DNA of 64,000 nucleotides. It comes from Desulfomonile tiedjei DSM 6799 (lineage in GTDB: Bacteria; Desulfobacterota; Desulfomonilia; Desulfomonilales; Desulfomonilaceae). Both the position numbers and the translations under genes were made by a program. Location of the stretch: contig NC_018025.1 of assembly GCF_000266945.1 (NCBI RefSeq), forward strand, positions 5,708,001-5,772,000, given 5' to 3'. The notes under the pieces were generated by a model, which made no database searches, was not told the DNA's origin, and saw nothing but the letters and a program-made list of their open reading frames with translations. Shown one piece after another: positions 1-64,000 of this stretch. How positions within the stretch are numbered: position 1 is the first letter of the stretch; every line of letters begins with the position of its first letter.

Positions 1-1283
1 TAGACGCTATTGCGCCGAAACGGGAGAAGGTGGTCGGGGATGTGGAAAAAAGGGTTGTAGCGCAACTCCTGGCCTTGATGGATGGTTTGACCAAGCGCCA
101 AAACGTAATCGTTATTGCAGCTACAAACATTCCCAATGCTCTTGACCCTGCTTTGAGACGACCCGGGAGATTCGACAGAGAGATCGCGATTCCCATTCCG
201 GATCGTAACGGACGGCTGGAGATACTTGAAATCCACAGCAGAGGCATGCCCCTCTCGACCGACGTGAACATGGAGCATCTGGCTGAAATCACGCATGGGT
301 TTGTGGGAGCCGACCTGGAAGCACTGTGTCGTGAAGCTGCCATGATATGTCTGCGCAGGATCATGCCTGATATAGACTTTGCCATGGCCGGGATTCCGTA
401 CGAGCAGCTCAAGAAGCTTGAAGTGCACATGCATGATTTTCTCACGGCTCTGAAGGATGTGGAACCGTCGGCAGTCAGAGAGGTCTTTGTGGAAGTGCCT
501 GATGTTCGCTGGGAAGATGTGGGAGGTCATGCCGGCCTGAAGACGCGGCTCATTGAGTCAGTGGAGTGGCCGTTACAGTATCCGCATATCTTTGAGCGAG
601 CGGGCACTAAGCCACCGAGAGGAATCCTACTGGGAGGCCCTCCGGGTTGCGGCAAGACTCTCCTGGCAAAAGCAATAGCCAACGAGAGTAAGGTCAACTT
701 TATATCGGTAAAAGGTCCGGCTTTGCTTTCCAAGTATGTAGGAGAATCGGAACAAGCAGTAAGAGAGGTGTTTCGGAAGGCAAAACAAGCATCTCCGTGT
801 ATCGTCTTTTTCGATGAGATCGATGCCCTGGTTCCTGTCCGAAGTAGCGGATCGAGCGACTCCCATGTGGGAGAAAGGGTTCTCAGCCAATTCCTGGCGG
901 AATTCGATGGCATTGAAGAGTTGAACGGTGTCCTCGTCCTTGGAGCGACCAACAGGTTGGACATGCTTGATCCCGCAGTGTTAAGGCCGGGGAGATTCGA
1001 TGAAATAGTCGAGATTCCTATCCCTGAAGAAGCAGACCGAGAAGAAATTTTCCGAGTGCATCTGCGAAGCAAGCCTGTGGAAAAGGGAGTGGATCCTGCG
1101 AAATTGGCCAAAGAAACGGAAGGTTTTTCTGGAGCCGAAATCGCTGCGGTCTGTAACAAGGCCGCTCTGGCTGCGGTCAGGCGTTGTGTCAACGCTCTCA
1201 AAGGCAGCCCGGACGAAGAGGTGCATGTTCTGGTGCTAATATCCGATATCGAAACGGCTCTTTCCGAAATGCGTGAGGATTGA
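1..1283 (+). CDS. CDC48/p97-type AAA+ ATPase, C-terminal part (5' end outside window)
   Basis: The frame is already open at base 3, so the true start lies upstream and the GTG at 30 is only an internal codon. What remains is the end of a first AAA module (DAIAPKREK after Walker B, then RRPGRFDRE with the arginine-finger region) and a complete second module with Walker A GGPPGCGKT (bases 633-659), Walker B VFFDEIDAL and LRPGRFDE. Two such modules in tandem are the mark of CDC48/VAT-type unfoldases, which thread proteins through a hexameric ring in the cytoplasm. The next gene, a GvpF/L protein, begins one base after the stop, so the ATPase is co-transcribed with the gas vesicle genes. I infer a chaperone role in vesicle assembly or turnover. 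The family assignment is firm; the role is not. Confidence 0.93.
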   Translation, partial: DAIAPKREKVVGDVEKRVVAQLLALMDGLTKRQNVIVIAATNIPNALDPALRRPGRFDREIAIPIPDRNGRLEILEIHSRGMPLSTDVNMEHLAEITHGFVGADLEALCREAAMICLRRIMPDIDFAMAGIPYEQLKKLEVHMHDFLTALKDVEPSAVREVFVEVPDVRWEDVGGHAGLKTRLIESVEWPLQYPHIFERAGTKPPRGILLGGPPGCGKTLLAKAIANESKVNFISVKGPALLSKYVGESEQAVREVFRKAKQASPCIVFFDEIDALVPVRSSGSSDSHVGERVLSQFLAEFDGIEELNGVLVLGATNRLDMLDPAVLRPGRFDEIVEIPIPEEADREEIFRVHLRSKPVEKGVDPAKLAKETEGFSGAEIAAVCNKAALAAVRRCVNALKGSPDEEVHVLVLISDIETALSEMRED

Positions 1284-1284
1284 C

Positions 1285-2091
1285 ATGTCAAATGTGCTCT
1301 ATCTTTTTTGCCTCGCACGAACCGGCCTCGTGGACCACATTGAAGGAACCGGGATCACGGGTACCGAAGACTTAATCCTGAAAAACTTTTCCGGTGTCAC
1401 GGCCGTAACCTGTGAGGTGCCGGAGGATGACTTTTCAGGAGAATCGGCGGAAATCAAGCTTCAGGATCTTGCATGGGTAGGACCTAGAGCGGTTCGCCAT
1501 GATCGGATCATTGAAGAAATTATGCAATACTCACCAGTCTTTCCTGCTCCCTTCGGGAGTCTTTTTTCCTCAGAGAAACGTCTCGGGACTTTGATCGAAA
1601 GCAATATCGATGCAATCCGGGAGTTTCTCGATCACACGGCGGACAAGCAAGAATGGTCCGTAAAAGGACTGGTATGCAAGAGCAAGGCCGTGGACGAGAT
1701 CTTCACGGGGAAACTAAAGATATTGTCAGAGACTTTATCTTCGTCTCCGGCCGGGATGCGCTACTTCAAAGAACGCCAGATGCGATCGGAAGCGGAAAAA
1801 GAGCTGTCGGGGAAAGTGAAAGCAGCCTGCACTGTAGTAGGAGAAAAACTGCTTGCTTGCTCCAACAACTTTCGACAGCGAAAGAACATCAGTTTCGGAA
1901 AAGCGGAAGGTGACAAGCAACTCGTGGTGAACTGGGCTTTCCTGGTGGATCATTCCCGGATCTCGTACTTCCTGGATCAGGTCGAACATGCCAACAGCAA
2001 TTATCAGGCCGGCGGTCTCGCGTTTGAATGCTCGGGTCCCTGGCCGCCATACAGTTTCTGTCCATCTCTTCATATGGAGCCGACGAGATGA
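1285..2091 (+). CDS. Gas vesicle protein GvpF/GvpL family (paralogue 1)
   Basis: The 268-residue product ends in the GPWPPYSF signature typical of GvpF/GvpL proteins, after an alpha-helical middle part. These are minor proteins thought to bind GvpA and help nucleate the gas vesicle shell. The ATG at 1285 is preferred over the GTG at 1273 because it follows the ATPase stop by one base and has GAGG about seven bases before it. The stop overlaps the start of the next paralogue (ATGA), pointing to translational coupling. It differs markedly in sequence from the other two GvpF/L proteins of the window (starts at 2088 and 8852), so this is not a recent duplication. Confidence 0.88.
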   Translation: MSNVLYLFCLARTGLVDHIEGTGITGTEDLILKNFSGVTAVTCEVPEDDFSGESAEIKLQDLAWVGPRAVRHDRIIEEIMQYSPVFPAPFGSLFSSEKRLGTLIESNIDAIREFLDHTADKQEWSVKGLVCKSKAVDEIFTGKLKILSETLSSSPAGMRYFKERQMRSEAEKELSGKVKAACTVVGEKLLACSNNFRQRKNISFGKAEGDKQLVVNWAFLVDHSRISYFLDQVEHANSNYQAGGLAFECSGPWPPYSFCPSLHMEPTR

Positions 2092-2825
2092 AGTTTTTGA
2101 TGTACTGCATATTCACCGAAAACTCCATAGAACCACCTCACAGTCTGGTAGGGGTGAACCGCAGCCCGGTACGCATCATCTCGTGCGACGGGTTGGCGGC
2201 AGCAGTTTCGGTTATCACTCAGAAGGAAATCCCGAGGGATCCTGCAACCGGTCTGGATTATCATAAAGTAATTCAGTGGTTCCACGAGCGAATCGGTGTG
2301 ATTCCGCTACGTCTTGGAACCTGTCTGGGGCATGAGTCGGATGTCGTCCAACTACTTCACAGTCATGGAGCACGCTATAAGTCCCTCTTGAAAGAGCTGG
2401 ACGGTTGCGTTGAGATGGGAATAAGAGTCATTCACGATCGTCCCGGACCCCAGGAGTTGGCGTCCAAATCACCCTTCATTTCTCGTTTTAACGGTACGGA
2501 ATCCGGAACCGATTACCTCATGAGGCGAAAAGTACTCTTTGATGCGGATGAGTTCGCGATTTCAAGAAACCGGGAGATCGTTGAACGGTATCACTCCCCA
2601 TTCACCGGTCTATATGTCAGTTTCAAGGCGCAAACGTCGAAGTTCTCGCCTCTCGGAACGGACCGGAACTCTGTCCTGACATCTCTGTATTTCTTGATTC
2701 CGAGGCAATCCGCAGACTCTTTTCGTGCGATTTACGGCGATCTGAGATCGGGGCTTCACGAACGAATTATGCTGAGCGGTCCTTGGCCTCCGTACAATTT
2801 TGTCCTGCCGGAAGACTGCTTATAG
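2088..2825 (+). CDS. Gas vesicle protein GvpF/GvpL family (paralogue 2)
   Basis: This 245-residue protein starts MKFLMYCIF and carries the conserved C-terminal GPWPPYNF motif of GvpF/GvpL proteins. The ATG at 2088 overlaps the preceding stop by four bases. A longer reading from base 2028 is possible but would run inside the upstream gene and lacks a ribosome binding site. The N-terminal domain (about residues 1-100) looks like the ferredoxin-like GvpF fold and the rest is helical, judging from pattern only. Like its neighbour it is probably a minor shell or assembly component. Whether it corresponds to F or L of other clusters cannot be decided by eye. Confidence 0.87.
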   Translation: MKFLMYCIFTENSIEPPHSLVGVNRSPVRIISCDGLAAAVSVITQKEIPRDPATGLDYHKVIQWFHERIGVIPLRLGTCLGHESDVVQLLHSHGARYKSLLKELDGCVEMGIRVIHDRPGPQELASKSPFISRFNGTESGTDYLMRRKVLFDADEFAISRNREIVERYHSPFTGLYVSFKAQTSKFSPLGTDRNSVLTSLYFLIPRQSADSFRAIYGDLRSGLHERIMLSGPWPPYNFVLPEDCL

Positions 2826-2900
2826 AGCAAGAAACTATCGCTTTTCATCCCACGCGGAAAAGCCGGCTTTTCCCGATATGCTTCGGGGGACTATGACGAG

Positions 2901-4397
2901 ATGAGGAATGCAATGAATACGGAAGTTGGAGAAAATCTCAACGAGACCGCCAGGGATCGCCACGAGAAGCTGTTCGAGATGCTCCTTGAAACAATACCGT
3001 CCTCAGTACTCCTGATCGATCGTGACATGAGGATTGTCTCCGCAAATCGAAATTTTCTGCAAAAGAGTCGAAGATGTCGAAATGAAGCTATCGGACGCAA
3101 ATTAGGAGAACTCCTGCCTGCTGCCATAATAGAGTTTATGGATATTTCGAGCAAAGTGCGCCAAGTCTTTGTAAACGGGAGGGCCACAAGAGGGGAACGG
3201 CTTGTTTACCGGGCTCCAGGAATACCCATGACCATTTACTATTACAGCATTCTCCCATTTTCGTGGAAAGGTCATGTGGAAAATGCAGTTCTACTCATGG
3301 AAGATGTTACCGAACAGGTCCGTTTGAGTGAAGAAGTCCGGAGAGCGGAACGTCACTTGGCAAGCGTAGTGGAGAGCGCTACCGATCTTGTGCTGTCAAC
3401 GGATGCCAATGGAAGAGTCCTGACCTGGAACACTGCAGCAGAGCGGCTTTCGGGCAGTACTCTCGAGGACGTGCAACAGAGACTCTTCCTCGATTGGTGT
3501 GCACCGGAACATCGCCAGGAACTCAGAGAAGTGTTCAACCGGTTCAGATCGGGCGCAAGTTCGCAGACCGGCGAATGGGATATGGTAGCGAGTTCAGGCA
3601 AGCGGATACCGATTAGCTGGGTATTTTCTCCAATGAAGGACGAAACGGGGCTGCTCGTGGGCATGGTCGCAGTCGGGCGTGATTTGAGTGAACACAGGAA
3701 GCTCGAACGACAGCTCAGGCAGTCACAAAAACTTGCAGCTTTGGGAGTCATGGCCGGGGGAATTGCGCACGAAGTCAGAAATCCACTGGCAATCTGCTAT
3801 TCTGCTGCTCAATTCCTCAATGAATGCACGTTTGAATCGGAGTTTCACGCGGAGTGTGTTGAAAGGATTCTCGCCAACATACAGAAAGCGTCAGTCATCA
3901 TCGAAAACCTCTTGAGATTTGCGCGACCTTCCGCAGCCACGGATATGACGATTGTCGACGTGGTGGCAATCTGCCAGGATACCCTGAAACTTATCGATAA
4001 TCAGGCTAAAATCCAGAAAATATCCATATGTGTGAACCTGGACGTGGAGCAAGCTCTGGTGCGCGGCAATGCAAGTTTACTCCAACAAGTATTTCTCAAT
4101 CTGTTTCTCAACGCGATGAACGCAATGCCCGATGGCGGCACTCTCAGTCTATTCCTGGAAAAATGCGGTGGCGAGTTTCTCCTGGGGATAGTAGACACCG
4201 GCCATGGAATACCGAAGGATGACATCGAAAACATTTTCGATCCCTTCTACACGCGCGCTCCGGTAGGGAAGGGCACGGGACTAGGGCTTTCCATATGTTA
4301 TTCGATTCTGAAGCAGCATTCCGGGAGTTTGCAGGTCGAAAGCGTCCAGGGAAAAGGTTCCACCTTCACCGTAAAACTAGTAAGTGCTGAGGATTAG
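2901..4397 (+). CDS. PAS-PAS sensor histidine kinase (NtrB/AtoS-like)
   Basis: The 498-residue kinase has no membrane segment. Two PAS domains (about residues 22-140 and 148-260) are followed by a HisKA dimerisation domain with the phospho-accepting H290 in IAHEVRNPLA. A HATPase domain follows, with N box (FLNLFLNAMNAM), DTGHGIP and GTGLGLSI. It should autophosphorylate in response to a cytoplasmic signal such as redox or a ligand. It lies inside the gas vesicle cluster, five bases before a receiver gene that is its likely partner. The type resembles kinases that pair with sigma-54 activators. A second possible ATG is at 2913. The domain calls are secure; the signal is unknown. Confidence 0.93.
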   Translation: MRNAMNTEVGENLNETARDRHEKLFEMLLETIPSSVLLIDRDMRIVSANRNFLQKSRRCRNEAIGRKLGELLPAAIIEFMDISSKVRQVFVNGRATRGERLVYRAPGIPMTIYYYSILPFSWKGHVENAVLLMEDVTEQVRLSEEVRRAERHLASVVESATDLVLSTDANGRVLTWNTAAERLSGSTLEDVQQRLFLDWCAPEHRQELREVFNRFRSGASSQTGEWDMVASSGKRIPISWVFSPMKDETGLLVGMVAVGRDLSEHRKLERQLRQSQKLAALGVMAGGIAHEVRNPLAICYSAAQFLNECTFESEFHAECVERILANIQKASVIIENLLRFARPSAATDMTIVDVVAICQDTLKLIDNQAKIQKISICVNLDVEQALVRGNASLLQQVFLNLFLNAMNAMPDGGTLSLFLEKCGGEFLLGIVDTGHGIPKDDIENIFDPFYTRAPVGKGTGLGLSICYSILKQHSGSLQVESVQGKGSTFTVKLVSAED

Positions 4398-4402
4398 TCG
4401 CC

Positions 4403-4822
4403 ATGGTTACCGAAGAGCAATTATTTCTGATCGTCGATGACGAACCCGATATGTGCTGGCTGCTGGAACATCTGCTGAAGCGCGAAGCCTATTCCGTGAT
4501 GAAGGCATCCAGCGGGCGGGAAGCAATGAAGTTGATGGAGACTCACAAGTTCTGTTTGGCGTTTGTCGACCTCAAGTTGCATGACATAGAGGGGCTCGAG
4601 CTGGCGCGCTGCTTTAAGCGCGTCGATCCTTCTCTCCGAATAATCATGGTATCAGGCTTCTGTTACAAGGACGATCCGACTGTTCAGGAAGCGCTTTCAG
4701 AAGGGCTTATATGCGATTTTATCCCCAAACCGTTCCTGCACGCGGACATCGTGCGATCCATCGAATCAGCGCGCTGCGTGAGAATCGGATCTTCCAAAAT
4801 GATGCACGGATTCCCTAAATAG
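4403..4822 (+). CDS. Receiver-domain response regulator without output domain
   Basis: The 139-residue protein is a single CheY-like receiver. It shows the acidic pair D12/D13, the phospho-accepting D56 in FVDLKL, and the PKPF lysine near the C terminus. There is no DNA-binding, AAA+ or enzymatic output, so it must act by protein contact or as a phosphorelay intermediate. The gene follows the PAS histidine kinase by five bases and is the last one before the gap that carries the sigma-54 type promoter of gvpA. I infer that the pair transmits a signal that sets gas vesicle production, probably through a sigma-54 activator encoded elsewhere. Confidence 0.9.
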   Translation: MVTEEQLFLIVDDEPDMCWLLEHLLKREAYSVMKASSGREAMKLMETHKFCLAFVDLKLHDIEGLELARCFKRVDPSLRIIMVSGFCYKDDPTVQEALSEGLICDFIPKPFLHADIVRSIESARCVRIGSSKMMHGFPK

Positions 4823-5202
4823 GGAAAGCATTCCATAGCAACTACGCCACGAATTCCCATCTTCTCGAGCTCGCGTTCGTCCAAACCGGACTATCATGCC
4901 TCTCACAATCTCTCCATACCATACCAGCCGCACTGCAACAGGGAGCCCTCTGAAACTTAACATATTGAAATACCATAAGAACTGTGACGACTTATTCCGA
5001 TTACTACTTCATTGTTGCCTCGAAGAGATCTCTGAAAGGTTAAATCCGGATGCGCTGAACGGAATGACGTTCCGCATCCAGGTTGGCATGGATCTAGCAA
5101 TAACCCTGATTAGGCATGCCTAAGATCAAAAAAGCCAGTTGCCTGGCATACATCAAAAAAGCCAACAGTGGCGAATAAGAATTCCGAAAGTGGAGGATTA
5201 AA
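4823..5202 (+). other. 380-bp gap before gvpA
   Basis: No gene is visible here. The gap separates the response regulator from gvpA and ends with a sigma-54 type promoter (5084-5099) and a leader of about 90 bases with a good ribosome binding site (GTGGAGGAT). The part 4823-5075 shows no clear palindrome or open frame and could hold upstream activator sites. Confidence 0.5.
5084..5099 (+). promoter_or_regulatory. Sigma-54 type -24/-12 promoter of gvpA
   Basis: The sequence TTGGCATG-GATC-TAGCA has the GG (5085-5086) and GC (5097-5098) doublets exactly twelve bases apart, as sigma-54 (RpoN) promoters require. It matches the consensus YTGGCACG-N4-TTGCW except for two positions. It would start transcription near 5110, giving a 5' leader of about 93 bases before gvpA. 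Such promoters need an AAA+ activator; none is encoded in this window. Confidence 0.6.
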
Positions 5203-5421
5203 ATGGCAAAAATAGCGAAGTCTACCGATTCTTCCAGTCTTGCAGAGGTTGTGGACAGGATTTTGGACAAAGGTATCGTCATCGACGCTTGGGCCAAGGT
5301 GTCGCTCGTCGGAATCGAACTGCTTTCCGTAGAAGCCAGAGTGGTTATAGCCTCAGTCGAAACCTACCTGAAGTATGCCGAGGCGATTGGTCTCACCGCA
5401 AGTGCCGCTGCGCCTGCATGA
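5203..5421 (+). CDS. gvpA: Gas vesicle structural protein GvpA
   Basis: The 72-residue product carries the near-invariant GvpA core: [18 protein letters not shown], then KVSLVGIEL, then [20 protein letters not shown]. GvpA polymerises into the ribbed hydrophobic wall of the gas vesicle, which excludes water and lets gas in. The start at 5203 has a strong ribosome binding site (GGAGGAT). It sits behind its own sigma-54 type promoter and is followed by a stable hairpin at 5454-5471, an arrangement that would let this abundant protein be made in excess over the downstream genes. The assignment is certain for the family, and this copy is the closest of the three GvpA-family genes here to the main structural type. 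Confidence 0.97.
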
Positions 5422-5453
5422 TAGCTGTGTCGAGAGGGGTTTTTCGCAGGTCC

Positions 5454-5471
5454 GGGGGGCACTAGCCCCCC
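5454..5471 (+). terminator. G+C-rich hairpin between gvpA and gvpC (attenuator or mRNA stabiliser)
   Basis: A perfect seven-base stem GGGGGGC/GCCCCCC with loop ACTA follows gvpA by 32 bases. No T-run follows, so it is more likely a partial attenuator or a 3' protecting hairpin of the gvpA message than a full terminator. Confidence 0.5.
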
Positions 5472-5573
5472 CCCCAATTTCCTTGCGAAGGATCCTGCTG
5501 CACGGCTGACCGAGAGGTCACTTGGAGCGCCTCACCAGGCGAGGAGAGGCAATGAATAAACAAAGGAGGAGTA

Positions 5574-6368
5574 ATGGGTACTCTGACTCAAGATATTGCC
5601 CGGCTTTGCGGAGAGATAACCAACCTGCGAGGAGCTCGCCAGGCGTTCAATGAGGACGTCGCCAAGCAGACCGACGCTATGAAATCGGATGTGGCAGCCA
5701 TGCGGGCAGGATTTCGGGACTCTCACGCAAAGATGGCAAACGGAATGAGAGCTGATCAGAAAAAGTTCGCTTCAAATCTGGTAGCCGAAGTCTCGGGGAT
5801 GATCAATGGATTTCAAAGAGCGCATACAAAAATGGCTACTCAAGCCAGAAAAGATCGTACCGAGTTCATGGCTCACATGACAACCGACGTGCAGAATATG
5901 CTCGCGGGTTTCAATAAAGCGCACGGTGAAATGGCCGAGCGTACACGAAAAAACGGTGCCCAATTTGTTTCCGCAATGGCGAATGATGTCTCCGATCTGC
6001 TGAAAGGGTTCAAACTGAATCGTACCTCAAGAAGCAAAAGTGACAAAGCAGCGAGAAAACGATTTGTATCCGAACTCAAGTCGACAGTAGGAGATGCGAG
6101 AAAGGAATTTGCCGACGATCTGGCGGGAGCACGCCAGGCATGGGCTACCCTTTCGCCTGCAGGACTGCGTGCTAAGGTTGAGGCTGAAAAACGAGCAAAA
6201 GAACAGGAAGCAGCCCAACAAAGGGCCAGAGCCGAAGCGGAACTGCGTGCCAAGGAAGAGGCTGAGAGAAGAACCAGAGCCGATGCAGAGATGAGATCGA
6301 GAGAAGAGAACGAAAAAGAGAGAGACGGCCACTCTTCAGCCATGGGAAAGAAGAAGGACAAAAAATAA
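5574..6368 (+). CDS. gvpC: Gas vesicle outer-surface protein GvpC-like, with 33-residue repeats
   Basis: The 264-residue protein contains exact 33-residue repeats, each starting with Phe at residues 47, 80, 113, 146 and (partial) 179. The best copies read F-x-x-[AS]-H-x-x-M-A near the start and [DE]-V-x-x-[LM]-[LI]-x-G-F at the joint. A 33-residue amphipathic repeat is the hallmark of cyanobacterial GvpC, which winds around the outside of the vesicle and strengthens it. The C-terminal 65 residues are a highly charged coiled-coil-like tail (KAKEQEAAQQRARAEAELRAK region) ending in lysines. The start at 5574 has GGAGGAG. The stop touches the next start. The gene name is by repeat structure and position, not by a search. 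Confidence 0.82.
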   Translation: MGTLTQDIARLCGEITNLRGARQAFNEDVAKQTDAMKSDVAAMRAGFRDSHAKMANGMRADQKKFASNLVAEVSGMINGFQRAHTKMATQARKDRTEFMAHMTTDVQNMLAGFNKAHGEMAERTRKNGAQFVSAMANDVSDLLKGFKLNRTSRSKSDKAARKRFVSELKSTVGDARKEFADDLAGARQAWATLSPAGLRAKVEAEKRAKEQEAAQQRARAEAELRAKEEAERRTRADAEMRSREENEKERDGHSSAMGKKKDKK

Positions 6369-6755
6369 GTGCCGAATGTATTGGCCATGAACCAGGGGAC
6401 GGATATGCCTGAGCCGACGACTGAACGGACAGGAATGGAAGAGGTGACTTGCTCTTTCTGTAGCGGCACGGGAACAGATCCATTCGGGATCATGTCCTGG
6501 ATTTCCAAATGCTGCATCTGTGGAGGCACGGGCCGCGTGCTTGTGAGGACGCCACATGTCCGATGTGCCCACTGCAAAGGGACTGGAGCAATCAAGACTC
6601 TCACGTGCACCGTTTGCATGGGAACAGGATTTGTTCCGCTCCCCTCAAAACCGACTGTAGTATGTCCTGAATGTCATGGATCAGGGGACGATCAGTCGGC
6701 ATCTGCGATGGCCTGCCTCAAGTGTCGCGGCCGAGGGTTTGTCATCAAAGAATAA
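6369..6755 (+). CDS. Protein with six DnaJ-type CxxCxGxG zinc motifs
   Basis: The 128-residue product is almost entirely built from zinc motifs of the DnaJ central-domain type: CSFCSGTG, CCICGGTG, CAHCKGTG, CTVCMGTG, CPECHGSG and CLKCRGRG. DnaJ itself has four and also a J domain, which is absent here. Such domains bind unfolded or hydrophobic protein segments and zinc. The GTG at 6369 abuts the gvpC stop; an ATG at 6387 is the alternative. Its place between gvpC and gvpN suggests a chaperone for the very hydrophobic GvpA. The motif count is read directly; the role is inference. Confidence 0.85.
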   Translation: MPNVLAMNQGTDMPEPTTERTGMEEVTCSFCSGTGTDPFGIMSWISKCCICGGTGRVLVRTPHVRCAHCKGTGAIKTLTCTVCMGTGFVPLPSKPTVVCPECHGSGDDQSASAMACLKCRGRGFVIKE

Positions 6756-6764
6756 AGTAGCAAC

Positions 6765-6809
6765 CGGCGTTGGCAAAAGGTAATCCTCGTCAACGCCGTA
6801 ACGATTTTT
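6765..6809 (+). terminator. Terminator-like hairpin before gvpN
   Basis: The arms CGGCGTTG (6765-6772) and CAACGCCG (6791-6798) pair perfectly across an 18-base loop and are followed within a few bases by ATTTTT. It could stop or weaken transcription from gvpA-gvpC into gvpN. A partial terminator is more likely than a full one, because no promoter for gvpN is evident. Confidence 0.5.
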
Positions 6810-6862
6810 GTGAGGCTGCCCTGACATCAGCTCGGGGGATCACCAACTGGAGCTAAATAATC

Positions 6863-7876
6863 ATGAACGGCGCAGAATTGAGAATCGCATCAATCGAGAC
6901 TGAAGTCATCACCGCAAATAACGAAAACATCGTACCCGAAGCGGGAGACCGTTTCGTGAATACACCCCATGTAGAGGAACTGACCGCTCGCGCAATGGCC
7001 TACCTTGAAGTAGGTTATTCGGTTCATTTCTCAGGTGTTGCGGGAACGGGTAAAACCACGTTGGCTTTTCATGCTGCAGCAAAGTTGGGAAGACCTGTCA
7101 TTCTCGTTCACGGAGACCACGAGTTTGGCAGCTCCGATCTCATCGGCCGAGATGCAGGTTACAAGAAATCACGTCTCGTAGACAACTTTATTCATTCCGT
7201 CGTGAAGACTGAAGAAGAAATGCGGAGCCTATGGGTGGACAATCGCCTCACAACAGCATGTAGAGACGGCTACACACTGATTTATGATGAATTCACCCGG
7301 TCGAGACCCGAGGCGAACAATGTCCTGCTCAGCATTCTGGAGGAGAAAATACTCAACCTCCCCAGCTTACGCCGAACCGGCGAGGGGTACCTTGAGGTGC
7401 ATCCGTCGTTTCGCGCTATCTTTACTTCAAATCCTGAAGAATACGCCGGGGTTCATAAGACTCAGGATGCACTCATGGATCGTATCATAACCATCAACGT
7501 CGATCACTATGACAGGGAAACCGAAATTGAAATAACCCGGGCCAAGTCGGGTGTATGCAAACAAGATGCGACAGTGATAGTGGATATCATAAGAGAATTA
7601 CGCCTGCTGGGGGTTAACAATCACAGACCGACAATACGAGCTGCAATCGCCATAGCCAGGGTTCTTGCACACACCGGAGAACACGCGGACCAGCACAACA
7701 GCGTGTTCCAATGGCTGTGCAAAGACGTATTGAGCACTGATACGGTAAAAGTGAGCCGTGGAGGTAGCCCCTTGATGGCAAAGAAAGTGGAAGAAGTCAT
7801 TCGCAAAGTATGCGGGCGAACCGGCGGAAAGAGATCGGGCAAGCCGGTCGGCAGCAAGGAGGAGACTTCAGAATGA
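6863..7876 (+). CDS. gvpN: Gas vesicle AAA+ ATPase GvpN
   Basis: The 337-residue product is a MoxR-like AAA+ ATPase with Walker A GVAGTGKT (residues 58-65), Walker B LIYDEFTRS and the sensor region AIFTSNPEEYAG, the pattern of GvpN. GvpN is a conserved minor gas vesicle protein believed to help the bicone precursors grow, using ATP. The C-terminal 30 residues are basic and Gly/Lys-rich. The stop overlaps the ATG of the next gene (ATGA). A hairpin at 6765-6798 lies upstream. The assignment is very likely because both the family and the neighbourhood agree. Confidence 0.94.
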   Translation: MNGAELRIASIETEVITANNENIVPEAGDRFVNTPHVEELTARAMAYLEVGYSVHFSGVAGTGKTTLAFHAAAKLGRPVILVHGDHEFGSSDLIGRDAGYKKSRLVDNFIHSVVKTEEEMRSLWVDNRLTTACRDGYTLIYDEFTRSRPEANNVLLSILEEKILNLPSLRRTGEGYLEVHPSFRAIFTSNPEEYAGVHKTQDALMDRIITINVDHYDRETEIEITRAKSGVCKQDATVIVDIIRELRLLGVNNHRPTIRAAIAIARVLAHTGEHADQHNSVFQWLCKDVLSTDTVKVSRGGSPLMAKKVEEVIRKVCGRTGGKRSGKPVGSKEETSE

Positions 7877-8193
7877 ATATTCGCATGAAAGGGAACTCTC
7901 GAGGCCTTAGAGATATACGCACGCACTCGGGGAAAGTCGACAGAGTCGGTTTACCATATATGGCATATATGAGCATAAGCTGTCTGGAAATGGAGAAAGC
8001 GAGAAGAGAGAAAGAGCGTCTGAGCGCATTGACCAGAATCAAAAATATCGAACAAAGAATTCGAGAGATCGAAGCAGAAAAGGACCTTCTACTCAAAGGT
8101 GTCGGTGAACGTACCAGGACCGATTTGCAGAAAGCTTCAACCCCGAGAGATCAGAGCGCTCAGTGTAAAGGTGGATTCAAGATCAGATATTGA
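7873..8193 (+). CDS. GvpV-like small gas vesicle protein
   Basis: The ATG at 7873 overlaps the gvpN stop, so this start is chosen over a longer reading from 7810. The 106-residue product has a basic N terminus (RGLRDIRTHSGK), then a helical stretch PYMAYMSISCLEMEKARREKER and a coiled coil (IKNIEQRIREIEAEKDLLLKG). The arrangement, a basic head followed by a short heptad helix, recalls GvpV of cyanobacteria and Ancylobacter, for which only an accessory role in vesicle formation is known. I am confident that it is a real gene of the operon and only moderately confident of the name. Confidence 0.7.
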   Translation: MNIRMKGNSRGLRDIRTHSGKVDRVGLPYMAYMSISCLEMEKARREKERLSALTRIKNIEQRIREIEAEKDLLLKGVGERTRTDLQKASTPRDQSAQCKGGFKIRY

Positions 8194-8237
8194 ATCCTAT
8201 CTGCAAAGCCTTTCGATTATTGTGCCAGGTGATAGCA

Positions 8238-8507
8238 ATGTCAGGAATTAAGAGCTGTAGTCAAATCAGAACAAGCAACAGCATCAGGAGTTTCCGTTCG
8301 TGCAATCACATGACCGGAAATCCGGTAAAACTCCTGGATGAAGGGCGTGTCCATATGGGAGAGAAAAAACGCCTATTCGCGAATGCGCGAGCGCTTTGGC
8401 TGTTCTGCGCCTCCAAGCCTGAAGTGACATTTGGCCCTACTGCGAGAAGCTGCCGTTTGTCAATCAAGCCCAAAACCGCCCAAATTAGAAAGGAAAGCAC
8501 TCTGTAG
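8238..8507 (+). CDS. Hypothetical protein in gas vesicle cluster
   Basis: An 89-residue reading frame starts at ATG 8238 with AGGTGA nearby (the frame is open from 8190). The product is basic and Ser/Cys-rich at the N terminus (MSGIKSCSQIRTS) and resembles nothing I know. Its stop codon falls in the loop of the terminator at 8492-8548, which is unusual but possible. Base composition is similar to its neighbours. It may be real, or only an open stretch between the GvpV-like gene and the terminator. Confidence 0.35.
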   Translation: MSGIKSCSQIRTSNSIRSFRSCNHMTGNPVKLLDEGRVHMGEKKRLFANARALWLFCASKPEVTFGPTARSCRLSIKPKTAQIRKESTL

Positions 8508-8548
8508 ACCTCCGCGAAATCTTCTCCAGAGTGCTTTCCCATTTTTTC
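8492..8548 (+). terminator. Rho-independent terminator inside the gvp cluster
   Basis: A perfect 13-base stem (GGAAAGCACTCTG at 8492-8504 with CAGAGTGCTTTCC at 8527-8539) is followed by CATTTTTT. This is a strong intrinsic terminator, so the genes from 8587 onward probably have their own promoter or depend on readthrough. Confidence 0.8.
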
Positions 8549-8586
8549 TGGAGCATCTGCAACAAGGGAATGTGAAGGAAACACCC

Positions 8587-8799
8587 ATGAAAATCAACTG
8601 CATTTCTTGTGGACATAACCTGTTTGTGGACGACGCATATGACGATTTTGAAGGTTTGTTCAAGTGCTACATATGCGGCGCCTTATTAAAGGTGAAAACG
8701 GCTGACGGGAAAATCAAATCCGTGAGTCCGGTGGAACTCAAGTCGGGGACAAACCAGCCGGAAACAGACCTGAAATCAGGCCAGCACATTTGCGGATAG
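8587..8799 (+). CDS. Small zinc-ribbon protein
   Basis: The 70-residue product has two CxxC knuckles, C5-x2-C8 and C27-x2-C30, the spacing of a zinc ribbon similar to MJ0042-type or other N-terminal zinc ribbons. The ATG at 8587 has GAAGGAA at a proper distance; upstream extension would read through the terminator. The tail (residues 40-70) is polar and unstructured. It lies between the intrinsic terminator and the third GvpF/L gene. Its function is unknown. A role as a metal-dependent adaptor in vesicle assembly is only a guess from position. Confidence 0.7.
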   Translation: MKINCISCGHNLFVDDAYDDFEGLFKCYICGALLKVKTADGKIKSVSPVELKSGTNQPETDLKSGQHICG

Positions 8800-8851
8800 C
8801 CGAACTCAGGAGATCTAGCAAACTAGATCCATTCACACCCGAGGTAGAAGG

Positions 8852-9619
8852 ATGGAAAAAGCGACAATAAAAACTACTGGTTCTAATGGAAGATACCTCT
8901 ATGCCGTCGTACCTGGGTCGCAGGAAAGAGTTTATGGGTGCCTCGGAATAAATGGAGGAAATGTCTACACCATCGCGGCAAAAGATGTTGCTGCTGTTGT
9001 CAGCGATGTCCCGCATCAAAAAATACGTCCCGAACGCAGGCATTTCGCTGCTCACCAGGCTGTCTTGAAGAGGGTAATGCTGGATGGCGATCTCCTACCT
9101 ATGTCGTTCGGAATCATCTCTCAAGGTCCCAAAGCAGTCAGGGCCATTCTCTCGCGCAATAACAAATCAGTGCAGCAGCAACTGAAACGGATTTCAGGCA
9201 AAGCGGAAATGGGAATAAAAGTGACATGGGATGTGCCGAATATTTTCGAATACTTTATCGATGTCAACCGCGAACTCAGAGAAGCTCGGAACAAACTGGT
9301 GCAGCCCAACTATTTACCCACGCAGCAGGAAAAAATAGAGATCGGCCGCATGTTCGAGGAAATTCTGAACCTCGAAAGAGAGCGCCACACCAAGCAGGTC
9401 GAACGGGTAATGAGTAAGCGATGCTCTGAGATAAAACGATCCAAGTGTCGAACCGAGATCGAAGTAATGAACCTTTCTTGTCTTGTGGATCGCACTCTCC
9501 TGAGCGACTTCGAAGCTGGCGTTCTCGAAGCGGCATCCCACTTTGACGACAGCTTTGCTTTTGACTTCAACGGTCCCTGGGCCCCGCATAACTTTGTCGA
9601 CCTGGAAATAGACGTATGA
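8852..9619 (+). CDS. Gas vesicle protein GvpF/GvpL family (paralogue 3)
   Basis: The 255-residue protein is the most typical GvpF/L of the three here. It has an N-terminal GRYLYAVVPG strand, HQAVLKRVM and LLPMSFG in the first domain, a helical middle with coiled-coil character, and a C-terminal FNGPWAPHNFVDL motif. The ATG at 8852 has GAGGTAGAAGG before it. It is followed by gvpG after 24 bases, the usual order F-G in many clusters, so if one of the three is GvpF in the strict sense it is this one. Confidence 0.92.
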   Translation: MEKATIKTTGSNGRYLYAVVPGSQERVYGCLGINGGNVYTIAAKDVAAVVSDVPHQKIRPERRHFAAHQAVLKRVMLDGDLLPMSFGIISQGPKAVRAILSRNNKSVQQQLKRISGKAEMGIKVTWDVPNIFEYFIDVNRELREARNKLVQPNYLPTQQEKIEIGRMFEEILNLERERHTKQVERVMSKRCSEIKRSKCRTEIEVMNLSCLVDRTLLSDFEAGVLEAASHFDDSFAFDFNGPWAPHNFVDLEIDV

Positions 9620-9643
9620 TCCGAACGGATGGAGAGGTATACT

Positions 9644-9889
9644 ATGTTCCTTTTAGACGACATTTTGTTCCTTCCGATGAACGGAGTTCTTTGGATATGC
9701 AACGAAATTCACGATGCAGCCGAGCAGGAACTCCATAATGAATCAGACGCCATAACAGCGCAGCTCCAAAAACTGTATACACTCCTTGAAGCAGGAGACA
9801 TCGGGGAATCGGAATTTGACGTTCTGGAAGCCGAACTTCTGGACCGATTGGATGCAATTCAGGAACGAGGAGCACTTCTCGAAGCCTGA
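9644..9889 (+). CDS. gvpG: Gas vesicle protein GvpG
   Basis: The 81-residue product starts MFLLDDILFLPMNGVLWICNEI and continues as a charged helix with LEAELLDRLDAIQER, the standard profile of GvpG. The ATG at 9644 is chosen over 9629 because GGAGAGG lies six bases upstream and because GvpG proteins begin with MFL. It is a minor protein required for vesicle nucleation in other species. It follows the third GvpF/L gene and precedes a GvpA-family gene, the standard neighbourhood. Confidence 0.9.
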   Translation: MFLLDDILFLPMNGVLWICNEIHDAAEQELHNESDAITAQLQKLYTLLEAGDIGESEFDVLEAELLDRLDAIQERGALLEA

Positions 9890-9989
9890 GAGTCTTCAGA
9901 CGAAGACCAATGCCCGGATGGAAACCCCGTTGGCGCGAGTGTCACAGGAAATTCATCGTAACCGACCTGGCCGATTGCTGGAGCATACA

Positions 9990-10223
9990 ATGCATGACTT
10001 CATGATGGATGAAGAAGAGCACGTTTCTCTGTGCGAAGCGCTTGACCGCGTGTTGAACAAGGGAGCCGTAATTGCTGGAGAGGTGACTATTTCAGTTGCC
10101 AATGTGGATTTGATCTACCTCGGGCTCCAGGTGGTTCTGGCTTCCGTCGACACTATACGCGGGAAGCGCAACGAATTGCTCCGTCACGATGTCGGTCTGC
10201 ATTTAACGGCGGATAATGCCTGA
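9990..10223 (+). CDS. GvpA-family minor gas vesicle protein (GvpS/GvpM type)
   Basis: The product contains the GvpA-like core LCEALDRVLNKGAVIAGEV, then TISVANVDLIYLGLQVVLASVDTI. It differs from GvpA itself by the VANVDLIYLGL variant seen in GvpS or GvpM proteins. The ATG at 9990 has TGGAG at a good distance. An upstream ATG at 9918 (24 more codons) is in frame but has a weak binding site. It is likely a minor shell or tip protein. The palindromic repeat at 10248-10334 follows, between this gene and gvpK. Which letter name is correct cannot be settled without a tree. Confidence 0.8.
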   Translation: MHDFMMDEEEHVSLCEALDRVLNKGAVIAGEVTISVANVDLIYLGLQVVLASVDTIRGKRNELLRHDVGLHLTADNA

Positions 10224-10247
10224 TATGCCTGAAATTTATCCGTAGCG

Positions 10248-10334
10248 ACCAATTTGCATTCAAAATCCCCCCATTCCCCTCTTTATAAAGGGGGGGTAGA
10301 GGGGATTTTCGTCAAACTCTGAAAGCAAATTGGT
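10248..10334. repeat. Palindromic repeat, family A, complete copy with terminal inverted repeats
   Basis: An 87-bp palindrome with ten-base perfect ends (ACCAATTTGC and GCAAATTGGT) and a centre of TTTATAAA flanked by C- and G-runs. It looks like a small mobile (MITE-like) or REP-like unit. Related copies are at 12963-13026 and 60771-60823. It lies within the gvp operon, between the GvpS-like gene and gvpK. Confidence 0.8.
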
Positions 10335-10376
10335 ATCAAAAGATCGGACAAGCATTAACGACAAAGGGCCGAGTCA

Positions 10377-10742
10377 ATGAACCCTATGAATATAGCGAAA
10401 GTAGAATCGGACTCACTGGGCGATTTCGCGGAGATAATGCAAACGGATTGGATCTCAAGTTTGCATTCCGACAAAGAAGAAAAACGCCTGAATCTGAATC
10501 AAGACTCCGTCAAGAACGGGTTGGGACAACTTGTCCTAACCCTGGTAAAACTTCTTCACGATCTACTGGAACGACAGGCTATCAGACGCATGGAAGCCGG
10601 TACTCTCACCGATACGGAAATTGACCGACTTGGTACAACATTGATGATGCAGGCGCAGGAAATCGAGCGACTTCGAAGTGAGTTCGGTCTGGAAGAAGAA
10701 GACCTGAATCTCGATTTGGGGCCTCTCGGGAAGCTCCTGTAA
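10377..10742 (+). CDS. gvpK: Gas vesicle protein GvpK
   Basis: The 121-residue protein has the GvpK profile: DSVKNGLGQLVLTLVKLLHDLLERQAIRRMEAGTL, then DTEIDRLGTTLM and an acidic end (LEEEDLNLDLGPLG). GvpK is a conserved minor protein needed for vesicle formation. Two ATG codons (10377, 10386) are close together and the ribosome binding site is weak. It follows a palindromic repeat and precedes gvpJ by 11 bases, consistent with one transcript. Confidence 0.93.
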   Translation: MNPMNIAKVESDSLGDFAEIMQTDWISSLHSDKEEKRLNLNQDSVKNGLGQLVLTLVKLLHDLLERQAIRRMEAGTLTDTEIDRLGTTLMMQAQEIERLRSEFGLEEEDLNLDLGPLGKLL

Positions 10743-10753
10743 GGAGTGAGAAA

Positions 10754-10999
10754 ATGTCAATTCAAGCATCGACGCGACATTCAATTCAAAGCACTAATCT
10801 TGCCGATCTCCTCGAACGAGTTCTCGACAAGGGAGTTGTGATCGCCGGTGATATCAAAATCAAGCTGGTGGATGTGGAACTGCTTACGATTCAGATCCGG
10901 CTGGTTGTCTGTTCTGTGGACAAAGCAAAGGAAATGGGAATGGACTGGTGGACTAACAATCCAGCATTCCAGCCGGCCTTGGCTCAAATTTCCGAATAG
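10754..10999 (+). CDS. gvpJ: GvpA-family minor protein GvpJ
   Basis: The 81-residue product has the core LADLLERVLDKGVVIAGDI, then IKLVDVELLTIQIRLVV, then SVDKAKEMGMDWW. The VDVELLTIQIRL variant and the WW close to the end are typical of GvpJ, which is thought to help form the vesicle tips. The ATG at 10754 has AAGGAGTG before it. It is the third GvpA-family gene in the window. Confidence 0.88.
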   Translation: MSIQASTRHSIQSTNLADLLERVLDKGVVIAGDIKIKLVDVELLTIQIRLVVCSVDKAKEMGMDWWTNNPAFQPALAQISE

Positions 11000-11028
11000 G
11001 ATTTCTTTACTGTGCAAGAGGGAGGGCC

Positions 11029-12042
11029 ATGAAAGAAACCGAACTGCCGAGTTTTGACGTCTCTGAAGAAGGAGAAGCGACCCCCTTAAGCGGTCCCACT
11101 CTGTCGATTGATCTTAGTACTCTGTTTACTCCGAATGTTTACTCATCAGGAACATTCGATTTGAGCGCCATAAGTTCCTCTTCCATAGGGCGCTTGTTAG
11201 ATGCTCTCCCGATTCCGGTCCTTCTGATAGACCAATGGTTTCAAGTCGGGTTCGTCAACCGCGCGTGTGGAAAAATCAGCTCCGACTATCAAAAGATCAA
11301 GGGAGTGCCATTTGCCAACCTCGTCCCTCTCCCCACCGATGTCAGCAAAGCTCAATCTCTGGCTCAAAAAATTCAGGCCCTGATCGAGAGAGCTTTTGCG
11401 ACGCGACGACCGCAGATCAGTGAAGCAATTCTTGAGATAGAGAATAACAGAATATGGGCAAGGCTTCATCTGAGATCCGTCAGAATCGGACTGGAGAGAC
11501 ACGTTCTCCTCATCATTGAAAACCTTACGCACGAAAAGACTCAACTGATACTCACCCGAAGAAACGATGAAAAGTACCGCAAAGCAAACTTCGAACTTGG
11601 AAAACGCATTGACTACCTGACCGAAGAGGTTCATAGGCTGACGAAGCAACTCGAAATCCAGACGAATCAACACATGCATACTCTGGAAATATTGAATGGA
11701 GAGCAACAGCGAAAGGAAGAACTTTGGGAAAGGGTTCCTCTGAGCCTGGCCATAGTGGGTGATGACGGTTATATCAGGCAAATCAACAGCAAATTCAGCA
11801 AAACGTTCGGTTATCGTCAGAGTGATTTGAACGGAAATTATAACTGGATTGGCGGTTTCAAAGGTGCTTCCGGGGCAGGGATTGTTCAAAATCGATCCGA
11901 TTGGACCGAGTTTCTGCATGTACTGGGGGACAACGGCATCAAGTCCGTCGAAATCGCATGCAAAGATGGAGGCTCCCGCACGGTGAACCTTACTGCCATT
12001 CCGATGGTAAACCAGGAATTACTGCTGATTTTTGACGAATGA
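11029..12042 (+). CDS. PAS-coiled coil-PAS protein without output domain
   Basis: The 337-residue protein has a PAS-like domain around residues 60-165 (LLDALPIPVLLIDQWFQVGFVN), a coiled coil around 175-235 and a second PAS-like domain from about 240 to the end (VPLSLAIVGDDGYIRQINSKF). No kinase, cyclase or DNA-binding module follows, and no membrane segment is seen. It follows gvpJ by 29 bases with a good ribosome binding site (GGGAGGG) and is probably the last gene of the cluster. It could feed a signal to the kinase gene at 2901 by hetero-dimerisation; this is inference. Confidence 0.8.
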   Translation: MKETELPSFDVSEEGEATPLSGPTLSIDLSTLFTPNVYSSGTFDLSAISSSSIGRLLDALPIPVLLIDQWFQVGFVNRACGKISSDYQKIKGVPFANLVPLPTDVSKAQSLAQKIQALIERAFATRRPQISEAILEIENNRIWARLHLRSVRIGLERHVLLIIENLTHEKTQLILTRRNDEKYRKANFELGKRIDYLTEEVHRLTKQLEIQTNQHMHTLEILNGEQQRKEELWERVPLSLAIVGDDGYIRQINSKFSKTFGYRQSDLNGNYNWIGGFKGASGAGIVQNRSDWTEFLHVLGDNGIKSVEIACKDGGSRTVNLTAIPMVNQELLLIFDE

Positions 12043-12200
12043 TTGATCCCAGCGGGAAGCGTGGGTTCCGCGGTAATAGATTCTCGATGACTCTGTAAAT
12101 CCGGAAAATGGATTAGACGTCGAGAACTATCCCATCAAATTACTTGCCCAGTACCATCTGGTTCCATTCGGAATTGAAATCCGGCAGAGAAGTGGGATAG

Positions 12201-12584
12201 CTAGACTGCGCAATCGAGTTCCACAAGAAGATTCTCAACTTCTTGGATCAGTTTCAGTGGGCTGAAGGGTTTTGAGAAGCAACTATGGGCCCCTGCTTCA
12301 AGGTAGTTTCGAAAATTCTCCGAGGTGCACAGGCCGGTCAATACGATAATGGGACACTTCTCAGTGGTAGGGTCCCCTTTTAGGAGTCGTATTGCCTCAA
12401 GCCCGTTTATCTTTCCCGGCATCGCTATGTCCATGATGACCAGATCAGGCTTTTGCTCTTTTGCAATCTTGACGGCGTCGAATCCGTTCTCGGCAGTTAA
12501 AATGGTGTATTTAGCCCTGAGGAGGGTTATCTCAACCAATTCCCGGACTTCCTCAAGATCGTCAACAACCAGTATCTTTTTCAT
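12201..12584 (-). CDS. Receiver-domain response regulator
   Basis: The start is placed at MKKILVVDD (base 12584), with AGGAAGGA before it, rather than at an upstream codon that adds 44 non-conserved residues. The 127-residue product is a lone CheY-like receiver with D8/D9, the phospho-accepting D52 in IMDIAMPG, and CFSKPF. It faces the gas vesicle cluster tail-to-tail with the PAS-PAS gene. No kinase adjoins it, so its partner is unknown. It differs from the other receiver (start 4403). Confidence 0.9.
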   Translation of the reverse strand: MKKILVVDDLEEVRELVEITLLRAKYTILTAENGFDAVKIAKEQKPDLVIMDIAMPGKINGLEAIRLLKGDPTTEKCPIIVLTGLCTSENFRNYLEAGAHSCFSKPFSPLKLIQEVENLLVELDCAV

Positions 12585-13148
12585 CTGCGTCCTTCCTGAT
12601 TCTGATGAATCGACAATCGCGCAGTGAGAATAATCTGACCTCATGAAATCTTCAACACCCGATTGACTGCTCGCATCAGTCCCCACCCCTTCCGGACGAC
12701 TCCTGAAACCTGTCACCCTTGCTCTTCATTTGCATCCCGGAGTATGAAATATATTGCCCTGACAGGCTGCAACGAACAAGGTCCTCTGCAGAATCCTATG
12801 CTTAGATTAAAACATTTCTTCAAACTCTGACAAGCATTATTTTGCAGATTCAAAGAGGATTTCTGAGGATAAGGGATATTGTGCCAGGTTCTTTGGAGTG
12901 ACAATTGGCAACCGAGGAGATTTGGGCACTGTTCCGGATTGGTTCTTGTCCGAAGGAGTCATACCAATTTGCATTCCAAATCCCCCCCATTCCCCCCTTT
13001 ATAAAGGGAGGTTAGAGGGGATTTGGAAAGTTGGAAGGACTGTGATTCCGAGAAAAGATTCTCTCTACCCCGAGTAACTGAATTGTTCCCTACCCCTATA
13101 GAAGGGCTGAGCATTAATTCAAAACTACGGTCCGTCAGATGGGGTCGA
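12585..13148. other. 564-bp gap with palindromic repeat
   Basis: No convincing gene is present. The gap contains a family A palindromic repeat (12963-13026), and the remainder between 12720 and 12950 is relatively A+T-rich, as expected for promoter DNA of the minus-strand receiver gene. No terminator is evident. Confidence 0.45.
12963..13026. repeat. Palindromic repeat, family A, copy lacking one terminal arm
   Basis: It begins with the same ACCAATTTGC end as the copy at 10248 and has the same C-run, TTTATAAA centre and GGGGATTT arm, but the right terminal arm is lost. Confidence 0.75.
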
Positions 13149-14015
13149 TCATTTCATATCCTGAGCCTGCACCCATATGACAGCGTCAACGCCCATTGGT
13201 TTGCCCTGATTCTTCACCTCTCCGCCAGCTCCCAGAGCAGAAAAACCCCACCAACCGGCTTTGGGTAACGCGTAGGCAAACTCCCCCTGAGCATTGGCCT
13301 TGATAGTCTGGGTAACAAAGGCATCCTGCGGTGCCTTTACTTTCTCCTGCTTAGCGAAGGCATTGCCTTTGATGTCGTGATTCAGGAACTCAACCTCGAT
13401 CTCAGCATCGGGAACAGGAACCATCTTGTCCCCTTCCTTCTTCATAACGACTCCCCGGAACAGGTTGCCGGTCCACAGTGCGTAAGGCTTGTCCAGAGGG
13501 ACTATTTCAGCATCCAGTTCAACGGCTTTGTCCCAAGCACTGGGGGCTCCGCCACGGTTCACGATCACTTTCGTAATTTGGCGCATGTAACGATCTTCAG
13601 TCTTGTCGTAGTATGGGGCGGGATCGAGATAAAACACAAAGTCACCTATGCCCCCGATTTTGTGCTCCAGTGCATAGCCCTTACCCTTGTTGGTCAAGCT
13701 GGTAAACTCGACGGGTTTGAGCTCCTTGAGCAAATCGGTCTTTACCATTTTATCTGCCTTCTTATCGAAGGTCATGACCCCAAAAGCCGCGGGAGGAGTG
13801 ATTTTTCCTGACTCATCCGCACCCATGTCCATTGTATGCCCCGCTTCAAAGGGGTGAGTGAAAACCACGAGCAGATTTATCTTGCCGGGTTCATCTGTTG
13901 TCAGAGCCGATTTAGGAGTATAGATCATCTGAAAGTGCGCAAAAGACACTCCACCAACCAGAGTGATGGAAAGAAGAGCAATCAGCAGAAAAACGGTTTT
14001 ATTAAAGATCTTCAT
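13149..14015 (-). CDS. Exported DUF4198 protein (NikK/CbiK-like periplasmic metal-binding candidate)
   Basis: The start at 14015 (MKIFNK) has GAGGAGG before it; the longer open frame upstream runs into the folded leader and is rejected. The 288-residue product has a signal peptide ending near residue 26 (GGVSFA) followed by HFQMIYTPKSAL, the conserved exported beginning of DUF4198 proteins, and contains HPFEAGHTMDM. Relatives are found beside Ni/Co and other metal transporters and are presumed periplasmic metal-binding proteins. It is downstream of feoB on the same strand, so iron or another divalent metal is the probable ligand. A structured RNA (14254-14345) precedes it. Confidence 0.8.
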   Translation of the reverse strand: MKIFNKTVFLLIALLSITLVGGVSFAHFQMIYTPKSALTTDEPGKINLLVVFTHPFEAGHTMDMGADESGKITPPAAFGVMTFDKKADKMVKTDLLKELKPVEFTSLTNKGKGYALEHKIGGIGDFVFYLDPAPYYDKTEDRYMRQITKVIVNRGGAPSAWDKAVELDAEIVPLDKPYALWTGNLFRGVVMKKEGDKMVPVPDAEIEVEFLNHDIKGNAFAKQEKVKAPQDAFVTQTIKANAQGEFAYALPKAGWWGFSALGAGGEVKNQGKPMGVDAVIWVQAQDMK

Positions 14016-14391
14016 ACAAACCTCCTCAAGGCGCCTTTCTTCGACGCCGGAATTAAGTTTTTCAAGAAAGGGCTTAATTGGCCTCTGTGTGATTTTGAAT
14101 AGTTGACGTTTCGCGATGTCACATGCGCATGTTCCGTACCGGTCACAGAACATGGGGTTTGTAGATTGAGGGAGGGATATCTCTTGAAGCAACCTCGACA
14201 TGATGACACCCCTCCGCACGTGACGGTCATTGGAGTTGGACCGCCACATCAGGGCTCAAGCCGGCCGGCGAGTATCCCAGGGAAAACCTCGCGCTGGTCC
14301 GCGAGGTGGAGGCCTTTCGCCAGGTTAGTACCGGCCTTTTTGAGCGTCCGACATGACCTCTGATTCTTCTTTGTCCGGTCTCTTTCACCTC
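14016..14391 (-). other. 376-bp leader between the NikL-like and DUF4198 genes
   Basis: The stretch holds the folded RNA candidate at 14254-14345 and a further 240 bases before the DUF4198 gene. An open minus-strand frame in 14016-14249 continues into the DUF4198 gene, but it lacks the features of a coding extension and the signal peptide would be displaced. Confidence 0.5.
14254..14345 (-). ncRNA. Candidate structured leader RNA (riboswitch-like) before the DUF4198 gene
   Basis: On the minus strand the RNA can fold into nested helices. The outer stem is GCTCAA with TTGAGC, continued by GCCGG with CCGGC. The next is CTGGCGA with TCGCCGG. Inside them a perfect CCTCGCG/CGCGAGG hairpin has loop GACCAG. 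Unpaired GAAAGGCCTCC-like and CCCTGGGATAC segments lie between. The layout is compatible with a metabolite- or metal-sensing RNA; the AAAGGCCTCC part recalls the Moco RNA class, but I cannot confirm it. It ends about 240 bases before the DUF4198 start. Confidence 0.45.
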
Positions 14392-15030
14392 CTATTTGGG
14401 TTGAGCCGCGGCATTTCTTTTACCCACAGTGTATCCGGCGAAGTATGCCAACGCGGCCAGCAGAATAATGAGCGCAGTCGCTGTTACGATTTGCGCGGTG
14501 ATCATCATTTTGAAAGCCATCATAACCCCCGGACTTATCTCGGTAGACACCTGGGCGACCCGAACCGGCTGTGCCGCTGCTGACAGCTCAACTGAAGAAG
14601 CCATCGGTTGAGCTTGTTGAACTGGCGATGTCTTTACTGTCGATTCGGCTGCCGGTGTGAGAGACTCTACCTCGCTCTTTGCAGCAGCGGTTTCAGTTTC
14701 CGAACCGCCGGGAGCCGGTCCTGCTTTGACTACGATATGGCCTTCGCCTGCATCGAGAGTGACGGTATAGGGCACATTAGGCTTCTTTAATTGCAGAGTG
14801 CCGTCTTCTCCTACTCTGTGTTCTGAAATGACTGCATCCGTTTTTTCTTCCTTCAAAATAATCTTGTGCCCTGCAGCAGACGAGCCATCTGAAAAGCCCG
14901 CTTCTATAGCGATAGTTCCGTCCTGATTGTCTCCAACTGACAGCAGGGGTTTGTGAGCGTGTGCTACTCCGCTCAGACACAGCAATATTGTTCCCATCAG
15001 GATGGCTTTAAGGGCCGTGATCCTGTTCAT
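14392..15030 (-). CDS. Exported, membrane-anchored NikL-like protein
   Basis: The ATG at 15030 has GAGGAGGAA before it. The 212-residue product has a signal peptide ending at GVAHA, then HKPLLSVGDNQDG, a beta-rich domain with FSDGSSAAGHKIILKEE and VTLDAGEGHIVV, a Thr/Ala/Pro-rich spacer, and a C-terminal membrane helix (TATALIILLAALAYFAGYTVG). This arrangement matches NikL/CbiL-type accessory proteins of metal transporters, with a periplasmic carboxypeptidase-regulatory-like domain held to the inner membrane. It lies 34 bases downstream of feoB and so probably assists iron import. Confidence 0.72.
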   Translation of the reverse strand: MNRITALKAILMGTILLCLSGVAHAHKPLLSVGDNQDGTIAIEAGFSDGSSAAGHKIILKEEKTDAVISEHRVGEDGTLQLKKPNVPYTVTLDAGEGHIVVKAGPAPGGSETETAAAKSEVESLTPAAESTVKTSPVQQAQPMASSVELSAAAQPVRVAQVSTEISPGVMMAFKMMITAQIVTATALIILLAALAYFAGYTVGKRNAAAQPK

Positions 15031-15064
15031 AGGGCATTCCTCCTCTCTTTTGTCATCTGTACCG

Positions 15065-17500
15065 TCAGAAAAGAACACTACCTAATTGAAATACGAAACA
15101 GGCCAGGATGAAGCCGATAACAACAGGATAGACTGCCGCAAAAACCATCCATTTTGTTCGGCCGGTCTCGTTCTTGATCGTCATAAGTGTTGCCAAACAC
15201 GGCGGAAAAAGTGCCATGAACACAAGAATCGCCAATGCGTGTCCCAGCGTCCATCCTCTTTCGGTAGATCTGATGGAACTGCCGAGGTTCCCGGGAGTGC
15301 TGCCATGCTCCACGCTATAGATCGTGCCAAGTGTTCCTACCAGGCTTTCCTTGGCAGCAAACGAGCTGATGATTGCTATGTTGATGCGCCAGTTGAAGCC
15401 TGCCAGATGAGTGACCGGTTCAATGGCTCGTCCGAATTTGCCTGCCCAACTCTCGTGAATGATTTCTTTACGACGTTCCCGTGCAGCTTTTCTGATCTTC
15501 TGGTCGAATTTCCTCAGTGCTGTCGCTGCTTTTGCTGCGTGCTTGTCCACAACTCCATTCAATCCTTCGCCCTTGTTTGCTATTATGAAGAATGCCGGAT
15601 TTTCGGTGGCGAATCGGTTCGCTATTTCTTTCAAACGACTTTCATTGTCACCGGCATCCTGCACGGCCTTTGCGTAACGGTCTCTGAAGTGCATCAATGA
15701 GACCAGATCGGGACCGGAGAGAAGACTTAGGTAGGGATTTGCGGTCCCTGCATCGCGCTGAAGTTGTTCTTCGGCCTGTCTTTCCAGAGAGTCGTAATAG
15801 AGTTCCCTCTCCAGCCCAATTCCGGGAAAGGTGACAAAGAACCACACCACAATCATGACTGCGGCTACAATTGTCACAATCTTCTTAACGAACAACCAGG
15901 TTCGCTCGATGGCCCGTCGAATCACTCCATCCACGGTTGGCAAGTGGTAAGCAGGAAGCTCCATCACGAAAGGGGCGGACTCACCTGTCACCAGATAGCT
16001 GCTGAAGATTTTCGCCATTGCCAGAGCCATCATGAAACTGAATACAGAGATACCGAAGAGTACTACTCCTTGATAAGCAGCAAAAAAGAGCCCTACAATG
16101 AGGACATAGAAAGGAATTTTTGCGAGGCAATTCATCAGCGGCATAATCAGGATAGTCACTAATCTGGCTTTTTCGTCTTTCATGGCTCGAGTCGCCATAA
16201 TTCCGGGTACAGCGCAGCCTCCAACGACTACTCCACCGAGAATCATAGGCAGAGTCGATTGTCCGTGGAGCCCAAATCCCCGCAAGACTCTATCCATAAT
16301 GAATGCCACACGGGCCATATAGCCGCTGTCCTCGAGGATCGCTATGCACGCGAAAAGAACCAGAAATATGGGGAGATAATAGAGTATTGCAACAACTCCG
16401 CCGACAAGACCATTGACGATGAGAGATTGCAGGAGCCCTTCTCGCAAGAGGTCCGCTGACGCAGGAAATAGCTGCGCTACAAAAATCTTGATGCTTTGAA
16501 AGAACGGAAAAGCCCAATCTGCCAACTTGGTGCCGTACACCATAGTGACCTGATAGAAAGTGAGAAGAATAGCTGCGAGTAGGATCGGCGCCAGAATCGG
16601 CTGGAGAAGTATTGCATCGATTTTGTCGGTGAGGGTTTGCTCAGATCCATAGGTTTTCAGCAGCGACTTTTCGCCAATTTGTGCAGCGAGACGATATCGG
16701 CCCGCAGCAATGGTTTTTTCAGGGGATTTCCTTGTGCGTTCTATAAATTCGTGTCGCAGCTCTTCCGCGTATTGGCAGAGCACCTTGCCGCCCGAACCGT
16801 TGTTGCAGTCCCAGTGTTGGAGAACGAGCCTCTGCGCTTCCGGATCGTTCTCCATCAACTTTACGGCAAGCCACCTACCGGGAAAGTCTTTAGCAAAATG
16901 GTTACATTCGGTCAGGCGATCCGTCAGTGTTTCCAGTGCAGGTTCCAATTCGGATCCGTACGGGAGCCTCCAGTTGGAAATCTCCCGTTCCGGCTGCGAA
17001 GCGATCTGTTCAACAGCTTCCTTTAATTCCTTTTTTCCTTTGCTTTTCTTTGCTACCGTAGGAATGACAGGTATTCCAAGTTCGGACGCTAAAAGTGGCA
17101 GGTTGATTTTAAAACCGCGGTTCTCGGCAACATCCATCATGTTTAGGCAAAGAACGATAGGTACCTGCAACTCCATGAGTTGGAATACCAGATAAAGGCT
17201 TCTTTCGAGATTCGCGGCATCAACAACAGCAACTACGGCATCCGGGCGGTCCAATAGAATGGAATCTCGCGCAATCCTTTCCTCTTGCGAATACGAGGTG
17301 AGACTATAGGTTCCGGGGAGGTCGACCACTTCTACTTTATAGTCATCCGAGGAATAGCTTCCCCACTTCTTCTCGACAGTCACCCCGGGATAATTGGCCA
17401 CATGTTGCCGGGCACCCGTGAGCATGTTGAAAACAGTGGATTTTCCGCAATTAGGCTGGCCTGCGAGAGCGACAAGTAGGGTACGACGGTCCTTCTTCAT
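15065..17500 (-). CDS. feoB: Ferrous iron transporter FeoB
   Basis: The 811-residue protein begins with a G domain: G1 GQPNCGKS (residues 14-21), G3 DLPGTYSL and G4 NMMD. It continues into a large polytopic membrane part with the two Gate regions and the conserved GCAVPGIMATRAM and LVGTLGTIY motifs. FeoB moves Fe(II) across the inner membrane, driven by its GTPase domain. The ATG at 17500 overlaps the stop of the feoA gene by four bases, which shows co-translation. The loop between the transmembrane bundles around residues 570-690 is long and charged. Length and motifs are normal. Confidence 0.97.
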   Translation of the reverse strand: MKKDRRTLLVALAGQPNCGKSTVFNMLTGARQHVANYPGVTVEKKWGSYSSDDYKVEVVDLPGTYSLTSYSQEERIARDSILLDRPDAVVAVVDAANLERSLYLVFQLMELQVPIVLCLNMMDVAENRGFKINLPLLASELGIPVIPTVAKKSKGKKELKEAVEQIASQPEREISNWRLPYGSELEPALETLTDRLTECNHFAKDFPGRWLAVKLMENDPEAQRLVLQHWDCNNGSGGKVLCQYAEELRHEFIERTRKSPEKTIAAGRYRLAAQIGEKSLLKTYGSEQTLTDKIDAILLQPILAPILLAAILLTFYQVTMVYGTKLADWAFPFFQSIKIFVAQLFPASADLLREGLLQSLIVNGLVGGVVAILYYLPIFLVLFACIAILEDSGYMARVAFIMDRVLRGFGLHGQSTLPMILGGVVVGGCAVPGIMATRAMKDEKARLVTILIMPLMNCLAKIPFYVLIVGLFFAAYQGVVLFGISVFSFMMALAMAKIFSSYLVTGESAPFVMELPAYHLPTVDGVIRRAIERTWLFVKKIVTIVAAVMIVVWFFVTFPGIGLERELYYDSLERQAEEQLQRDAGTANPYLSLLSGPDLVSLMHFRDRYAKAVQDAGDNESRLKEIANRFATENPAFFIIANKGEGLNGVVDKHAAKAATALRKFDQKIRKAARERRKEIIHESWAGKFGRAIEPVTHLAGFNWRINIAIISSFAAKESLVGTLGTIYSVEHGSTPGNLGSSIRSTERGWTLGHALAILVFMALFPPCLATLMTIKNETGRTKWMVFAAVYPVVIGFILACFVFQLGSVLF

Positions 17501-17721
17501 GCGATTGCGACCTCCACGCCCATGGCCTCGTTTCGTCTTATTGCCACGAGGTACCCGCGGATCTCGACATCGAGAGGGTCAAGAAGCGGAGCATTGCGAA
17601 TCACCTTTATCAAAGTGCCTTCGATAAATCCCATGTCAAGAAGTCGCTGGAGCTGGGCTCCTTCGAGACTCACATCGCAAACTCTGCACTCCTGGCCGGG
17701 GGTTAGCTGATCCAGTGTCAT
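17497..17721 (-). CDS. feoA: FeoA-family protein (adjacent to feoB)
   Basis: The 74-residue product has the SH3-like FeoA pattern: LTPGQECRVCDVSL, then LQRLLDMGFIEGTLIKVI, then PLDVEIRGYLVAIRRNEA. It is a small cytoplasmic partner of FeoB. The ATG at 17721 follows GGAGGATGAC; a TTG four codons upstream is the alternative. It overlaps feoB. Confidence 0.93.
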   Translation of the reverse strand: MTLDQLTPGQECRVCDVSLEGAQLQRLLDMGFIEGTLIKVIRNAPLLDPLDVEIRGYLVAIRRNEAMGVEVAIA

Positions 17722-17749
17722 GTCATCCTCCAATTTCCTTAAGCCCGAA

Positions 17750-18001
17750 CTAGGCAGGATCTGCGGCTACCATAATCTGGGAAGCCATCCCGTAACCGAT
17801 TGCCAGGCGTGTTTCGCCTGCGGCGACTATTGCAGGATCATCGACGTGGGAACAAGGGAACAGAATTTCCACTTCTTTGCCGACATGCAGCCCCATACTG
17901 ACAAGACGGTGCTGAAGTTCGGTTCCGCCGTTCAGTGCCACGATGAAGGCTTTTTGCCTGGGCTTCATACTTGTAAGTGGTTTAACTGTGGCTTCACACA
18001 T
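17750..18001 (-). CDS. Second FeoA-family protein
   Basis: The 83-residue product also shows the FeoA fold signature: ALNGGTELQHRLVSMGLHVGKEVEILF, then RLAIGYGMASQIMV. It is quite different in sequence from its neighbour, as is common where two FeoA proteins flank one FeoB. The start follows GGAGGATTACA. It is the first gene of the feo transcript as far as can be seen. Confidence 0.9.
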   Translation of the reverse strand: MCEATVKPLTSMKPRQKAFIVALNGGTELQHRLVSMGLHVGKEVEILFPCSHVDDPAIVAAGETRLAIGYGMASQIMVAADPA

Positions 18002-18042
18002 TGTAATCCTCCATACTTCTCAGAAGAGCGTTTTTAGATCAT

Positions 18043-18054
18043 CTAATCAGTTAG
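18043..18054. promoter_or_regulatory. Candidate iron-regulator operator before feoA
   Basis: The palindrome CTAA-TCAG-TTAG lies 42 bases before the first feoA start. Similar palindromes (CTAATTCAATTAG at 22252-22264 and TTAGCTCCGGCTAA at 22261-22274) precede the FeoB-associated gene. DtxR/IdeR-type sites are built of TTAG and CTAA half sites, so an iron regulator may bind here; this is inference. Confidence 0.3.
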
Positions 18055-18056
18055 TT

Positions 18057-18150
18057 ATGGGAAAATCCCCCTGCCCGTCCCTCACAAAAGGTGGGGTAAA
18101 AAGGCACATGCAACTCCTCCTTTGGCAAAGGGGGAGGGGGATTTGTAAAA
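18057..18150. repeat. Diverged palindromic repeat related to family A
   Basis: Starts with GGGAAAATCCCCCTGCC and ends with GGGGGAGGGGGATTTG, so the AATCCCC/GGGGATT arms are kept while the centre differs from the TTTATAAA copies. Confidence 0.55.
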
Positions 18151-18226
18151 CCATTACACCAGGATCACTGGAGAAATCTTCCTCCAGCTCGCGATGACTG
18201 AATGGTCACTGTTTAGGAATGAGCTC

Positions 18227-18634
18227 TTATGCGAGCTTGGGAGCATCCCACGTACGGTCCCATCCTTCTACTTCTTCTTCCTCATCTTCCTTCTCATCCT
18301 CACCTTCCTCTTCATCTTCTTCTTCGTCTTTTTGGGCGATTTTCATTCCTGAATCCGGCATCCCTGCCTTTTCAAGTGACAGGATTTTCCTCTCCGGTCC
18401 TGACACTTTCCCGGATGTATCGGCGTTTCCACAAGAGCGAGAAACAGGTGGAATCGTCTTTATCACCGTTGCCGCCGAATGAGCGGAGAACTCCGCTTCT
18501 TGCATGCTGAAGGAGACAATGTGAAGACTCTGAGACGGCCCATGGGACGGCGCAAAGGAGGCGTTGCACACCTGAACGGCCGTCAACGTCAAGGGAACCA
18601 TTACCAACAGTATGAACAATGATCTTTTCATCAT
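18227..18634 (-). CDS. Small exported protein with acidic C terminus
   Basis: The ATG at 18634 (MMKRSLFILL) has GGAG before it. The 135-residue product has a signal peptide (LVMVPLTLTAVQVCNA) and no conserved fold that I know. It ends in a dense run of Asp/Glu (about 24 acidic residues among 31, from KDEEEDEEEG on) followed by GWDRTWDAPKLA. Such a tail could bind metal ions at low affinity in the periplasm. It lies between the outer-membrane barrel gene and feoA on the same strand, so a link to iron handling is plausible but unproven. Confidence 0.7.
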   Translation of the reverse strand: MMKRSLFILLVMVPLTLTAVQVCNASFAPSHGPSQSLHIVSFSMQEAEFSAHSAATVIKTIPPVSRSCGNADTSGKVSGPERKILSLEKAGMPDSGMKIAQKDEEEDEEEGEDEKEDEEEEVEGWDRTWDAPKLA

Positions 18635-18679
18635 AATACTCCGCAAAAGAAGTCGCTTAACCATGTCCTGGCTGCCGCG

Positions 18680-20419
18680 TTAGAAGTCAAATACCAGCGA
18701 GAATTCGCCGCCAATGATGGGATCGATCGCTTTGCCTGGGCGAGTTCCAAAATTGTTGGCTGCAGTTCCTGCTTCCCATCCGGGAACCGATCGATCCGCA
18801 CACGCATAATTGAACCATTTGCCGGGTTGCCAATAGCCTACGACTACTCCTGCGGTCCAACCTTCCAGAAGCTTCCAATCCAATCCTGCATTGATCTCGT
18901 AACCAAGAGCAGTATCAGGGATGTTGGGAGAAGTCGGATAGCGGTTAATATTGAAGCTCACATTTCCGTCAGGAACATTGCCGAAATCGCCAACACCTGC
19001 ATTGGGACCGAGTGAACCCCAGCTATATCCGTTGGAAGTCCTGTTAGCGTAGAAGAAGGTTCCGAATACATTGAGGTTGGATGCAACGGCATAGTCGGCT
19101 CTGGCTGCAAATACCGAAGCATCTCTCAGGTATCCGTCACCGGAAAGGTTGTAAGCGTTCAGCCCTCCGCCGTAGTTGTAACTGAAAAGATAACTATAGG
19201 GCCTGAACACATCGAAATTGCCAAGCTGAACATCGTAGTTCGGGTGCCATACGAATGCAGCAGGCTGCTTACCGATTATGAGGCCCGCTCTTCTGTCAGG
19301 ACCTGGAGTCCAGGCATGAAGGAGGCTCACCTTGGCAGGCCCCGCAATCGCTCCCAATTCGACCATGTACCTCCATTGTTCGATGTAGAGAGTGTTCGGC
19401 GGAGTGATCTGTGCACCGGGGTCTGCATGGAAGCGATCCGTCCAATAAAGCCATGCCGCCTCTGCATTGAGGAAGAAACGTCCATTATTATATTTCATGA
19501 AAACAGATCCGTGGGTGAGCTCGCTATCCTGAGCCACAAGAGGAAAGGCCGGAGGATTGGCAGGATCGATCAACTCTGCTTCGGGGCCGATGTGATAAGC
19601 GCCGTAGGACCCGAGTATACCTGCTCTGAACGGACCTCCGCTGTACATGACGAATGCCAGGAAATCTTTTGAGAAGCTGCCGTTTCCGTCTGCCCAGCTA
19701 AAGTATTGTCTCGTCACACCATCTGGTGCTGCCGCATATGCTGCGCCGGGATACGGGTACAAGGAGATGCTGTACGGATCGTAGCCGCCAAATGCGGCTA
19801 TACTGGAGCTTCCTGCAAATCTGTATGGGTAAAAAGCGATACCGATATCTAAGGGCCCATATGGAGCCGTGAGTGTTATTGATTCAGTACTCGCTGCGTC
19901 TTCGCCGTCATACTGTAAAGCGTTTCCGAAGGACCAGGGCCTTTTCCCGATGCCAAATACACCGATCGGGGTCTGCGCCGTCACCCAAAACAGCGTCCAC
20001 TGACCTTCACTAAAAGCCCTGCTCGTGCCCGCCGCATCCTGGGTGTGGTAATCAGAAGCAAGCGGGTCTCCATATGTTCCTAACCGATAAAGACCGGTCA
20101 TCTTAATCGCAGGATTGATCTTGATGACCGGCTCGAATTCCACGTTGAAGTAAGACCATCTCGCCATGGCCGAAGTGGTTATATTCGTGTCGAACTGGCC
20201 GCCGTTCCAGAAGTTTAAGTTGGCAGCTCTGGTCGCTCCGCCGTTATCCACATTGTATTGGCCGAAAAAGCCTTTGTGACCGGTCTGGTTGTACCACTCG
20301 TACGTCCAGTTAAAAGATCCAGCCAACTCGAATTCCCACGCCAATGCCGGAGAAGTAATCAAAGATGTGCTTCCCACAAGCATCAGGACGATTAACGTAA
20401 ATGCATGAATTCGTTTCAT
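18680..20419 (-). CDS. Outer-membrane beta-barrel (porin-like) protein
   Basis: The 579-residue product has a signal peptide ending at SPALA (about residue 27) and starts WEFELAGSFNWTYEWYNQTG, then alternates aromatic and polar residues to the end (GEFSLVFDF), the C-terminal Phe being typical of barrels sorted by BamA. Many Tyr, Trp and Gly residues and repeated NLNFW/FFLNAEAAW-like strands fit a 16- to 18-strand barrel. It is preceded by AGGAGG and followed by the acidic exported protein and the feo genes, so it may be an outer-membrane route for iron or another solute. Substrate is unknown. Confidence 0.85.
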   Translation of the reverse strand: MKRIHAFTLIVLMLVGSTSLITSPALAWEFELAGSFNWTYEWYNQTGHKGFFGQYNVDNGGATRAANLNFWNGGQFDTNITTSAMARWSYFNVEFEPVIKINPAIKMTGLYRLGTYGDPLASDYHTQDAAGTSRAFSEGQWTLFWVTAQTPIGVFGIGKRPWSFGNALQYDGEDAASTESITLTAPYGPLDIGIAFYPYRFAGSSSIAAFGGYDPYSISLYPYPGAAYAAAPDGVTRQYFSWADGNGSFSKDFLAFVMYSGGPFRAGILGSYGAYHIGPEAELIDPANPPAFPLVAQDSELTHGSVFMKYNNGRFFLNAEAAWLYWTDRFHADPGAQITPPNTLYIEQWRYMVELGAIAGPAKVSLLHAWTPGPDRRAGLIIGKQPAAFVWHPNYDVQLGNFDVFRPYSYLFSYNYGGGLNAYNLSGDGYLRDASVFAARADYAVASNLNVFGTFFYANRTSNGYSWGSLGPNAGVGDFGNVPDGNVSFNINRYPTSPNIPDTALGYEINAGLDWKLLEGWTAGVVVGYWQPGKWFNYACADRSVPGWEAGTAANNFGTRPGKAIDPIIGGEFSLVFDF

Positions 20420-20480
20420 AACCCTTTCATCCTCCTTACATTCAAGGTCGGCACAGCCGACAACGGAAAAAAAGAAAGCG

Positions 20481-20505
20481 AAAAAACGCGTGCCGCAGGC
20501 ACACG
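20481..20505 (-). terminator. Intrinsic terminator of the histidine kinase gene
   Basis: On the minus strand CGTGTGCC-TGC-GGCACGCG forms an eight-base stem (one G-U pair) followed by TTTTTT. It lies between the kinase stop (20616) and the start of the barrel gene (20419). Confidence 0.75.
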
Positions 20506-20615
20506 TCAGTTAATACTCCCTGTGCGAGAGACAAAATCCAGACACTCAGTCGTACATATTCGCAGTTATCTCTGGCATCATTCCTTCGAGCAACAATTGA
20601 GAGTCCGGAAAGCGA

Positions 20616-21755
20616 CTAATCTCGTACAGCTTCTTCCTGCACCGTTCGCCTTGACCGGGACTGCTCCCGATCGTGCATCAGGTGAGAGATCACCTCGTAA
20701 AGGTGAACGTCCAAATCTTGAACGTCGGTCCGCAAGCCGGACAAACGAGAACTCTCTATCCGGTGTTCTTTCAGGTACTTTTCCAGATGCTCGATATTCT
20801 TGTATATACGTTCTATGTCAACATGTAGATGCTGTACATCATCTCTCAGCAGGCCCTCCGAAGCCTCCTTTCTCATTGATTGCAGGGGCGCAACACGCCC
20901 AAGGGGACAAAATGTCGAAGCGCACTCCACAGTCGGAAGAAAAGCCTGGCACGTTGTGCCCTTCCCTGGAACACTCTTAACGGTGATAGCTCCTCCATGA
21001 CCCTTTACAATGCGACTGACTACTGCCAGCCCCAAACCGCTTCCTTCGCCGTTTGTTTTTGTCGTGAAGTAGGGTTCAAAGATGCGTTCCATGATATCCG
21101 GGTCAATACCGCACCCGGTGTCACTCACGGTGATTTGCAGGTACGAACCCGGTTTAAGGGTGGGATGGATATCGGCTGCCATGCCAGGATCAAGTTCTAC
21201 ACGGCCGAGTTCCACATGCAATAAGCCGCCGCATTCCCGCATGGAGTGCACTGAATTGGTGCATAGATTGAGCAGAAGTCGATGAATTTGCGTTGCGTCA
21301 GCAAGGATAGGGCGCATATCCTCCGATACGCCGAACCGGATAGAGACAGTATCGGGAACGGATGCACGGAGTAGCCCGATCGTTTCTGCAACGATGGGCA
21401 CGATATCGATCTGTCGCATTGCCTGTTTGTCCGGAAGCGAAAGGGTGAGCATTTGACTCACCACTTTCTCGCCCCGAGTGGCTGCTTCGATTACGGTCTG
21501 CAGATGCAGATGGGGCTTGCCATCTTTACGAATCGACTCTATCGCGAGTTCGGTGAATCCCTTGATAATTATGAGAATGTTTTTGAAATCATGGGCGATC
21601 TCTTTTATCAAGATTTCGTTATCATGCATTTTTTCCGTTTGCAGCGATCGATGTTTTCTTATCATAGTGTTTGTCATGTCAGACTTGGTCGCCGCCCGGA
21701 AACCCATCGGATTGACTGTTTCCTCGCTGCACGAGGATGAGGAGTTGTTCATCAT
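20616..21755 (-). CDS. Cytoplasmic histidine kinase without recognised sensor domain
   Basis: The start is placed at MMNNSSSS (21755), with AAAGGAAC before it; the open frame extends 120 residues further upstream but that part looks non-coding. The 379-residue product has HisKA with H55 in EIAHDFKN, N box LLLNLCTNSVHSM, DTGCGID and GSGLGLAV. A 95-residue helical tail follows the ATPase domain (VDIERIYKNIEHLEKYLKEH), which could be an oligomerisation or partner-binding segment. No receiver gene is adjacent; the lone receiver at 12201 is a possible partner. Its place among iron genes suggests a metal or envelope signal, unproven. Confidence 0.85.
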   Translation of the reverse strand: MMNNSSSSCSEETVNPMGFRAATKSDMTNTMIRKHRSLQTEKMHDNEILIKEIAHDFKNILIIIKGFTELAIESIRKDGKPHLHLQTVIEAATRGEKVVSQMLTLSLPDKQAMRQIDIVPIVAETIGLLRASVPDTVSIRFGVSEDMRPILADATQIHRLLLNLCTNSVHSMRECGGLLHVELGRVELDPGMAADIHPTLKPGSYLQITVSDTGCGIDPDIMERIFEPYFTTKTNGEGSGLGLAVVSRIVKGHGGAITVKSVPGKGTTCQAFLPTVECASTFCPLGRVAPLQSMRKEASEGLLRDDVQHLHVDIERIYKNIEHLEKYLKEHRIESSRLSGLRTDVQDLDVHLYEVISHLMHDREQSRSRRTVQEEAVRD

Positions 21756-21975
21756 GAAATTCCGTTCCTTTCTCACCGTTTCACAACAGGCCTGAAGAGG
21801 ACGAACAACCGACTCAGAAGGCCGCAAACGAACACCTGCCTCGCTATATGACCACCCTCTCTGCCGTCCATGACGAAAGCTGGGCATTAAAAGGATTCTC
21901 TTCTGTTTCTCTGCACTCTTTTTCATCTCGGACCGGGTTTTGAAATGAACTACCGTATTTCTCCTCACGAATGAC

Positions 21976-22224
21976 TTACCGAATTTTTCCACTGGAATAA
22001 GAGCCATACTTTTCTTCATCAAACGTGCTGCCTGGGGCGTCGGCATTGTTGAGGAGATCGTTACAGCAACTGCCGGAGCGTCCCGACGAGCATTCGTTTC
22101 CGCATGAGCCCCCATGTCCGCACGAGCACGTAGTCTTGTTACTCGTCAGATTTCGTTGAAAGGACCAAAGCAGACCAGTGGCGGCTATCAACACGATTCC
22201 AATCACCAGCGCAGTCTCCATCAT
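21976..22224 (-). CDS. FeoB-associated Cys-rich membrane protein
   Basis: The 82-residue product has one N-terminal membrane helix (ALVIGIVLIAATGLLW) followed by a short soluble segment rich in Cys and Gly (CSCGHGGSCGNECSSG, then SCCND). This is the layout of FeoB-associated Cys-rich membrane proteins, often encoded beside feoB and thought to bind iron. Start at 22224 (ATG-ATG) with GAGGAG. It is some 4 kb from feoB but on the same strand, with palindromes like that before feoA just upstream. Confidence 0.8.
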   Translation of the reverse strand: MMETALVIGIVLIAATGLLWSFQRNLTSNKTTCSCGHGGSCGNECSSGRSGSCCNDLLNNADAPGSTFDEEKYGSYSSGKIR

Positions 22225-22535
22225 AGATACTCCTCAATAGACTTTTGAACTCTAATTCAATTAGCTCCGGCTAATTCTACGTCCAAAAAAACATGACACC
22301 CTGACCTCAGGAAGGGAGCAACCCCTCTTTTCATCTGCAAGCGTTTTGCAGAACACGGGTAGCGAGGGGCTGCCCTGTGGAAGGCTGAGTCGAAATAATG
22401 TGATTTTGCGTTTCATAGCGTTAATAAGGATTCAAGTAATTTCGGACGCATTATGCTTCGTCCGTAAAAGCTACTCTCAATGAACTCAATCAGTAGACGT
22501 GTTTCATCCGACGTTCATCATAATGCGTCAAAGCG
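22225..22535. other. 311-bp gap between FeoB-associated and DUF2325 genes
   Basis: No gene is visible. It contains overlapping palindromes CTAATTCAATTAG (22252-22264) and TTAGCTCCGGCTAA (22261-22274), possible operator sites, about 30-50 bases before the FeoB-associated gene. No other structure was noticed. Confidence 0.45.
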
Positions 22536-23702
22536 TCAAGCAACCTCGGATTCTGCGAAATGTTCTTCGATGGCTGTTCTGAAGCCGCTTAATCCTGCCG
22601 TACGCGGAAAACAGCACGGGACTCCGTATTTCTTGCAAAGCTTTTTCACCGACTTCACAGCGTTGTGACTGTTCACCTCTACCGGACACACCACCAAGTC
22701 AGCTCTGCGGACGCAATCGTGAATGAGGCATTCGCCTGCCCGACAATCCCCGTGATGGCGATGGAATGTGCCACCCAGATGCTCTACGAGCTGCCGGTAA
22801 TGGCTCTCCAAGCTATCTATTCCTCCCACCATGGCCACATGCTTCTGCTTGAGGAAATCTCGGCAAGGACATGAACAAGGAGCGTCTTGTTCATTTTCAG
22901 GAGACTCGTCGCAAGCCTTACGGCAAATGTCGCGTGCCAGCACATCGATATCTGCACGCAGCCTGGTGCATTCTTCTTCAAGATCCTGATTCCGGGAGCG
23001 CGCCTCATCCAGCAACAATTGTAAACGTGCGATTTTGTCTGTCTGATCGATTCTCTGAGGACCAACCCACGCCGCCGGCTGCCTCTCAGGTTCTGCATTG
23101 GCTGGTGGTGAGTTTCTTGCGTCAGCAAGCTGTAAGCGAAGCTGTTCAATGACCTTTTCACGGCGATCCAATTCAGCCTGAGCATCGAGCATTTGTCTTT
23201 TCAGTCGAGTCAATTCCTCTATAGCGTTACTCTCTTCCTCACGTTCCTGGGTCTTTGCCGCTGCGGATTTCCAGAAATCGCGGACCAATCGGTGCTCGAG
23301 CATATGGATGAATCCGAAGAGTGCGGTTTCAACTGAAGCCCTGTCCGCCGATTCTCTCGTCGCGAGATTCCACAGCACTGCCCAGAGGGGAATATCCGCA
23401 TTTCCTTTGCCTTCGGTAACCGCTTCGATGAGCTCGCGCGCGTCCAGAGCCGACAGTCGCCGGGAATACCGGAGATACTTGGATTCTATCAATTTCTGAA
23501 TATGCCGAGAGACCTTGTTATCACTGCTGCAAAGATGCACTGCAGTCGAATGAAGCGCAAATTCATGATCCACAAGCGGATCGGTTTGAGAGATACCGAA
23601 CTTCCTTGCTAATTTCTTGAGTTCTCCCAGGTCGAATGCCATGCCAACAACCTTGCAGATTGTCTGGTGCTGGAGTTCCCAAACTTTTCTCCGGGCTTTC
23701 AT
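22536..23702 (-). CDS. DUF2325 protein with helical N-terminal region
   Basis: The 388-residue product ends in a DUF2325 domain (residues about 290-388: HVAMVGGIDSLESHYRQLVEH, then GDCRAGECLIHDCVRRADLVVCPVEVNSHNAV and KKYGVPCCF). That domain has a Rossmann-like fold with conserved Cys residues of unknown function. The first 180 residues are helical, and residues about 180-270 form a coiled coil (RLKRQMLDAQAELDRREKVIEQL). No close partner is visible; the gene is flanked by gaps on both sides. Cys positions hint at metal or redox sensing. Confidence 0.8.
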   Translation of the reverse strand: MKARRKVWELQHQTICKVVGMAFDLGELKKLARKFGISQTDPLVDHEFALHSTAVHLCSSDNKVSRHIQKLIESKYLRYSRRLSALDARELIEAVTEGKGNADIPLWAVLWNLATRESADRASVETALFGFIHMLEHRLVRDFWKSAAAKTQEREEESNAIEELTRLKRQMLDAQAELDRREKVIEQLRLQLADARNSPPANAEPERQPAAWVGPQRIDQTDKIARLQLLLDEARSRNQDLEEECTRLRADIDVLARDICRKACDESPENEQDAPCSCPCRDFLKQKHVAMVGGIDSLESHYRQLVEHLGGTFHRHHGDCRAGECLIHDCVRRADLVVCPVEVNSHNAVKSVKKLCKKYGVPCCFPRTAGLSGFRTAIEEHFAESEVA

Positions 23703-24139
23703 GAATGTTCCCCAACCAGGTGGTGCTGTTTCGTCTGATTCGCACCGCCAATAATCACGAAAATAGAATGTTAGGCTTGTCTACCAAACGTAGAGAAACC
23801 TGTCAAGCATTTTTTTCACGCGATTATCTCAACACGTCTATGCTTCACAGAAGCCCATAATTAGCTTTGACTACCAGAACAGTTCCACACAATCACTCAA
23901 AAGAAATTGACATTACGTCGATTTCAGTGATAACCTCGGACCGACAACCCTGTGATGGACTCTTTTTGAAATAAACTTGGGATCATGAAGGAAAGACTAA
24001 AACAAATATGTCACTTGGTTCTTGTGAACCGCTGGGAATCACAATGGCTCACTCCAATCCAGGGAGAGTTCCTGGAAATCGAAAGATCGCTTTTGCATCG
24101 ATTTTACCAGCCTGAACTTGCTGAATACAGGGAGATTTG
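23703..24139 (+). other. 437-bp gap upstream of methyltransferase gene
   Basis: The gap is A+T-rich and contains a possible sigma-70 promoter on the plus strand: TTGACA at 23907-23912 with TGATAA at 23928-23933 (spacing 15, so weak). No gene is seen. Confidence 0.4.
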
Positions 24140-25180
24140 ATGCAGCGTTACGGAAAACCCAGTTTGCCGTTATTAAAACACAAACGAAATTTCTTTGAAG
24201 AGAACGACGAGATACTCGCGGAGCAAAAACGAGTCCTGAAGTTGTATGCTGCTCAACCAAGGAGATCCCAATGCAAGAATTGCCACTGCAAACTCCAGGA
24301 GATTGCGTTTTCGAAGCTTGGAATCGATTATCTGATATGTCCCAATTGTGGTCACCTCAACGGGGGACATGAGGACACGGACGCATTCGTAGCGCAATTG
24401 TACATAAACGCTGATTCGAAGAGTCTCGCATCCGTCTACAGGGTAGAGGATATCGAAGCTTATCAGCGACGGGTCGCTGACATTTACCTGCCCAAAATCG
24501 ATTTCCTGATCGAAGCACTTCGTGAAGAAGGATTGTCCCCTCTGGATTTGTCTTATGCAGATCTGGGCGCAGGCAGCGGTTACCTGGTTCAGGCGTTCCT
24601 GAGCCGTGGGGCTGAAAAAGCGATCGGGTATGAAGTGTCACTGTCTCAGGTAGCTTTCGCAAACGCGATGATTCCAGGAGAGAGGATCAGACTTCACAGT
24701 CTCGATGAAATCAGCGAAATCGCCAAGGCTCTTTGTGCTGACGTGGTCACGCTCATAGGAGTTCTTCAGCATCTTCGGCATCCGGAGTTATTGCTACGAT
24801 CTCTGCAAGAGAACGCTAATGTGCGTTACCTTTATTTCTCAGTCCCGATTTTCAGTCCGTGTATATTCTTTGAAATGGTTTTTTCATCCGTGATGCAGCG
24901 CCAGCTTTCGGGAGGTCATACTCATTTATATACAGAGTCTTCTATCGATTGGTTCTGCAATAAGTTCGGGTTTAAGCGTGTAGCCGAGTGGTGGTTTGGA
25001 ACGGACATGTTCGATCTCTATCGTTCAATCGGTGTTTCTTTGCGTCAGGCACCTGAGACGGGGAGCATGTGCGAACGATGGTGGGAGATCATGAAGTCGG
25101 CAATCGACGAGATGCAGCTTGCCTTGGATCGTCGGCGACTTTCCTCGGAGGTCCACATGCTCGTAAAGCTGAAGCGCTGA
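24140..25180 (+). CDS. Class I SAM-dependent methyltransferase with zinc-knuckle head
   Basis: The 346-residue product starts at ATG 24140 (GGGAGA upstream). It has a Cys cluster near residues 45-75 (CKNCHCKLQEI, then CPNCGHLNGG), then the SAM-binding motif YADLGAGSGYLVQAFL followed by GYEVS, the pattern of methyltransferase families acting on sugar nucleotides or small molecules (Methyltransf_23/11 type). It is followed by a DUF4910 peptidase-like gene. A surface polysaccharide or natural-product context is likely; the substrate is unknown. Confidence 0.83.
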   Translation: MQRYGKPSLPLLKHKRNFFEENDEILAEQKRVLKLYAAQPRRSQCKNCHCKLQEIAFSKLGIDYLICPNCGHLNGGHEDTDAFVAQLYINADSKSLASVYRVEDIEAYQRRVADIYLPKIDFLIEALREEGLSPLDLSYADLGAGSGYLVQAFLSRGAEKAIGYEVSLSQVAFANAMIPGERIRLHSLDEISEIAKALCADVVTLIGVLQHLRHPELLLRSLQENANVRYLYFSVPIFSPCIFFEMVFSSVMQRQLSGGHTHLYTESSIDWFCNKFGFKRVAEWWFGTDMFDLYRSIGVSLRQAPETGSMCERWWEIMKSAIDEMQLALDRRRLSSEVHMLVKLKR

Positions 25181-25190
25181 GCGGAAATAG

Positions 25191-26555
25191 ATGTTTTGGG
25201 ATCGGGATTTATTCTTTGCAGTCCCGAAAAAACAAAGTGGTTCACTTGAGCTGAGGAGTGCGATGGATCAACCGCTGGACAGAATGCGTGAATTCGTGAG
25301 GAGATTCTGGAAGCTTAATCGAACGGCCGTGAATGAAGATTCCGATCGACTCGTGAATGACATCCGTCAGAAAGTCGATTGTAATATCATTGAATTACCT
25401 TCAGGGAGCGAATGCCTAACATGGTTGGTTCCTAAACGATGGCACGTGAGAGAAGGATATTTAGCCCGGCTAAATGGAACCCGCATTGTCGATTTCCAGG
25501 ACAATCCACTCCACTTGTGGACACACTCCATCCCGTTCAAGGGAACAATCAAGCGTCAGGATTTGGAAGGACACCTGTACCACGACGCTAAAAACCCTCA
25601 ATGGGTTCCTTATCATTATCGGAACGGATACCGATACGACGCCCGGGAATGGGGGTTCAGCCTTAGTCACGAAGTCTACAAGACACTCTCCGAAGATGAA
25701 TACATCGTCCGGATTGACACGGATGTTGACGATGAAGGGTCTTTGAAAGTCATTGACTACTGGTTGAAAGGGGAGCAGCCGGACACTATCTTCGTGGCAG
25801 CACACACATGCCACCCGGGGCAAGCGACAGACGGGTTGACCAACGTGGCAGTAGCACTTGAACTATTTCATTATTTGAAAAGCCTGGATTTTCGCAGAAA
25901 CTCATACCGTTTGATTCTCGGCCCTGAGTATTTTGCTGCTGCAGCATTTCTCTCACGGACTCCGCAATCAGAAATAGATGTGTTGCGTGGAGGCATATTC
26001 CTGGATATGTTCGGTTCCGGCGAACCTTTCGGGTTTCAGTTCTCGTATAACGGGAATTCTCGATTGGATCGTGCGGTGGCAAACGTCTTTTCACACCACG
26101 TGCGCAATCATATACGTCGGCCGTATCGAAAATTCCTGGGGAATGATGAAATGTTCTATAACGGCCCGGGCTTTCTGATCCCCACAGTAGGAATAGGGTG
26201 CGATTTGCATGCTGCCTACCACTTCAGTAAAGATGATTTCGATTCTGTCAATTGGCATCAATTGACCAAAGGTTTGGAGCTGTGCAAGAAGATCATTGAG
26301 GTCCTGGAGACGGATTTCATTCCCGTGCCGCAGTTTCGAGGCCCACTCTATCTTTCGAGATTCGACCTCTATATCGATCCAAAAGTGGATCGAAAAGGGT
26401 ATGATGGTCTGGAGCACATTCAAATACTCATGAATGGAAACAGAAGTTGTCTGGATATCGCTCAAGAGCTGGACATCAATTTCTTTTTTGTGCGCTCGTT
26501 TTGCGAGAAACTGCTGGAGAAACAACTGGCGGAAAGAAAACCGGCCGAATTTTGA
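25191..26555 (+). CDS. DUF4910 (M28-like) aminopeptidase-like protein with C-terminal winged-helix
   Basis: The 454-residue product carries the DUF4910-type metal-binding stretch VAAHTCHPGQATDGLTNVAVAL, a conserved GPEYFAAAAFL and FLGNDEMFYNGPGF, and HAAYHFSKDDFDSV. These correspond to the zinc ligands of M28-like peptidases. The last 90 residues (HIQILMNGNRSCLDIAQELDINFFFVRSF) form a winged-helix module. Proteins of this class sit in polysaccharide or peptide-antibiotic clusters and may act on modified sugars or peptides. An alternative start is ATG 25263. It directly follows the methyltransferase gene. Confidence 0.8.
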   Translation: MFWDRDLFFAVPKKQSGSLELRSAMDQPLDRMREFVRRFWKLNRTAVNEDSDRLVNDIRQKVDCNIIELPSGSECLTWLVPKRWHVREGYLARLNGTRIVDFQDNPLHLWTHSIPFKGTIKRQDLEGHLYHDAKNPQWVPYHYRNGYRYDAREWGFSLSHEVYKTLSEDEYIVRIDTDVDDEGSLKVIDYWLKGEQPDTIFVAAHTCHPGQATDGLTNVAVALELFHYLKSLDFRRNSYRLILGPEYFAAAAFLSRTPQSEIDVLRGGIFLDMFGSGEPFGFQFSYNGNSRLDRAVANVFSHHVRNHIRRPYRKFLGNDEMFYNGPGFLIPTVGIGCDLHAAYHFSKDDFDSVNWHQLTKGLELCKKIIEVLETDFIPVPQFRGPLYLSRFDLYIDPKVDRKGYDGLEHIQILMNGNRSCLDIAQELDINFFFVRSFCEKLLEKQLAERKPAEF

Positions 26556-27108
26556 GAAGTTCGGGGAGGAACTTCTTGTAAGAAGTTCCTCCCCGAACCC
26601 CACCTCAAGAACTTTTGGCACTCGCCGGAACGCGAATTTCCTTACAGGAAATCTCGAGTTCCGGCGAATGACAGAAATTTCTTGAAGAGAGCTTGACGGG
26701 ACATTCTGGCAAAAAAGACCCCGACTACTCTTCGGAATACAAAATGGGACAAGAAATAATTGTCCAGTCACGAGCAGCTAGGGAATCTGCGCCCTGGAAG
26801 GGCGCTCCAACAGTAGCCACGGGTGTCAACCCGTGGTGGACAGCGCCATGTCCATAAGCATGGTTCAACGACCCTGAAAGGGTCTACCAACACAATGATT
26901 CTCAAATGTCATTGGTGGACCCTTTCAGGGTCGTTAAGACAAAGGATTTGCCGTATCGCTTCCGTGGGTTCGCACCCACGGCTATTGTTGCGTAGCCCCT
27001 TCGGGGGGTAAGAAATCTCTCCCATCCGTAACTGAATAGTTGCGATAGAAGATTTCAATACAGACCGCAATGACCGTAATGAAATACATATGGTTTCGGT
27101 ATAGATAG
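26556..27108. repeat. Dense palindrome array, 553 bp without a gene
   Basis: At least seven inverted repeats follow one another. The first is a perfect 19-base stem (GTTCGGGGAGGAACTTCTT with its complement, 26559-26598). The second is an imperfect pair around TTCGCCGGAAC (26617-26671). Then come GCGCCCT/AGGGCGC (near 26790) and CCACGGG/CCCGTGG (near 26818). Arms of 18 bases (AACGACCCTGAAAGGGTC at 26867-26884, complement at 26918-26935) are next, followed by CGTGGGT/ACCCACG (near 26963) and CCCCTTCGGGG (near 26997). It separates the DUF4910 gene from the GT-like gene. Confidence 0.8.
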
Positions 27109-28989
27109 TTGCTCGAAAGAATCTCCAAAGTACTGGCCTACTTCGGGTCCGATCTCGGACTCAGAAACGGTCCCAAGTTCCTCAAGAATGCTCACAGACA
27201 AGGTTATGGTTTGTTGGCTCTGGATTCTCACGCGATGGCTTTGGCTTCCAGAGCGGGTGTTCCTTACAGTCTCCTCGACGATTGGTTGGAACCTGAGACA
27301 ATAGTCAGGGCCATAGATCTTGCCCAGGAATGCGGAAGTCGCTGGTACGAATCCGCCAGGCAAGAATTCACCGTGGATGGAATCTGCCTTCCTCAGGTTG
27401 ACAGATGTTCCATGGATAAATTTTGGCAAGATGCCATGCTGGCGCTTGAGCTGGCGCGGAAGATAAAGAATAGTGACTGCCAGGAATTCAGATACTTCAC
27501 AAATCTCTTTCCCCGGGCTGGAGTAGCTCTGAACGGCTCGGACATCTGCAACAGGCTTTGGATGGCTGAGCTGGGCAAACGTTCCAAGCCGCTGCTTCGC
27601 TTTGGAACGTTCGGCTCCGGTGAAGTGTTGTCAGTCGTGCGCAAAGCAGCAATCAGGTTGGCAGATTCAGTCTTCAACAAGCAAGCGACTCCGCCCATCC
27701 AGCCACGTGCTTTTCCTGATAAGGCTATAGCACTCCTGATGAAATCCGAGGAGGTGTTCCGCCTGCAGCATGTGGTGAAAACCTTGCTTGCCGATTTCCC
27801 GGATAGAATCGCCATCGTATTAGGAAGCCATAAATCAGGATCGTCAGAAAATCTGTACGAGTCATGGGGTATTCCTGTCTATTACGGTGAACGGTGGCCT
27901 GCCGCTTCATATGTGTCGGCACTTCCTCTCAGACTTCTTCCGAGAGTAGATAGAGATCTGGAAGAGAAATTCTTCCAGGGGTATCGGGTTGCTCTGGAGA
28001 AGTCGGCGGGTCAGCCCTGGCAAGAGACCCTGGAGGTGGCGAAATTCCATTTCAACTACTACTGCAGATATCGTTGGCCTACGCTTTACAAGCATAATTT
28101 TCTCTTTTGGAGGGAGTTGTGGGAGCGCATGCGACCGTCCTTGCTGCTCATAACAGGAATGCCTGAAGGCGTAATGGTCTTGGCATCCGAAGCAGCCAGG
28201 CAGTGCGACATTCCCATTCTCGTATTACCCCATGCATGCGGAGCTATTCGCGTAAACTGGGACGGTCTTACTATGGGGTGCACTCTTTACAATAGTAGGA
28301 TGCAAAAGACCAATTTCGTGGAGACCAATATCCGAACCGAGAATCTGAGGCCTTGTCGGGACCTGGTGGCCAAGAACGAGTATCCTGTCCACGCAGTAAA
28401 AGCCTTTTCAGGAATCGGTAAGTGTCAGCTCCTGGCGCTCACCGAAACCACTGTCGAAGGTCCGCACCTGAACACGTATGTCAGCCCGAGCGCCCAGTTG
28501 AAGGCTCTCCTCGCGCTGGTGAATCCTCCTGCAGACTTGATCGACAAAGTAGATGTGGCAGTAAAGGCGCATCCGCAGATTTCCGACCTTGAAATGATAG
28601 AGGCCGCCGGTCCCGCTGTCATGAAAAAGCTTATGCCCAGAGCATCCGAGCTTGAGGCTGCACTTCACGAGACGGATCTTGTCGTGGCGGTGAACTACCG
28701 TGGAGGAGCCCTGGTTCACGTGTTGAAAATGGCTAAACCAGTCGTTTATTTTCTCACGGAAGAAGAGGCCATGCTCAAGAGATCGGATTATCCGTATGAC
28801 ACGTTCCAGGGAGGAACGGCAGTCGCCCGAACCGCGGAAGATTTCTGGAGTCTGGTCCGGAAATTTATCAATGATCCACGTTTTGCAGCAGACCTGCGGT
28901 CCAGAGCAGCGGAGTTTGCCTGGGAAAACCTGGATGACGATTCGTATCCTGCTTTGTCTGAAATTCTGAAAGATTTTGCGAGAGTATGA
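27109..28989 (+). CDS. GT-B-like protein of surface-polysaccharide type, start uncertain (possible nonsense codon)
   Basis: The frame is open from a TTG at 27109, directly after an in-frame TAG. Upstream in the same frame ATG 27070 and ATG 27079 would encode a short N terminus (MKYIWFRYR) before that TAG. The 626-residue product has the character of a GT-B glycosyltransferase: LLALDSHAMALASRAGVP early, LLLITGMPEGVMVLASEAA and ILVLPHACGAI in the middle, then VAVKAHPQIS and VVAVNYRGGALVHVLKMAKPVVYF near the end. It is unassigned beyond that. Either translation starts at TTG without a clear ribosome binding site, or the gene has acquired a stop codon near its start. Confidence 0.65.
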   Translation: MLERISKVLAYFGSDLGLRNGPKFLKNAHRQGYGLLALDSHAMALASRAGVPYSLLDDWLEPETIVRAIDLAQECGSRWYESARQEFTVDGICLPQVDRCSMDKFWQDAMLALELARKIKNSDCQEFRYFTNLFPRAGVALNGSDICNRLWMAELGKRSKPLLRFGTFGSGEVLSVVRKAAIRLADSVFNKQATPPIQPRAFPDKAIALLMKSEEVFRLQHVVKTLLADFPDRIAIVLGSHKSGSSENLYESWGIPVYYGERWPAASYVSALPLRLLPRVDRDLEEKFFQGYRVALEKSAGQPWQETLEVAKFHFNYYCRYRWPTLYKHNFLFWRELWERMRPSLLLITGMPEGVMVLASEAARQCDIPILVLPHACGAIRVNWDGLTMGCTLYNSRMQKTNFVETNIRTENLRPCRDLVAKNEYPVHAVKAFSGIGKCQLLALTETTVEGPHLNTYVSPSAQLKALLALVNPPADLIDKVDVAVKAHPQISDLEMIEAAGPAVMKKLMPRASELEAALHETDLVVAVNYRGGALVHVLKMAKPVVYFLTEEEAMLKRSDYPYDTFQGGTAVARTAEDFWSLVRKFINDPRFAADLRSRAAEFAWENLDDDSYPALSEILKDFARV

Positions 28990-29059
28990 TGACTGGACAT
29001 GCCCCTGCAGAAGCTTCCCGAAAGTCTTGAAGGAATCCGACACCTGGGAATTCCGGGGG

Positions 29060-29117
29060 AATTCCGGGTACACCATACATAATTAAGGAAGTTGGCATTC
29101 TGGACAGATAAAGTGTG
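29060..29117 (+). repeat. Direct repeat copy 1 flanking the ankyrin cassette
   Basis: A 47-base stretch from GAATTCCGGGTACACC to GCATTCTGGACA is identical to 31256-31302, and the similarity runs on for about 11 bases. It is preceded by repeated AATTCCGG units. Confidence 0.85.
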
Positions 29118-29189
29118 CAGAGCGGCATCTCCTCTGACACCGACGACAATAACGCTGCTATATTAATTATTGCTTAATTGGAGACTTTT

Positions 29190-30185
29190 ATGACAGGTGG
29201 ACGCATTCGCGTGGTTATAAGGCTGCGATTCGTTGTGCTTTTGATGCTGATCTTGCTGCCCTGCGGTTGGACAGCACGGGCGACAACCGCTCTAGATTCT
29301 CAGCTCATAGAAGCAGCGAAGCAAGGCGATCTCACGCTGGTCAAGAATCTTCTGGACGAAGGCACCATAGTAAATGCAAAGCTCAAGGATGGTTCAACTG
29401 CGCTTATGTGGGCAACTATACCCGGAAATATTGAACTAGTGAAGCTGCTACTGGACAAAGGCGCAGATGTCAATGCGAAGGCCGATGACGAGTCCAGCGT
29501 TCTTATGTGGGCAGCTATCATGGGGCACCAGGATGTAGTGAATCTGCTCAAGTCGCGTGGAGCAGAAATGACTTTGCACATCGCCGCAATGCTGGGGGAC
29601 AAGGCAGAGGTGCAACGACTCATAGAGGCCGGAGTCGATGTGAATGCAAAGGACCAGAACGGCTGGACGGCTCTTATGAATGCCGCCCAGAAAGGGCATA
29701 CTGAAATCATGAGACTGCTCATGGAAAGGGGGGCTGACGTCAACGCATGCCGCAACGATAGTTCCACAGCACTCCTGGATGCAATTGGCAGTGCACGCAT
29801 GGACGCAATTGTGCTCCTCCTCCAAGCAGGCGCCGATATTAATGAAAGGCGCAAAGGCGACGAGAATTTCCTGTTGCCCACTCCCCTTATGCACGCTGTC
29901 CTGTGGGAACAAACTTATGTGGTAAAGTTTCTCGTGGACAGAGGCGCTGACGTCAATGCGGCAACCCCTTGGGGAACGACAACCCTCATGTTCGCAGCCG
30001 GGAGCGGTAATGCAGAGATTGCAGAATCGTTACTTGCCAAGGGCGCTGAAGTCAACCTTCGCCAAAAAGATGCATGGACAGCACTGAAGATAGCTGAAAA
30101 AAATGGCGACAAGAAGATGATCGAGCTACTCAAGGCGTATGGCGCTCGGCATTATAAAGAGATTTCCCCGGAGAGAAAAAAGTGA
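29190..30185 (+). CDS. Exported ankyrin-repeat protein
   Basis: The ATG at 29190 is chosen (GGAG upstream) over a TTG at 29178. The 331-residue product has an N-terminal hydrophobic signal (FVVLLMLILLPCGWTARA) and then about nine ankyrin repeats built on DGSTALMWA, GNIELVKLLLDKGADVNAK and similar units, to the end. Ankyrin repeats mediate protein contacts; exported bacterial ones act in the periplasm or outside. It overlaps the next gene by four bases, so the two form a unit. The pair is bracketed by a direct repeat (29060, 31256). Confidence 0.9.
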   Translation: MTGGRIRVVIRLRFVVLLMLILLPCGWTARATTALDSQLIEAAKQGDLTLVKNLLDEGTIVNAKLKDGSTALMWATIPGNIELVKLLLDKGADVNAKADDESSVLMWAAIMGHQDVVNLLKSRGAEMTLHIAAMLGDKAEVQRLIEAGVDVNAKDQNGWTALMNAAQKGHTEIMRLLMERGADVNACRNDSSTALLDAIGSARMDAIVLLLQAGADINERRKGDENFLLPTPLMHAVLWEQTYVVKFLVDRGADVNAATPWGTTTLMFAAGSGNAEIAESLLAKGAEVNLRQKDAWTALKIAEKNGDKKMIELLKAYGARHYKEISPERKK

Positions 30186-31033
30186 GACGTCTCCTTGCGC
30201 TCTTTGTGTACTTGATTACTGGGACATTCATCTGTCCAAATCCCGGAATAAGCGATATGAGATCGGTTGTCCCACTCGCGAGAGGCGGAGCCGCTTCGCC
30301 GAAATCTCCCCATGCAACTATCCGCATGGATTCGGAACAAGTGATAATCCGACTGAAGAAGAAGACTTACACCGTCGATGCCCTATTTCATCTCTTCAAC
30401 ACCGGAGAGACCACCACGGAGTGGGTAGGGTTTCCGAAACAAAGATATGATATGACAAAGAGTATGCCAGGTTTTCCAGTGGAGTCGGACTTTATTCGAT
30501 TCGACACGTGGATAGATGGTACGAAAATAGAGGTGGAGGAAGAGAGCAATCCTGAGTCGAACCCTGAGCCAGGTATTGTCAATAGGATACTTTCAGCGTT
30601 TAACAGAGTGTTGTTCGCCTCCGGCCTAGGCTCACTGCCCCCCATAAAAGAGCGCTGGTTAGTGCACCACATTACATTTCCTGGCCATACCAGAACGACA
30701 ATTCGCACAAGCTACGAGTCACATTATTCTATTCAAACCGAAAGAAAAGCATATTACATAATCGGGACAGGCAGGCTTTGGAAAGACAACATAGGTAAGG
30801 CTGTCTTTATCATAGACAGTTTAGACGTGGGCGGGACAAACAGGATCAGAGTGAACTTTCCGGTAGCTCCAGGACCGAGGCTATTGGGGAATAACCTGCT
30901 AAGATTCGAGATAGAGGATGCACAACCGAGACCTGATGCCAGGCTTATCATAGAAGTCGAAGAGCCTGCGACCCCTCAGCCGCGACATGGCGACATTCTA
31001 CGAACAAATCCTCGCAAAGAGAGACAGCCCTGA
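30182..31033 (+). CDS. Exported protein of unknown function, coupled to ankyrin gene
   Basis: The GTG at 30182 overlaps the ankyrin stop. The 283-residue product has an N-terminal hydrophobic signal (LLALFVYLITGTFIC) and a beta-rich body with MDSEQVIIRLKKKTYTVDALFHLFNTGETT, a pattern recalling DUF4424-like secreted domains that resemble an immunoglobulin-like envelope protein fold. It ends in a proline- and arginine-rich tail. I do not recognise a definite family. Coupling to the ankyrin gene suggests that both act together outside the cytoplasm. Confidence 0.72.
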   Translation: MRRLLALFVYLITGTFICPNPGISDMRSVVPLARGGAASPKSPHATIRMDSEQVIIRLKKKTYTVDALFHLFNTGETTTEWVGFPKQRYDMTKSMPGFPVESDFIRFDTWIDGTKIEVEEESNPESNPEPGIVNRILSAFNRVLFASGLGSLPPIKERWLVHHITFPGHTRTTIRTSYESHYSIQTERKAYYIIGTGRLWKDNIGKAVFIIDSLDVGGTNRIRVNFPVAPGPRLLGNNLLRFEIEDAQPRPDARLIIEVEEPATPQPRHGDILRTNPRKERQP

Positions 31034-31047
31034 GGGAGACACACACA

Positions 31048-31308
31048 ATGAGTTTTATGGATTACATGCCTTGGTGTTGGTGGAGAGAATACAAGTGTCC
31101 GGACGAATCGCGAGAGGACATTCTTGATCATGCGGAAGATGAATATTACCATCACGAAAGGAGAAAGTTCTACGAATTTGGTCGTTATGATATAAATGGG
31201 AAAGTGGCTGACGGAACACATGATTATCTAATTCCGCGAATTCCGGCGAATTCCGGAATTCCGGGTACACCATACATAATTAAGGAAGTTGGCATTCTGG
31301 ACAAATGA
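31048..31308 (+). CDS. Small hypothetical protein ending inside the direct repeat
   Basis: The 86-residue product (MSFMDYMPWCWWREYKC) is preceded by GGGAG. It is rich in aromatic and acidic residues. Its last 17 residues or so (GTPYIIKEVGILDK) are encoded by the direct repeat at 31256, and copy 1 at 29060 encodes the same tail in frame. It may be a real small gene truncated or extended by the repeat, or chance. Confidence 0.35.
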   Translation: MSFMDYMPWCWWREYKCPDESREDILDHAEDEYYHHERRKFYEFGRYDINGKVADGTHDYLIPRIPANSGIPGTPYIIKEVGILDK

Positions 31309-31313
31309 AGTGT
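31256..31313 (+). repeat. Direct repeat copy 2
   Basis: Identical to 29060-29106 over 47 bases, with AATTCCGG units before it. Together the two copies bracket 2.1 kb with the ankyrin pair. Confidence 0.85.
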
Positions 31314-31508
31314 GAAAGATGAGACTAAATCGCACGAATAGCGTTAGGGCCTACCCACACCACATTACTCAAAAGAGTAATCGCAGGCAGCAGACGTTGT
31401 TTTGCCTAGAGGACTATCAAGTTTAGAGAGATTTGATGTCCGAGTGGCAGTTCATGGCATAGAATGGATATATGGGGGTATCGTTCTCGTGCCTGATCAC
31501 GTGCAACG

Positions 31509-33566
31509 CTACAATTCCTGCCGTCTCAGGAGTTGGGCATTGATTGCCACAATCACCGTGCTGAGAGACATGAATACCGCTCCTATGGCAGGGGAGGGGA
31601 CAATACCCCAGGGAGCGAGAACTCCGGCAGCCAGGGGCAGAGCCACAACATTGTACCCCGAAGCCCAGGCAAGGTTTTGGACCATCTTTCTGTAGCTTGA
31701 CCTGCTCAGCGCGATGACGCGGGAGACATCCAGAGGGTTATCGTTCACGAGAATGATGCCTGCAGACTCCACAGCTACTTCCGTGCCACTTCCGATTGCT
31801 ATTCCAATATCCGCACGACTCAATGCCGGAGCGTCATTGATCCCGTCTCCAACCATGGCAACGAGATCGCCACGCTCTTGTAGCTCTACAACTTTTTTGT
31901 CTTTGTGCTCGGGAAGAATTTCTGCGAAGAATTCATCAATGCCCAACTCCCTTGCCACTGATTGGGCAACCGCATGGCTGTCTCCCGTGACCATGGAAAC
32001 CTTGATCCCCATTTCGTGGATTCGCTGAACAGCTTCCCGGCTTTCCGAGCGGATCACATCTGCAAGACCGAAAGCAGCAACAGGCTTTTCATCTTGGAGA
32101 AGGTATATAATCGTCCACCCTTTCTCATCCCCCGTGTTTGTGAATTCCTCGAGTTCAGGGGGCAATTCGGCATGGAGCATTTCCATCAGACGCGGTCCGC
32201 CCAAATGGATCGTCTGATTCTCTACAGTTACTTTGACGCCCCGGCCTTTTATTGCCGAAAAATCAGAGGCCCGGGGAGGATCGAGACCCCTATCTTTCGC
32301 AGCCTGAAGAATCCCTCGTGCTACCGTGTGTTCCGAATCCGATTCCGCAGATGCAGCAAACATGAGCGCTCTTTCTTCGGTCCAGTCGTTCACGGTTGCC
32401 ACCCCGACAACCCCGAATTCGCCTTTTGTCAATGTTCCTGTCTTGTCGAATATGATGGTGTTTACGGATTTCGCCTTTTCCAGGGCAACTCTATCCCGCA
32501 CAAGTATCCCTTTTTGAGCCCCCAATCCCGTGGTTATGGCTATGACGAGCGGAATAGCAAGTCCCAGAGCGTGCGGGCATGCAATTACAAGGACTGTGGC
32601 TACTCGTGAGATAGTTTCGACGCGGAAACCAACTACTATGGTCCATGCAATACCGGTGAGTATCGCAGTTCCCAGAGCAATATAGAACAGCCACCCCGCA
32701 GCTCTGTCGGCAAGTAATTGCGTTTTGGACTTGCTCTGCTGCGCTTGTTTTACCAACCGCATGATGCCCGCCAGTGCAGTTCCTTCCCCTATGGCGGTAA
32801 CTTTTACTCGAAGGCTTCCATCCTGGTTTATGGTTCCTCCAATGACTTTCGATCCGGGAGTCTTTCGGACGTATTTTGATTCGCCGGTTACCATGGATTC
32901 ATTGACGTCCGATTCACCTTCCTCAATAATGCCGTCTGCAGGAATGGTCGCTCCCGGGCGCACTAAAACGCGATCGCCTTCTTTCAACCGATCGATAGGA
33001 ATCTCTTCCACTTCACCATCTTCAGAAAGCCGTTCCGCTGTGTCGGGTCGCAATTTTGCCAATTCATCGAGCGCTCCCGAGGCCTGGCGAATACTGCGCA
33101 TTTCAATCCAGTGCCCGAGAAGCATGACGTCGATCAGAGTGACGAGTTCCCAGAAGAAGGTTTCCGATTTCAAAAACAATGCCGCCAGACTGTACAGGAA
33201 GGCAACCGTTATGGCCAGCGAGATCAGAGTCATCATCCCGGGTTTGCTATCCAGGATTTCCGGTTTTGCCATTTGTAGAAAAGGCAGACCGCCATACAGG
33301 AAGACGATCACGGAAAAGAATGGCGATATAAGGTTGCTTCCCGGAATTTGAGGCATACCGAATCCCAACCAACTCTGCAGCATCGGGCTGAAAAGCAGCA
33401 CTGGTGCGCTCAAGACAAGGCATACCCAAAATTTGCGGCGGAACAAGACCTCATGACCGGTATGATCGACATGATGAGCCGGACCGGCGTGTTCCTGTTC
33501 GTGATGCTCCTGTTCAGAAGCTGTATCCGTTTGCTTTGCTGAACTGTTTTCGTGGTTTTTATGCAT
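31509..33566 (-). CDS. copB: Copper-type P1B ATPase (CopB-like)
   Basis: The 685-residue product has a His-rich cytosolic head ([10 protein letters not shown], then [20 protein letters not shown]), then membrane helices and the P1B signature CPH in [18 protein letters not shown], which marks the CopB subgroup (P1B-3, Cu). The phosphorylation site DKTGTLT, the TGES loop (MVTGESKYV) and the hinge [12 protein letters not shown] are intact. It pumps copper (or silver) out of the cytoplasm. The start ATG 33566 has only a weak ribosome binding site; TTG 33575 is an alternative. No regulator adjoins it. Confidence 0.93.
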
Positions 33567-33928
33567 GTTCTTCAATTCTCTTGCTCTCTCGATCGCGATT
33601 CATAATTTTCTGAACATACTTTTTTCGACAATTAAGAACTGCAATTTCCTGCTTTGTTTTACTGCACTGCTGTCCGTGATGTATTGGACACCCTGTCACC
33701 GGAGAAGGCACGAATTGTGAGTTATGGCTGTTGATTTATTGAGAAAATGTGCCGGCACGGAGGCACGGCACCCACCGGTTTTCGAGAATCGCTTTTCGCC
33801 ATCGGAAAAGAATTCTGACATTTACAGGAGAATTTAGAAGAAGAGTGCCGGGCAACGGGGAATACCGTGTGGCGAAAAAATTCCCTGAAAACAAAAAAGG
33901 CCGCAAATGTGCGACCCGAGATTCCGGC
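33567..33928. other. 362-bp gap with repeat copy, before tRNA-Cys
   Basis: The gap contains a family B palindromic repeat (33749-33826). Otherwise it shows no gene. The part 33600-33700 is probably the copB promoter region. Confidence 0.5.
33749..33826. repeat. Dispersed palindromic repeat, family B, copy 1
   Basis: Core GTGCCGGCACGGAGGCACGG followed by CACCCACC and a tail TTTTCG...ATCGG...AATTCTGACATTT. The same core and tail occur at 48452-48526. Confidence 0.8.
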
Positions 33929-34003
33929 TGGAGGCGGCTGGCGGATTTGAACCGCCGTATAACGGTTTTGCAGACCGTCGCCTTACCACTTGGCTAAGCC
34001 GCC
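33929..34003 (-). tRNA. tRNA-Cys (anticodon GCA)
   Basis: On the minus strand the acceptor stem GGCGGCT pairs with AGCCGCC, the D arm and the anticodon loop CTGCAAA (anticodon GCA) follow, and the T arm GGCGGTTCAAATCCGCC is regular. The terminal CCA is encoded. All four arms fold normally. Confidence 0.95.
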
Positions 34004-34073
34004 CCTTTTCTGATAGTGATGGGAATTGTAGTACAGCCGTAGACAGATTGTCAAGCACCATGGGTAACAATGC

Positions 34074-35024
34074 ATGTATCAGTTTGAAGGAGCGTTCAAG
34101 TATCCTATCTGCCCCGATCCTCAGGAAACCGGTTTCCAAGCCGGGCAATCGGTTGCACTCGCCCTGTCGTCCGGAGGCGCGCGGGGTGCATATCAGATCG
34201 GATGTTGGCGCGCTTTAAAAGAATCGGGATTTTCATTCTGTGCTGTTTCCGGCAGTTCCATAGGGGCCCTCAATGGAGCGCTGATTTGCCAAAATGACTG
34301 GGAAGCCGCTTACGGACTTTGGATGCAATTGACGGAACGTTCGTTGGTCCGTGTGGATTACCGGCGCATAGGTAAGCTTGCTTTGGCCGCAGCTACTGAT
34401 GTAGGGCTCTTGTTCCTGCCTGTTCCCAAATTTGGATTCCTGAAATACGCGTCATTCGTGTACAAGGTTGCGTCTCGACATGGCGCTTTGGGATTTCTCC
34501 GTAATTCGGGAGTCTTCGATCTGACCGACATCAGGCCGTTACTCGGTGAATATCTCGAGATGGAGAAAGTGGTGGAAAGTCCCATACCTTTTTTTGTTTC
34601 AACCTGCGGCCCTCCTGATACTCTGGACCCGTTGGGCCCGCTGTGCCTTTTTCGAGTCCAGGAATACGGTGAGGAAGAAGCCTGGCGGATCGTGACAGGG
34701 TCCATGTCGATCCCTTTCGTTTTTTCGAGCATTTCAATTGGGGGAAAATTGCATAATGATGGAGGGCTGAAGGAATCCTTACCTTTATTGCCGTTATATC
34801 AAATGGGAGTCAGACGTATTATCGGCGTTAGCATGCGGCCCGACATGAAATTCAAGGCCCAAGACTATCCCGGTACTGAAATCTCCATCATAAAGCCTCG
34901 AAAAAGCTTTGGACGATTTCCGCTTGCCACGTTTCGGTTCACGAAAAAAGCAGTCCTGGACTGGATGGATCAAGGCTACGAAGATGCAATGAGGTTCTGT
35001 AAGGAATACTCCCCGTGGTCATAA
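34074..35024 (+). CDS. Patatin-like phospholipase
   Basis: The 316-residue product has the three patatin signatures: the oxyanion motif SSGGARGAYQIG, the nucleophile elbow GSSIG (in VSGSSIGALNGAL), and the catalytic aspartate in HNDGGLKES. It hydrolyses acyl esters of lipids by a Ser-Asp dyad. There is no signal peptide, so it probably acts on membrane lipids from the cytoplasm. It follows tRNA-Cys on the opposite strand and precedes the TRAP operon. No regulator is seen. Confidence 0.9.
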   Translation: MYQFEGAFKYPICPDPQETGFQAGQSVALALSSGGARGAYQIGCWRALKESGFSFCAVSGSSIGALNGALICQNDWEAAYGLWMQLTERSLVRVDYRRIGKLALAAATDVGLLFLPVPKFGFLKYASFVYKVASRHGALGFLRNSGVFDLTDIRPLLGEYLEMEKVVESPIPFFVSTCGPPDTLDPLGPLCLFRVQEYGEEEAWRIVTGSMSIPFVFSSISIGGKLHNDGGLKESLPLLPLYQMGVRRIIGVSMRPDMKFKAQDYPGTEISIIKPRKSFGRFPLATFRFTKKAVLDWMDQGYEDAMRFCKEYSPWS

Positions 35025-35226
35025 TCTGACTGAGCCGAACATGTACGGCGGTGCACATCCGCTCGGAAGATTGGACGATTCCTTGTCTGCTTTGGTGTGT
35101 CCGTTACCACAGGTGACCGACAAGGCCATTTGGGTTTTGCCATTCTCCCGTAATTCTGTTAAGGGTTTACCTTTGCAGGATTGATCTTCCAAACCAGGTT
35201 CTCACATTCCCGAAGAGGTTCACATC

Positions 35227-36255
35227 ATGAAAAAAATCGTGGTCTGCGTTTGTTGTTTTGTCCTTGGGTGTCTTTCAGCACCGATGATCGCAGGGGCTGA
35301 AAAGATCACCGCGAAGTACGGCCATGTGGCACCTCCTTTCCATGGTCAGTCCAAAGCAGCCGATACTCTGGCAGATTATGTGAGGGAAAAAACGAATGGT
35401 GCAGTGGATATCAAGACGTTTCCTTTCGGTCAGTTGGGAGGAGAAACATCTCTTGCCGAACAGGTGCAAACCGGAACCCTCGAAATAGCAACAGTTTCCT
35501 GTGCAGTTCTGTCGAATGCGGTTCCCCAAGTGGCAGTTCTGGATCTTCCCTTTCTCTTTCCGGACAGGAAGACGGCATATGCAGTTCTTGACGATCCGGA
35601 AGTACAAACCAAGATCTTTTCTTACCTGCCTGCAAAGGGATTTGTCGGGATCGGCTGGACTGAGAACGAATTCAGAGACATTACCAATTCTAAAAGAGAA
35701 ATCCGCGCACCTGAGGACCTGAAGGGACTCAAAATCAGGGTGATGAACAGTCCTATTTACATTGACACATTCAAGGCTCTGGGAGCTTCACCCACCGATC
35801 TGCCGTTCCCGGAGATTTACAATGCTCTCCAGAACGGAACCATAGATGCCCAGGAAAGTCCCCTTCTTACGTCGATTCTCATAAAAGCAACGGAAGTAAC
35901 AAAATTTGCCACCAAAACACAGCATATTTTGACAGAATGCATTGTGGTGGTTAATCCGGATTTCTGGGCAAAGCTGACGCCGGATCAGCAGAAGATTTTC
36001 CGGGAAGGCGCCGCGCTCGGAATCAAGGCGAACCGTGTAGTAAACGAACAGCTTGAAGAAAAACTTCCCAAATCAGGAATATCGGTAGACCAGTACTGCA
36101 AAGAAAACAATGTGAAAGTGGTGGACCTCACACCGCAGGAGCGAGAAGCCTTCAAAGCGGCGATGAAAGTCGTCTGGGATCAGTATCGTCCCAAAGTCGG
36201 TCCCGAACTGTTCGATTTTGTGCAGGCCAAAGTGAAAGCGCATTCAGGCAAATAG
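35227..36255 (+). CDS. dctP: TRAP transporter solute receptor (DctP family)
   Basis: The 342-residue product has a signal peptide (VVCVCCFVLGCLSAPMIAGA) and the DctP profile: ITAKYGHVAPPFHGQSKAADTLADYV, GLKIRVMNSPIYIDTFKALGASPTDLPFPEIYNALQNGTIDAQESP. The arginine in KIRVMN is the carboxylate anchor of the family. It binds an organic acid in the periplasm and hands it to the DctQM membrane unit encoded next. The ligand cannot be read from sequence. Confidence 0.95.
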   Translation: MKKIVVCVCCFVLGCLSAPMIAGAEKITAKYGHVAPPFHGQSKAADTLADYVREKTNGAVDIKTFPFGQLGGETSLAEQVQTGTLEIATVSCAVLSNAVPQVAVLDLPFLFPDRKTAYAVLDDPEVQTKIFSYLPAKGFVGIGWTENEFRDITNSKREIRAPEDLKGLKIRVMNSPIYIDTFKALGASPTDLPFPEIYNALQNGTIDAQESPLLTSILIKATEVTKFATKTQHILTECIVVVNPDFWAKLTPDQQKIFREGAALGIKANRVVNEQLEEKLPKSGISVDQYCKENNVKVVDLTPQEREAFKAAMKVVWDQYRPKVGPELFDFVQAKVKAHSGK

Positions 36256-36281
36256 AGATCTCTGGAGATAAACGGAAGTCT

Positions 36282-36797
36282 ATGTTCAGGGACGCTGTTA
36301 AATGGATGGCCGGATTCCTGAATCGCCTGGAGGAATGGACTCTGGTCTTTATCCTCCTGGGTTTGGGACTGCTTTCGTTTGTTCAGGTCTGTTGCCGGTA
36401 TCTGCTGGGGTTCAGCTTCATCTGGATGGAAGAGCTGAATCGTTATCTTGGTGTGTTAATCGCATTTCTGGGGGCCGCAATAGGAGTAAAATACGGGACC
36501 CATTTTTCCATGGATCTCGTGTATGAGAAAGTGTCGAGCAACCGTTTCAGGCATGGCCTGAAAACAGCCGTCAATGTGGCATGCGCAATCATGTTCGTGA
36601 TCGTAGCGTATTACGGTTGGATTCAGGCTGTGAAGCTTAGGCAATTCGGCGTTCGCACATCGGTTCTGCTGGTTCCCAAGTATTGGGCTTATTTGCCGAT
36701 ACCGTTCTTTTCCGCAATCATGTCTTTTCGATTCTTCGACCTGGCTGGAAAACACTTTCAAGCTATGCTGAAGGGGCAGCCGTTTACCCGAACGTGA
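36282..36797 (+). CDS. dctQ: TRAP transporter small membrane subunit (DctQ family)
   Basis: A 171-residue protein with four predicted membrane helices and the conserved FSFIWMEELNRYLGVLIAFLGA segment of DctQ. It lies 26 bases after dctP and 9 bases before dctM. It forms a complex with DctM and supports it. Confidence 0.93.
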   Translation: MFRDAVKWMAGFLNRLEEWTLVFILLGLGLLSFVQVCCRYLLGFSFIWMEELNRYLGVLIAFLGAAIGVKYGTHFSMDLVYEKVSSNRFRHGLKTAVNVACAIMFVIVAYYGWIQAVKLRQFGVRTSVLLVPKYWAYLPIPFFSAIMSFRFFDLAGKHFQAMLKGQPFTRT

Positions 36798-36806
36798 GGA
36801 TCGCAC

Positions 36807-38084
36807 GTGATCGCGACTATAGTCATTCTCTTTTTTCTTTTGTTGTTCATGGGAATGCCCATAGCAGTCATGCTGCTGATAACCACTACCGCTACGCTTG
36901 CCATACACACGAATACTTCTCTGGCTGTAATTCCTCAGCAACTCTTTAATGCGCTGGACAATTCCATTCTTCTATCCATTCCGTTTTTCATCCTGGCCGG
37001 GAATGTCATGACCCAGGGGTCGATGGCCCGGAGACTCATTGACGTGGTCAATTCCTTTGTGGGTTCGTTTCCCGGCGGTTTGGCCATTGCGGGAACTCTC
37101 GCGTGTTTATTCTTTGCCGCGCTTTCGGGTTCCAGTCCCGCAACTGTCGTGGCCATTGGGTCGGTAATGATCCCGGCACTGATCGAAGCAGGGTATGGAG
37201 AGAAGTTTTCCATCGGACTTCTCACGTCCGCGGGATCGCTAGGGGTTGTCATTCCTCCGTCCATCCCCATGATTCTTTACTGTCTGGTCATGAACACTTC
37301 CATAGCCGAGCTATTCATGGCAGGCATTGTACCCGGGCTTTTGATAGGAGGATCGTTCATCGCATACACTGTCTACCTGGCTCGCAAGAACGGTTGGCAG
37401 CGCTCCCGGTCCGTCACGTGGGGCGAAAGGCTGAGGATACTGAAAGACGGCATCTGGGGCGTATTGTTGCCGGTTATCGTGTTGGGAGGCATTTATGCCG
37501 GCGTGTTCACGCCCACCGAAGCCGCTGCAGTGAGCCTCGTATATTCTCTTCTGGTCGAAATTTGCATATACCGGGAAATCGGTATTCGGGACGTTCCGGA
37601 AGTCTGCATACAGGGGGCTGTGCTTTCCGGGTGTCTGCTGTTTATACTCGCGTCCGCTATGACGCTGATCTGGCTTCTCACGTCCCAGCGTCTGCCGCAT
37701 CAAATTGCCGACCTGATTACTGCTCACGTGAGCAGTGGGTGGGTCTTTCTCATCCTTGTGAGTATCCTTTTCCTTATCCTCGGGACAGTGATGGACAATG
37801 TTTCCGCGATGCTGATTCTGTCCCCCTTATTCGCAGAAACCCTGGGTCGATTCGGGATCGATTACATCCATTATGGGATAATTATGGTTCTGGTCATAGA
37901 ATTCGGTTTCCTCACTCCACCATTCGGATTGAACCTGTTTATAGCCATGGGGCTGACCGACAAGAGCCTGGTGGAGGTCTCCAACAGCATATGGCCGTTC
38001 CTCGCGATTCTTCTCTTCTGTCTCCTGCTGGTGACGTTTATTCCCCAGATATCGCTTTTTCTCCCGGGGCTCCTCTTGCGCTGA
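36807..38084 (+). CDS. dctM: TRAP transporter large permease subunit (DctM family)
   Basis: A 425-residue polytopic protein starting at GTG 36807 (GAGGATC upstream). It has the DctM patterns ISIPFFILAGNVM-like (here LLSIPFFILAGNVMTQG), FAALSGSSPATVVAIGSVMIPAL and SLGVVIPPSIPMILY, and near the end FGFLTPPFGLNLF. It is the Na+-coupled transport channel of the TRAP system, in the inner membrane. The three genes form a tight operon. No terminator or regulator gene is seen after it. Confidence 0.95.
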   Translation: MIATIVILFFLLLFMGMPIAVMLLITTTATLAIHTNTSLAVIPQQLFNALDNSILLSIPFFILAGNVMTQGSMARRLIDVVNSFVGSFPGGLAIAGTLACLFFAALSGSSPATVVAIGSVMIPALIEAGYGEKFSIGLLTSAGSLGVVIPPSIPMILYCLVMNTSIAELFMAGIVPGLLIGGSFIAYTVYLARKNGWQRSRSVTWGERLRILKDGIWGVLLPVIVLGGIYAGVFTPTEAAAVSLVYSLLVEICIYREIGIRDVPEVCIQGAVLSGCLLFILASAMTLIWLLTSQRLPHQIADLITAHVSSGWVFLILVSILFLILGTVMDNVSAMLILSPLFAETLGRFGIDYIHYGIIMVLVIEFGFLTPPFGLNLFIAMGLTDKSLVEVSNSIWPFLAILLFCLLLVTFIPQISLFLPGLLLR

Positions 38085-38359
38085 CCGGCGCCGTAATTGA
38101 CGACACTGAAAAATATATGTACAATTTGTTCAGACTACATTTATTTCATTAATTTGAGGTAATGGATCGATATTCCGGCAAAAAGGTGTGAAGAGAGCTA
38201 TTGAGGGGTTGGTTGTTATTTTAATTCTATTTAGTTTAAGAAGAGCCTTAAGTCTGGAATAAAATCTATTGAAATTCACCAACTATTTTTCTATAACTTA
38301 ACGTGATTGACGGCTCCGGACTCAGGCAGTTGAGCCCGATGACAGGAAGGAGGCCGGAT

Positions 38360-41014
38360 GTGAACCCGTATTTCGGGGAACAAAAGACCCCCAAAAACCC
38401 GTTTACTGAAATGTATGCCCGCAGCCAGCCCACAAAAAAAAGGGGTTCCTTTTTTGGCGGAATGGCCCGGTTTGTGCTCCTCATTTTTATAGGCGCTTTC
38501 TTCGGAGGGATAGGCGTTGCTGCCCAGGGATATATCTTCTTTAACCAGGGCTTGCCCAGCATCGAGAAACTCAAGACGCACGTTCCGCCCACCGTCACGG
38601 AATTCTACGGATCTAAGGGCGAAATCATAGGAGAATTCGCTCATCAGCGCCGCTATGTTCTCACCATCGATCAAATTCCCAAGCTTCTTCAAGAAGCCTT
38701 TATTGCTGCTGAGGACAAGAATTTTCCGATACACGGAGGCGTCGATACGGAAGCCATCGTCAGAGCGGCAAAAAGGAATCTCACTGCCGGAACGCTGGGT
38801 CAGGGCGGAAGCACGATTACTCAGCAGCTTGCGAAAAACCTGTTGGTCGGTGGAGAGAAAAAATTCGTCAGAAAAATAAAAGAGGCAATCCTTGCCACGC
38901 GTATAGAGAGAGCATTAACCAAAGAGGAAATACTATGTCTTTATCTGAATGAGATCTATCTTGGCAGCAATGCATACGGAGTCGAAGCGGCTGCCCGTAC
39001 GTATTTCGATAAGGGAGTGAAAGACCTCACGCTTGCCGAATGCGCAATGCTCGCAGGACTTCCCAAAGCTCCTTCCTCGTATTCCCCGAAAAGAAACTTG
39101 CAAGAAGCGCTGAAACGTCGGGCGTACGTTCTCGAACGAATGCGGCAGGACGGGTATATTAAGACTGAAGAAGAATTCGAAATTGCCAAAAACGAACAGC
39201 CCCACATCAGCACGAGAACAAATCCCTATTTACGAGCTGCCCCTGATTTTGTCGAGCATGTGCGTCGATACGTGGAAAAGAAATACGGAACGGATACTCT
39301 TTATAAAGAAGGTTTGCACGTGTACACCACTGTAGACCTGGACATGACGAAAAAAGCCCAAAATGCAATGGAAGAAGGATTGCGGGAACTGGACAAGCGC
39401 CAGGGATATCGCGGTCCGCTCCGCACCATGAACGTGAAGACCATGATGGAGTTTCTCGAAGAGAAAACCCGATCCATGGATGCGCCTTTGAAATTCGGTC
39501 AGATCACCGAAGGCGTGGTGACTCAGATTGATGCAGAAAACATCTACGTGCGCATGGGCAGTTATGTTCAGGGAGGAAACAGAAAAGAATACGTAGGACA
39601 GATCAAGATCGATCCCAATCCCAAATGGTGGGTTCGACAGCCATATATGCGCGCTGAGTTGCGGACGCGTAATTTTGCGTCAGGAGATCTGCCCTTTCAG
39701 GTGGGCGATTTGATTCTCGTTCGCATCACCGATCCTAATGAGAAAAGGCGTGACCTGTACCTTAAGAAGTACGGAAAAACCGATCCTGAGATGAAGAACT
39801 ACAAGGAATATACTGAGGATATGGTGTCGTACTTCCCACTGGAAGTGGAGCAGGAACCAATTGCACAGGCAGCGCTCATGTTCCGGGAGAATAGGACCGG
39901 TCAAATCCGGGTCATGTTGGGTGGGTATGGCTCCGATTCACAGTTCAACCGTGCAGTGCAGGCGAGAAGGCAAGCGGGGTCGTCCTTCAAGCCGGTGATT
40001 TATGCAGCGGCTCTCAACAAAGGATTCACGTGTTCCGATATAATCCTGGATTCACCGCTCGCTTTGTCTGTTCCGGGAACTGGTGAGGTGTGGAGACCCA
40101 AGAATTATCGGGGCGGTTTTCAAGGACCCGTGACGTTCAGAGATTCCATTGTCAAATCACGCAATATCCCCACTATTAAAATTCTCCAGCAAATCGGAAT
40201 CGAACATACCAAAGGTTATGCACGGAAACTCGGCTACACGTCTCCTATGGTGGAGAATCTCACCCTGGCATTGGGCTCCACAAACGTAACCCTGGAAGAA
40301 CAGGTTAATGCCTACTCGGTGTTTCCGAACAGAGGGTATTACGTGCCGGGTATATCGGTAACAAAGATAATAGATCGTAACGGCAAAGTGCTTGAAGAAC
40401 ACGATCTTCCTGTTTTCGTCGACGATCCGGCGCAATCGGATTTGCCCGCATTGCAGAAAGTGTCCCATTCTACGATGCGAACCACAGGGGGAGACGGCGA
40501 TATTCCCGACAGAGGAGCCCCTCTTGTGAAAAGACGGATTGACGAGGGCACGGCCTACATCATGAGTTCCCTTCTACAAGGGGTCATTAAGGAAGGCACA
40601 GCGACCGTTCTCAAGAAGATCGTTGGAAGACCGGACATCGCCGGAAAAACCGGCACCACCAACGAAAACGTTGACGCCTGGTTTGTGGGATTTTCTCCTG
40701 ATTACACCTGTGGGGTATGGGTAGGGTTCGACACCGAGATAAGTCTTGGTGACAGCGAAACAGGGGGGCATGCTGCCGCACCGATCTGGGGATATTTCAT
40801 GCGTGAGGCCCTCCGGAATGTGCCGGTGAAAGAGTTTGCTCCGCCCGGAACAGTAGAATTTCGCAAAATAGACCCGAGAACCGGATTGCTGACTTCATCG
40901 TCCGAGGGAGTCCCTGAAGTCTTCAAAGTAGGCAGCGGTCCTGCTCAGATTGAACCACGCTTGATAAAAGGTTCCAGATGGGATCACTCAGGCTCGGATC
41001 TGGACCAATTTTGA
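38360..41014 (+). CDS. mrcA: Class A penicillin-binding protein (PBP1A-like)
   Basis: The GTG at 38360 is chosen because GGAAGGAGG lies six bases before it; upstream starts at 38303 and 38339 have none. The 884-residue protein has one N-terminal membrane helix (FVLLIFIGAFFGGIGVAAQGY), a GT51 glycosyltransferase (AAEDKNFPIHGG, then GGSTITQQLAKN), an OB-like insertion (GVVTQIDAENIYVRMG) and a transpeptidase with SSFK, SRN and KTGTT. It polymerises and crosslinks peptidoglycan in the periplasm. The acid-rich C terminus is short. It is a single-gene unit by the look of the flanks. Confidence 0.95.
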   Translation: MNPYFGEQKTPKNPFTEMYARSQPTKKRGSFFGGMARFVLLIFIGAFFGGIGVAAQGYIFFNQGLPSIEKLKTHVPPTVTEFYGSKGEIIGEFAHQRRYVLTIDQIPKLLQEAFIAAEDKNFPIHGGVDTEAIVRAAKRNLTAGTLGQGGSTITQQLAKNLLVGGEKKFVRKIKEAILATRIERALTKEEILCLYLNEIYLGSNAYGVEAAARTYFDKGVKDLTLAECAMLAGLPKAPSSYSPKRNLQEALKRRAYVLERMRQDGYIKTEEEFEIAKNEQPHISTRTNPYLRAAPDFVEHVRRYVEKKYGTDTLYKEGLHVYTTVDLDMTKKAQNAMEEGLRELDKRQGYRGPLRTMNVKTMMEFLEEKTRSMDAPLKFGQITEGVVTQIDAENIYVRMGSYVQGGNRKEYVGQIKIDPNPKWWVRQPYMRAELRTRNFASGDLPFQVGDLILVRITDPNEKRRDLYLKKYGKTDPEMKNYKEYTEDMVSYFPLEVEQEPIAQAALMFRENRTGQIRVMLGGYGSDSQFNRAVQARRQAGSSFKPVIYAAALNKGFTCSDIILDSPLALSVPGTGEVWRPKNYRGGFQGPVTFRDSIVKSRNIPTIKILQQIGIEHTKGYARKLGYTSPMVENLTLALGSTNVTLEEQVNAYSVFPNRGYYVPGISVTKIIDRNGKVLEEHDLPVFVDDPAQSDLPALQKVSHSTMRTTGGDGDIPDRGAPLVKRRIDEGTAYIMSSLLQGVIKEGTATVLKKIVGRPDIAGKTGTTNENVDAWFVGFSPDYTCGVWVGFDTEISLGDSETGGHAAAPIWGYFMREALRNVPVKEFAPPGTVEFRKIDPRTGLLTSSSEGVPEVFKVGSGPAQIEPRLIKGSRWDHSGSDLDQF

Positions 41015-41462
41015 TCGCTTGAATCGCACTCTTTTTCCTTCAGAAGCCGAGGGTATAATTCCTCCACGTTGATATATCAATGTGCTTTCATAAAGGGAAT
41101 ATTGAGAAACCAGCTATTTGCCGGTCCCGGCAAATCTCCTTCGCTGCGAACGGCACCGCCTGACTTCGCTTCGGAGACATGCCGGGACCGGATTTGCTCC
41201 CGCCGGTGGCGGGATTGCTTCTTTGAACGCACATTGGTAATACACACTTCAAAACCCATCGGACACACATGTTCGCGGTAAAATGCCCTGCTTTACACGG
41301 AAGAATCTGTGCAAAGCGCTTGACATGAGGCACATAGGGCATATATGTCTTCCTAAGGACTGTATTTACCCCGGGAATTTTGCCGTAAAGCGCGTTTTTT
41401 TTGGTTCTTTTCCCGTTTTTTTCCTCTCATAATATGGTCTAACTGGAATAGAGGTTGCTTAC
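41015..41462 (+). other. 448-bp gap before lon, with palindrome and promoter
   Basis: It contains an 11-base inverted repeat (CCGGTCCCGGC at 41121-41131 and GCCGGGACCGG at 41181-41191), a second small palindrome CCGCCGGTGGCGG, and a sigma-70 type promoter for lon at 41320-41347. No gene is seen. Confidence 0.55.
41320..41347 (+). promoter_or_regulatory. Sigma-70 type promoter candidate of lon
   Basis: TTGACA (41320-41325) and TATATG (41342-41347) with a 16-base spacer. The leader to the lon start would be about 108 bases. Confidence 0.45.
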
Positions 41463-43961
41463 ATGGCAGACGAAATCGAAAGAAAAGATGATTTTGAAAC
41501 AGATGATCCAATGAGGGCTCAGAGCATTAACCTGGCGGATATTCCGGATGAATTGCCGCTACTCCCGGTCCGCGATGTTGTGATCTACTCATATATGATA
41601 CTCCCCCTCATGGTCGGCCGAGAGCGATCGATAAAAGCTGTGGAGGCTGCTCTGGCCAAGGATAGACTGATTTTTTTGGCAACCCAGAAGTTCTCTACCG
41701 AAGAAGATCCGGCACCGGAGTCAATCTATCCCGTCGGTACGATAGCCATGGTGGTGAAGATGTTGAAACTGCCCGACGGCAGGGTCAAAATTCTCGTCCA
41801 GGGGCTTGCAAAGGCGCGGATTGACCGTTTTGTGGAAAATCTTGATTTCTTCAAGGTAGTTATTGAGAAGATTCAGGAGCCTCCGGCGGTATCAATTACC
41901 ATTGAAGTGGAAGCCCTCATGAGATCGGTCAAGGAGAATTCCGAAAAAATTCTCCAGTTGCGGGGCATTATCTCTCCGGATGCGGTCGCGATACTGGATT
42001 CCATTGACGATCCCGGCAGACTGGCAGATCTCGTTGCCTCAAACCTCAAACTGAGAGTGGATGAATCCCAGGCAATCCTCGAGGTGATCGATCCCATCGA
42101 GAGGCTCACCAAGGTGAACGAGCTTCTCTCGAAAGAGCTGGAACTCTCTGCCATGCAGGCCAAGATCCAGACGCAGGCCAAAGAGGAAATGGGAAAAACT
42201 CACCGTGAGTACTTCCTGAGGGAGCAACTCAAGGCGATCCAGGGCGAGCTCGGGGAAATAGATGAAAAGACCAAAGAAATAGAAGAATTCAGGCAAAAGA
42301 TCGCCAAAGCCAGACTGCCGAAAGATACGGAAAAGGAAGCAGAAAAACAGCTCAGCAGGCTTGGTCAAATGCATCCCGATGCTGCGGAAGCATCGATCAT
42401 ACGAACGTATCTCGATTGGATGGTAGAGTTGCCCTGGTCGAAGTCCACTCGCGACAAATTGGACATAAAGAACGCGAAAGTTATTCTCGATGAGGACCAC
42501 TACGATCTCGAAAAAGTGAAAGACCGTATCCTCGAGTATCTCGGTGTTCGCAAGCTCAACAAGAATATGAAAGGCCCGATCCTGTGCTTCGTGGGACCTC
42601 CGGGTGTGGGCAAGACTTCGCTCGGCAAATCCATTGCCCGCGCTCTGGGGCGAAAATTCACCCGAATTTCTCTGGGAGGCGTACGGGATGAAGCTGAAAT
42701 TCGAGGTCATCGACGGACGTACATCGGCGCGCTGCCCGGAAGAATTATCCAGGGCCTGAAAACTGCCGGCTCCAATAATCCTGTTTTCATGTTGGATGAG
42801 ATCGACAAAGTTGGGGCGGATTTCCGGGGCGATCCCTCAGCAGCACTGCTGGAAGTGCTCGATCCTGAGCAAAACCATGCATTTAGCGATCATTACCTCA
42901 ATGTTCCGTTCGATTTGTCCAAGGTCATGTTCATTACGACGGCCAACCTTGCAGATCCGATTATTGCAGCTCTGAAAGATCGAATGGAAATCATTGAGCT
43001 TTCTGGATACATTGATGAAGAAAAGCTCAAGATAACCCGTCAGTACCTGATTCCCCGTCAAATCAAAGAAAACGGGATCAGGAAAGAGGATTTCGACATC
43101 ACTGATGAAGCGATTCTCGGGATAATCAATCAATATACCCGTGAAGCAGGTTTGCGAAATCTCGAAAGGGAAATTGCCGCGCTTTGCAGGAAGATCGCCC
43201 GAATGATAGCTGAAGGCGAGAAAAAGATACCCAGGATCACCGCTAAAAACTTGAACAGATTCCTTGGGGTTCCCCGATTCCTTCCGGACCGTGAAAAACG
43301 TAGCGAGGAGGTCGGTGTAGCGACAGGCCTTGCCTGGACTCCGTACGGCGGCGACGTGCTCCACATTGAGGCCACACTGATGGAGGGCCGCGGGAATCTT
43401 TCCCTCACCGGCCAACTGGGCGATGTGATGAAAGAATCCGGTCAAGCAGCCATGTCGTACTTTCGATCGCGTGCCGCAAAATTCGGCATGAAGGAAAAAT
43501 TCTATTTTTCCAAGGACATTCATGTGCACGTTCCTGCTGGAGCAATTCCCAAGGACGGCCCGTCTGCCGGAGTAACCATGGCTACGGCTCTGATCAGTGC
43601 ATTCACCGGCATTCCGGTTCGGTCCGATGTGGCCATGACTGGAGAAATTACGCTCAGAGGCAGAGTCTTACCCATTGGCGGGCTGCGCGAGAAGTCTCTT
43701 GCGGCGCTGAGGAGTCGTATCTACACTGTGATTGCTCCGGAACAGAACGAAAAGGATCTGGAAGAGATTCCCCGGCACATTCGACGGCGACTGAATTTCA
43801 AATTTGTGAAACATATGGATGAAGTGCTGAAGATCGCTTTGGCAGAAGATCCGGAGGTCCGCAAGAAAACAGATAAAACCGGAGCTCAGTCAAATGAATC
43901 AAAAAAGCCGACCCGGTTGTCCGGCAAAAGAAAAGCTCCTGAAGATGGGGCGACTCCGTGA
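41463..43961 (+). CDS. lon: ATP-dependent protease Lon
   Basis: The 832-residue product has a Lon N domain ([26 protein letters not shown]), a coiled coil, an AAA+ module with Walker A GPPGVGKT (residues 378-385) and a protease domain with catalytic S701 (in KDGPSAGV) and K744. It degrades misfolded and short-lived regulatory proteins in the cytoplasm. The C terminus carries a 40-residue basic Lys/Pro-rich tail that is not common in Lon. The stop overlaps the next start (GTGA). Confidence 0.97.
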
Positions 43962-44203
43962 GCTTTTGGGACCAGATGAACTATCTGACTATTATCTATG
44001 TGCTTTTGATCCTCCTGGGGCTCGTTTGGGTGGTCTTCAGAATCCGCGCGTTTCTGAGATCCCAAAAAGAACGAGACGCGATGTGGGACCGAATGTTGAC
44101 CGAGGAGGAACTCAAAGCACTTTATCAGAACGCAAGAAAGAATGTTCCTGAAGGGGACGGAGAGTCTGCTGTGCAGGCTAAAGAGCCGGGTACAAACAAT
44201 TAG
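43958..44203 (+). CDS. Small single-pass membrane protein coupled to lon
   Basis: The GTG at 43958 overlaps the lon stop by four bases. The 81-residue product has one membrane helix ([18 protein letters not shown]) after a short N terminus, then a basic-to-acidic cytoplasmic helix ([28 protein letters not shown]). I do not recognise it. Coupling to lon may mean a role in substrate delivery or only shared expression. Confidence 0.7.
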
Positions 44204-44225
44204 GATATTCACCGACAAGACTGGA

Positions 44226-44560
44226 GCGAAAAATTCTGACGTTTATGCCACGCTCCAATACAAGATATTAGTGGGGACCGACGTCCCTGTCGGTCCATAT
44301 TATCGATATTATTGATTATATTGAAAGCGTGCCGGCACGGAGAGACTGTCTCAAAAGTCGAAATTTGTCCCAGATCATCGTGGCACGAATTTCTCATCAT
44401 CCTACCCCTACAACGATGGCAAATCGTGGCACGATTTATGTACTCACCTCATTACCCGGTAATCTTGGATCAGTATTTTAAGATTAGTTTCCGGTCGGCC
44501 GGCACCCACCAATACTCCTATCTTCAATCGGACACCAACTCTGGTAGTTGCTACACCGAA
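44226..44560. repeat. Dispersed palindromic repeat, family B, composite copy interrupted by an insert
   Basis: The order AAATTCTGAC, CGCTCCAAT, GTGGGGACCGACGTCCC, GTCGGTCC, a short linker, GTGCCGGCACGGAG matches the intact copy at 52850-53003. The match then breaks at 44343 and resumes at 44497 with GGCCGGCACCCACCAATACTC. Confidence 0.8.
44343..44496. mobile_element. 154-bp insert in a family B repeat
   Basis: The insert begins AGACTGTCTCAAAAGTCG, which resembles ends of some insertion sequences, and contains two CGTGGCACGA units (near 44379 and 44426). The other end does not carry a matching inverted end, so it may be a remnant. Confidence 0.4.
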
Positions 44561-44632
44561 CGGCTGTTCCGAGCAACGTTGCTTGTTCGGAACACAAATT
44601 AACCTGACGAAATTTCAATATCATCTACCGAT

Positions 44633-45361
44633 TTAAGATCTAGCGCCTGACTGCAATTCTCTGACCTTGTTTTCCACCAATTCCGACGCATCCAGCATGT
44701 TCGATTCAATTTCTTGTCTCAATCTTTCGTAATCATCATTGGTGAGTCCCTGCGGCACAATAGTCGGTTTTCCGAAAGCCATGACAATGGTACTGAAAGG
44801 AAGCGGTAAGATCATGCTGTCCCAGGATTTGAATTGTACCTGTCGTGTCGCCCAACTCACCATGGGTACCACCGGTTGTCCTGTTTCTTTTCCTACAATG
44901 ACAATACCCATTTTGACCTTTCGCGATGGGCCCCGTGGCGCGTCCACCGCGAGTCCTGAACAGTAATTTCTGTCCTTTATCTGATCGATCATTTCTGCAA
45001 GAGCTTCTTTACCGCCTCGTGAGGATGAACCCCTCACCGTGTCGTATCCCATTCTCCGGATGGAGCGATCGATAATTTCACCATCCCAGGACTGGCTCAC
45101 CATGACAACTCCGGGATAGCGCCGACAGTAGTACACCGGAAACAACATGGTCCCGTGAAAGCACGCACAGGTAAAGGGTTGCTTCTTGCAGATCTGCTCT
45201 TCGTATTCTCGGTTCAAAAACAGCTTCTTGCTGGTTAGGTCAACGATTCTGAAATACAACGATACCAATCGAGGCACGAAGAACAGAATCAGCTTGAACC
45301 AGAGTTGTTCACCTTTTTCTTTTTTCTTGGGCTTGCTTTCTTCAGACACTTCAGATCTCAT
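44633..45361 (-). CDS. DUF374 lysophospholipid acyltransferase-like protein
   Basis: The 242-residue product (start MRSEVSEESK at 45361, overlapping the upstream stop by 11 bases) has the DUF374 pattern: LWFKLILFFVPRLVSLYFRI membrane-near helix, CFHGTMLFPVYYCRR with the acyltransferase histidine, RGSSSRGGKEAL, and GLAVDAPRGPSRKVKMGI. DUF374 proteins belong to the LPLAT group and probably acylate lipid A or phospholipid precursors at the inner membrane. The overlap with the thioredoxin-HEAT gene shows co-translation. A GTG a few codons inside is another possible start. Confidence 0.85.
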   Translation of the reverse strand: MRSEVSEESKPKKKEKGEQLWFKLILFFVPRLVSLYFRIVDLTSKKLFLNREYEEQICKKQPFTCACFHGTMLFPVYYCRRYPGVVMVSQSWDGEIIDRSIRRMGYDTVRGSSSRGGKEALAEMIDQIKDRNYCSGLAVDAPRGPSRKVKMGIVIVGKETGQPVVPMVSWATRQVQFKSWDSMILPLPFSTIVMAFGKPTIVPQGLTNDDYERLRQEIESNMLDASELVENKVRELQSGARS

Positions 45362-46349
45362 CCTCACGGGATCCCAACGCCTCCAATGCTTCCATTGCAG
45401 CGTCGCGCACATCCGGATCGTCATCCTGAGCTGCTTGCCGGAGCGCCGGTTCAGCAGCCTTATTTCCTATTTTACCGAGCAGTTCCGCCGTATCGCCCCT
45501 TAGCGCAACGTCGTCCTGGGACAGCAATGATATGAGATCGTCAACGATCGCATCCAGACTGTTTGGATCGATTTCCAGGGCTTCTTCCATGGCAACGAGC
45601 GCACCCATTCGGGTGGAGAATTCTTTTGCGAGATATATGGGCAGAATCGCCGGAGCAGCTTTCTTTTGACAGATCAGTCTGCCTGCATCCTCAGCCCGGC
45701 CCGACTTTATCATGGAGTCGAGCGTTTCCGTGAGGGCACTTTCATTGTCACTTTCCAGGATGCTGCGTAGAAGATCGCTTTCGCTGAGAGTGCCAACCAG
45801 GGTGCGAGCGCCGTTCACGATGGTCGTCGGAGTAGATTTTACCTTGTATTCTTCGGCAATTTCTCCGAACTGGATTGCATCGACAATGCGAAGCGTTATC
45901 AAAGGCTGTTTGACTGCGAAAGAGAGTGCAAGTCTTACCGCCTGGGGACAGTGAGGGCAGACCGGTGCGATCAGAACGAGGAGATCGACAGGGTTAGCGA
46001 GATTCTTCAGTTCCTCGAGAGCGGCCGATGCGGGAGGTTCAGATCCTCCAAGCCAGGTCAGGGCATCCAAAAAGGGGGCGAGTTCCCGGTCATCAGGAGC
46101 GGCAAAGTAATGGATCTTTCCGGAACCCGGTTTCGAGAGCGTGAGCGAAGATTTATCAGGCATGGGAGCATCCGCGGCAAACTCGAGGATCACGCGATTC
46201 ATGGAGACTCCGCAGATCTGTCTGGCTGTATTGACCAGATTGGTTCCGAAAGCGTCGCCGGATGATCCTTCCGCTGCGTGCACGGTTACTGGTGATGTAA
46301 TCCGTTCCGTTGCAGCCTGAACACTCATAAGTTCATGATCTGAAAGCAT
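45351..46349 (-). CDS. Thioredoxin-like protein with C-terminal HEAT repeats
   Basis: The 332-residue cytoplasmic protein has two thioredoxin-like folds in the manner of AhpF or glutaredoxin-like disulfide oxidoreductases; the second holds the active-site CPHC (LIAPVCPHCPQAVRLAL) with the cis-proline region KSTPTTIVNG. The C-terminal 80 residues are HEAT/PBS-like repeats (LRGDTAELLGKIGNKAAEPALRQAAQDDDPDVRDAAMEAL). This fusion suggests redox exchange with a partner docked by the repeats. It is coupled to the acyltransferase gene by overlap. Confidence 0.83.
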   Translation of the reverse strand: MLSDHELMSVQAATERITSPVTVHAAEGSSGDAFGTNLVNTARQICGVSMNRVILEFAADAPMPDKSSLTLSKPGSGKIHYFAAPDDRELAPFLDALTWLGGSEPPASAALEELKNLANPVDLLVLIAPVCPHCPQAVRLALSFAVKQPLITLRIVDAIQFGEIAEEYKVKSTPTTIVNGARTLVGTLSESDLLRSILESDNESALTETLDSMIKSGRAEDAGRLICQKKAAPAILPIYLAKEFSTRMGALVAMEEALEIDPNSLDAIVDDLISLLSQDDVALRGDTAELLGKIGNKAAEPALRQAAQDDDPDVRDAAMEALEALGSREDEI

Positions 46350-46384
46350 GTGTCCGCCCGATGTCGGAAATTTTCCGAACAGAG

Positions 46385-46422
46385 AAAAAATGCCGAGGCC
46401 GTATTGGATACAGCCTCGACAT
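46385..46422 (-). terminator. Intrinsic terminator of the small exported protein gene
   Basis: On the minus strand GTCGAGGC-(13)-GCCTCGGC is followed by ATTTTTT, an eight-base stem with one G-U pair. Confidence 0.8.
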
Positions 46423-46447
46423 TCATCAAACTATTTACCTGGAATAA

Positions 46448-46771
46448 TCAGCGCGTTCCCGGCACGAAATTGGTGATCACCTGACCTTGACCCGGTTTGA
46501 CATCGTATGGAGATCCGACACCTCGAACGGGAGCTGGCATGTAGCTCCACAAATACGTTCCCACGCCGTAGACTCCATCCAGCGCCATAGGGATGAGTCC
46601 CGGGAACTGCTGTTGCTGGCTTCCCTGAGGCGGATTGGTGGGGAGCGATCCGAAAGTCGGTTGACCGTACATGTTCATTGGGCCGGCATATGCCGGGTCG
46701 TACATCTGCGCAAATGCTGATGGCGCTGCAATAACCGCGAGCACAAGTGCGAATGTGCATATGGCTTTCAT
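46448..46771 (-). CDS. Small exported proline/glutamine-rich protein
   Basis: The 107-residue product has a clear signal peptide (MKAICTFALVLAVIAAPSAFA) and a Gly/Pro/Gln-rich mature part without known domain (GPMNMYGQPTFGSLP). The start has GAGGTC before it and the gene ends in an intrinsic terminator, so it is a real single-gene unit. A competing frame over the same bases (46431-46760) is a shadow. Confidence 0.75.
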   Translation of the reverse strand: MKAICTFALVLAVIAAPSAFAQMYDPAYAGPMNMYGQPTFGSLPTNPPQGSQQQQFPGLIPMALDGVYGVGTYLWSYMPAPVRGVGSPYDVKPGQGQVITNFVPGTR

Positions 46772-46843
46772 GATCCGACCTCTATAATGACAGTTTGAGC
46801 ATACATTATCACAGTTACGCCAGAAAATAAAGAAGCGATTTGC

Positions 46844-46873
46844 TTGACAAAAGCGCTAAGAATATGGGATAAT
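46844..46873 (+). promoter_or_regulatory. Sigma-70 type promoter
   Basis: TTGACA (46844-46849), 18-base spacer, GATAAT (46868-46873). It lies 31 bases before the exported protein gene at 46904. Confidence 0.7.
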
Positions 46874-46903
46874 TACGAACTTCGATCGTACAGGAGGTTT
46901 CGG

Positions 46904-47254
46904 ATGATTACCTTTGTAAGAACGGTTGTTTGCGTAATTTTAATACTCGCTCTCGCAGTCCCTGCATTTGCCAATGGGGGAGCGAAGGTCAAGGAAACCT
47001 CTGTTCTCGGCAAAATCGGAAAAACCGGGACTACGGTTGTTGAACAGACAGAGGGCATTTTAACCGGTTGCCTCAAGAACTGTTTCAGTCTGTTTAATCC
47101 GTGTTTGGATTTTGTGAAGGGATGCACAAGCATAGTTTTGGCGCCGATCGAAAGACCTTTTGATTACGTTGAAAGCAAGCTGAGCAAACCCAAAGCAGCA
47201 AAGAAAGCTGCCAAGAGTGTTCCTGATCCCAAGAAACCGGAATTGCCGAAATAG
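46904..47254 (+). CDS. Small exported protein
   Basis: The ATG at 46904 has AGGAGG six bases upstream; an earlier start at 46844 lies in the promoter and is rejected. The 116-residue product has a signal peptide (CVILILALAVPAFA) and two Cys pairs (GCLKNCFSLFNPCLDFVKGC) that may form disulfides, then a lysine-rich tail. No family is recognised. Confidence 0.75.
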   Translation: MITFVRTVVCVILILALAVPAFANGGAKVKETSVLGKIGKTGTTVVEQTEGILTGCLKNCFSLFNPCLDFVKGCTSIVLAPIERPFDYVESKLSKPKAAKKAAKSVPDPKKPELPK

Positions 47255-47332
47255 AGTCTTAATTTTTTAAACTGGGGATTAGGCAGGAAGACGCGTGAGG
47301 CTTGCGGCTTCCTCCTAATACGGGAGGGGTTT

Positions 47333-47941
47333 ATGGTCAGGGGTATCATACCCTTAAATATAATCCTGTGTTTTCTCGTTCTCATTTCATTTGCCGAAGG
47401 ACAAGTTGTCCATCCGAACGGCATAGAAATCTGTTCCCAAATCATTCATGAAATGACTGAAGGCAAGATCAGTCGCGTGAAGGCCAAAGAACTCTCTTTG
47501 GCAATAGCAAACGCGGGTAATAGGCATTTTGGAAAAGTCACCTGTGGTGACATGTGGCTCTATATGGCTATCGTGCATATAGAGAGCGGATTCAGAAACA
47601 ACATCGTAAACGACTTTAATTGCAGGGGAATGTTCCAGGTCCATGCTCCCTCTTGGGCGGGAAAATTCGGTATCCGTTACGCAGATCTCCTGGACCCCGA
47701 TATAAACGCGGATGTGGGCATTCAGGTTTTCAAATACTATCTCCTGTTGTACAGAAATATTGCGTCCACCCTCAGCGCGTATAACAGCGACCATCCGAGA
47801 GCTGCTCTCAGTTATGCCAGGGCGGTTCTATACACCCGTCAAAAAATCAAAAAGCGCTACACCGAACTCTTCAAACACGCTGCAACGGCTCCCAGAATAG
47901 CTTCAGAGATAGAAGGCAGGGAATCTGAGCCAACAAAGTAA
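47333..47941 (+). CDS. Lytic transglycosylase (SLT-like domain)
   Basis: The 202-residue product has a signal peptide (NIILCFLVLISFAEG) and a goose-lysozyme-like/SLT domain with the catalytic glutamate in VHIESGF, then CRGMFQVHAPSW and SAYNSDHPRAALSYARAVL. It cleaves peptidoglycan with formation of anhydro-muramic acid in the periplasm. A good ribosome binding site (GGGAGGGG) precedes it. It sits in a run of small exported-protein genes. Confidence 0.85.
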   Translation: MVRGIIPLNIILCFLVLISFAEGQVVHPNGIEICSQIIHEMTEGKISRVKAKELSLAIANAGNRHFGKVTCGDMWLYMAIVHIESGFRNNIVNDFNCRGMFQVHAPSWAGKFGIRYADLLDPDINADVGIQVFKYYLLLYRNIASTLSAYNSDHPRAALSYARAVLYTRQKIKKRYTELFKHAATAPRIASEIEGRESEPTK

Positions 47942-47994
47942 GAAACGCCGGACTTACGACGTGTAATCCGATACGGCTCGCGACCGCGTTGTAA

Positions 47995-48231
47995 TTAGCG
48001 GGGAGGGCCGTACAACAGCGGGGATGCTACGGAGCTTAATACGTCCCAAGGATTCCACGGTGATATGTTGTGGTCCAGAGGAACATAGGGGTCATGGCCG
48101 GCAGGATACTTTGCCGAAACCGGCCCGTCAGGAGGGGCGGTGTACTGCGGAATACAACTCACGCAGCCTGCGGCAGCGAGACTGGCAAATAGCACCAGGA
48201 CCAGCAATACTAGTTTCAATCTTCCGTACAT
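47995..48231 (-). CDS. Small lipoprotein
   Basis: The 78-residue product has a lipoprotein signal peptide with lipobox LAAAGC (Cys22), then CIPQYTAPPDGPV and a Pro-rich short mature part. It starts at ATG 48231 with AAGGAG. Function unknown. Confidence 0.75.
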   Translation of the reverse strand: MYGRLKLVLLVLVLFASLAAAGCVSCIPQYTAPPDGPVSAKYPAGHDPYVPLDHNISPWNPWDVLSSVASPLLYGPPR

Positions 48232-48451
48232 GAAACACCGACTCCTTCTAGTGGGCGTATTCTATCGCGTTCTCACGCCGCAATCAAGCCAAATCCTACG
48301 CTAAAATATGAACCTTCTGTTTCAGGAGGGATTCCTGTAATATATCGTCGCATAAGCAGTTGACATAATTTCTGACCTTTTGAAGGCCCCACCCTTAGGG
48401 AACGGTAGCGTCCCTGCACCGGGCCGAACTGATCGATTTGTTTGGCAAGAT

Positions 48452-48526
48452 GTGCCGGCACGGAGGCCGGCACCCACCAATTTTCAAGAAGCGCTTTTCG
48501 CAATCGGACAAAAATTCTGCCATTTG
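48452..48526. repeat. Dispersed palindromic repeat, family B, copy 3
   Basis: GTGCCGGCACGGAGGCCGGC, then CACCCACCAATTTTC and CGCTTTTCGCAATCGG, ending in AATTCTGCCATTT. Closely resembles 33749-33826. Confidence 0.8.
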
Positions 48527-48574
48527 TATAGATGTCCCAGCATGGGGATGCATGTGATTAATTGATCAGAACTG

Positions 48575-48605
48575 AAAAAGGAATCCCGGTTAGTGGGATT
48601 CCTTT
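48575..48605 (-). terminator. Intrinsic terminator of the tandem-domain exported protein
   Basis: On the minus strand GGAATCCC-ACTAACC-GGGATTCC is followed by TTTTTC. Confidence 0.8.
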
Positions 48606-48628
48606 GCATTTAGCTGATTAAACCGAGT

Positions 48629-49441
48629 TTACTGGACTACCTGGACCGTGTAACCGAACTTCTCACCGTTTTCAGCTCTATAGTCTATTTTTACCCGTTC
48701 ACCCACTGCCGGTCTTCTGAACGGGATGAATTTCGTTTTCAGCCCCACCCGTATGGCTACTACTTCAGCGCTTTCACCCTCTTCCGCGACTCTTACGGAC
48801 AAGCTCTTGGGTGAAGAAGCTACCACTTCGCCGGTAAGGGATTTGAATTCCTGTTTTTCGCCGGGAGGAGCGGGTTCTCCAGGCTCTGGAGTCGGTTTCG
48901 GTTTAGGCACCTTCGCTTCAGGTACAGTTTTTTTCGCCGGTTTCGGCTCAGCCTTGGGCGCAGGCTCTTTCTTGCCTGGAACCCATCCGGGTAATGCATG
49001 AGATGGAGGACGCGTCGTACAAACCGCCCGAGGAGGGACACATCCTTCTGTCACTGCAGCCGGAGCGGCTTCCTCAGGAACAGTCCGGCAGGTCGAGCTA
49101 GCAGGTGGAGGAGGCGGATAACACTGTGCCGGTGCAGGCAGCGGGGAAAGGCTGACTACTTTCGTAGCCTTCATGTACCCATCTTCCAGAAGAAAATCGA
49201 CTGCAACCGATTCGCCGATGCATGGCCTGCGGTTCGGAAGATACTTGGTTCTCCAGCCGACATTCACGACGGCGCACTGATTGCCGGATTTCACGGTCAT
49301 GCTGCGCCACCCGTGATCGATAACTGTCCCACGAAACGTGCAAATGCGGTACCCTTGGACCGGAGTAACAACGAGACACAGAGCGATAAGCGCGGCCGAA
49401 ACAGTTACGGCCAATGCTGAAACGACATATTTCCCGAACAT
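48629..49441 (-). CDS. Exported protein with two homologous beta domains and Pro/Lys linker
   Basis: The ATG at 49441 has GAGGAGG before it; a longer start (49483) is rejected. The 270-residue product has a signal peptide (VVSALAVTVSAALIALCLVVTPVQG), an OB-like domain containing TKYLPNRRPCIGESVAVDF, a long Pro/Lys/Ala-rich linker (KPAKKTVPEAKVPKPKPTPEP), and a second domain containing TKFIPFRRPAVGERVKIDY. The two domains clearly arose by internal duplication. It may be a periplasmic spacer or binding protein. Function is unknown. Confidence 0.78.
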   Translation of the reverse strand: MFGKYVVSALAVTVSAALIALCLVVTPVQGYRICTFRGTVIDHGWRSMTVKSGNQCAVVNVGWRTKYLPNRRPCIGESVAVDFLLEDGYMKATKVVSLSPLPAPAQCYPPPPPASSTCRTVPEEAAPAAVTEGCVPPRAVCTTRPPSHALPGWVPGKKEPAPKAEPKPAKKTVPEAKVPKPKPTPEPGEPAPPGEKQEFKSLTGEVVASSPKSLSVRVAEEGESAEVVAIRVGLKTKFIPFRRPAVGERVKIDYRAENGEKFGYTVQVVQ

Positions 49442-49684
49442 GGGGGACCTCCTCACTGGGGGGGTAAGGGATTCGCTGATCAATTGGACGCTCCGGGTGT
49501 TCCGAGGGTCCTGTCACATAAAGTGCACCATACATAATAGGTTACATTGAAAATGTCAAGTAAATTGAGAAGTAATTTGTCCTCTTGGTTGATATAAAGA
49601 TGCTTTGTTGAAAATACCCCCTCTGCTGCACTTGCCCCCGATCATGCTGTATGTTATCAGTACAATCAGGAGGTGTGAATCGAC

Positions 49685-50041
49685 ATGGGAATCTTCCGGG
49701 AACCTGGATCCCAGGAAATCGATATTGTAAAGGAAATGGCCGAGTCCCTTGGCAGTCAGGGAAGCAAGGTAGAGGACTTGGTAGATAAAGCGAACATTAT
49801 TCTCGGGGAAATCGAACAACTCCTGGAGAATTGCCGCAATCATCCGGGGGAACGCAGACCGCCTGTAGATTTCATCAACAAAAGGATTCGAGAATTCAAC
49901 GCATTCGTGGATAAAGCTGAAGACGCTCTTCGATGGCTCTTGATTCAGAGGGAAGCCTGCGGTTTCAGGACTCACAAGAACGTGAACACCTTTTATCCTA
50001 TTCCCGCTAAAAAGAAGCTGATAAAGACATGCGACGCCTGA
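49685..50041 (+). CDS. Hypothetical helical protein
   Basis: The 118-residue product starts at ATG 49685 (AGGAGGTG 11 bases upstream). It is helical and acidic-basic mixed (IDIVKEMAESLGSQGSKVEDLVDKANIILGEIEQL), without known domain, and ends with basic residues. The next gene starts 12 bases before its stop, so the two are co-translated. Confidence 0.65.
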   Translation: MGIFREPGSQEIDIVKEMAESLGSQGSKVEDLVDKANIILGEIEQLLENCRNHPGERRPPVDFINKRIREFNAFVDKAEDALRWLLIQREACGFRTHKNVNTFYPIPAKKKLIKTCDA

Positions 50042-50565
50042 CTCCACGCGTTTGTATCATCTGTTTTCTGGGATTTCTCACTGCTTTTTCGGCAATGACT
50101 GAGGCCGCGCAACATAAGAACCGCAAAAGCACAGTTTGGGCCGTGTTCTTTATGTCGCGGGATTGTGCCAAATGTGAAGCAGCAAAGGAGCTGATAGAGG
50201 TGCTGCAATTGCGCTATCCTTTGCGAGTCAAACGTTACGATATCAGCAAAGAATCCGATTACGCCGTATTCCGGGCCATGGAAGCGATTCATTCCGATAA
50301 GGGGTTTTTTGTGCCATTGATACTGGTCGGGGATAAGATATTGACTGGAGAGCACGAAATACTGGATAATTTGGAATCCACAGTCAAGAACCTCCACCTT
50401 GCAGGGGGAACTGCACGGCCTTACATCGGTCCTGTGGATAAGAAAGCGTTCCATTCCCCCGTGAAGACTGACACAGCGGAGTGCCCGACCTGTTCAAAAG
50501 GCCGCCCGCCCTCGGCTTCCGAGGAGCTCCACAAGGTAAAGAGTTTGCTTGACAAGATATTTTGA
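50029..50565 (+). CDS. Exported thioredoxin/glutaredoxin-like protein
   Basis: The 178-residue product has a signal peptide (VCIICFLGFLTAFSAMTEA) and a thioredoxin-like fold with active-site CAKC (FFMSRDCAKCEAAKELIEVL) and the cis-Pro segment FFVPLILVGDKILTG. It probably exchanges disulfides in the periplasm. A Cys pair near the end (CPTC) may be a second redox centre. Start overlaps the previous gene by 13 bases. Confidence 0.82.
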   Translation: MRRLTPRVCIICFLGFLTAFSAMTEAAQHKNRKSTVWAVFFMSRDCAKCEAAKELIEVLQLRYPLRVKRYDISKESDYAVFRAMEAIHSDKGFFVPLILVGDKILTGEHEILDNLESTVKNLHLAGGTARPYIGPVDKKAFHSPVKTDTAECPTCSKGRPPSASEELHKVKSLLDKIF

Positions 50566-50586
50566 AAGGATCACCGAACGAATCAG

Positions 50587-50652
50587 ATGAAGATTTCACG
50601 TTTATGTATTGTGGCTGGCATATCTTTGGTATTACTGAGTTCCTGTACGTGA
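50587..50652 (+). CDS. Tiny lipoprotein-like peptide (21 residues)
   Basis: An open frame of 21 codons encodes a bare lipoprotein signal peptide ending at LSSC-T (MKISRLCIVAGISLVLLSSC). If translated it could be processed to an acylated dipeptide, as in entericidin-like peptides, but it may equally be the remnant of a lost lipoprotein gene. There is no clear ribosome binding site. Confidence 0.3.
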   Translation: MKISRLCIVAGISLVLLSSCT

Positions 50653-50781
50653 CTAAATTCGGTATCCCGGAAGTTTTCCGGTAATCCTTCCGATCAGACG
50701 AATAGCGCAAAAAGCTGTCCCCCTGGATCGCTCTTCTGTCCGCTTCAGTAGAATCGATTCAGAGTTTTTTGCATTTGGGAG

Positions 50782-50810
50782 TTGACTATATAGGAATATA
50801 TGAATATATT
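50782..50810 (+). promoter_or_regulatory. Sigma-70 type promoter of the selenoprotein gene
   Basis: TTGACT (50782-50787), exact 17-base spacer, TATATT (50805-50810); start 35-40 bases before the ATG at 50852. The whole region is A+T-rich. Confidence 0.6.
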
Positions 50811-50851
50811 TACGTGCAACTGCTTCTATTTTCGAGCCAAGAGGTATTAGT

Positions 50852-51148
50852 ATGTTTACGATGGACAATGAAGCCAGAGATTTCTTTAAGGGAAAACTTA
50901 AAGAGAAACAGGTGCTCAGGGTATTTTTCGGCGGTTATGGTTGAGGCGGTCCCAGCATGGGACTGGCTCTGGATGAGCCGCGTGATGGCGATTCTTCTTA
51001 CGAGATCAACGAAGTCCCTCTCGTTGTCGATCCATTTGCCATGAAACTTATCCGAGAGGCGGGAGGCATCAGCATTCGATCCGGCATTTTCGGGCCCACT
51101 GCCGAACTGGATAATAGTTCCTGCGGCGCTGGAGGCTGTAGCTGTTAA
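50852..51148 (+). CDS. HesB-like selenoprotein (in-frame UGA read as selenocysteine)
   Basis: Reading through one TGA at 50942-50944 gives a continuous 98-residue protein: MFTMDNEARDFFKGKLKEK, then VLRVFFGGYG-U-GGPSMGLALDEP, then VVDPFAMKLI and a C-terminal CGAGGCSC. This is the IscA/HesB fold, with Sec at residue 31 where other HesB/IscA proteins have the first conserved Cys. HesB-like selenoproteins are known in Deltaproteobacteria. A hairpin directly after the TGA (50947-50965) can serve as the SECIS element. RBS GAGG and a promoter are present. Usual gene callers would split it into two short frames or call a pseudogene. It may bind iron or Fe-S clusters. Confidence 0.88.
50947..50965 (+). 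promoter_or_regulatory. SECIS hairpin candidate
   Basis: CGGTCCC (50947-50953), loop AGCAT, GGGACTG (50959-50965) gives a seven-base stem with one G-U pair, starting two bases after the UGA codon, the distance at which bacterial SelB recognises its hairpin within the coding region. Confidence 0.65.
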
Positions 51149-51158
51149 GGGGGCGCGC

Positions 51159-51359
51159 ATGCCGATTTTCGAATTTAAGTGTGAAAGCTGCGGAAAAGAG
51201 TTCGAACGCTTGATCTTTGCCTCTGATACAGATCCGGTCCCATGTCCGGTTTGCGGGTCTGAAAAAACGCGCAAGGTCTTATCGGTTTTTTCATCAAATC
51301 CTGTGGAACGGCAGGCATCAGCAGGTTCCTGCGGTACCCGTCATACTGGGGGAGGGTGA
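51159..51359 (+). CDS. FmdB-family zinc-ribbon protein
   Basis: The 66-residue product has the FmdB pattern MPIFEFKCESCGKEFERL and then CPVCGSEKTRKVLSVFSS, with two CxxC knuckles forming a zinc ribbon. The tail ends in a His/Gly-rich bit (CGTRHTGGG). Start with AAGGGGG. It follows the selenoprotein gene after 10 bases and is likely co-transcribed. Confidence 0.88.
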   Translation: MPIFEFKCESCGKEFERLIFASDTDPVPCPVCGSEKTRKVLSVFSSNPVERQASAGSCGTRHTGGG

Positions 51360-51401
51360 CACTGATTTTCCCCGCCGTGAGCGGGACATTCAGTCTCCAT
51401 A

Positions 51402-51440
51402 AAATGAAAGCCCTTTTCTCAGGAAAGGGCCTTCATTTTT
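51402..51440. terminator. Bidirectional intrinsic terminator
   Basis: Stem AATGAAAGCCCTTT / AAAGGGCCTTCATT with loop of a few bases, flanked by A-rich and T-rich ends. It serves the selenoprotein-fmdB unit and the convergent ligase gene. Confidence 0.8.
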
Positions 51441-51488
51441 ACGCGCTTTCCGCAGCAACATACATGAAGCGAATCAGTATTATTCCGA

Positions 51489-52763
51489 TTAATCCCATTT
51501 CCGAACATCTTCAATGAGTTTCAGATCCTCCGGCAGCGATCCTGGGGGAACTATCTTCGCTGCTCCCTTCAGTTTTGCCACTTCTCTAAGAGTGCGTTCC
51601 ACGGCAGCCAGCAATCCTTCTTCCGCACTGCCTTTCAGTTCCATTTCCAGGGTCATAACATCCTGATCTTTCGGCCGCTCCACCAGGAGTCTTGCTCTGG
51701 CGATTTCCGGATGACTGTCGATGACCTTCTGCACCTGCGACGGATGGACAAACATTCCCTTCACTTTCGTAAGTTGGTCTGCACGACCCAGGATGCGTGA
51801 CAGCCTCGGCGATGTGCGACCGCAAGGACAAGGCTCTTCCACGATACTGGAAAGATCGCCTGTGCCGAAACGTACCAAGGGGTAGATTTTGTTTCTGCAG
51901 GTAACAACTACCTCTCCGGGATCTCCCGGGGCAAGGACCTCGCCGGTTTCGGGATTGCAGATTTCCACGATCACATCATGATGAATGTGCATGCCGGAAA
52001 CCTGGGGGCATTCGTACGCGATGCATCCGACGTCCGCGGTCCCGTAGGCCTGTCTGCCGATGAGTCCGTATTCGTCTGCAAACCTCTTGCGAAGAGATTC
52101 CGGCAACATTTCCGCAAGGAGAAAGCCAATCTGGAGATTGAGTTCTTTGCGGGGATCGATACCCGCTTCCTCCGCTTTTTTGAGAATGGCGATGAGGAAA
52201 CTTGGTGTTCCGATGTACCCGGTCACCTGGAGTTTTCTCATAATTTCCACCTGAGTCTCCGTATTTCCCACTCCGGTAGGTATGATGGCTCCCCCAAGCT
52301 CGGACACTCCTTCCTCAAACATGTGTCCTGCCGGCGTCAGGTGGTAAGCAAAGGTGTTCACGACAATGTCGCCGGGCCGAAATCCAACGGAGTGTAAAGC
52401 CGATTTCCATCGCCAGTAATCGGGAACTTTGCCCACCGGATCGTAAATAGGGCCGGGAGACTGGTGTATTCTTACGAGTTGCGAAATGGGCACGGTAACG
52501 TACCCTCCGAACGGCGGATTCGTTTTCTGAGCTTCAGCCAGATCGGTCTTCTTTGTAATCGGAAGTTTTTGGAGATCCTCCAGCTTACGGATTTCTCCGG
52601 GAGTAAGGCCTCGGTCATCCATGGCCTTCTTGAGCGGTGTTCCCGAGGCGTATGCATGGGCGACAACCTCATGCAGGAAATGCTCCTGGTAAGCCCTCCT
52701 GTCCTGAGGGGAAAAAGTTTCTTCTGAGTTCAAAATCCCGGAGTTTCTGTCCACGTGATGCAT
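51489..52763 (-). CDS. Phenylacetate-CoA ligase-like acyl-CoA synthetase (PaaK family)
   Basis: The 424-residue product lacks the usual Walker-like YTSGSTG (here YVTVPISQLVRIHQSPGP) but has the PaaK-type middle (GFRPGDIVVNTFAYHLTPAGHMFEEG), GRQAYGTADVGCIAYEC and the C-terminal GRADQLTKVKGMFVHPSQVQ. These match PaaK-like AMP-forming ligases of aromatic or related acids. The replaced P-loop-like motif suggests a sub-family with altered ATP handling, or that the family motif is simply diverged. A single gene on the minus strand. Confidence 0.85.
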   Translation of the reverse strand: MHHVDRNSGILNSEETFSPQDRRAYQEHFLHEVVAHAYASGTPLKKAMDDRGLTPGEIRKLEDLQKLPITKKTDLAEAQKTNPPFGGYVTVPISQLVRIHQSPGPIYDPVGKVPDYWRWKSALHSVGFRPGDIVVNTFAYHLTPAGHMFEEGVSELGGAIIPTGVGNTETQVEIMRKLQVTGYIGTPSFLIAILKKAEEAGIDPRKELNLQIGFLLAEMLPESLRKRFADEYGLIGRQAYGTADVGCIAYECPQVSGMHIHHDVIVEICNPETGEVLAPGDPGEVVVTCRNKIYPLVRFGTGDLSSIVEEPCPCGRTSPRLSRILGRADQLTKVKGMFVHPSQVQKVIDSHPEIARARLLVERPKDQDVMTLEMELKGSAEEGLLAAVERTLREVAKLKGAAKIVPPGSLPEDLKLIEDVRKWD

Positions 52764-53223
52764 TCGGGCCTCCTCAAAGAATATCGGAAAGAACTTTCCA
52801 GAATATGGTTATTCCGGCGGTCTCGACTCGGACTGATTGCCCAAAAATTCTGACGGTTATCTCACGCTCCAATTCAAGATATCAGTGGGGACCGGCGTCC
52901 CTGCCGGTCCATTCTATTGATATCATTTATTATATTTAAGGTGTGCCGACACGCAGGCCGGCACCCACCAATACTCTTCCTCAATTGGGCATTAATTTTG
53001 GGAATGCTACTGGTTGGATAAATCTCATTTGGACCGGAAACACATAAAAGAGAACGGATTACAGATTTATAGTTTCGAAACAGGCGGTGCCCCTTTTCGT
53101 GGACTGCACGAAAGTAGAGGTCTGTTTTTATGCTTTCCTGTGGACACACTTAGCACCCCGGCATCAAAGAAATCAAGGAAACTCGCCCGGAAATGCCGGA
53201 AGGGGACGTAGTCCGGTTTAAGA
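52764..53223. other. 460-bp gap with composite repeat
   Basis: Contains the intact composite copy of family B repeat (52850-53003). No gene is seen in 53004-53223. Confidence 0.55.
52850..53003. repeat. Dispersed palindromic repeat, family B, intact composite copy
   Basis: Two hairpins, GTGGGGACCGGCGTCCC with GCCGGTCC and GTGTGCCGACACGCAGG with GCCGGCACCCACC, are linked by an A+T-rich stretch with TATTGATATCATTTATT. The flanks AATTCTGACGG and CAATACTC also recur in other copies. Confidence 0.85.
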
Positions 53224-53400
53224 TCAACTACCGAATTCCTCATTGTCGAGAATTCTCTGAAGTTCCTCCATCGGGAGATCTTTCCACGCATCCAGTTTTT
53301 CAACGACAAGTTGGCGGCATTTCAGGGGAGAGAGTCCCTGCGTTGCAAAGTATTCGTACCGCTCGTCTGATAACCGCTTCAAGAGAGCCATTTTGTCCAT
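53224..53400 (-). CDS. Small conserved-looking hypothetical protein
   Basis: The 58-residue product (MDKMALLKRLSDERYEYF) is helical with two short amphipathic helices, preceded by AGGAG seven bases before ATG 53400. It is downstream of the ATPase cassette on the same strand and could be part of it or independent. No family is recognised. Confidence 0.5.
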   Translation of the reverse strand: MDKMALLKRLSDERYEYFATQGLSPLKCRQLVVEKLDAWKDLPMEELQRILDNEEFGS

Positions 53401-53525
53401 GTGATACTCCTGACACATCTTAATACATGGAATCGAATACAGTGAATAGTAGCGAGTTATGTGCTCAAAAATTCTGCACCCAAGATAAAGTGAAGGTTCT
53501 CAAGAGCTTGAAGTGAAGATCCAGA

Positions 53526-56219
53526 TCATTCCCTCAGAGAGGCACGTTTTGCTAGAGCCAAAACGCGAGGGCGCTTTCCATGTTTTAGAGTGAACCCAAG
53601 ACCTTGGCGAAAAATCTCTGGCATATAACAGTCCTCACCATCCTGCAATAAAGCCCCATTTTCTTCTAATATTTTAAGATCCTTAGTAGTCAGATTAAAT
53701 TCATCTGCATTAAAGGGGATCTGCCGAGAGGCGGTTTCCGTTTTTCTTAATTTCTCAAATACATCTCTAAGAGGATAATTCTCCTGACTGACTTCTTGAA
53801 TCTTGCCAATACTACATTCTCTTAATGCCTTGCGAATGGCAGGTGGGGCCAAGATTCGATCAGACCAGAATTTATCTGTCACTGACCCATCAGCGGCAAG
53901 TTTCAAGAACCGGACCACGTCTCGTGCTTGAATTTGCAGTTTTAAATCGGAAAGTGCATATTTGACCCATGCTGCAGTCCGTGCCTCTTTAGACTCATTC
54001 TTACCAAGTTTGGTACCCCAAATGGGAACCAGCTTTTCTGTCAATTCCTCTTCAGAAGCATCTTGCACCCGGTCAGGGGGCATTCCGAGATCGATGCCCG
54101 AGGTCTGAGCGATCCAAACCACCAATCGTAAGGCTTCTTCTTGACTCCATCGCAGAGCGTAAGATTCATAACGCGACAAAAACTGGGCCGCATTCTGTTT
54201 TATTGAATACAAAACGAGATCTCGTCTTACGAAAAGCAAGATACCGAGAGGTCTCCCAGCTTGTTGCTGGAGCCATTCAGGAACTTGCTGCAGCAGCGCA
54301 CGCAATGCATTTTGTTGCTCATGATTATCGGATATTTCCAAAAAGAGTTCTTCTAATCCATCAACTAAAATGATCAATTTCTTGTTCAATGATTTTAATT
54401 TGTTAATAAATTCTTCTCCTGCGTTTTCCTTTAAGCGTTGAAAACCTACGGCCCAAGCTAATAGATCAATCCAATGACGCCTCCACTCACCCTCCGTCAT
54501 GGGACTCTTTAGCCAATCCTCAATTCTTTCTCGAATATCTGTCGAGTTCATTGATTCAGCAAAATTCATCTCTGTGGAGACTTCCCTGGCTGTCCTTGCG
54601 ACCATTTCTTGAACAGAATCCTCCAGGTTTCTGGAGGCCAAAAAAGGGAAGAATTGTGCTTGGACGTCTGCAGTCTCATGCACTCGTTGGCAGAAAGTGA
54701 CCCAGTGCTTCAATCGAATCAGCTGAAGGAATGTAAATGTCTTACCAGCGCCTTTAGCTCCCACTATAACAGAAATAGGAACGCGAACCCTGTAATCAGC
54801 GGCAAGTCGACTGAGTGCACCAGTGGTCAAGAACTCCTCAGATTTGGCTTTTTCAGCATACTCAAGGTCGGCCGAAACAATTCTCAGATCCGCTCGTTTC
54901 TTAGGCAACTCAGTCAAAGGAGTGATTAAATCTCCGCCTTCTTTTGGCCTCACTATACCCACCCATTCGATCAAGCTCCTGATATTTCGTGTTAATTGAC
55001 TGTTACGTACTTGTTTGAGGATGTCTTCCCAGTCCTTCTTCAGGATCAACAAAGATGGATCAAATCTAGATTCGACAATTTCCGGTATCAGGGTATCAGA
55101 ATTTGCCTCGGGCTCGCTTCCTTTCAACTGCTCCAGTGCTTCCTGTAGCCGGTCCTGCGCAGACAAAGCAAACTCGGACATGTTGTATTCATCGGGATAT
55201 TGAGAGATAATGAGGGCCGGAATCGGCCAGTCTTCTCTTGCTGAAGGTGTACGTCTTGCCAATAGTTCTATTAGTCTACAGGTACCTTGGACGGATTGGC
55301 TGCTCAAAGTCGTTACCAACACCCTGAAGACTCTAGGGTCCAGAATCAACCCGGCGGAAAGTTCAGAAAAACCGGCTCTTAAATCCGCTACCACAACATC
55401 TACAGAAAGTTTTTTTCCTAGGTGCGCTAAAAGCATTGTTAGAGCATAAGGGTCCTCAGAGCTTTTCAAGAGGTGCTCTGGTCGAATTTCCAGGCTTGAG
55501 ACCTGTTCAGGCGACCTGAATGCAGGAAGCACATATATCCCACGTTCCAATGTGTCCTGAAGCCGATGAGCGCAAATTTCAATTGCCTGACCAAAACTGG
55601 AGTCTATGTCCGAGTGCGCCAATGACAATAGATCAGAGAAGGAAACCGGGATTTCGGGCATTCGTTTCTCGAACATCCAGCTTATTCCCGGCGCTTCCAA
55701 GTCAGCGTCGACCAAAAGGACTTTTTTGCCAGTTTCCTCAACAAATGCTTCGCAGAATGCAATGGCATGGATGGTCCGCCCCACACCCCCTTTGAATGAG
55801 TGGAAAGCCACAATACTGGGTAATTCCGAACCACTCGATATTTCTAAAGGTGTTGACTCCCGAGCTTCTTTGCTCATTGGCCATATGGTAGTTGGGCGCG
55901 TCAACGTAGGTTCGAGACGCGGATTATCCGATTGTTCCTCTGAAATTTCAATATACACTTGAAGCAATCTTTCATTCGCAGCAAAGTTCTCCAAGATTAT
56001 GAACCTGTCTCCCTCGGATTCTCTCAGGCGTGATTCAAAAATCTCACTTAACCATTGTACCGCTTGTTCCCCAAGATTTGGTGAAACTCCTAGTGTAAGC
56101 CCATCCCAATAGACACGCACCCATCTTAGCCAATTAGGCCAATTACCTTCTTGCTGTAGTCTGAGAAACAAATCCTCGACATCAACCCATGTGAAAAGCA
56201 TTATGTCAGGTGGCAACAT
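53526..56219 (-). CDS. KGGVGR-type MinD/ParA-like ATPase fused to STAND-like NTPase
   Basis: The 897-residue product joins two P-loop NTPases. Residues about 135-330 carry the deviant Walker A FKGGVGRT (K143-T149) with LLVDADLEAPGIS and VVVADLRAGFSE, a MinD/ParA-like fold of the 'KGGVGR' group. From residue 445 a second NTPase follows with Walker A GAKGAGKT (487-494) and Walker B KLIILVDGLEEL, like STAND/KAP proteins, then a helical C-terminal region. The N-terminal 130 residues are a separate domain (TWVDVEDLFLRLQQEG). KGGVGR-motif ATPases are known from conflict systems and are usually paired with effector genes. A HEPN-like gene lies ten bases upstream. Lower G+C in parts than in its neighbours. 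Confidence 0.85.
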   Translation of the reverse strand: MLPPDIMLFTWVDVEDLFLRLQQEGNWPNWLRWVRVYWDGLTLGVSPNLGEQAVQWLSEIFESRLRESEGDRFIILENFAANERLLQVYIEISEEQSDNPRLEPTLTRPTTIWPMSKEARESTPLEISSGSELPSIVAFHSFKGGVGRTIHAIAFCEAFVEETGKKVLLVDADLEAPGISWMFEKRMPEIPVSFSDLLSLAHSDIDSSFGQAIEICAHRLQDTLERGIYVLPAFRSPEQVSSLEIRPEHLLKSSEDPYALTMLLAHLGKKLSVDVVVADLRAGFSELSAGLILDPRVFRVLVTTLSSQSVQGTCRLIELLARRTPSAREDWPIPALIISQYPDEYNMSEFALSAQDRLQEALEQLKGSEPEANSDTLIPEIVESRFDPSLLILKKDWEDILKQVRNSQLTRNIRSLIEWVGIVRPKEGGDLITPLTELPKKRADLRIVSADLEYAEKAKSEEFLTTGALSRLAADYRVRVPISVIVGAKGAGKTFTFLQLIRLKHWVTFCQRVHETADVQAQFFPFLASRNLEDSVQEMVARTAREVSTEMNFAESMNSTDIRERIEDWLKSPMTEGEWRRHWIDLLAWAVGFQRLKENAGEEFINKLKSLNKKLIILVDGLEELFLEISDNHEQQNALRALLQQVPEWLQQQAGRPLGILLFVRRDLVLYSIKQNAAQFLSRYESYALRWSQEEALRLVVWIAQTSGIDLGMPPDRVQDASEEELTEKLVPIWGTKLGKNESKEARTAAWVKYALSDLKLQIQARDVVRFLKLAADGSVTDKFWSDRILAPPAIRKALRECSIGKIQEVSQENYPLRDVFEKLRKTETASRQIPFNADEFNLTTKDLKILEENGALLQDGEDCYMPEIFRQGLGFTLKHGKRPRVLALAKRASLRE

Positions 56220-56229
56220 TTCTCATCTC

Positions 56230-56649
56230 CTATTTCTTGGACAGCCATTGACAAATATTCTTCAGCATTATTGAGGCGTTCTGCTCATCAACTGGATCCA
56301 ATTCTTTTCCATACCGCCAAACTTGATGCAGTTCTTTCAGCGAGCACGTACAGGGGTTATTTCGATCTCGTATCTTGAACACTGATCCTCCTGTGAAAAA
56401 ATTCTTACCTATTTTTGCCTCTTTTGCAAATTCCAGCAAATCATGCCCCCAAAACAGTTGTTTCTTGAGGACACTTTCTGTTCTAGCTATTTTGTAAATA
56501 TCTCTCATTAGAAGCCATTTTAAGCCACATTCGGTTGCATAGAAAAGGAGCAAAAGCTTGGATCTATTTTCGTTTTGTGTCAACCGAGAGCTTTTCAGAT
56601 GATCCAAATAAGCTTTCCGGAACTCGCTTACTCCAACATGAACTGACAT
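56230..56649 (-). CDS. HEPN-like small protein paired with KGGVGR ATPase
   Basis: The ATG at 56649 has AAGGAG five bases before it and is chosen over one at 56664. The 139-residue, all-helical product has the pattern of HEPN or nucleotidyltransferase-binding proteins (LLLLFYATECGLKWLLMRD, then GHDLLEFAKEA and RYGKELDPVDEQNASIMLKNICQWL). The classical Rx4-6H catalytic motif is not present in obvious form. It ends 10 bases before the ATPase start and the two would be translated together. I infer the effector or adaptor half of a two-gene system. The HEPN link is pattern-based and moderate. Confidence 0.68.
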   Translation of the reverse strand: MSVHVGVSEFRKAYLDHLKSSRLTQNENRSKLLLLFYATECGLKWLLMRDIYKIARTESVLKKQLFWGHDLLEFAKEAKIGKNFFTGGSVFKIRDRNNPCTCSLKELHQVWRYGKELDPVDEQNASIMLKNICQWLSKK

Positions 56650-56721
56650 AGAGTTCTCCTTCATAAAAAACTCGAATTTGCGAAATCTTCCTACATTCTT
56701 CGCAACGGAAACCGCATTCCC

Positions 56722-56934
56722 CTAATATGATTCAGCTCTCATTAGAGCTGATGAATGGATCATCGCAATATAAGATGAATGCATCCCACTTAGGATTTTG
56801 GGGCCTCCAATGATCTGTGGATCTAAATCTATCTCTTCCAATTTGGGCTTCATTCCATGAAAGTGGTTGTTGAACATGTGTGTCACATCCCATTCAATAA
56901 GCTTCCATGACTTTGATTGCCACAGATAGCTCAT
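56722..56934 (-). CDS. Small hypothetical protein upstream of the cassette
   Basis: A reading frame of 70 codons (MSYLWQSKSWKLIEW) runs up to 56934. It lacks a good ribosome binding site. The sequence, rich in aromatic and His residues (WDVTHMFNNHFHGMKPK), could be the end of a decayed gene or a third cassette member. Support is weak. Confidence 0.3.
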   Translation of the reverse strand: MSYLWQSKSWKLIEWDVTHMFNNHFHGMKPKLEEIDLDPQIIGGPKILSGMHSSYIAMIHSSALMRAESY

Positions 56935-57343
56935 CTCATCCGACAAATCTGTAAGCTAAAATTGTGAATCAGCGTGGGCTACTTTTCCGCTCGTTTGTAA
57001 CGCTCCATCAGTGATGTTCCTTAGCACTCCTCTAGTCTAGGACATTCATGTTGACAGTAAACTGACGAGTACCTATTATAATTGCCGTGGGCTCTTGTAG
57101 TTTTCTTTTCAGTAAATCTCAGCAAAACAACCCTGTCAAGCAGATTGATCGGCTCGATTGCCGCGGCATTTCTTCATACAACCTAAGCCATTTTTAGGAG
57201 CTTCGATGCGCTTGCCTCTCTTGAATATCACGTGCCGACAGCCTAAGAAAAAGCTCTGACATTCAAGACTGTTTTTACGGTAGCATCGCTTCTAAAGTCA
57301 TGCGGGAAATTTCCTTGAATACTGTGTGTCAGGAGGATTCTTT
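56935..57343. other. 409-bp gap before acyl-CoA ligase
   Basis: Contains a good sigma-70 promoter on the plus strand (57051-57079), 265 bases before the ligase start, and presumably the promoter of the minus-strand cassette. No gene is seen. The long leader could include a small RNA. Confidence 0.5.
57051..57079 (+). promoter_or_regulatory. Sigma-70 type promoter candidate
   Basis: TTGACA (57051-57056), exact 17-base spacer, TATTAT (57074-57079) followed by AAT. Confidence 0.5.
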
Positions 57344-58933
57344 ATGACGGTAAGTAAGTGGATTCACATGGGAACAGTCCTGAGCCAACATGCGACGCAT
57401 TATCCGGACAAGCTCGGCTGTCAGGACAAGAAACGTGACTTCACCTTTCGGGAGTGGAACGAGCGAAGCTGCAGGTTGGGCAACGGTCTTGCGGATATGG
57501 GCTGTTCTCACGGAGACAGATTTGCTGTCATCGCGTACAACCGGGTGGAATGGATGGAGATGTACGTGGGATGTGCGAAGGGCGGGCAAATATGCGTGCC
57601 TCTCATGTTTCGTCTGGCTGCACCCGAAATCGAGTACATCGTCAACGATTCCGGCTGCAAAGCATTCATTGTGGAAAAGCAGTTTGTCGGTCTTGTGAAC
57701 AGCATTAAGAGCAAGTTCCCCATAGCCGCAGACAACTACGTTTATCTGGGAGATGCTGGAGATACTGTGCCTGATGGGTACATCGGGTATGAGCAATGGC
57801 TTGCAAAGTCATCTCCTGAAGAACCGGACGTGATGGTGGATGCAGCGGACTCCTGGACCTTCATGTACACTTCCGGAACCACCGGAAAGCCCAAAGGTGT
57901 GGTCAGAACACACGAAAGCTACATGGCCATGTATTACCTGGACGTCGCCAACATGGGCGTCCGTTCGACGGACAAGGTCATGATGGTCATGCCCATGTGT
58001 CACGTGAACTCCATTTTCTATTCGTTTCCGTACACTCTGGTGACTGCTCCGGTCTGCGTGTACAATGAAGCCAGTTTCAACCCGGAAGATTTTCTGGCCA
58101 CAGTCGAAAAACACCGCATCACCTTCGTATCGCTGGTACCCACGCATTACATTATGATTCTTTCGCTTCCGGATGAAATAAAGAAGAAATTCGATGTCTC
58201 CAGCATGCGGCAGTTACTGATTTCCTCGGCCCCTGCCAGGAGAGACACAAAGGTCGCTATCCTGGAATTCTTCAAAAATGCCGAATTGTGGGAAGCATAC
58301 GGCTCCACGGAAGCCGGACTGGTTACGCTCTGCCGACCTGAAGATCAACTCCGAAAACTCGGAACCATCGGGCAGGAGATTTTCGGGGTGGACAGGATCA
58401 AAGTCCTGGACGAAGAAGGAAATGAAGTGCCTGACGGACAGGTGGGCGAACTCTATGCCCGCACCCCCATACTTTTCAAGGAATACTGGCATCTGCCCGA
58501 GAAGACAAAAGAGGTTTTTGTCGGAGAATGGTTTACTGCAGGTGACATGTGTTACCGGGATCCCGACGGATTCTACGTGCTTGTGGACCGTAAAGCGAAC
58601 ATGATCATAACGGGCGGCGAAAACGTGTTCCCATCGGAAGTGGAAAACGCGGTGGGCGAACATCCCTCGGTGAAAGATGTAGCGGTAATCGGGATTCCCG
58701 ACGAAAAGTGGGGTGAAGCCGTCCATGCAGTGGTTATCCTGAATGAAGGCCATGATGTCACTGACGGTTTGAAAGATGAGTTGAAGAGATTCGCGAAAAA
58801 CAGAATCGCAGCATACAAGGTGCCGAAGACTTTTGATTTTATCGAAGATGACGATATGCCCCGTACAGGAACGGGGAAGATCCTACATAGAAAACTCAGG
58901 GAAAAATACGGCACCTGGAGCCAGAGTCGTTGA
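57344..58933 (+). CDS. AMP-forming acyl-CoA synthetase
   Basis: The 529-residue product starts at ATG 57344 (AGGAGG) and carries the ANL family signatures: the P-loop-like YTSGTTGKPKGV, the YGSTEAGLVT motif, the TGD-like TAGDMCYRDPDGF hinge and the C-terminal lysine in RTGTGKILHRKL. It activates a carboxylic acid as adenylate and transfers it to CoA. The acyl specificity cannot be read. A hairpin (58941-58960) follows without T-run. This ligase differs from the PaaK-type one at 51489. Confidence 0.93.
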   Translation: MTVSKWIHMGTVLSQHATHYPDKLGCQDKKRDFTFREWNERSCRLGNGLADMGCSHGDRFAVIAYNRVEWMEMYVGCAKGGQICVPLMFRLAAPEIEYIVNDSGCKAFIVEKQFVGLVNSIKSKFPIAADNYVYLGDAGDTVPDGYIGYEQWLAKSSPEEPDVMVDAADSWTFMYTSGTTGKPKGVVRTHESYMAMYYLDVANMGVRSTDKVMMVMPMCHVNSIFYSFPYTLVTAPVCVYNEASFNPEDFLATVEKHRITFVSLVPTHYIMILSLPDEIKKKFDVSSMRQLLISSAPARRDTKVAILEFFKNAELWEAYGSTEAGLVTLCRPEDQLRKLGTIGQEIFGVDRIKVLDEEGNEVPDGQVGELYARTPILFKEYWHLPEKTKEVFVGEWFTAGDMCYRDPDGFYVLVDRKANMIITGGENVFPSEVENAVGEHPSVKDVAVIGIPDEKWGEAVHAVVILNEGHDVTDGLKDELKRFAKNRIAAYKVPKTFDFIEDDDMPRTGTGKILHRKLREKYGTWSQSR

Positions 58934-59250
58934 AAAATCGGGCCGACGCGCCGGTCGGCCTCACGGCGAATGAACCATTTGCCAAGTTAATGTCCGGTTG
59001 ACGATAGGAGTATTTGTGGGTGCCGGCCTCCGTGCCGGCACATCTTCAATATGATCGATGATATCGATAGAATGGACCGGCAGGGACGCTCCCAGCCTTC
59101 GAGATCGTATGTGCATAACTATGAAATGGATAATACCAACTCCCATGGCGAAGAGCGCCACAACGAAGGATGAAAGTCCCTTGAACTGAGATGAGAGCAT
59201 GGCTACCTGCCTAGTATGAGATGAAATCAAACAACACTAGGAGGCGTGTC
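58934..59250. other. 317-bp gap with hairpin, truncated repeat and IS left end
   Basis: It begins with the hairpin GGCCGAC-GCGCCG-GTCGGCC (58941-58960), continues with a reverse-oriented family B repeat (about 59007-59088) that breaks within its second hairpin, and ends with the noncoding left part of the IS110-family element before ATG 59251. No other gene is seen. Confidence 0.55.
59007..59088. repeat. Dispersed palindromic repeat, family B, truncated copy
   Basis: In reverse orientation: GTGGGTGCCGGCCTCCG, TGCCGGCAC, GAATGGACCGGCAGGGACGC, then the match to the intact copy ends. The missing part would continue CGGTCCCCAC. Confidence 0.75.
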
Positions 59251-60546
59251 ATGCCCTCAAGAAACCAGAATAACACTACCATATCAGTCGTGCACGAGAT
59301 ATCGTGCGGATTGGACGTCCACAAAAATTCCGTGTCAGCGTGTCTGTTGTATTCAGACAGTTCCGGTACAGAGCAATCCGAAATGCGTGAGTTCCAAACA
59401 TTCACAGATGACCTTATCAAACTCAAGGAATGGCTCCTGGAACGAGAGTGTCCTGTAATTGCGATGGAGAGTACAGGACCATATTGGACTCCTGTTCATA
59501 ACGTCCTTGAAGATTCCGTCAAGGTTATCTTGGTGAATGCCCGACACATGAGAAATGTTCCAGGCCATAAGACCGACATCAGCGACAGCAGATGGCTAGC
59601 CGGACTCTTGCGTCACGGCCTGCTCAAGGCCGCCTTTATTCCTCCGAAACATCAAAGACAGTGGCGTGATTTGACCCGAATGAGAAGAAACTACAAAGAA
59701 GACCTCGGGGATTTCCAACGCCGCGTTCACAAGCTCTTTCAACAGTCAAACATTAAAATCGATTCCGTGGTATCCGACCTGTTCGGCGCAACGGGCCGCA
59801 ACCTCATGAAACTCTTAATCTCAGGCGACAATTCCCCTACGATTTCCGAGGTTGAAAATTGTCTGAGAGGATCGCTGCAAGACAAGGCAGCGGAGCTCCA
59901 TCGCTCTGTCCAAGGCTTCTTCGAGGCCCATCACCGGTTCCTGTTGTCTCTTTTGCTCAACACGATCGAAAACCTAGAGACCCAAATCTCTATCCTTGAA
60001 TCCCGTATCAAGGAAGTAATGAGAGACGCTCAGGAAGCGATCCGGCGGCTCGAAGAGATTCCCGGTGTAGGCGCGGTTTCCTCCCATGCCATATTGGCCG
60101 AGATAGGCCCAACCCTGACTGAGTTCCCCACCGCCCATGCCCTCGCTTCCTGGTGTGGCCTCTCTCCCGGAAACAACCAAAGCGGTGGCAAGCGATTCAG
60201 TGGCAAGAGCCCTGTCAAAAAGAACCACCTAAAAACCATCATGGTTGAAGTAGCCTGGCCGGCAATCAAGGCACGAGGATCCTACTACCGGGCCAAATAT
60301 TACGCCCTGAAAGCGCGCTTGGGGGCCAAAAAGGCCATAATCGCAGTAGCCCACAAAATCCTTAAAACCATTTACCATGTACTCAAATACGGAGTACATT
60401 TCAAAGATCTCGGAGAGACTTACCTGCTCGAAAGAAACCGAGAGGCCAAGATAAAATACCTTACCTGGCAAGCGTCTCTCATTGGGTACGAACTCGTACC
60501 CCTGGATCAACCGGCAGCAACAGCCCAAGCACCTATATTCACTTAG
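59251..60546 (+). mobile_element. IS110-family transposase
   Basis: The 431-residue product has an N-terminal DEDD domain (CGLDVHKNSVSACLL, AMESTGPYW, GHKTDISDSRWLAGLL) and a C-terminal Transposase_20 domain (LEEIPGVGAVSSHAIL, then ALASWCGLSPGNNQSGGK with the catalytic Ser). These are the marks of IS110-family recombinases, which act with a bridge RNA encoded in the noncoding end. ATG 59251 has AGGAGG; a start at 59221 is less likely. The frame is intact, so the element may be active. Ends of the element are not obvious. Confidence 0.93.
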
Positions 60547-60878
60547 AAGCGCATCAAAGTCGAAACGCAAACTGAAGCCGTGAGCTCGAATACCAACATG
60601 ACCAATCGCCGGCTGGCACAACAAACTGTCGGCTCCTTTCGGAGACCACGCATGGGAATCTTCTTAAACTTGCCGGCTTTCTCGAATGGAGATCAACCAT
60701 GAACATAAGAAAACCTCAAACCCTTGCTGTGTAGCTCGGGACTTTCATGGGAACATGCTTTCAAAGTTGGACGAAAATCCCCTCTAACCCCCCTTTATAA
60801 AGGGGGGAATGGGGGGATTTTGAACGCACATTGCGTATAAGCTACTCGAATCGATACGCAAACTTGTACGGCCAGGTT
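60547..60878. other. 332-bp gap after the IS with repeat
   Basis: Contains the right noncoding part of the IS (with hairpin GGCTCCTTTCGGAGACC) and a family A palindromic repeat (60771-60823). No gene is seen. Confidence 0.5.
60771..60823. repeat. Palindromic repeat, family A
   Basis: AATCCCCTCTAACCCCCC, centre TTTATAAAG, GGGGGAATGGGGGGATTTT, like the copies at 10248 and 12963. Confidence 0.75.
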
Positions 60879-61424
60879 TCAACACTCTTCCGCTTTTTCG
60901 ATTTCTTGTTGCAGGCCGAGGTCTTTTTTCAACCTTGAGAGAATAGATTTGTACAGAATCTCCAGTTCTGTTTCATCTTCTGAAATTGCCTGCTCGTATC
61001 CTACCAGGAAATAGTAGATAGCCCGATCGAAGAACAGAGCTGTCCTGTTGTTCAGCGCTACGATCGACCGCACATCGAAAGGTTGCCCTGCAAAATTGCT
61101 CTCCTGGAAAAACAGCCAGATATGACGTTTGAGCAACGTGAACACACGCACCACTTCCGAGAAGCTGAGGCCGTCCGCACAGCAGCGCGCTCCCAAATGG
61201 ATATACCGATCGGCGATTGCAGCGACTGAGGTCCTTTTATCGATCATCACCGTGAATTCGGAAAGAATGCTGTCCGCCAGTTCTTCGAGCACTACTCTTC
61301 CGATCTGGTATTGTGTCAGGATTTCACGTTTGAGGAAAACATCCTCAAAAAAGGCCTCTTTAATCTGTTCATGGAATCGTTCGATAAATTTTGCAAATTC
61401 CAGTTCAAATGTTCGTGGTTCCAT
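60879..61424 (-). CDS. RsbRD N-terminal-domain-like protein
   Basis: ATG 61424 has GGAGGGC before it. The 181-residue, all-helical product (EFAKFIERFHEQIKEAFFEDVFL, then LTQYQIGRVVLEELADSILSEF) resembles the N-terminal domain of RsbRD-type stressosome or histidine-kinase proteins, which is a globin-like or helical sensor fold. No output domain follows. It may be a stand-alone sensor. The call is based on pattern; moderate confidence. Confidence 0.55.
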   Translation of the reverse strand: MEPRTFELEFAKFIERFHEQIKEAFFEDVFLKREILTQYQIGRVVLEELADSILSEFTVMIDKRTSVAAIADRYIHLGARCCADGLSFSEVVRVFTLLKRHIWLFFQESNFAGQPFDVRSIVALNNRTALFFDRAIYYFLVGYEQAISEDETELEILYKSILSRLKKDLGLQQEIEKAEEC

Positions 61425-61765
61425 GAATGCCCTCCTGGACGGCAGTGCGGTGTGAAAGAGTCGAATAAGAAAGGTGTAATTGAGAGTAGCGGTCCGTATT
61501 GGGGATGTCAACATTCAAATACCGAAGACGCGTTTACGAAACCCACAGGCATAAAACCATCAAAGAAACAGATAATTGTCATTGCGAGGAGCGCAGCGAC
61601 GTGGCAATCGCCTGGGACTCAGGCGCCTAATTTCAGGCGATTGCTTCGCTTCGCTCGCAATGACAGTCATTCAGACATTCTGACAAAAAACGATGCGGTT
61701 CGCCTTGGTCATCACATGCTACACGGATCCTTATTTTAACGCCCATGCTGTATCCAGCCGATGCT
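61425..61765. other. 341-bp gap with REP-like repeat
   Basis: Contains a REP-like palindrome (61577-61665). No gene is seen. Confidence 0.5.
61577..61665. repeat. REP-like palindrome (CATTGCGAGGAGCG type)
   Basis: TGTCATTGCGAGGAGCGCAG with GTGGCAATCGCCTG, and the complement CAGGCGATTGC and CTCGCAATGACA, a repeat type found widely in bacterial genomes. Confidence 0.7.
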
Positions 61766-62722
61766 TCAATCATTCCAAATAAAGGGCTTTTCTGCACGAA
61801 AATCAGGTATGCCCATATCCTGTGAGTCCAAATCCTGAATAAATGCGTTTTCCAGTCCCATATCCCATGCCAGATCGAGAACGCGGTCGTATTCCTCCTG
61901 AGTAATCTTACGGCTCAGATGGAGATCCTCATAGGCTCGATGAAGCGGCGCATATTGGGCCAAGAGAGACACGGTAACAGACCGAGGAAGACTGTCTCGT
62001 ATCCAGGTCAAAGTTTCTCTTGTTCCGGAAATGTCTCCAGGCAGGATGAGGTGTCTCAGAATCATTCCTCGGATCGCCCGACCGTCCGAATCCAATTGCA
62101 AATCGCCTACCTGAGCGTACATCTTGAGTATCGCTTCGCGAGCAACACGAGGATATTCCGATGCATCGGAATACCTTCCGGCCAATTTCTCGGAAGCATA
62201 CTTCAGGTCGGGCAGGTACACGTCGATGACTCCTTCGAGCAAGTCGAGAATATCCGGGGCTTCATACCCGTTGGTATTGTACACAATGGGCAGGTCAAGG
62301 CCTCGGTCGAATGCTATGGACAGTGCTTCCAGCAGTCCGGGCAGGTGATGGTTCGGTGAGACGAATTCAATATTCGCACAGCCCTGTTCCTGTAAATGGA
62401 GCATTGCGGTCGCAAGCGCTTCAGGATGGATCGGCGATCCGATATTACCCTGGCTGATTTGAAAATTCTGACAATACATGCATCTGAGATTGCATCTGGA
62501 GAAAAAGACCGTTCCCGCTCCACCGTTGACAACGAGCGGCGGCTCCTCGCCGAAATGCGGGACAATGGAAGCCACTTCGGGTATCGGGCCTGCACCGCAA
62601 TACCCGCGCTGCCCCCCGACACGATCCACTCCGCACGCGCGCGGACACAATCGGCAGGGGGACAATAATCGGTATACCTCCGGAACGCGAGTTCGACAGA
62701 GATTTCCTTTATGTTGGGTCAT
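61766..62722 (-). CDS. Radical SAM protein (PflA/COG1313-like)
   Basis: The 318-residue product has the CxxxCxxC cluster motif CNLRCMYC (in FFSRCNLRCMYCQNFQISQG) and a preceding Cys-rich segment (CRLCPRACGVDRVGGQRGYCGAG), as in the putative pyruvate formate-lyase activating enzyme family. It binds a 4Fe-4S cluster and SAM to form a radical. The target protein is unknown. Confidence 0.9.
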   Translation of the reverse strand: MTQHKGNLCRTRVPEVYRLLSPCRLCPRACGVDRVGGQRGYCGAGPIPEVASIVPHFGEEPPLVVNGGAGTVFFSRCNLRCMYCQNFQISQGNIGSPIHPEALATAMLHLQEQGCANIEFVSPNHHLPGLLEALSIAFDRGLDLPIVYNTNGYEAPDILDLLEGVIDVYLPDLKYASEKLAGRYSDASEYPRVAREAILKMYAQVGDLQLDSDGRAIRGMILRHLILPGDISGTRETLTWIRDSLPRSVTVSLLAQYAPLHRAYEDLHLSRKITQEEYDRVLDLAWDMGLENAFIQDLDSQDMGIPDFRAEKPFIWND

Positions 62723-63047
62723 GTGATCGATCTATTCAGGGTGAAATATCAGAACAGTGTAGCGCACGACCTGACATTTGCAATCTCTTCGAACGAACGC
62801 CAGATTTTGTGCGAGATCAACACCAAGCCCTTCAAAGCTAACATACAATAAAGTCCTGCTGTTATTGCTCGAGAGATACCAAAATAACGAGTTCCCATCG
62901 TTAAAGCCGCCTCTATTCCTCAAAATGCTTCGGCTTCTTGACTCTTCCTGTTCCCTCAAGCACAGATGTAGTATAAACCTTACTTATGGAGATCAAATCG
63001 AACAGTGCTCCATGCAAGAGCATCGAACAATAGAGGTGAAATCGTTT
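62723..63047. other. 325-bp gap before proS
   Basis: No gene or clear palindrome is seen; it presumably holds the divergent promoters of the radical SAM gene and proS. Confidence 0.4.
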
Positions 63048-64000
63048 ATGAGAATGTCACAGCTTTTTGTGCCGACCCTGAAAGAAGATCCCGCGGACGC
63101 GGAGGTCATCAGCCATCGTTTGATGCTCAGGGCGGGCATGATACGGAAACTTACTGCCGGTATATATTCATACCTCCCTCTGGGATATCGTTCGCTGAGG
63201 AAGCTCGAACAGATCGTACGGGAAGAAATGGACGCTGCGGGTGCTCAGGAGGTCTTCCTTCCCATGGTGCAGCCGGCGGAACTCTGGATCGAATCAGGCA
63301 GATGGAACCTGTACGGAACCGAGCTCCTGAGATTCAGTGACAGACATAAGCGGGAATTTTGCCTCGGGCCCACACACGAAGAAGTGATAACAGACCTCGT
63401 GAGACGCGATGTTCGCTCCTATCGCGATCTCCCCCTGAATCTTTATCAGATCCAGACCAAGTTTCGAGATGAGATCCGTCCGCGCTTCGGCCTAATGCGA
63501 GGCCGCGAATTCATGATGAAAGACGGGTACTCCTTTGATGCCACAGAGCAAGGGGCTGAAGAATCATATAGACGCATGCAGGAAGCGTATTCCCGGATCT
63601 TCTCACGATGCGGACTCCGTTTCAGAGCCGTAGAAGCTGACAGTGGCCCTATCGGCGGCAGTTTTTCCCATGAATTCATGGTGCTGGCTGATACCGGTGA
63701 GGATACCGTGGTTTCTTGCGATTCCTGTCAATATGCGGCAAATATGGAAAAAGCGGAAGTGCGACCCTGCGAACCCGTGACACCTGCAGTAAAGGGATCT
63801 TTGACGAAAGTATCGACTCCCGGCATGAGGACGATAGAGGAAGTGTCGCAATTTCTCAAAGTGCGCCCGGAAGAGTTGATCAAAACACTCATTCTGAAGA
63901 CCGAGAAAAGCGTGGTAGCAGTTCTGATCCGAGGCGATCACGAACTGAATGATGTGAAAGTGAAGAATTTTCTGAATGTGGCGGAACTGGAGCTTGCTGA
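63048..64000 (+). CDS. proS: Prolyl-tRNA synthetase (3' end outside window)
   Basis: The open frame runs from ATG 63048 (AGAGGTG upstream) beyond the window; 317 codons are visible. It begins [15 protein letters not shown] and carries the class II motifs: [18 protein letters not shown] (motif 1 region), [42 protein letters not shown] (motif 2). The final visible part ([20 protein letters not shown]) is the beginning of the YbaK-like editing insertion, so this is the bacterial type ProRS. It charges tRNA-Pro. Confidence 0.97.

Follow-up and report, generated by a model that had tools for sequence, protein, structure and literature searches.

The window analyzed here, a stretch of 64,000 nucleotides from Desulfomonile tiedjei DSM 6799, contains a HesB/IscA-like reading frame that is interrupted by a TGA, which raises the question of whether the gene is broken or whether the codon is translated, and if so as what and to make which protein. 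The genome carrying the window is 6.53 Mb in two contigs, with a completeness rating of 99.99%. The frame at 50852-51148 starts with ATG, ends with TAA and has a single TGA at 50942-50944. Read through, it gives a 98-residue product in which the UGA is flanked by VLRVFFGGYG-U-GGPSMGLALDEP and the C-terminal tail reads CGAGGCSC. A first-pass annotation, made from the letters alone, had given this frame, TGA position, flanking peptide and tail, and translation reproduced all four. It had also predicted that automatic annotation would call the gene broken, and the standard code indeed yields only one ORF at the hesB locus, of 63 amino acids and 3' of the TGA. Standard-code gene calling thus treats this hesB selenoprotein gene as broken. 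The features discussed below, with the evidence for each, are as follows.

50782..50810, + strand: promoter TTGACT-17-TATATT, whose spacer (ATAT-N5-TATATGAATA) probably serves as an operator (conservation; promoter scan)
50852..51148, + strand: gene for a HesB-like selenoprotein of 98 aa, with Sec31 and a TAA stop (read-through frame)
50942..50944, + strand: in-frame UGA, predicted selenocysteine 31 (aligned codon TGA in 56 and TGC or TGT in 25 distinct genes)
50947..50965, + strand: hairpin of the first-pass annotation, 8 pairs with a 3-nt loop (fold; stable here, poorly conserved)
50965..50979, + strand: likely SECIS hairpin, GGCUC-UGGAU-GAGCC, loop 50970-50974 (pairing in UGA versus Cys genes; silent codons)
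51159..51359, + strand: gene for a 66-aa FmdB-type zinc-ribbon protein, the second of the two operon genes (TIGR02605, 60 bits; PF09723, 60.6 bits)
51410..51430, + strand: terminator-like hairpin with a T-rich tail, 3' of fmdB (pattern scan; about one similar site expected by chance in such a region)

Conservation of the UGA among relatives

The gene was found in 17 of the 18 genomes of the same bacterial family, and all 17 copies have a TGA at the same position. That 17 of 18 genomes keep the frame with the TGA in place argues that the open frame is not due to chance. Within the family the median pN/pS is 0.25 for the part 5' of the TGA and 0.32 for the part 3' of it, so that purifying selection acts on the two halves as one protein. 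Across the phylum sample a relative was present in 131 of 247 genomes; most of these contain one TGA, and a smaller number contain none. Homologues that align on one side of the TGA only would, according to the first-pass annotation, have refuted the idea; they align on both sides of it, and the UGA conserved at the 17 family loci is paired with Cys in homologues. At the aligned codon 56 distinct genes have TGA and 25 have TGC or TGT, counts that are not frequencies, since the 25 Cys genes were chosen deliberately. Placing the Sec or Cys label on the tree requires approximately seven changes, and the exchange has therefore taken place repeatedly.

If the UGA were a true stop, through decay to a pseudogene or through a sequencing error, this would account for the 63-aa ORF that is all the standard code provides, and for the relative at locus L030, which carries an extra TAG besides the TGA and appears damaged. 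However, the same TGA recurs in 17 assemblies of the family, each independent of the others, and across many further families, selection is seen on both sides of it, and a hairpin and the Sec machinery are present, as described below. We consider this explanation scarcely conceivable. Judged from its sequence, the gene is instead an intact HesB/IscA-type selenoprotein gene that is broken in appearance only, and the predicted Sec31 stands where IscA-type proteins have their first conserved Cys.

The putative SECIS hairpin and the reading of the UGA

The first-pass annotation had placed a hairpin two bases past the UGA, and a stem does start there, at 50947. In the lowest-energy fold of longer stretches, calculated from the single sequence, this first hairpin is favored and the second one, at 50965-50979, is partly broken. 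Conservation gives the opposite ranking. Across 29 relatives the first stem is paired in 83% of cells, with one pair broken in 13 of the 29 sequences and covariation barely above that of shuffles, while GGCUC-UGGAY-GAGCC at 50965-50979 is paired in 100% of cells across relatives. The stem of 7 to 8 bp at 50947 was therefore rejected as the SECIS because of its poor conservation, and the likely SECIS is the second hairpin, approximately 18 nt downstream of the earlier choice. Its apical loop is small and contains G, as is typical of a bacterial SECIS. The loop starts 25 nt past the UGA, and a bacterial SECIS at such a distance stays outside the ribosome with the UGA in the A site. A hairpin immediately after the UGA, such as the first one, would be melted by the ribosome.

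The pairing of the second hairpin separates the two kinds of gene: all five pairs are present in 55 of the 56 distinct UGA genes, the exception being the damaged L030, versus one of the 25 Cys genes. This contrast narrows the likely family SECIS down to a hairpin of 15 nt. One UGA gene, L100, retains the outermost pair through changes on both sides. Since the same stretch also encodes a conserved peptide, GLALDEP, the silent codon positions provide a fair test of the RNA itself. These are invariant in the hairpin codons (GCU for Ala in 34 of 34 genes; CUG for Leu and GAG for Glu in 33 of 33 genes each), while the codons of equally conserved neighbors, among them Gly+6 and Pro+12, vary freely, the P values for these silent positions being ones that ignore relatedness. 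At this spacing behind a TGA, the exact hairpin motif occurs once in the genome. A search of 50700-51400 against Rfam, with E values up to 1, gave no match.

The hairpin was also seen in two other settings. Neobacillus and Bacillus genomes have the UGA form of the gene with the same hairpin (L065-L068), and a Cys-type HesB gene, L090, has retained the hairpin in full (GGCTC-TAGAT-GAGCC), apparently as the relic of a SECIS from before a change of Sec to Cys.

The other refuting condition named in the first-pass annotation was the absence of selA, selB, selC and selD from the genome. All four are there, with profile scores of 599 bits for selA, 404 bits for selB and 368 bits for selD, and a tRNA-Sec with anticodon UCA at 69.5 bits. 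The selD gene (L018 1501-2424; C1:3873142-3874065, + strand) itself contains one in-frame TGA, so that its product, selenophosphate synthetase, is in this genome probably another selenoprotein.

The genome also has a second selB (L003 1501-3387; C1:3562952-3564838, + strand) directly 3' of a second tRNA-Sec-like gene (L011 1501-1592; C1:3562734-3562821, + strand), which has the anticodon GCA, a discriminator base U and a T-stem that, judged by eye, apparently contains a bulged A. This arrangement of a SelB with a tRNA-Sec-like tRNA matches the described selC* tRNA-Cys and SelB* pairs (PMC7609411). The same report documents a selC* tRNA-Cys with a UCA anticodon in Desulfobacterales, where UGA may be read as Cys, and the second selB right behind its tRNA gene, together with the relatives that have Cys at the aligned position, could be taken to mean that the hesB UGA is decoded in this way. 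The anticodon of the second tRNA, GCA, speaks against this because such a tRNA should not read the hesB UGA; the tRNA with the UCA anticodon is an ordinary tRNA-Sec, and the hairpin is shared by UGA genes from many different families, Neobacillus among them. With the second pair ruled out as a route by its anticodon, we regard Cys at this codon as very improbable, and the UGA at 50942-50944 is almost certainly decoded as Sec.

The hesB-fmdB operon and its promoter

The first-pass annotation had pointed to a neighboring FmdB gene, and a zinc-ribbon gene was found starting 10 nt past the hesB stop. In 16 of the 17 family loci fmdB lies 1-16 nt downstream of the hesB stop. The exception is the damaged L030, where 193 nt separate the premature TAG from fmdB. 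In 12 more distant relatives that were checked, fmdB was not seen behind hesB. The FmdB protein encoded here is an ordinary representative of its protein family (TIGR02605, PF09723); what sets it apart is that, in this bacterial family, its gene has a fixed place immediately 3' of a selenoprotein gene. The neighboring genes in general were rejected as a clue to function because the whole neighborhood is syntenic in the family. Shared descent alone explains this synteny, and only the tight hesB-fmdB spacing is therefore informative. Upstream of the operon, an ORF at 50029-50565 (178 aa, weakly glutaredoxin-like) and one at 49685-50041 (118 aa) are present in 12 of 13 named relatives.

A promoter of the sigma-70 type, also proposed at first pass, was recovered as TTGACT-17 nt-TATATT with 10 of 12 matches, where shuffles give approximately one such site. 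A 25-bp element, TTGACNATAT-N5-TATATGAATA (here 50782-50806), precedes the start codon by 59-88 nt in all 17 family genes, with 14 exact copies and three with 1-2 mismatches, the loci including those upstream of L023-L038. The promoter spacer is more conserved than the -10 box, which suggests an operator, and on this pattern of conservation the spacer is probably an operator and the promoter regulated. In a genome scan for the element the site upstream of hesB was the only exact match. An inexact copy (C1:1638720, 2 mismatches) was considered as a clue to a regulon and set aside, as no gene beside it is clearly intact. A regulator acting on the conserved promoter and operator could reveal the purpose of the protein.

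Protein family, fold and possible role

HesB-like selenoproteins in deltaproteobacteria, which the first-pass annotation had described as known, were tabulated in 2006 (PMC1794560), and the sequence described here is a new member, in a divergent branch, of this published family as far as the alignments and profiles indicate. The top family matches were TIGR01911 (HesB_rel_seleno; E 4.5e-12) and NF038090 (IscA_HesB_Se; E 2.4e-11). Both scores fall below the curated cut-offs (46.4 versus 66.35 bits and 43.8 versus 85 bits, respectively), and we therefore name it a divergent relative and not a model-level member. It likewise missed the gathering cut-off of PF01521 (16.3 versus 26.3 bits). With the TIGR01911/NF038090 family it shares a Sec site in UxGP, which is a listed motif of HesB-like selenoproteins (PMC13188914), as well as the GLALDEP stretch, the IscA-type fold and the exchange of UGA and Cys codons. 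It differs in the C-terminal third, where this branch has DPFAxKxIxxxGGxxIxSxxFGPxAEL and that family has the VDY...GxGF part, and in having fmdB next to it and a conserved promoter and operator. No literature on Desulfomonile selenoproteins was found that bears on the subject.

A profile search of the PDB matched AQ_1857, HI1723, IscA and SufA. The AlphaFold model of the selenoprotein has a pLDDT of 86.5, and Foldseek with this predicted structure returned 2apn (HI1723) and IscA (1r94/1s98) at E values of 1e-5 to 4e-5 and a TM score of approximately 0.6. In the model the fold is of the IscA type, with the Sec at the first ligand position and the Cys in a flexible tail. The Sec lies in UGGP, an example of the UxGP motif, at the position of the first HesB Cys, and the candidate ligands here are Sec31 and the CxC of the tail. 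The number of tail Cys ranges from one to four across the family, some members having only one or two. The protein is thus like IscA, SufA, ErpA and HI1723 in its predicted fold, first-ligand position and Cys near the C terminus, and unlike these A-type carriers in that Sec replaces the first Cys and the tail CxC follows a variable linker in place of the canonical CGCG.

Taken together, the explanation that we think quite probable is that of a HesB-like selenoprotein with SECIS-directed Sec, a cluster or metal-binding function and an operon with FmdB; at the sequence level it draws on the conserved UGA, the pairing of Sec with Cys, a hairpin tied to the UGA, the Sec machinery, the operon and the predicted fold. 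SelB with Sec-tRNA-Sec(UCA) would bind the hairpin at 50965-50979, which would be far enough downstream to clear the ribosome when the A site holds the UGA, and residue 31 would become Sec. Sec31 and the C-terminal Cys would then most likely bind or hand over an Fe-S cluster or a metal ion. The selenoprotein would be produced together with the FmdB zinc ribbon from a conserved and probably regulated promoter, and FmdB may be its partner in cluster or metal delivery. Metal or cluster binding had been suggested at first pass and fits the IscA-like fold of the model, and the role of an Fe-S or metal carrier is the one that we favor with some reserve. A point against this reading is that a disruption mutant of the HesB-like selenoprotein of Methanococcus maripaludis still fixed nitrogen (PMC11097638).

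A less probable role is in redox chemistry or metal detoxification, in which Sec31 would react with a thiol, a metalloid or a toxic metal, assisted by FmdB and the thioredoxin-like neighbor, and the protein would not be a cluster carrier. Uncharacterized selenoproteins are mostly regarded as redox proteins, and metal binding by Sec has been proposed in some recent families (PMC13188914). The motif UGGPxMGLALDEP is unlike IscA, the other operon gene encodes a zinc ribbon, and the upstream gene at 50029-50565 is weakly glutaredoxin-like. Against such a role, the CxxU and UxxC motifs are absent, the predicted fold is of the IscA type and the tail Cys are mostly kept.

Returning to the carrier role, a search with PF01521 found a canonical A-type Fe-S carrier in none of the 18 family genomes, a result to be read with the facts that the same search was positive in 9 of 14 control genomes and that 10 of the 18 genomes are less than 90% complete. 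This leaves the selenoprotein as the sole A-type-like protein that was found. Five NifU/IscU-type scaffold domains occur in the genome carrying the window. It is tempting to speculate, though we think it rather unlikely, that the selenoprotein is the sole A-type-like carrier of the family and forms with FmdB a dedicated, separately regulated pair for Fe-S or metal delivery; if true, Fe-S cluster delivery in this bacterial family depends on selenium. Three traits were seen in this branch alone, namely the close hesB-fmdB operon, the conserved promoter and operator, and the lack of canonical A-type carriers, and a specialist might follow these up. The Desulfomonile branch provides a clean setting for a test of function, with a single copy, no canonical A-type carrier and a fixed fmdB operon.

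HesB relatives were noted in other contexts as well. On Cytobacillus plasmids (hits H2-H6) a relative lies at a site where the gene table has no gene. HesB-like genes that have the in-frame TGA and others that lack it are found next to each other, separated by a few hundred bases, in several families of the phylum, namely in genomes G225, G201, G115, G147, G175, G268, G155, G207, G055 and G247 (loci L104, L107-L109, L112-L115, L117 and L118).
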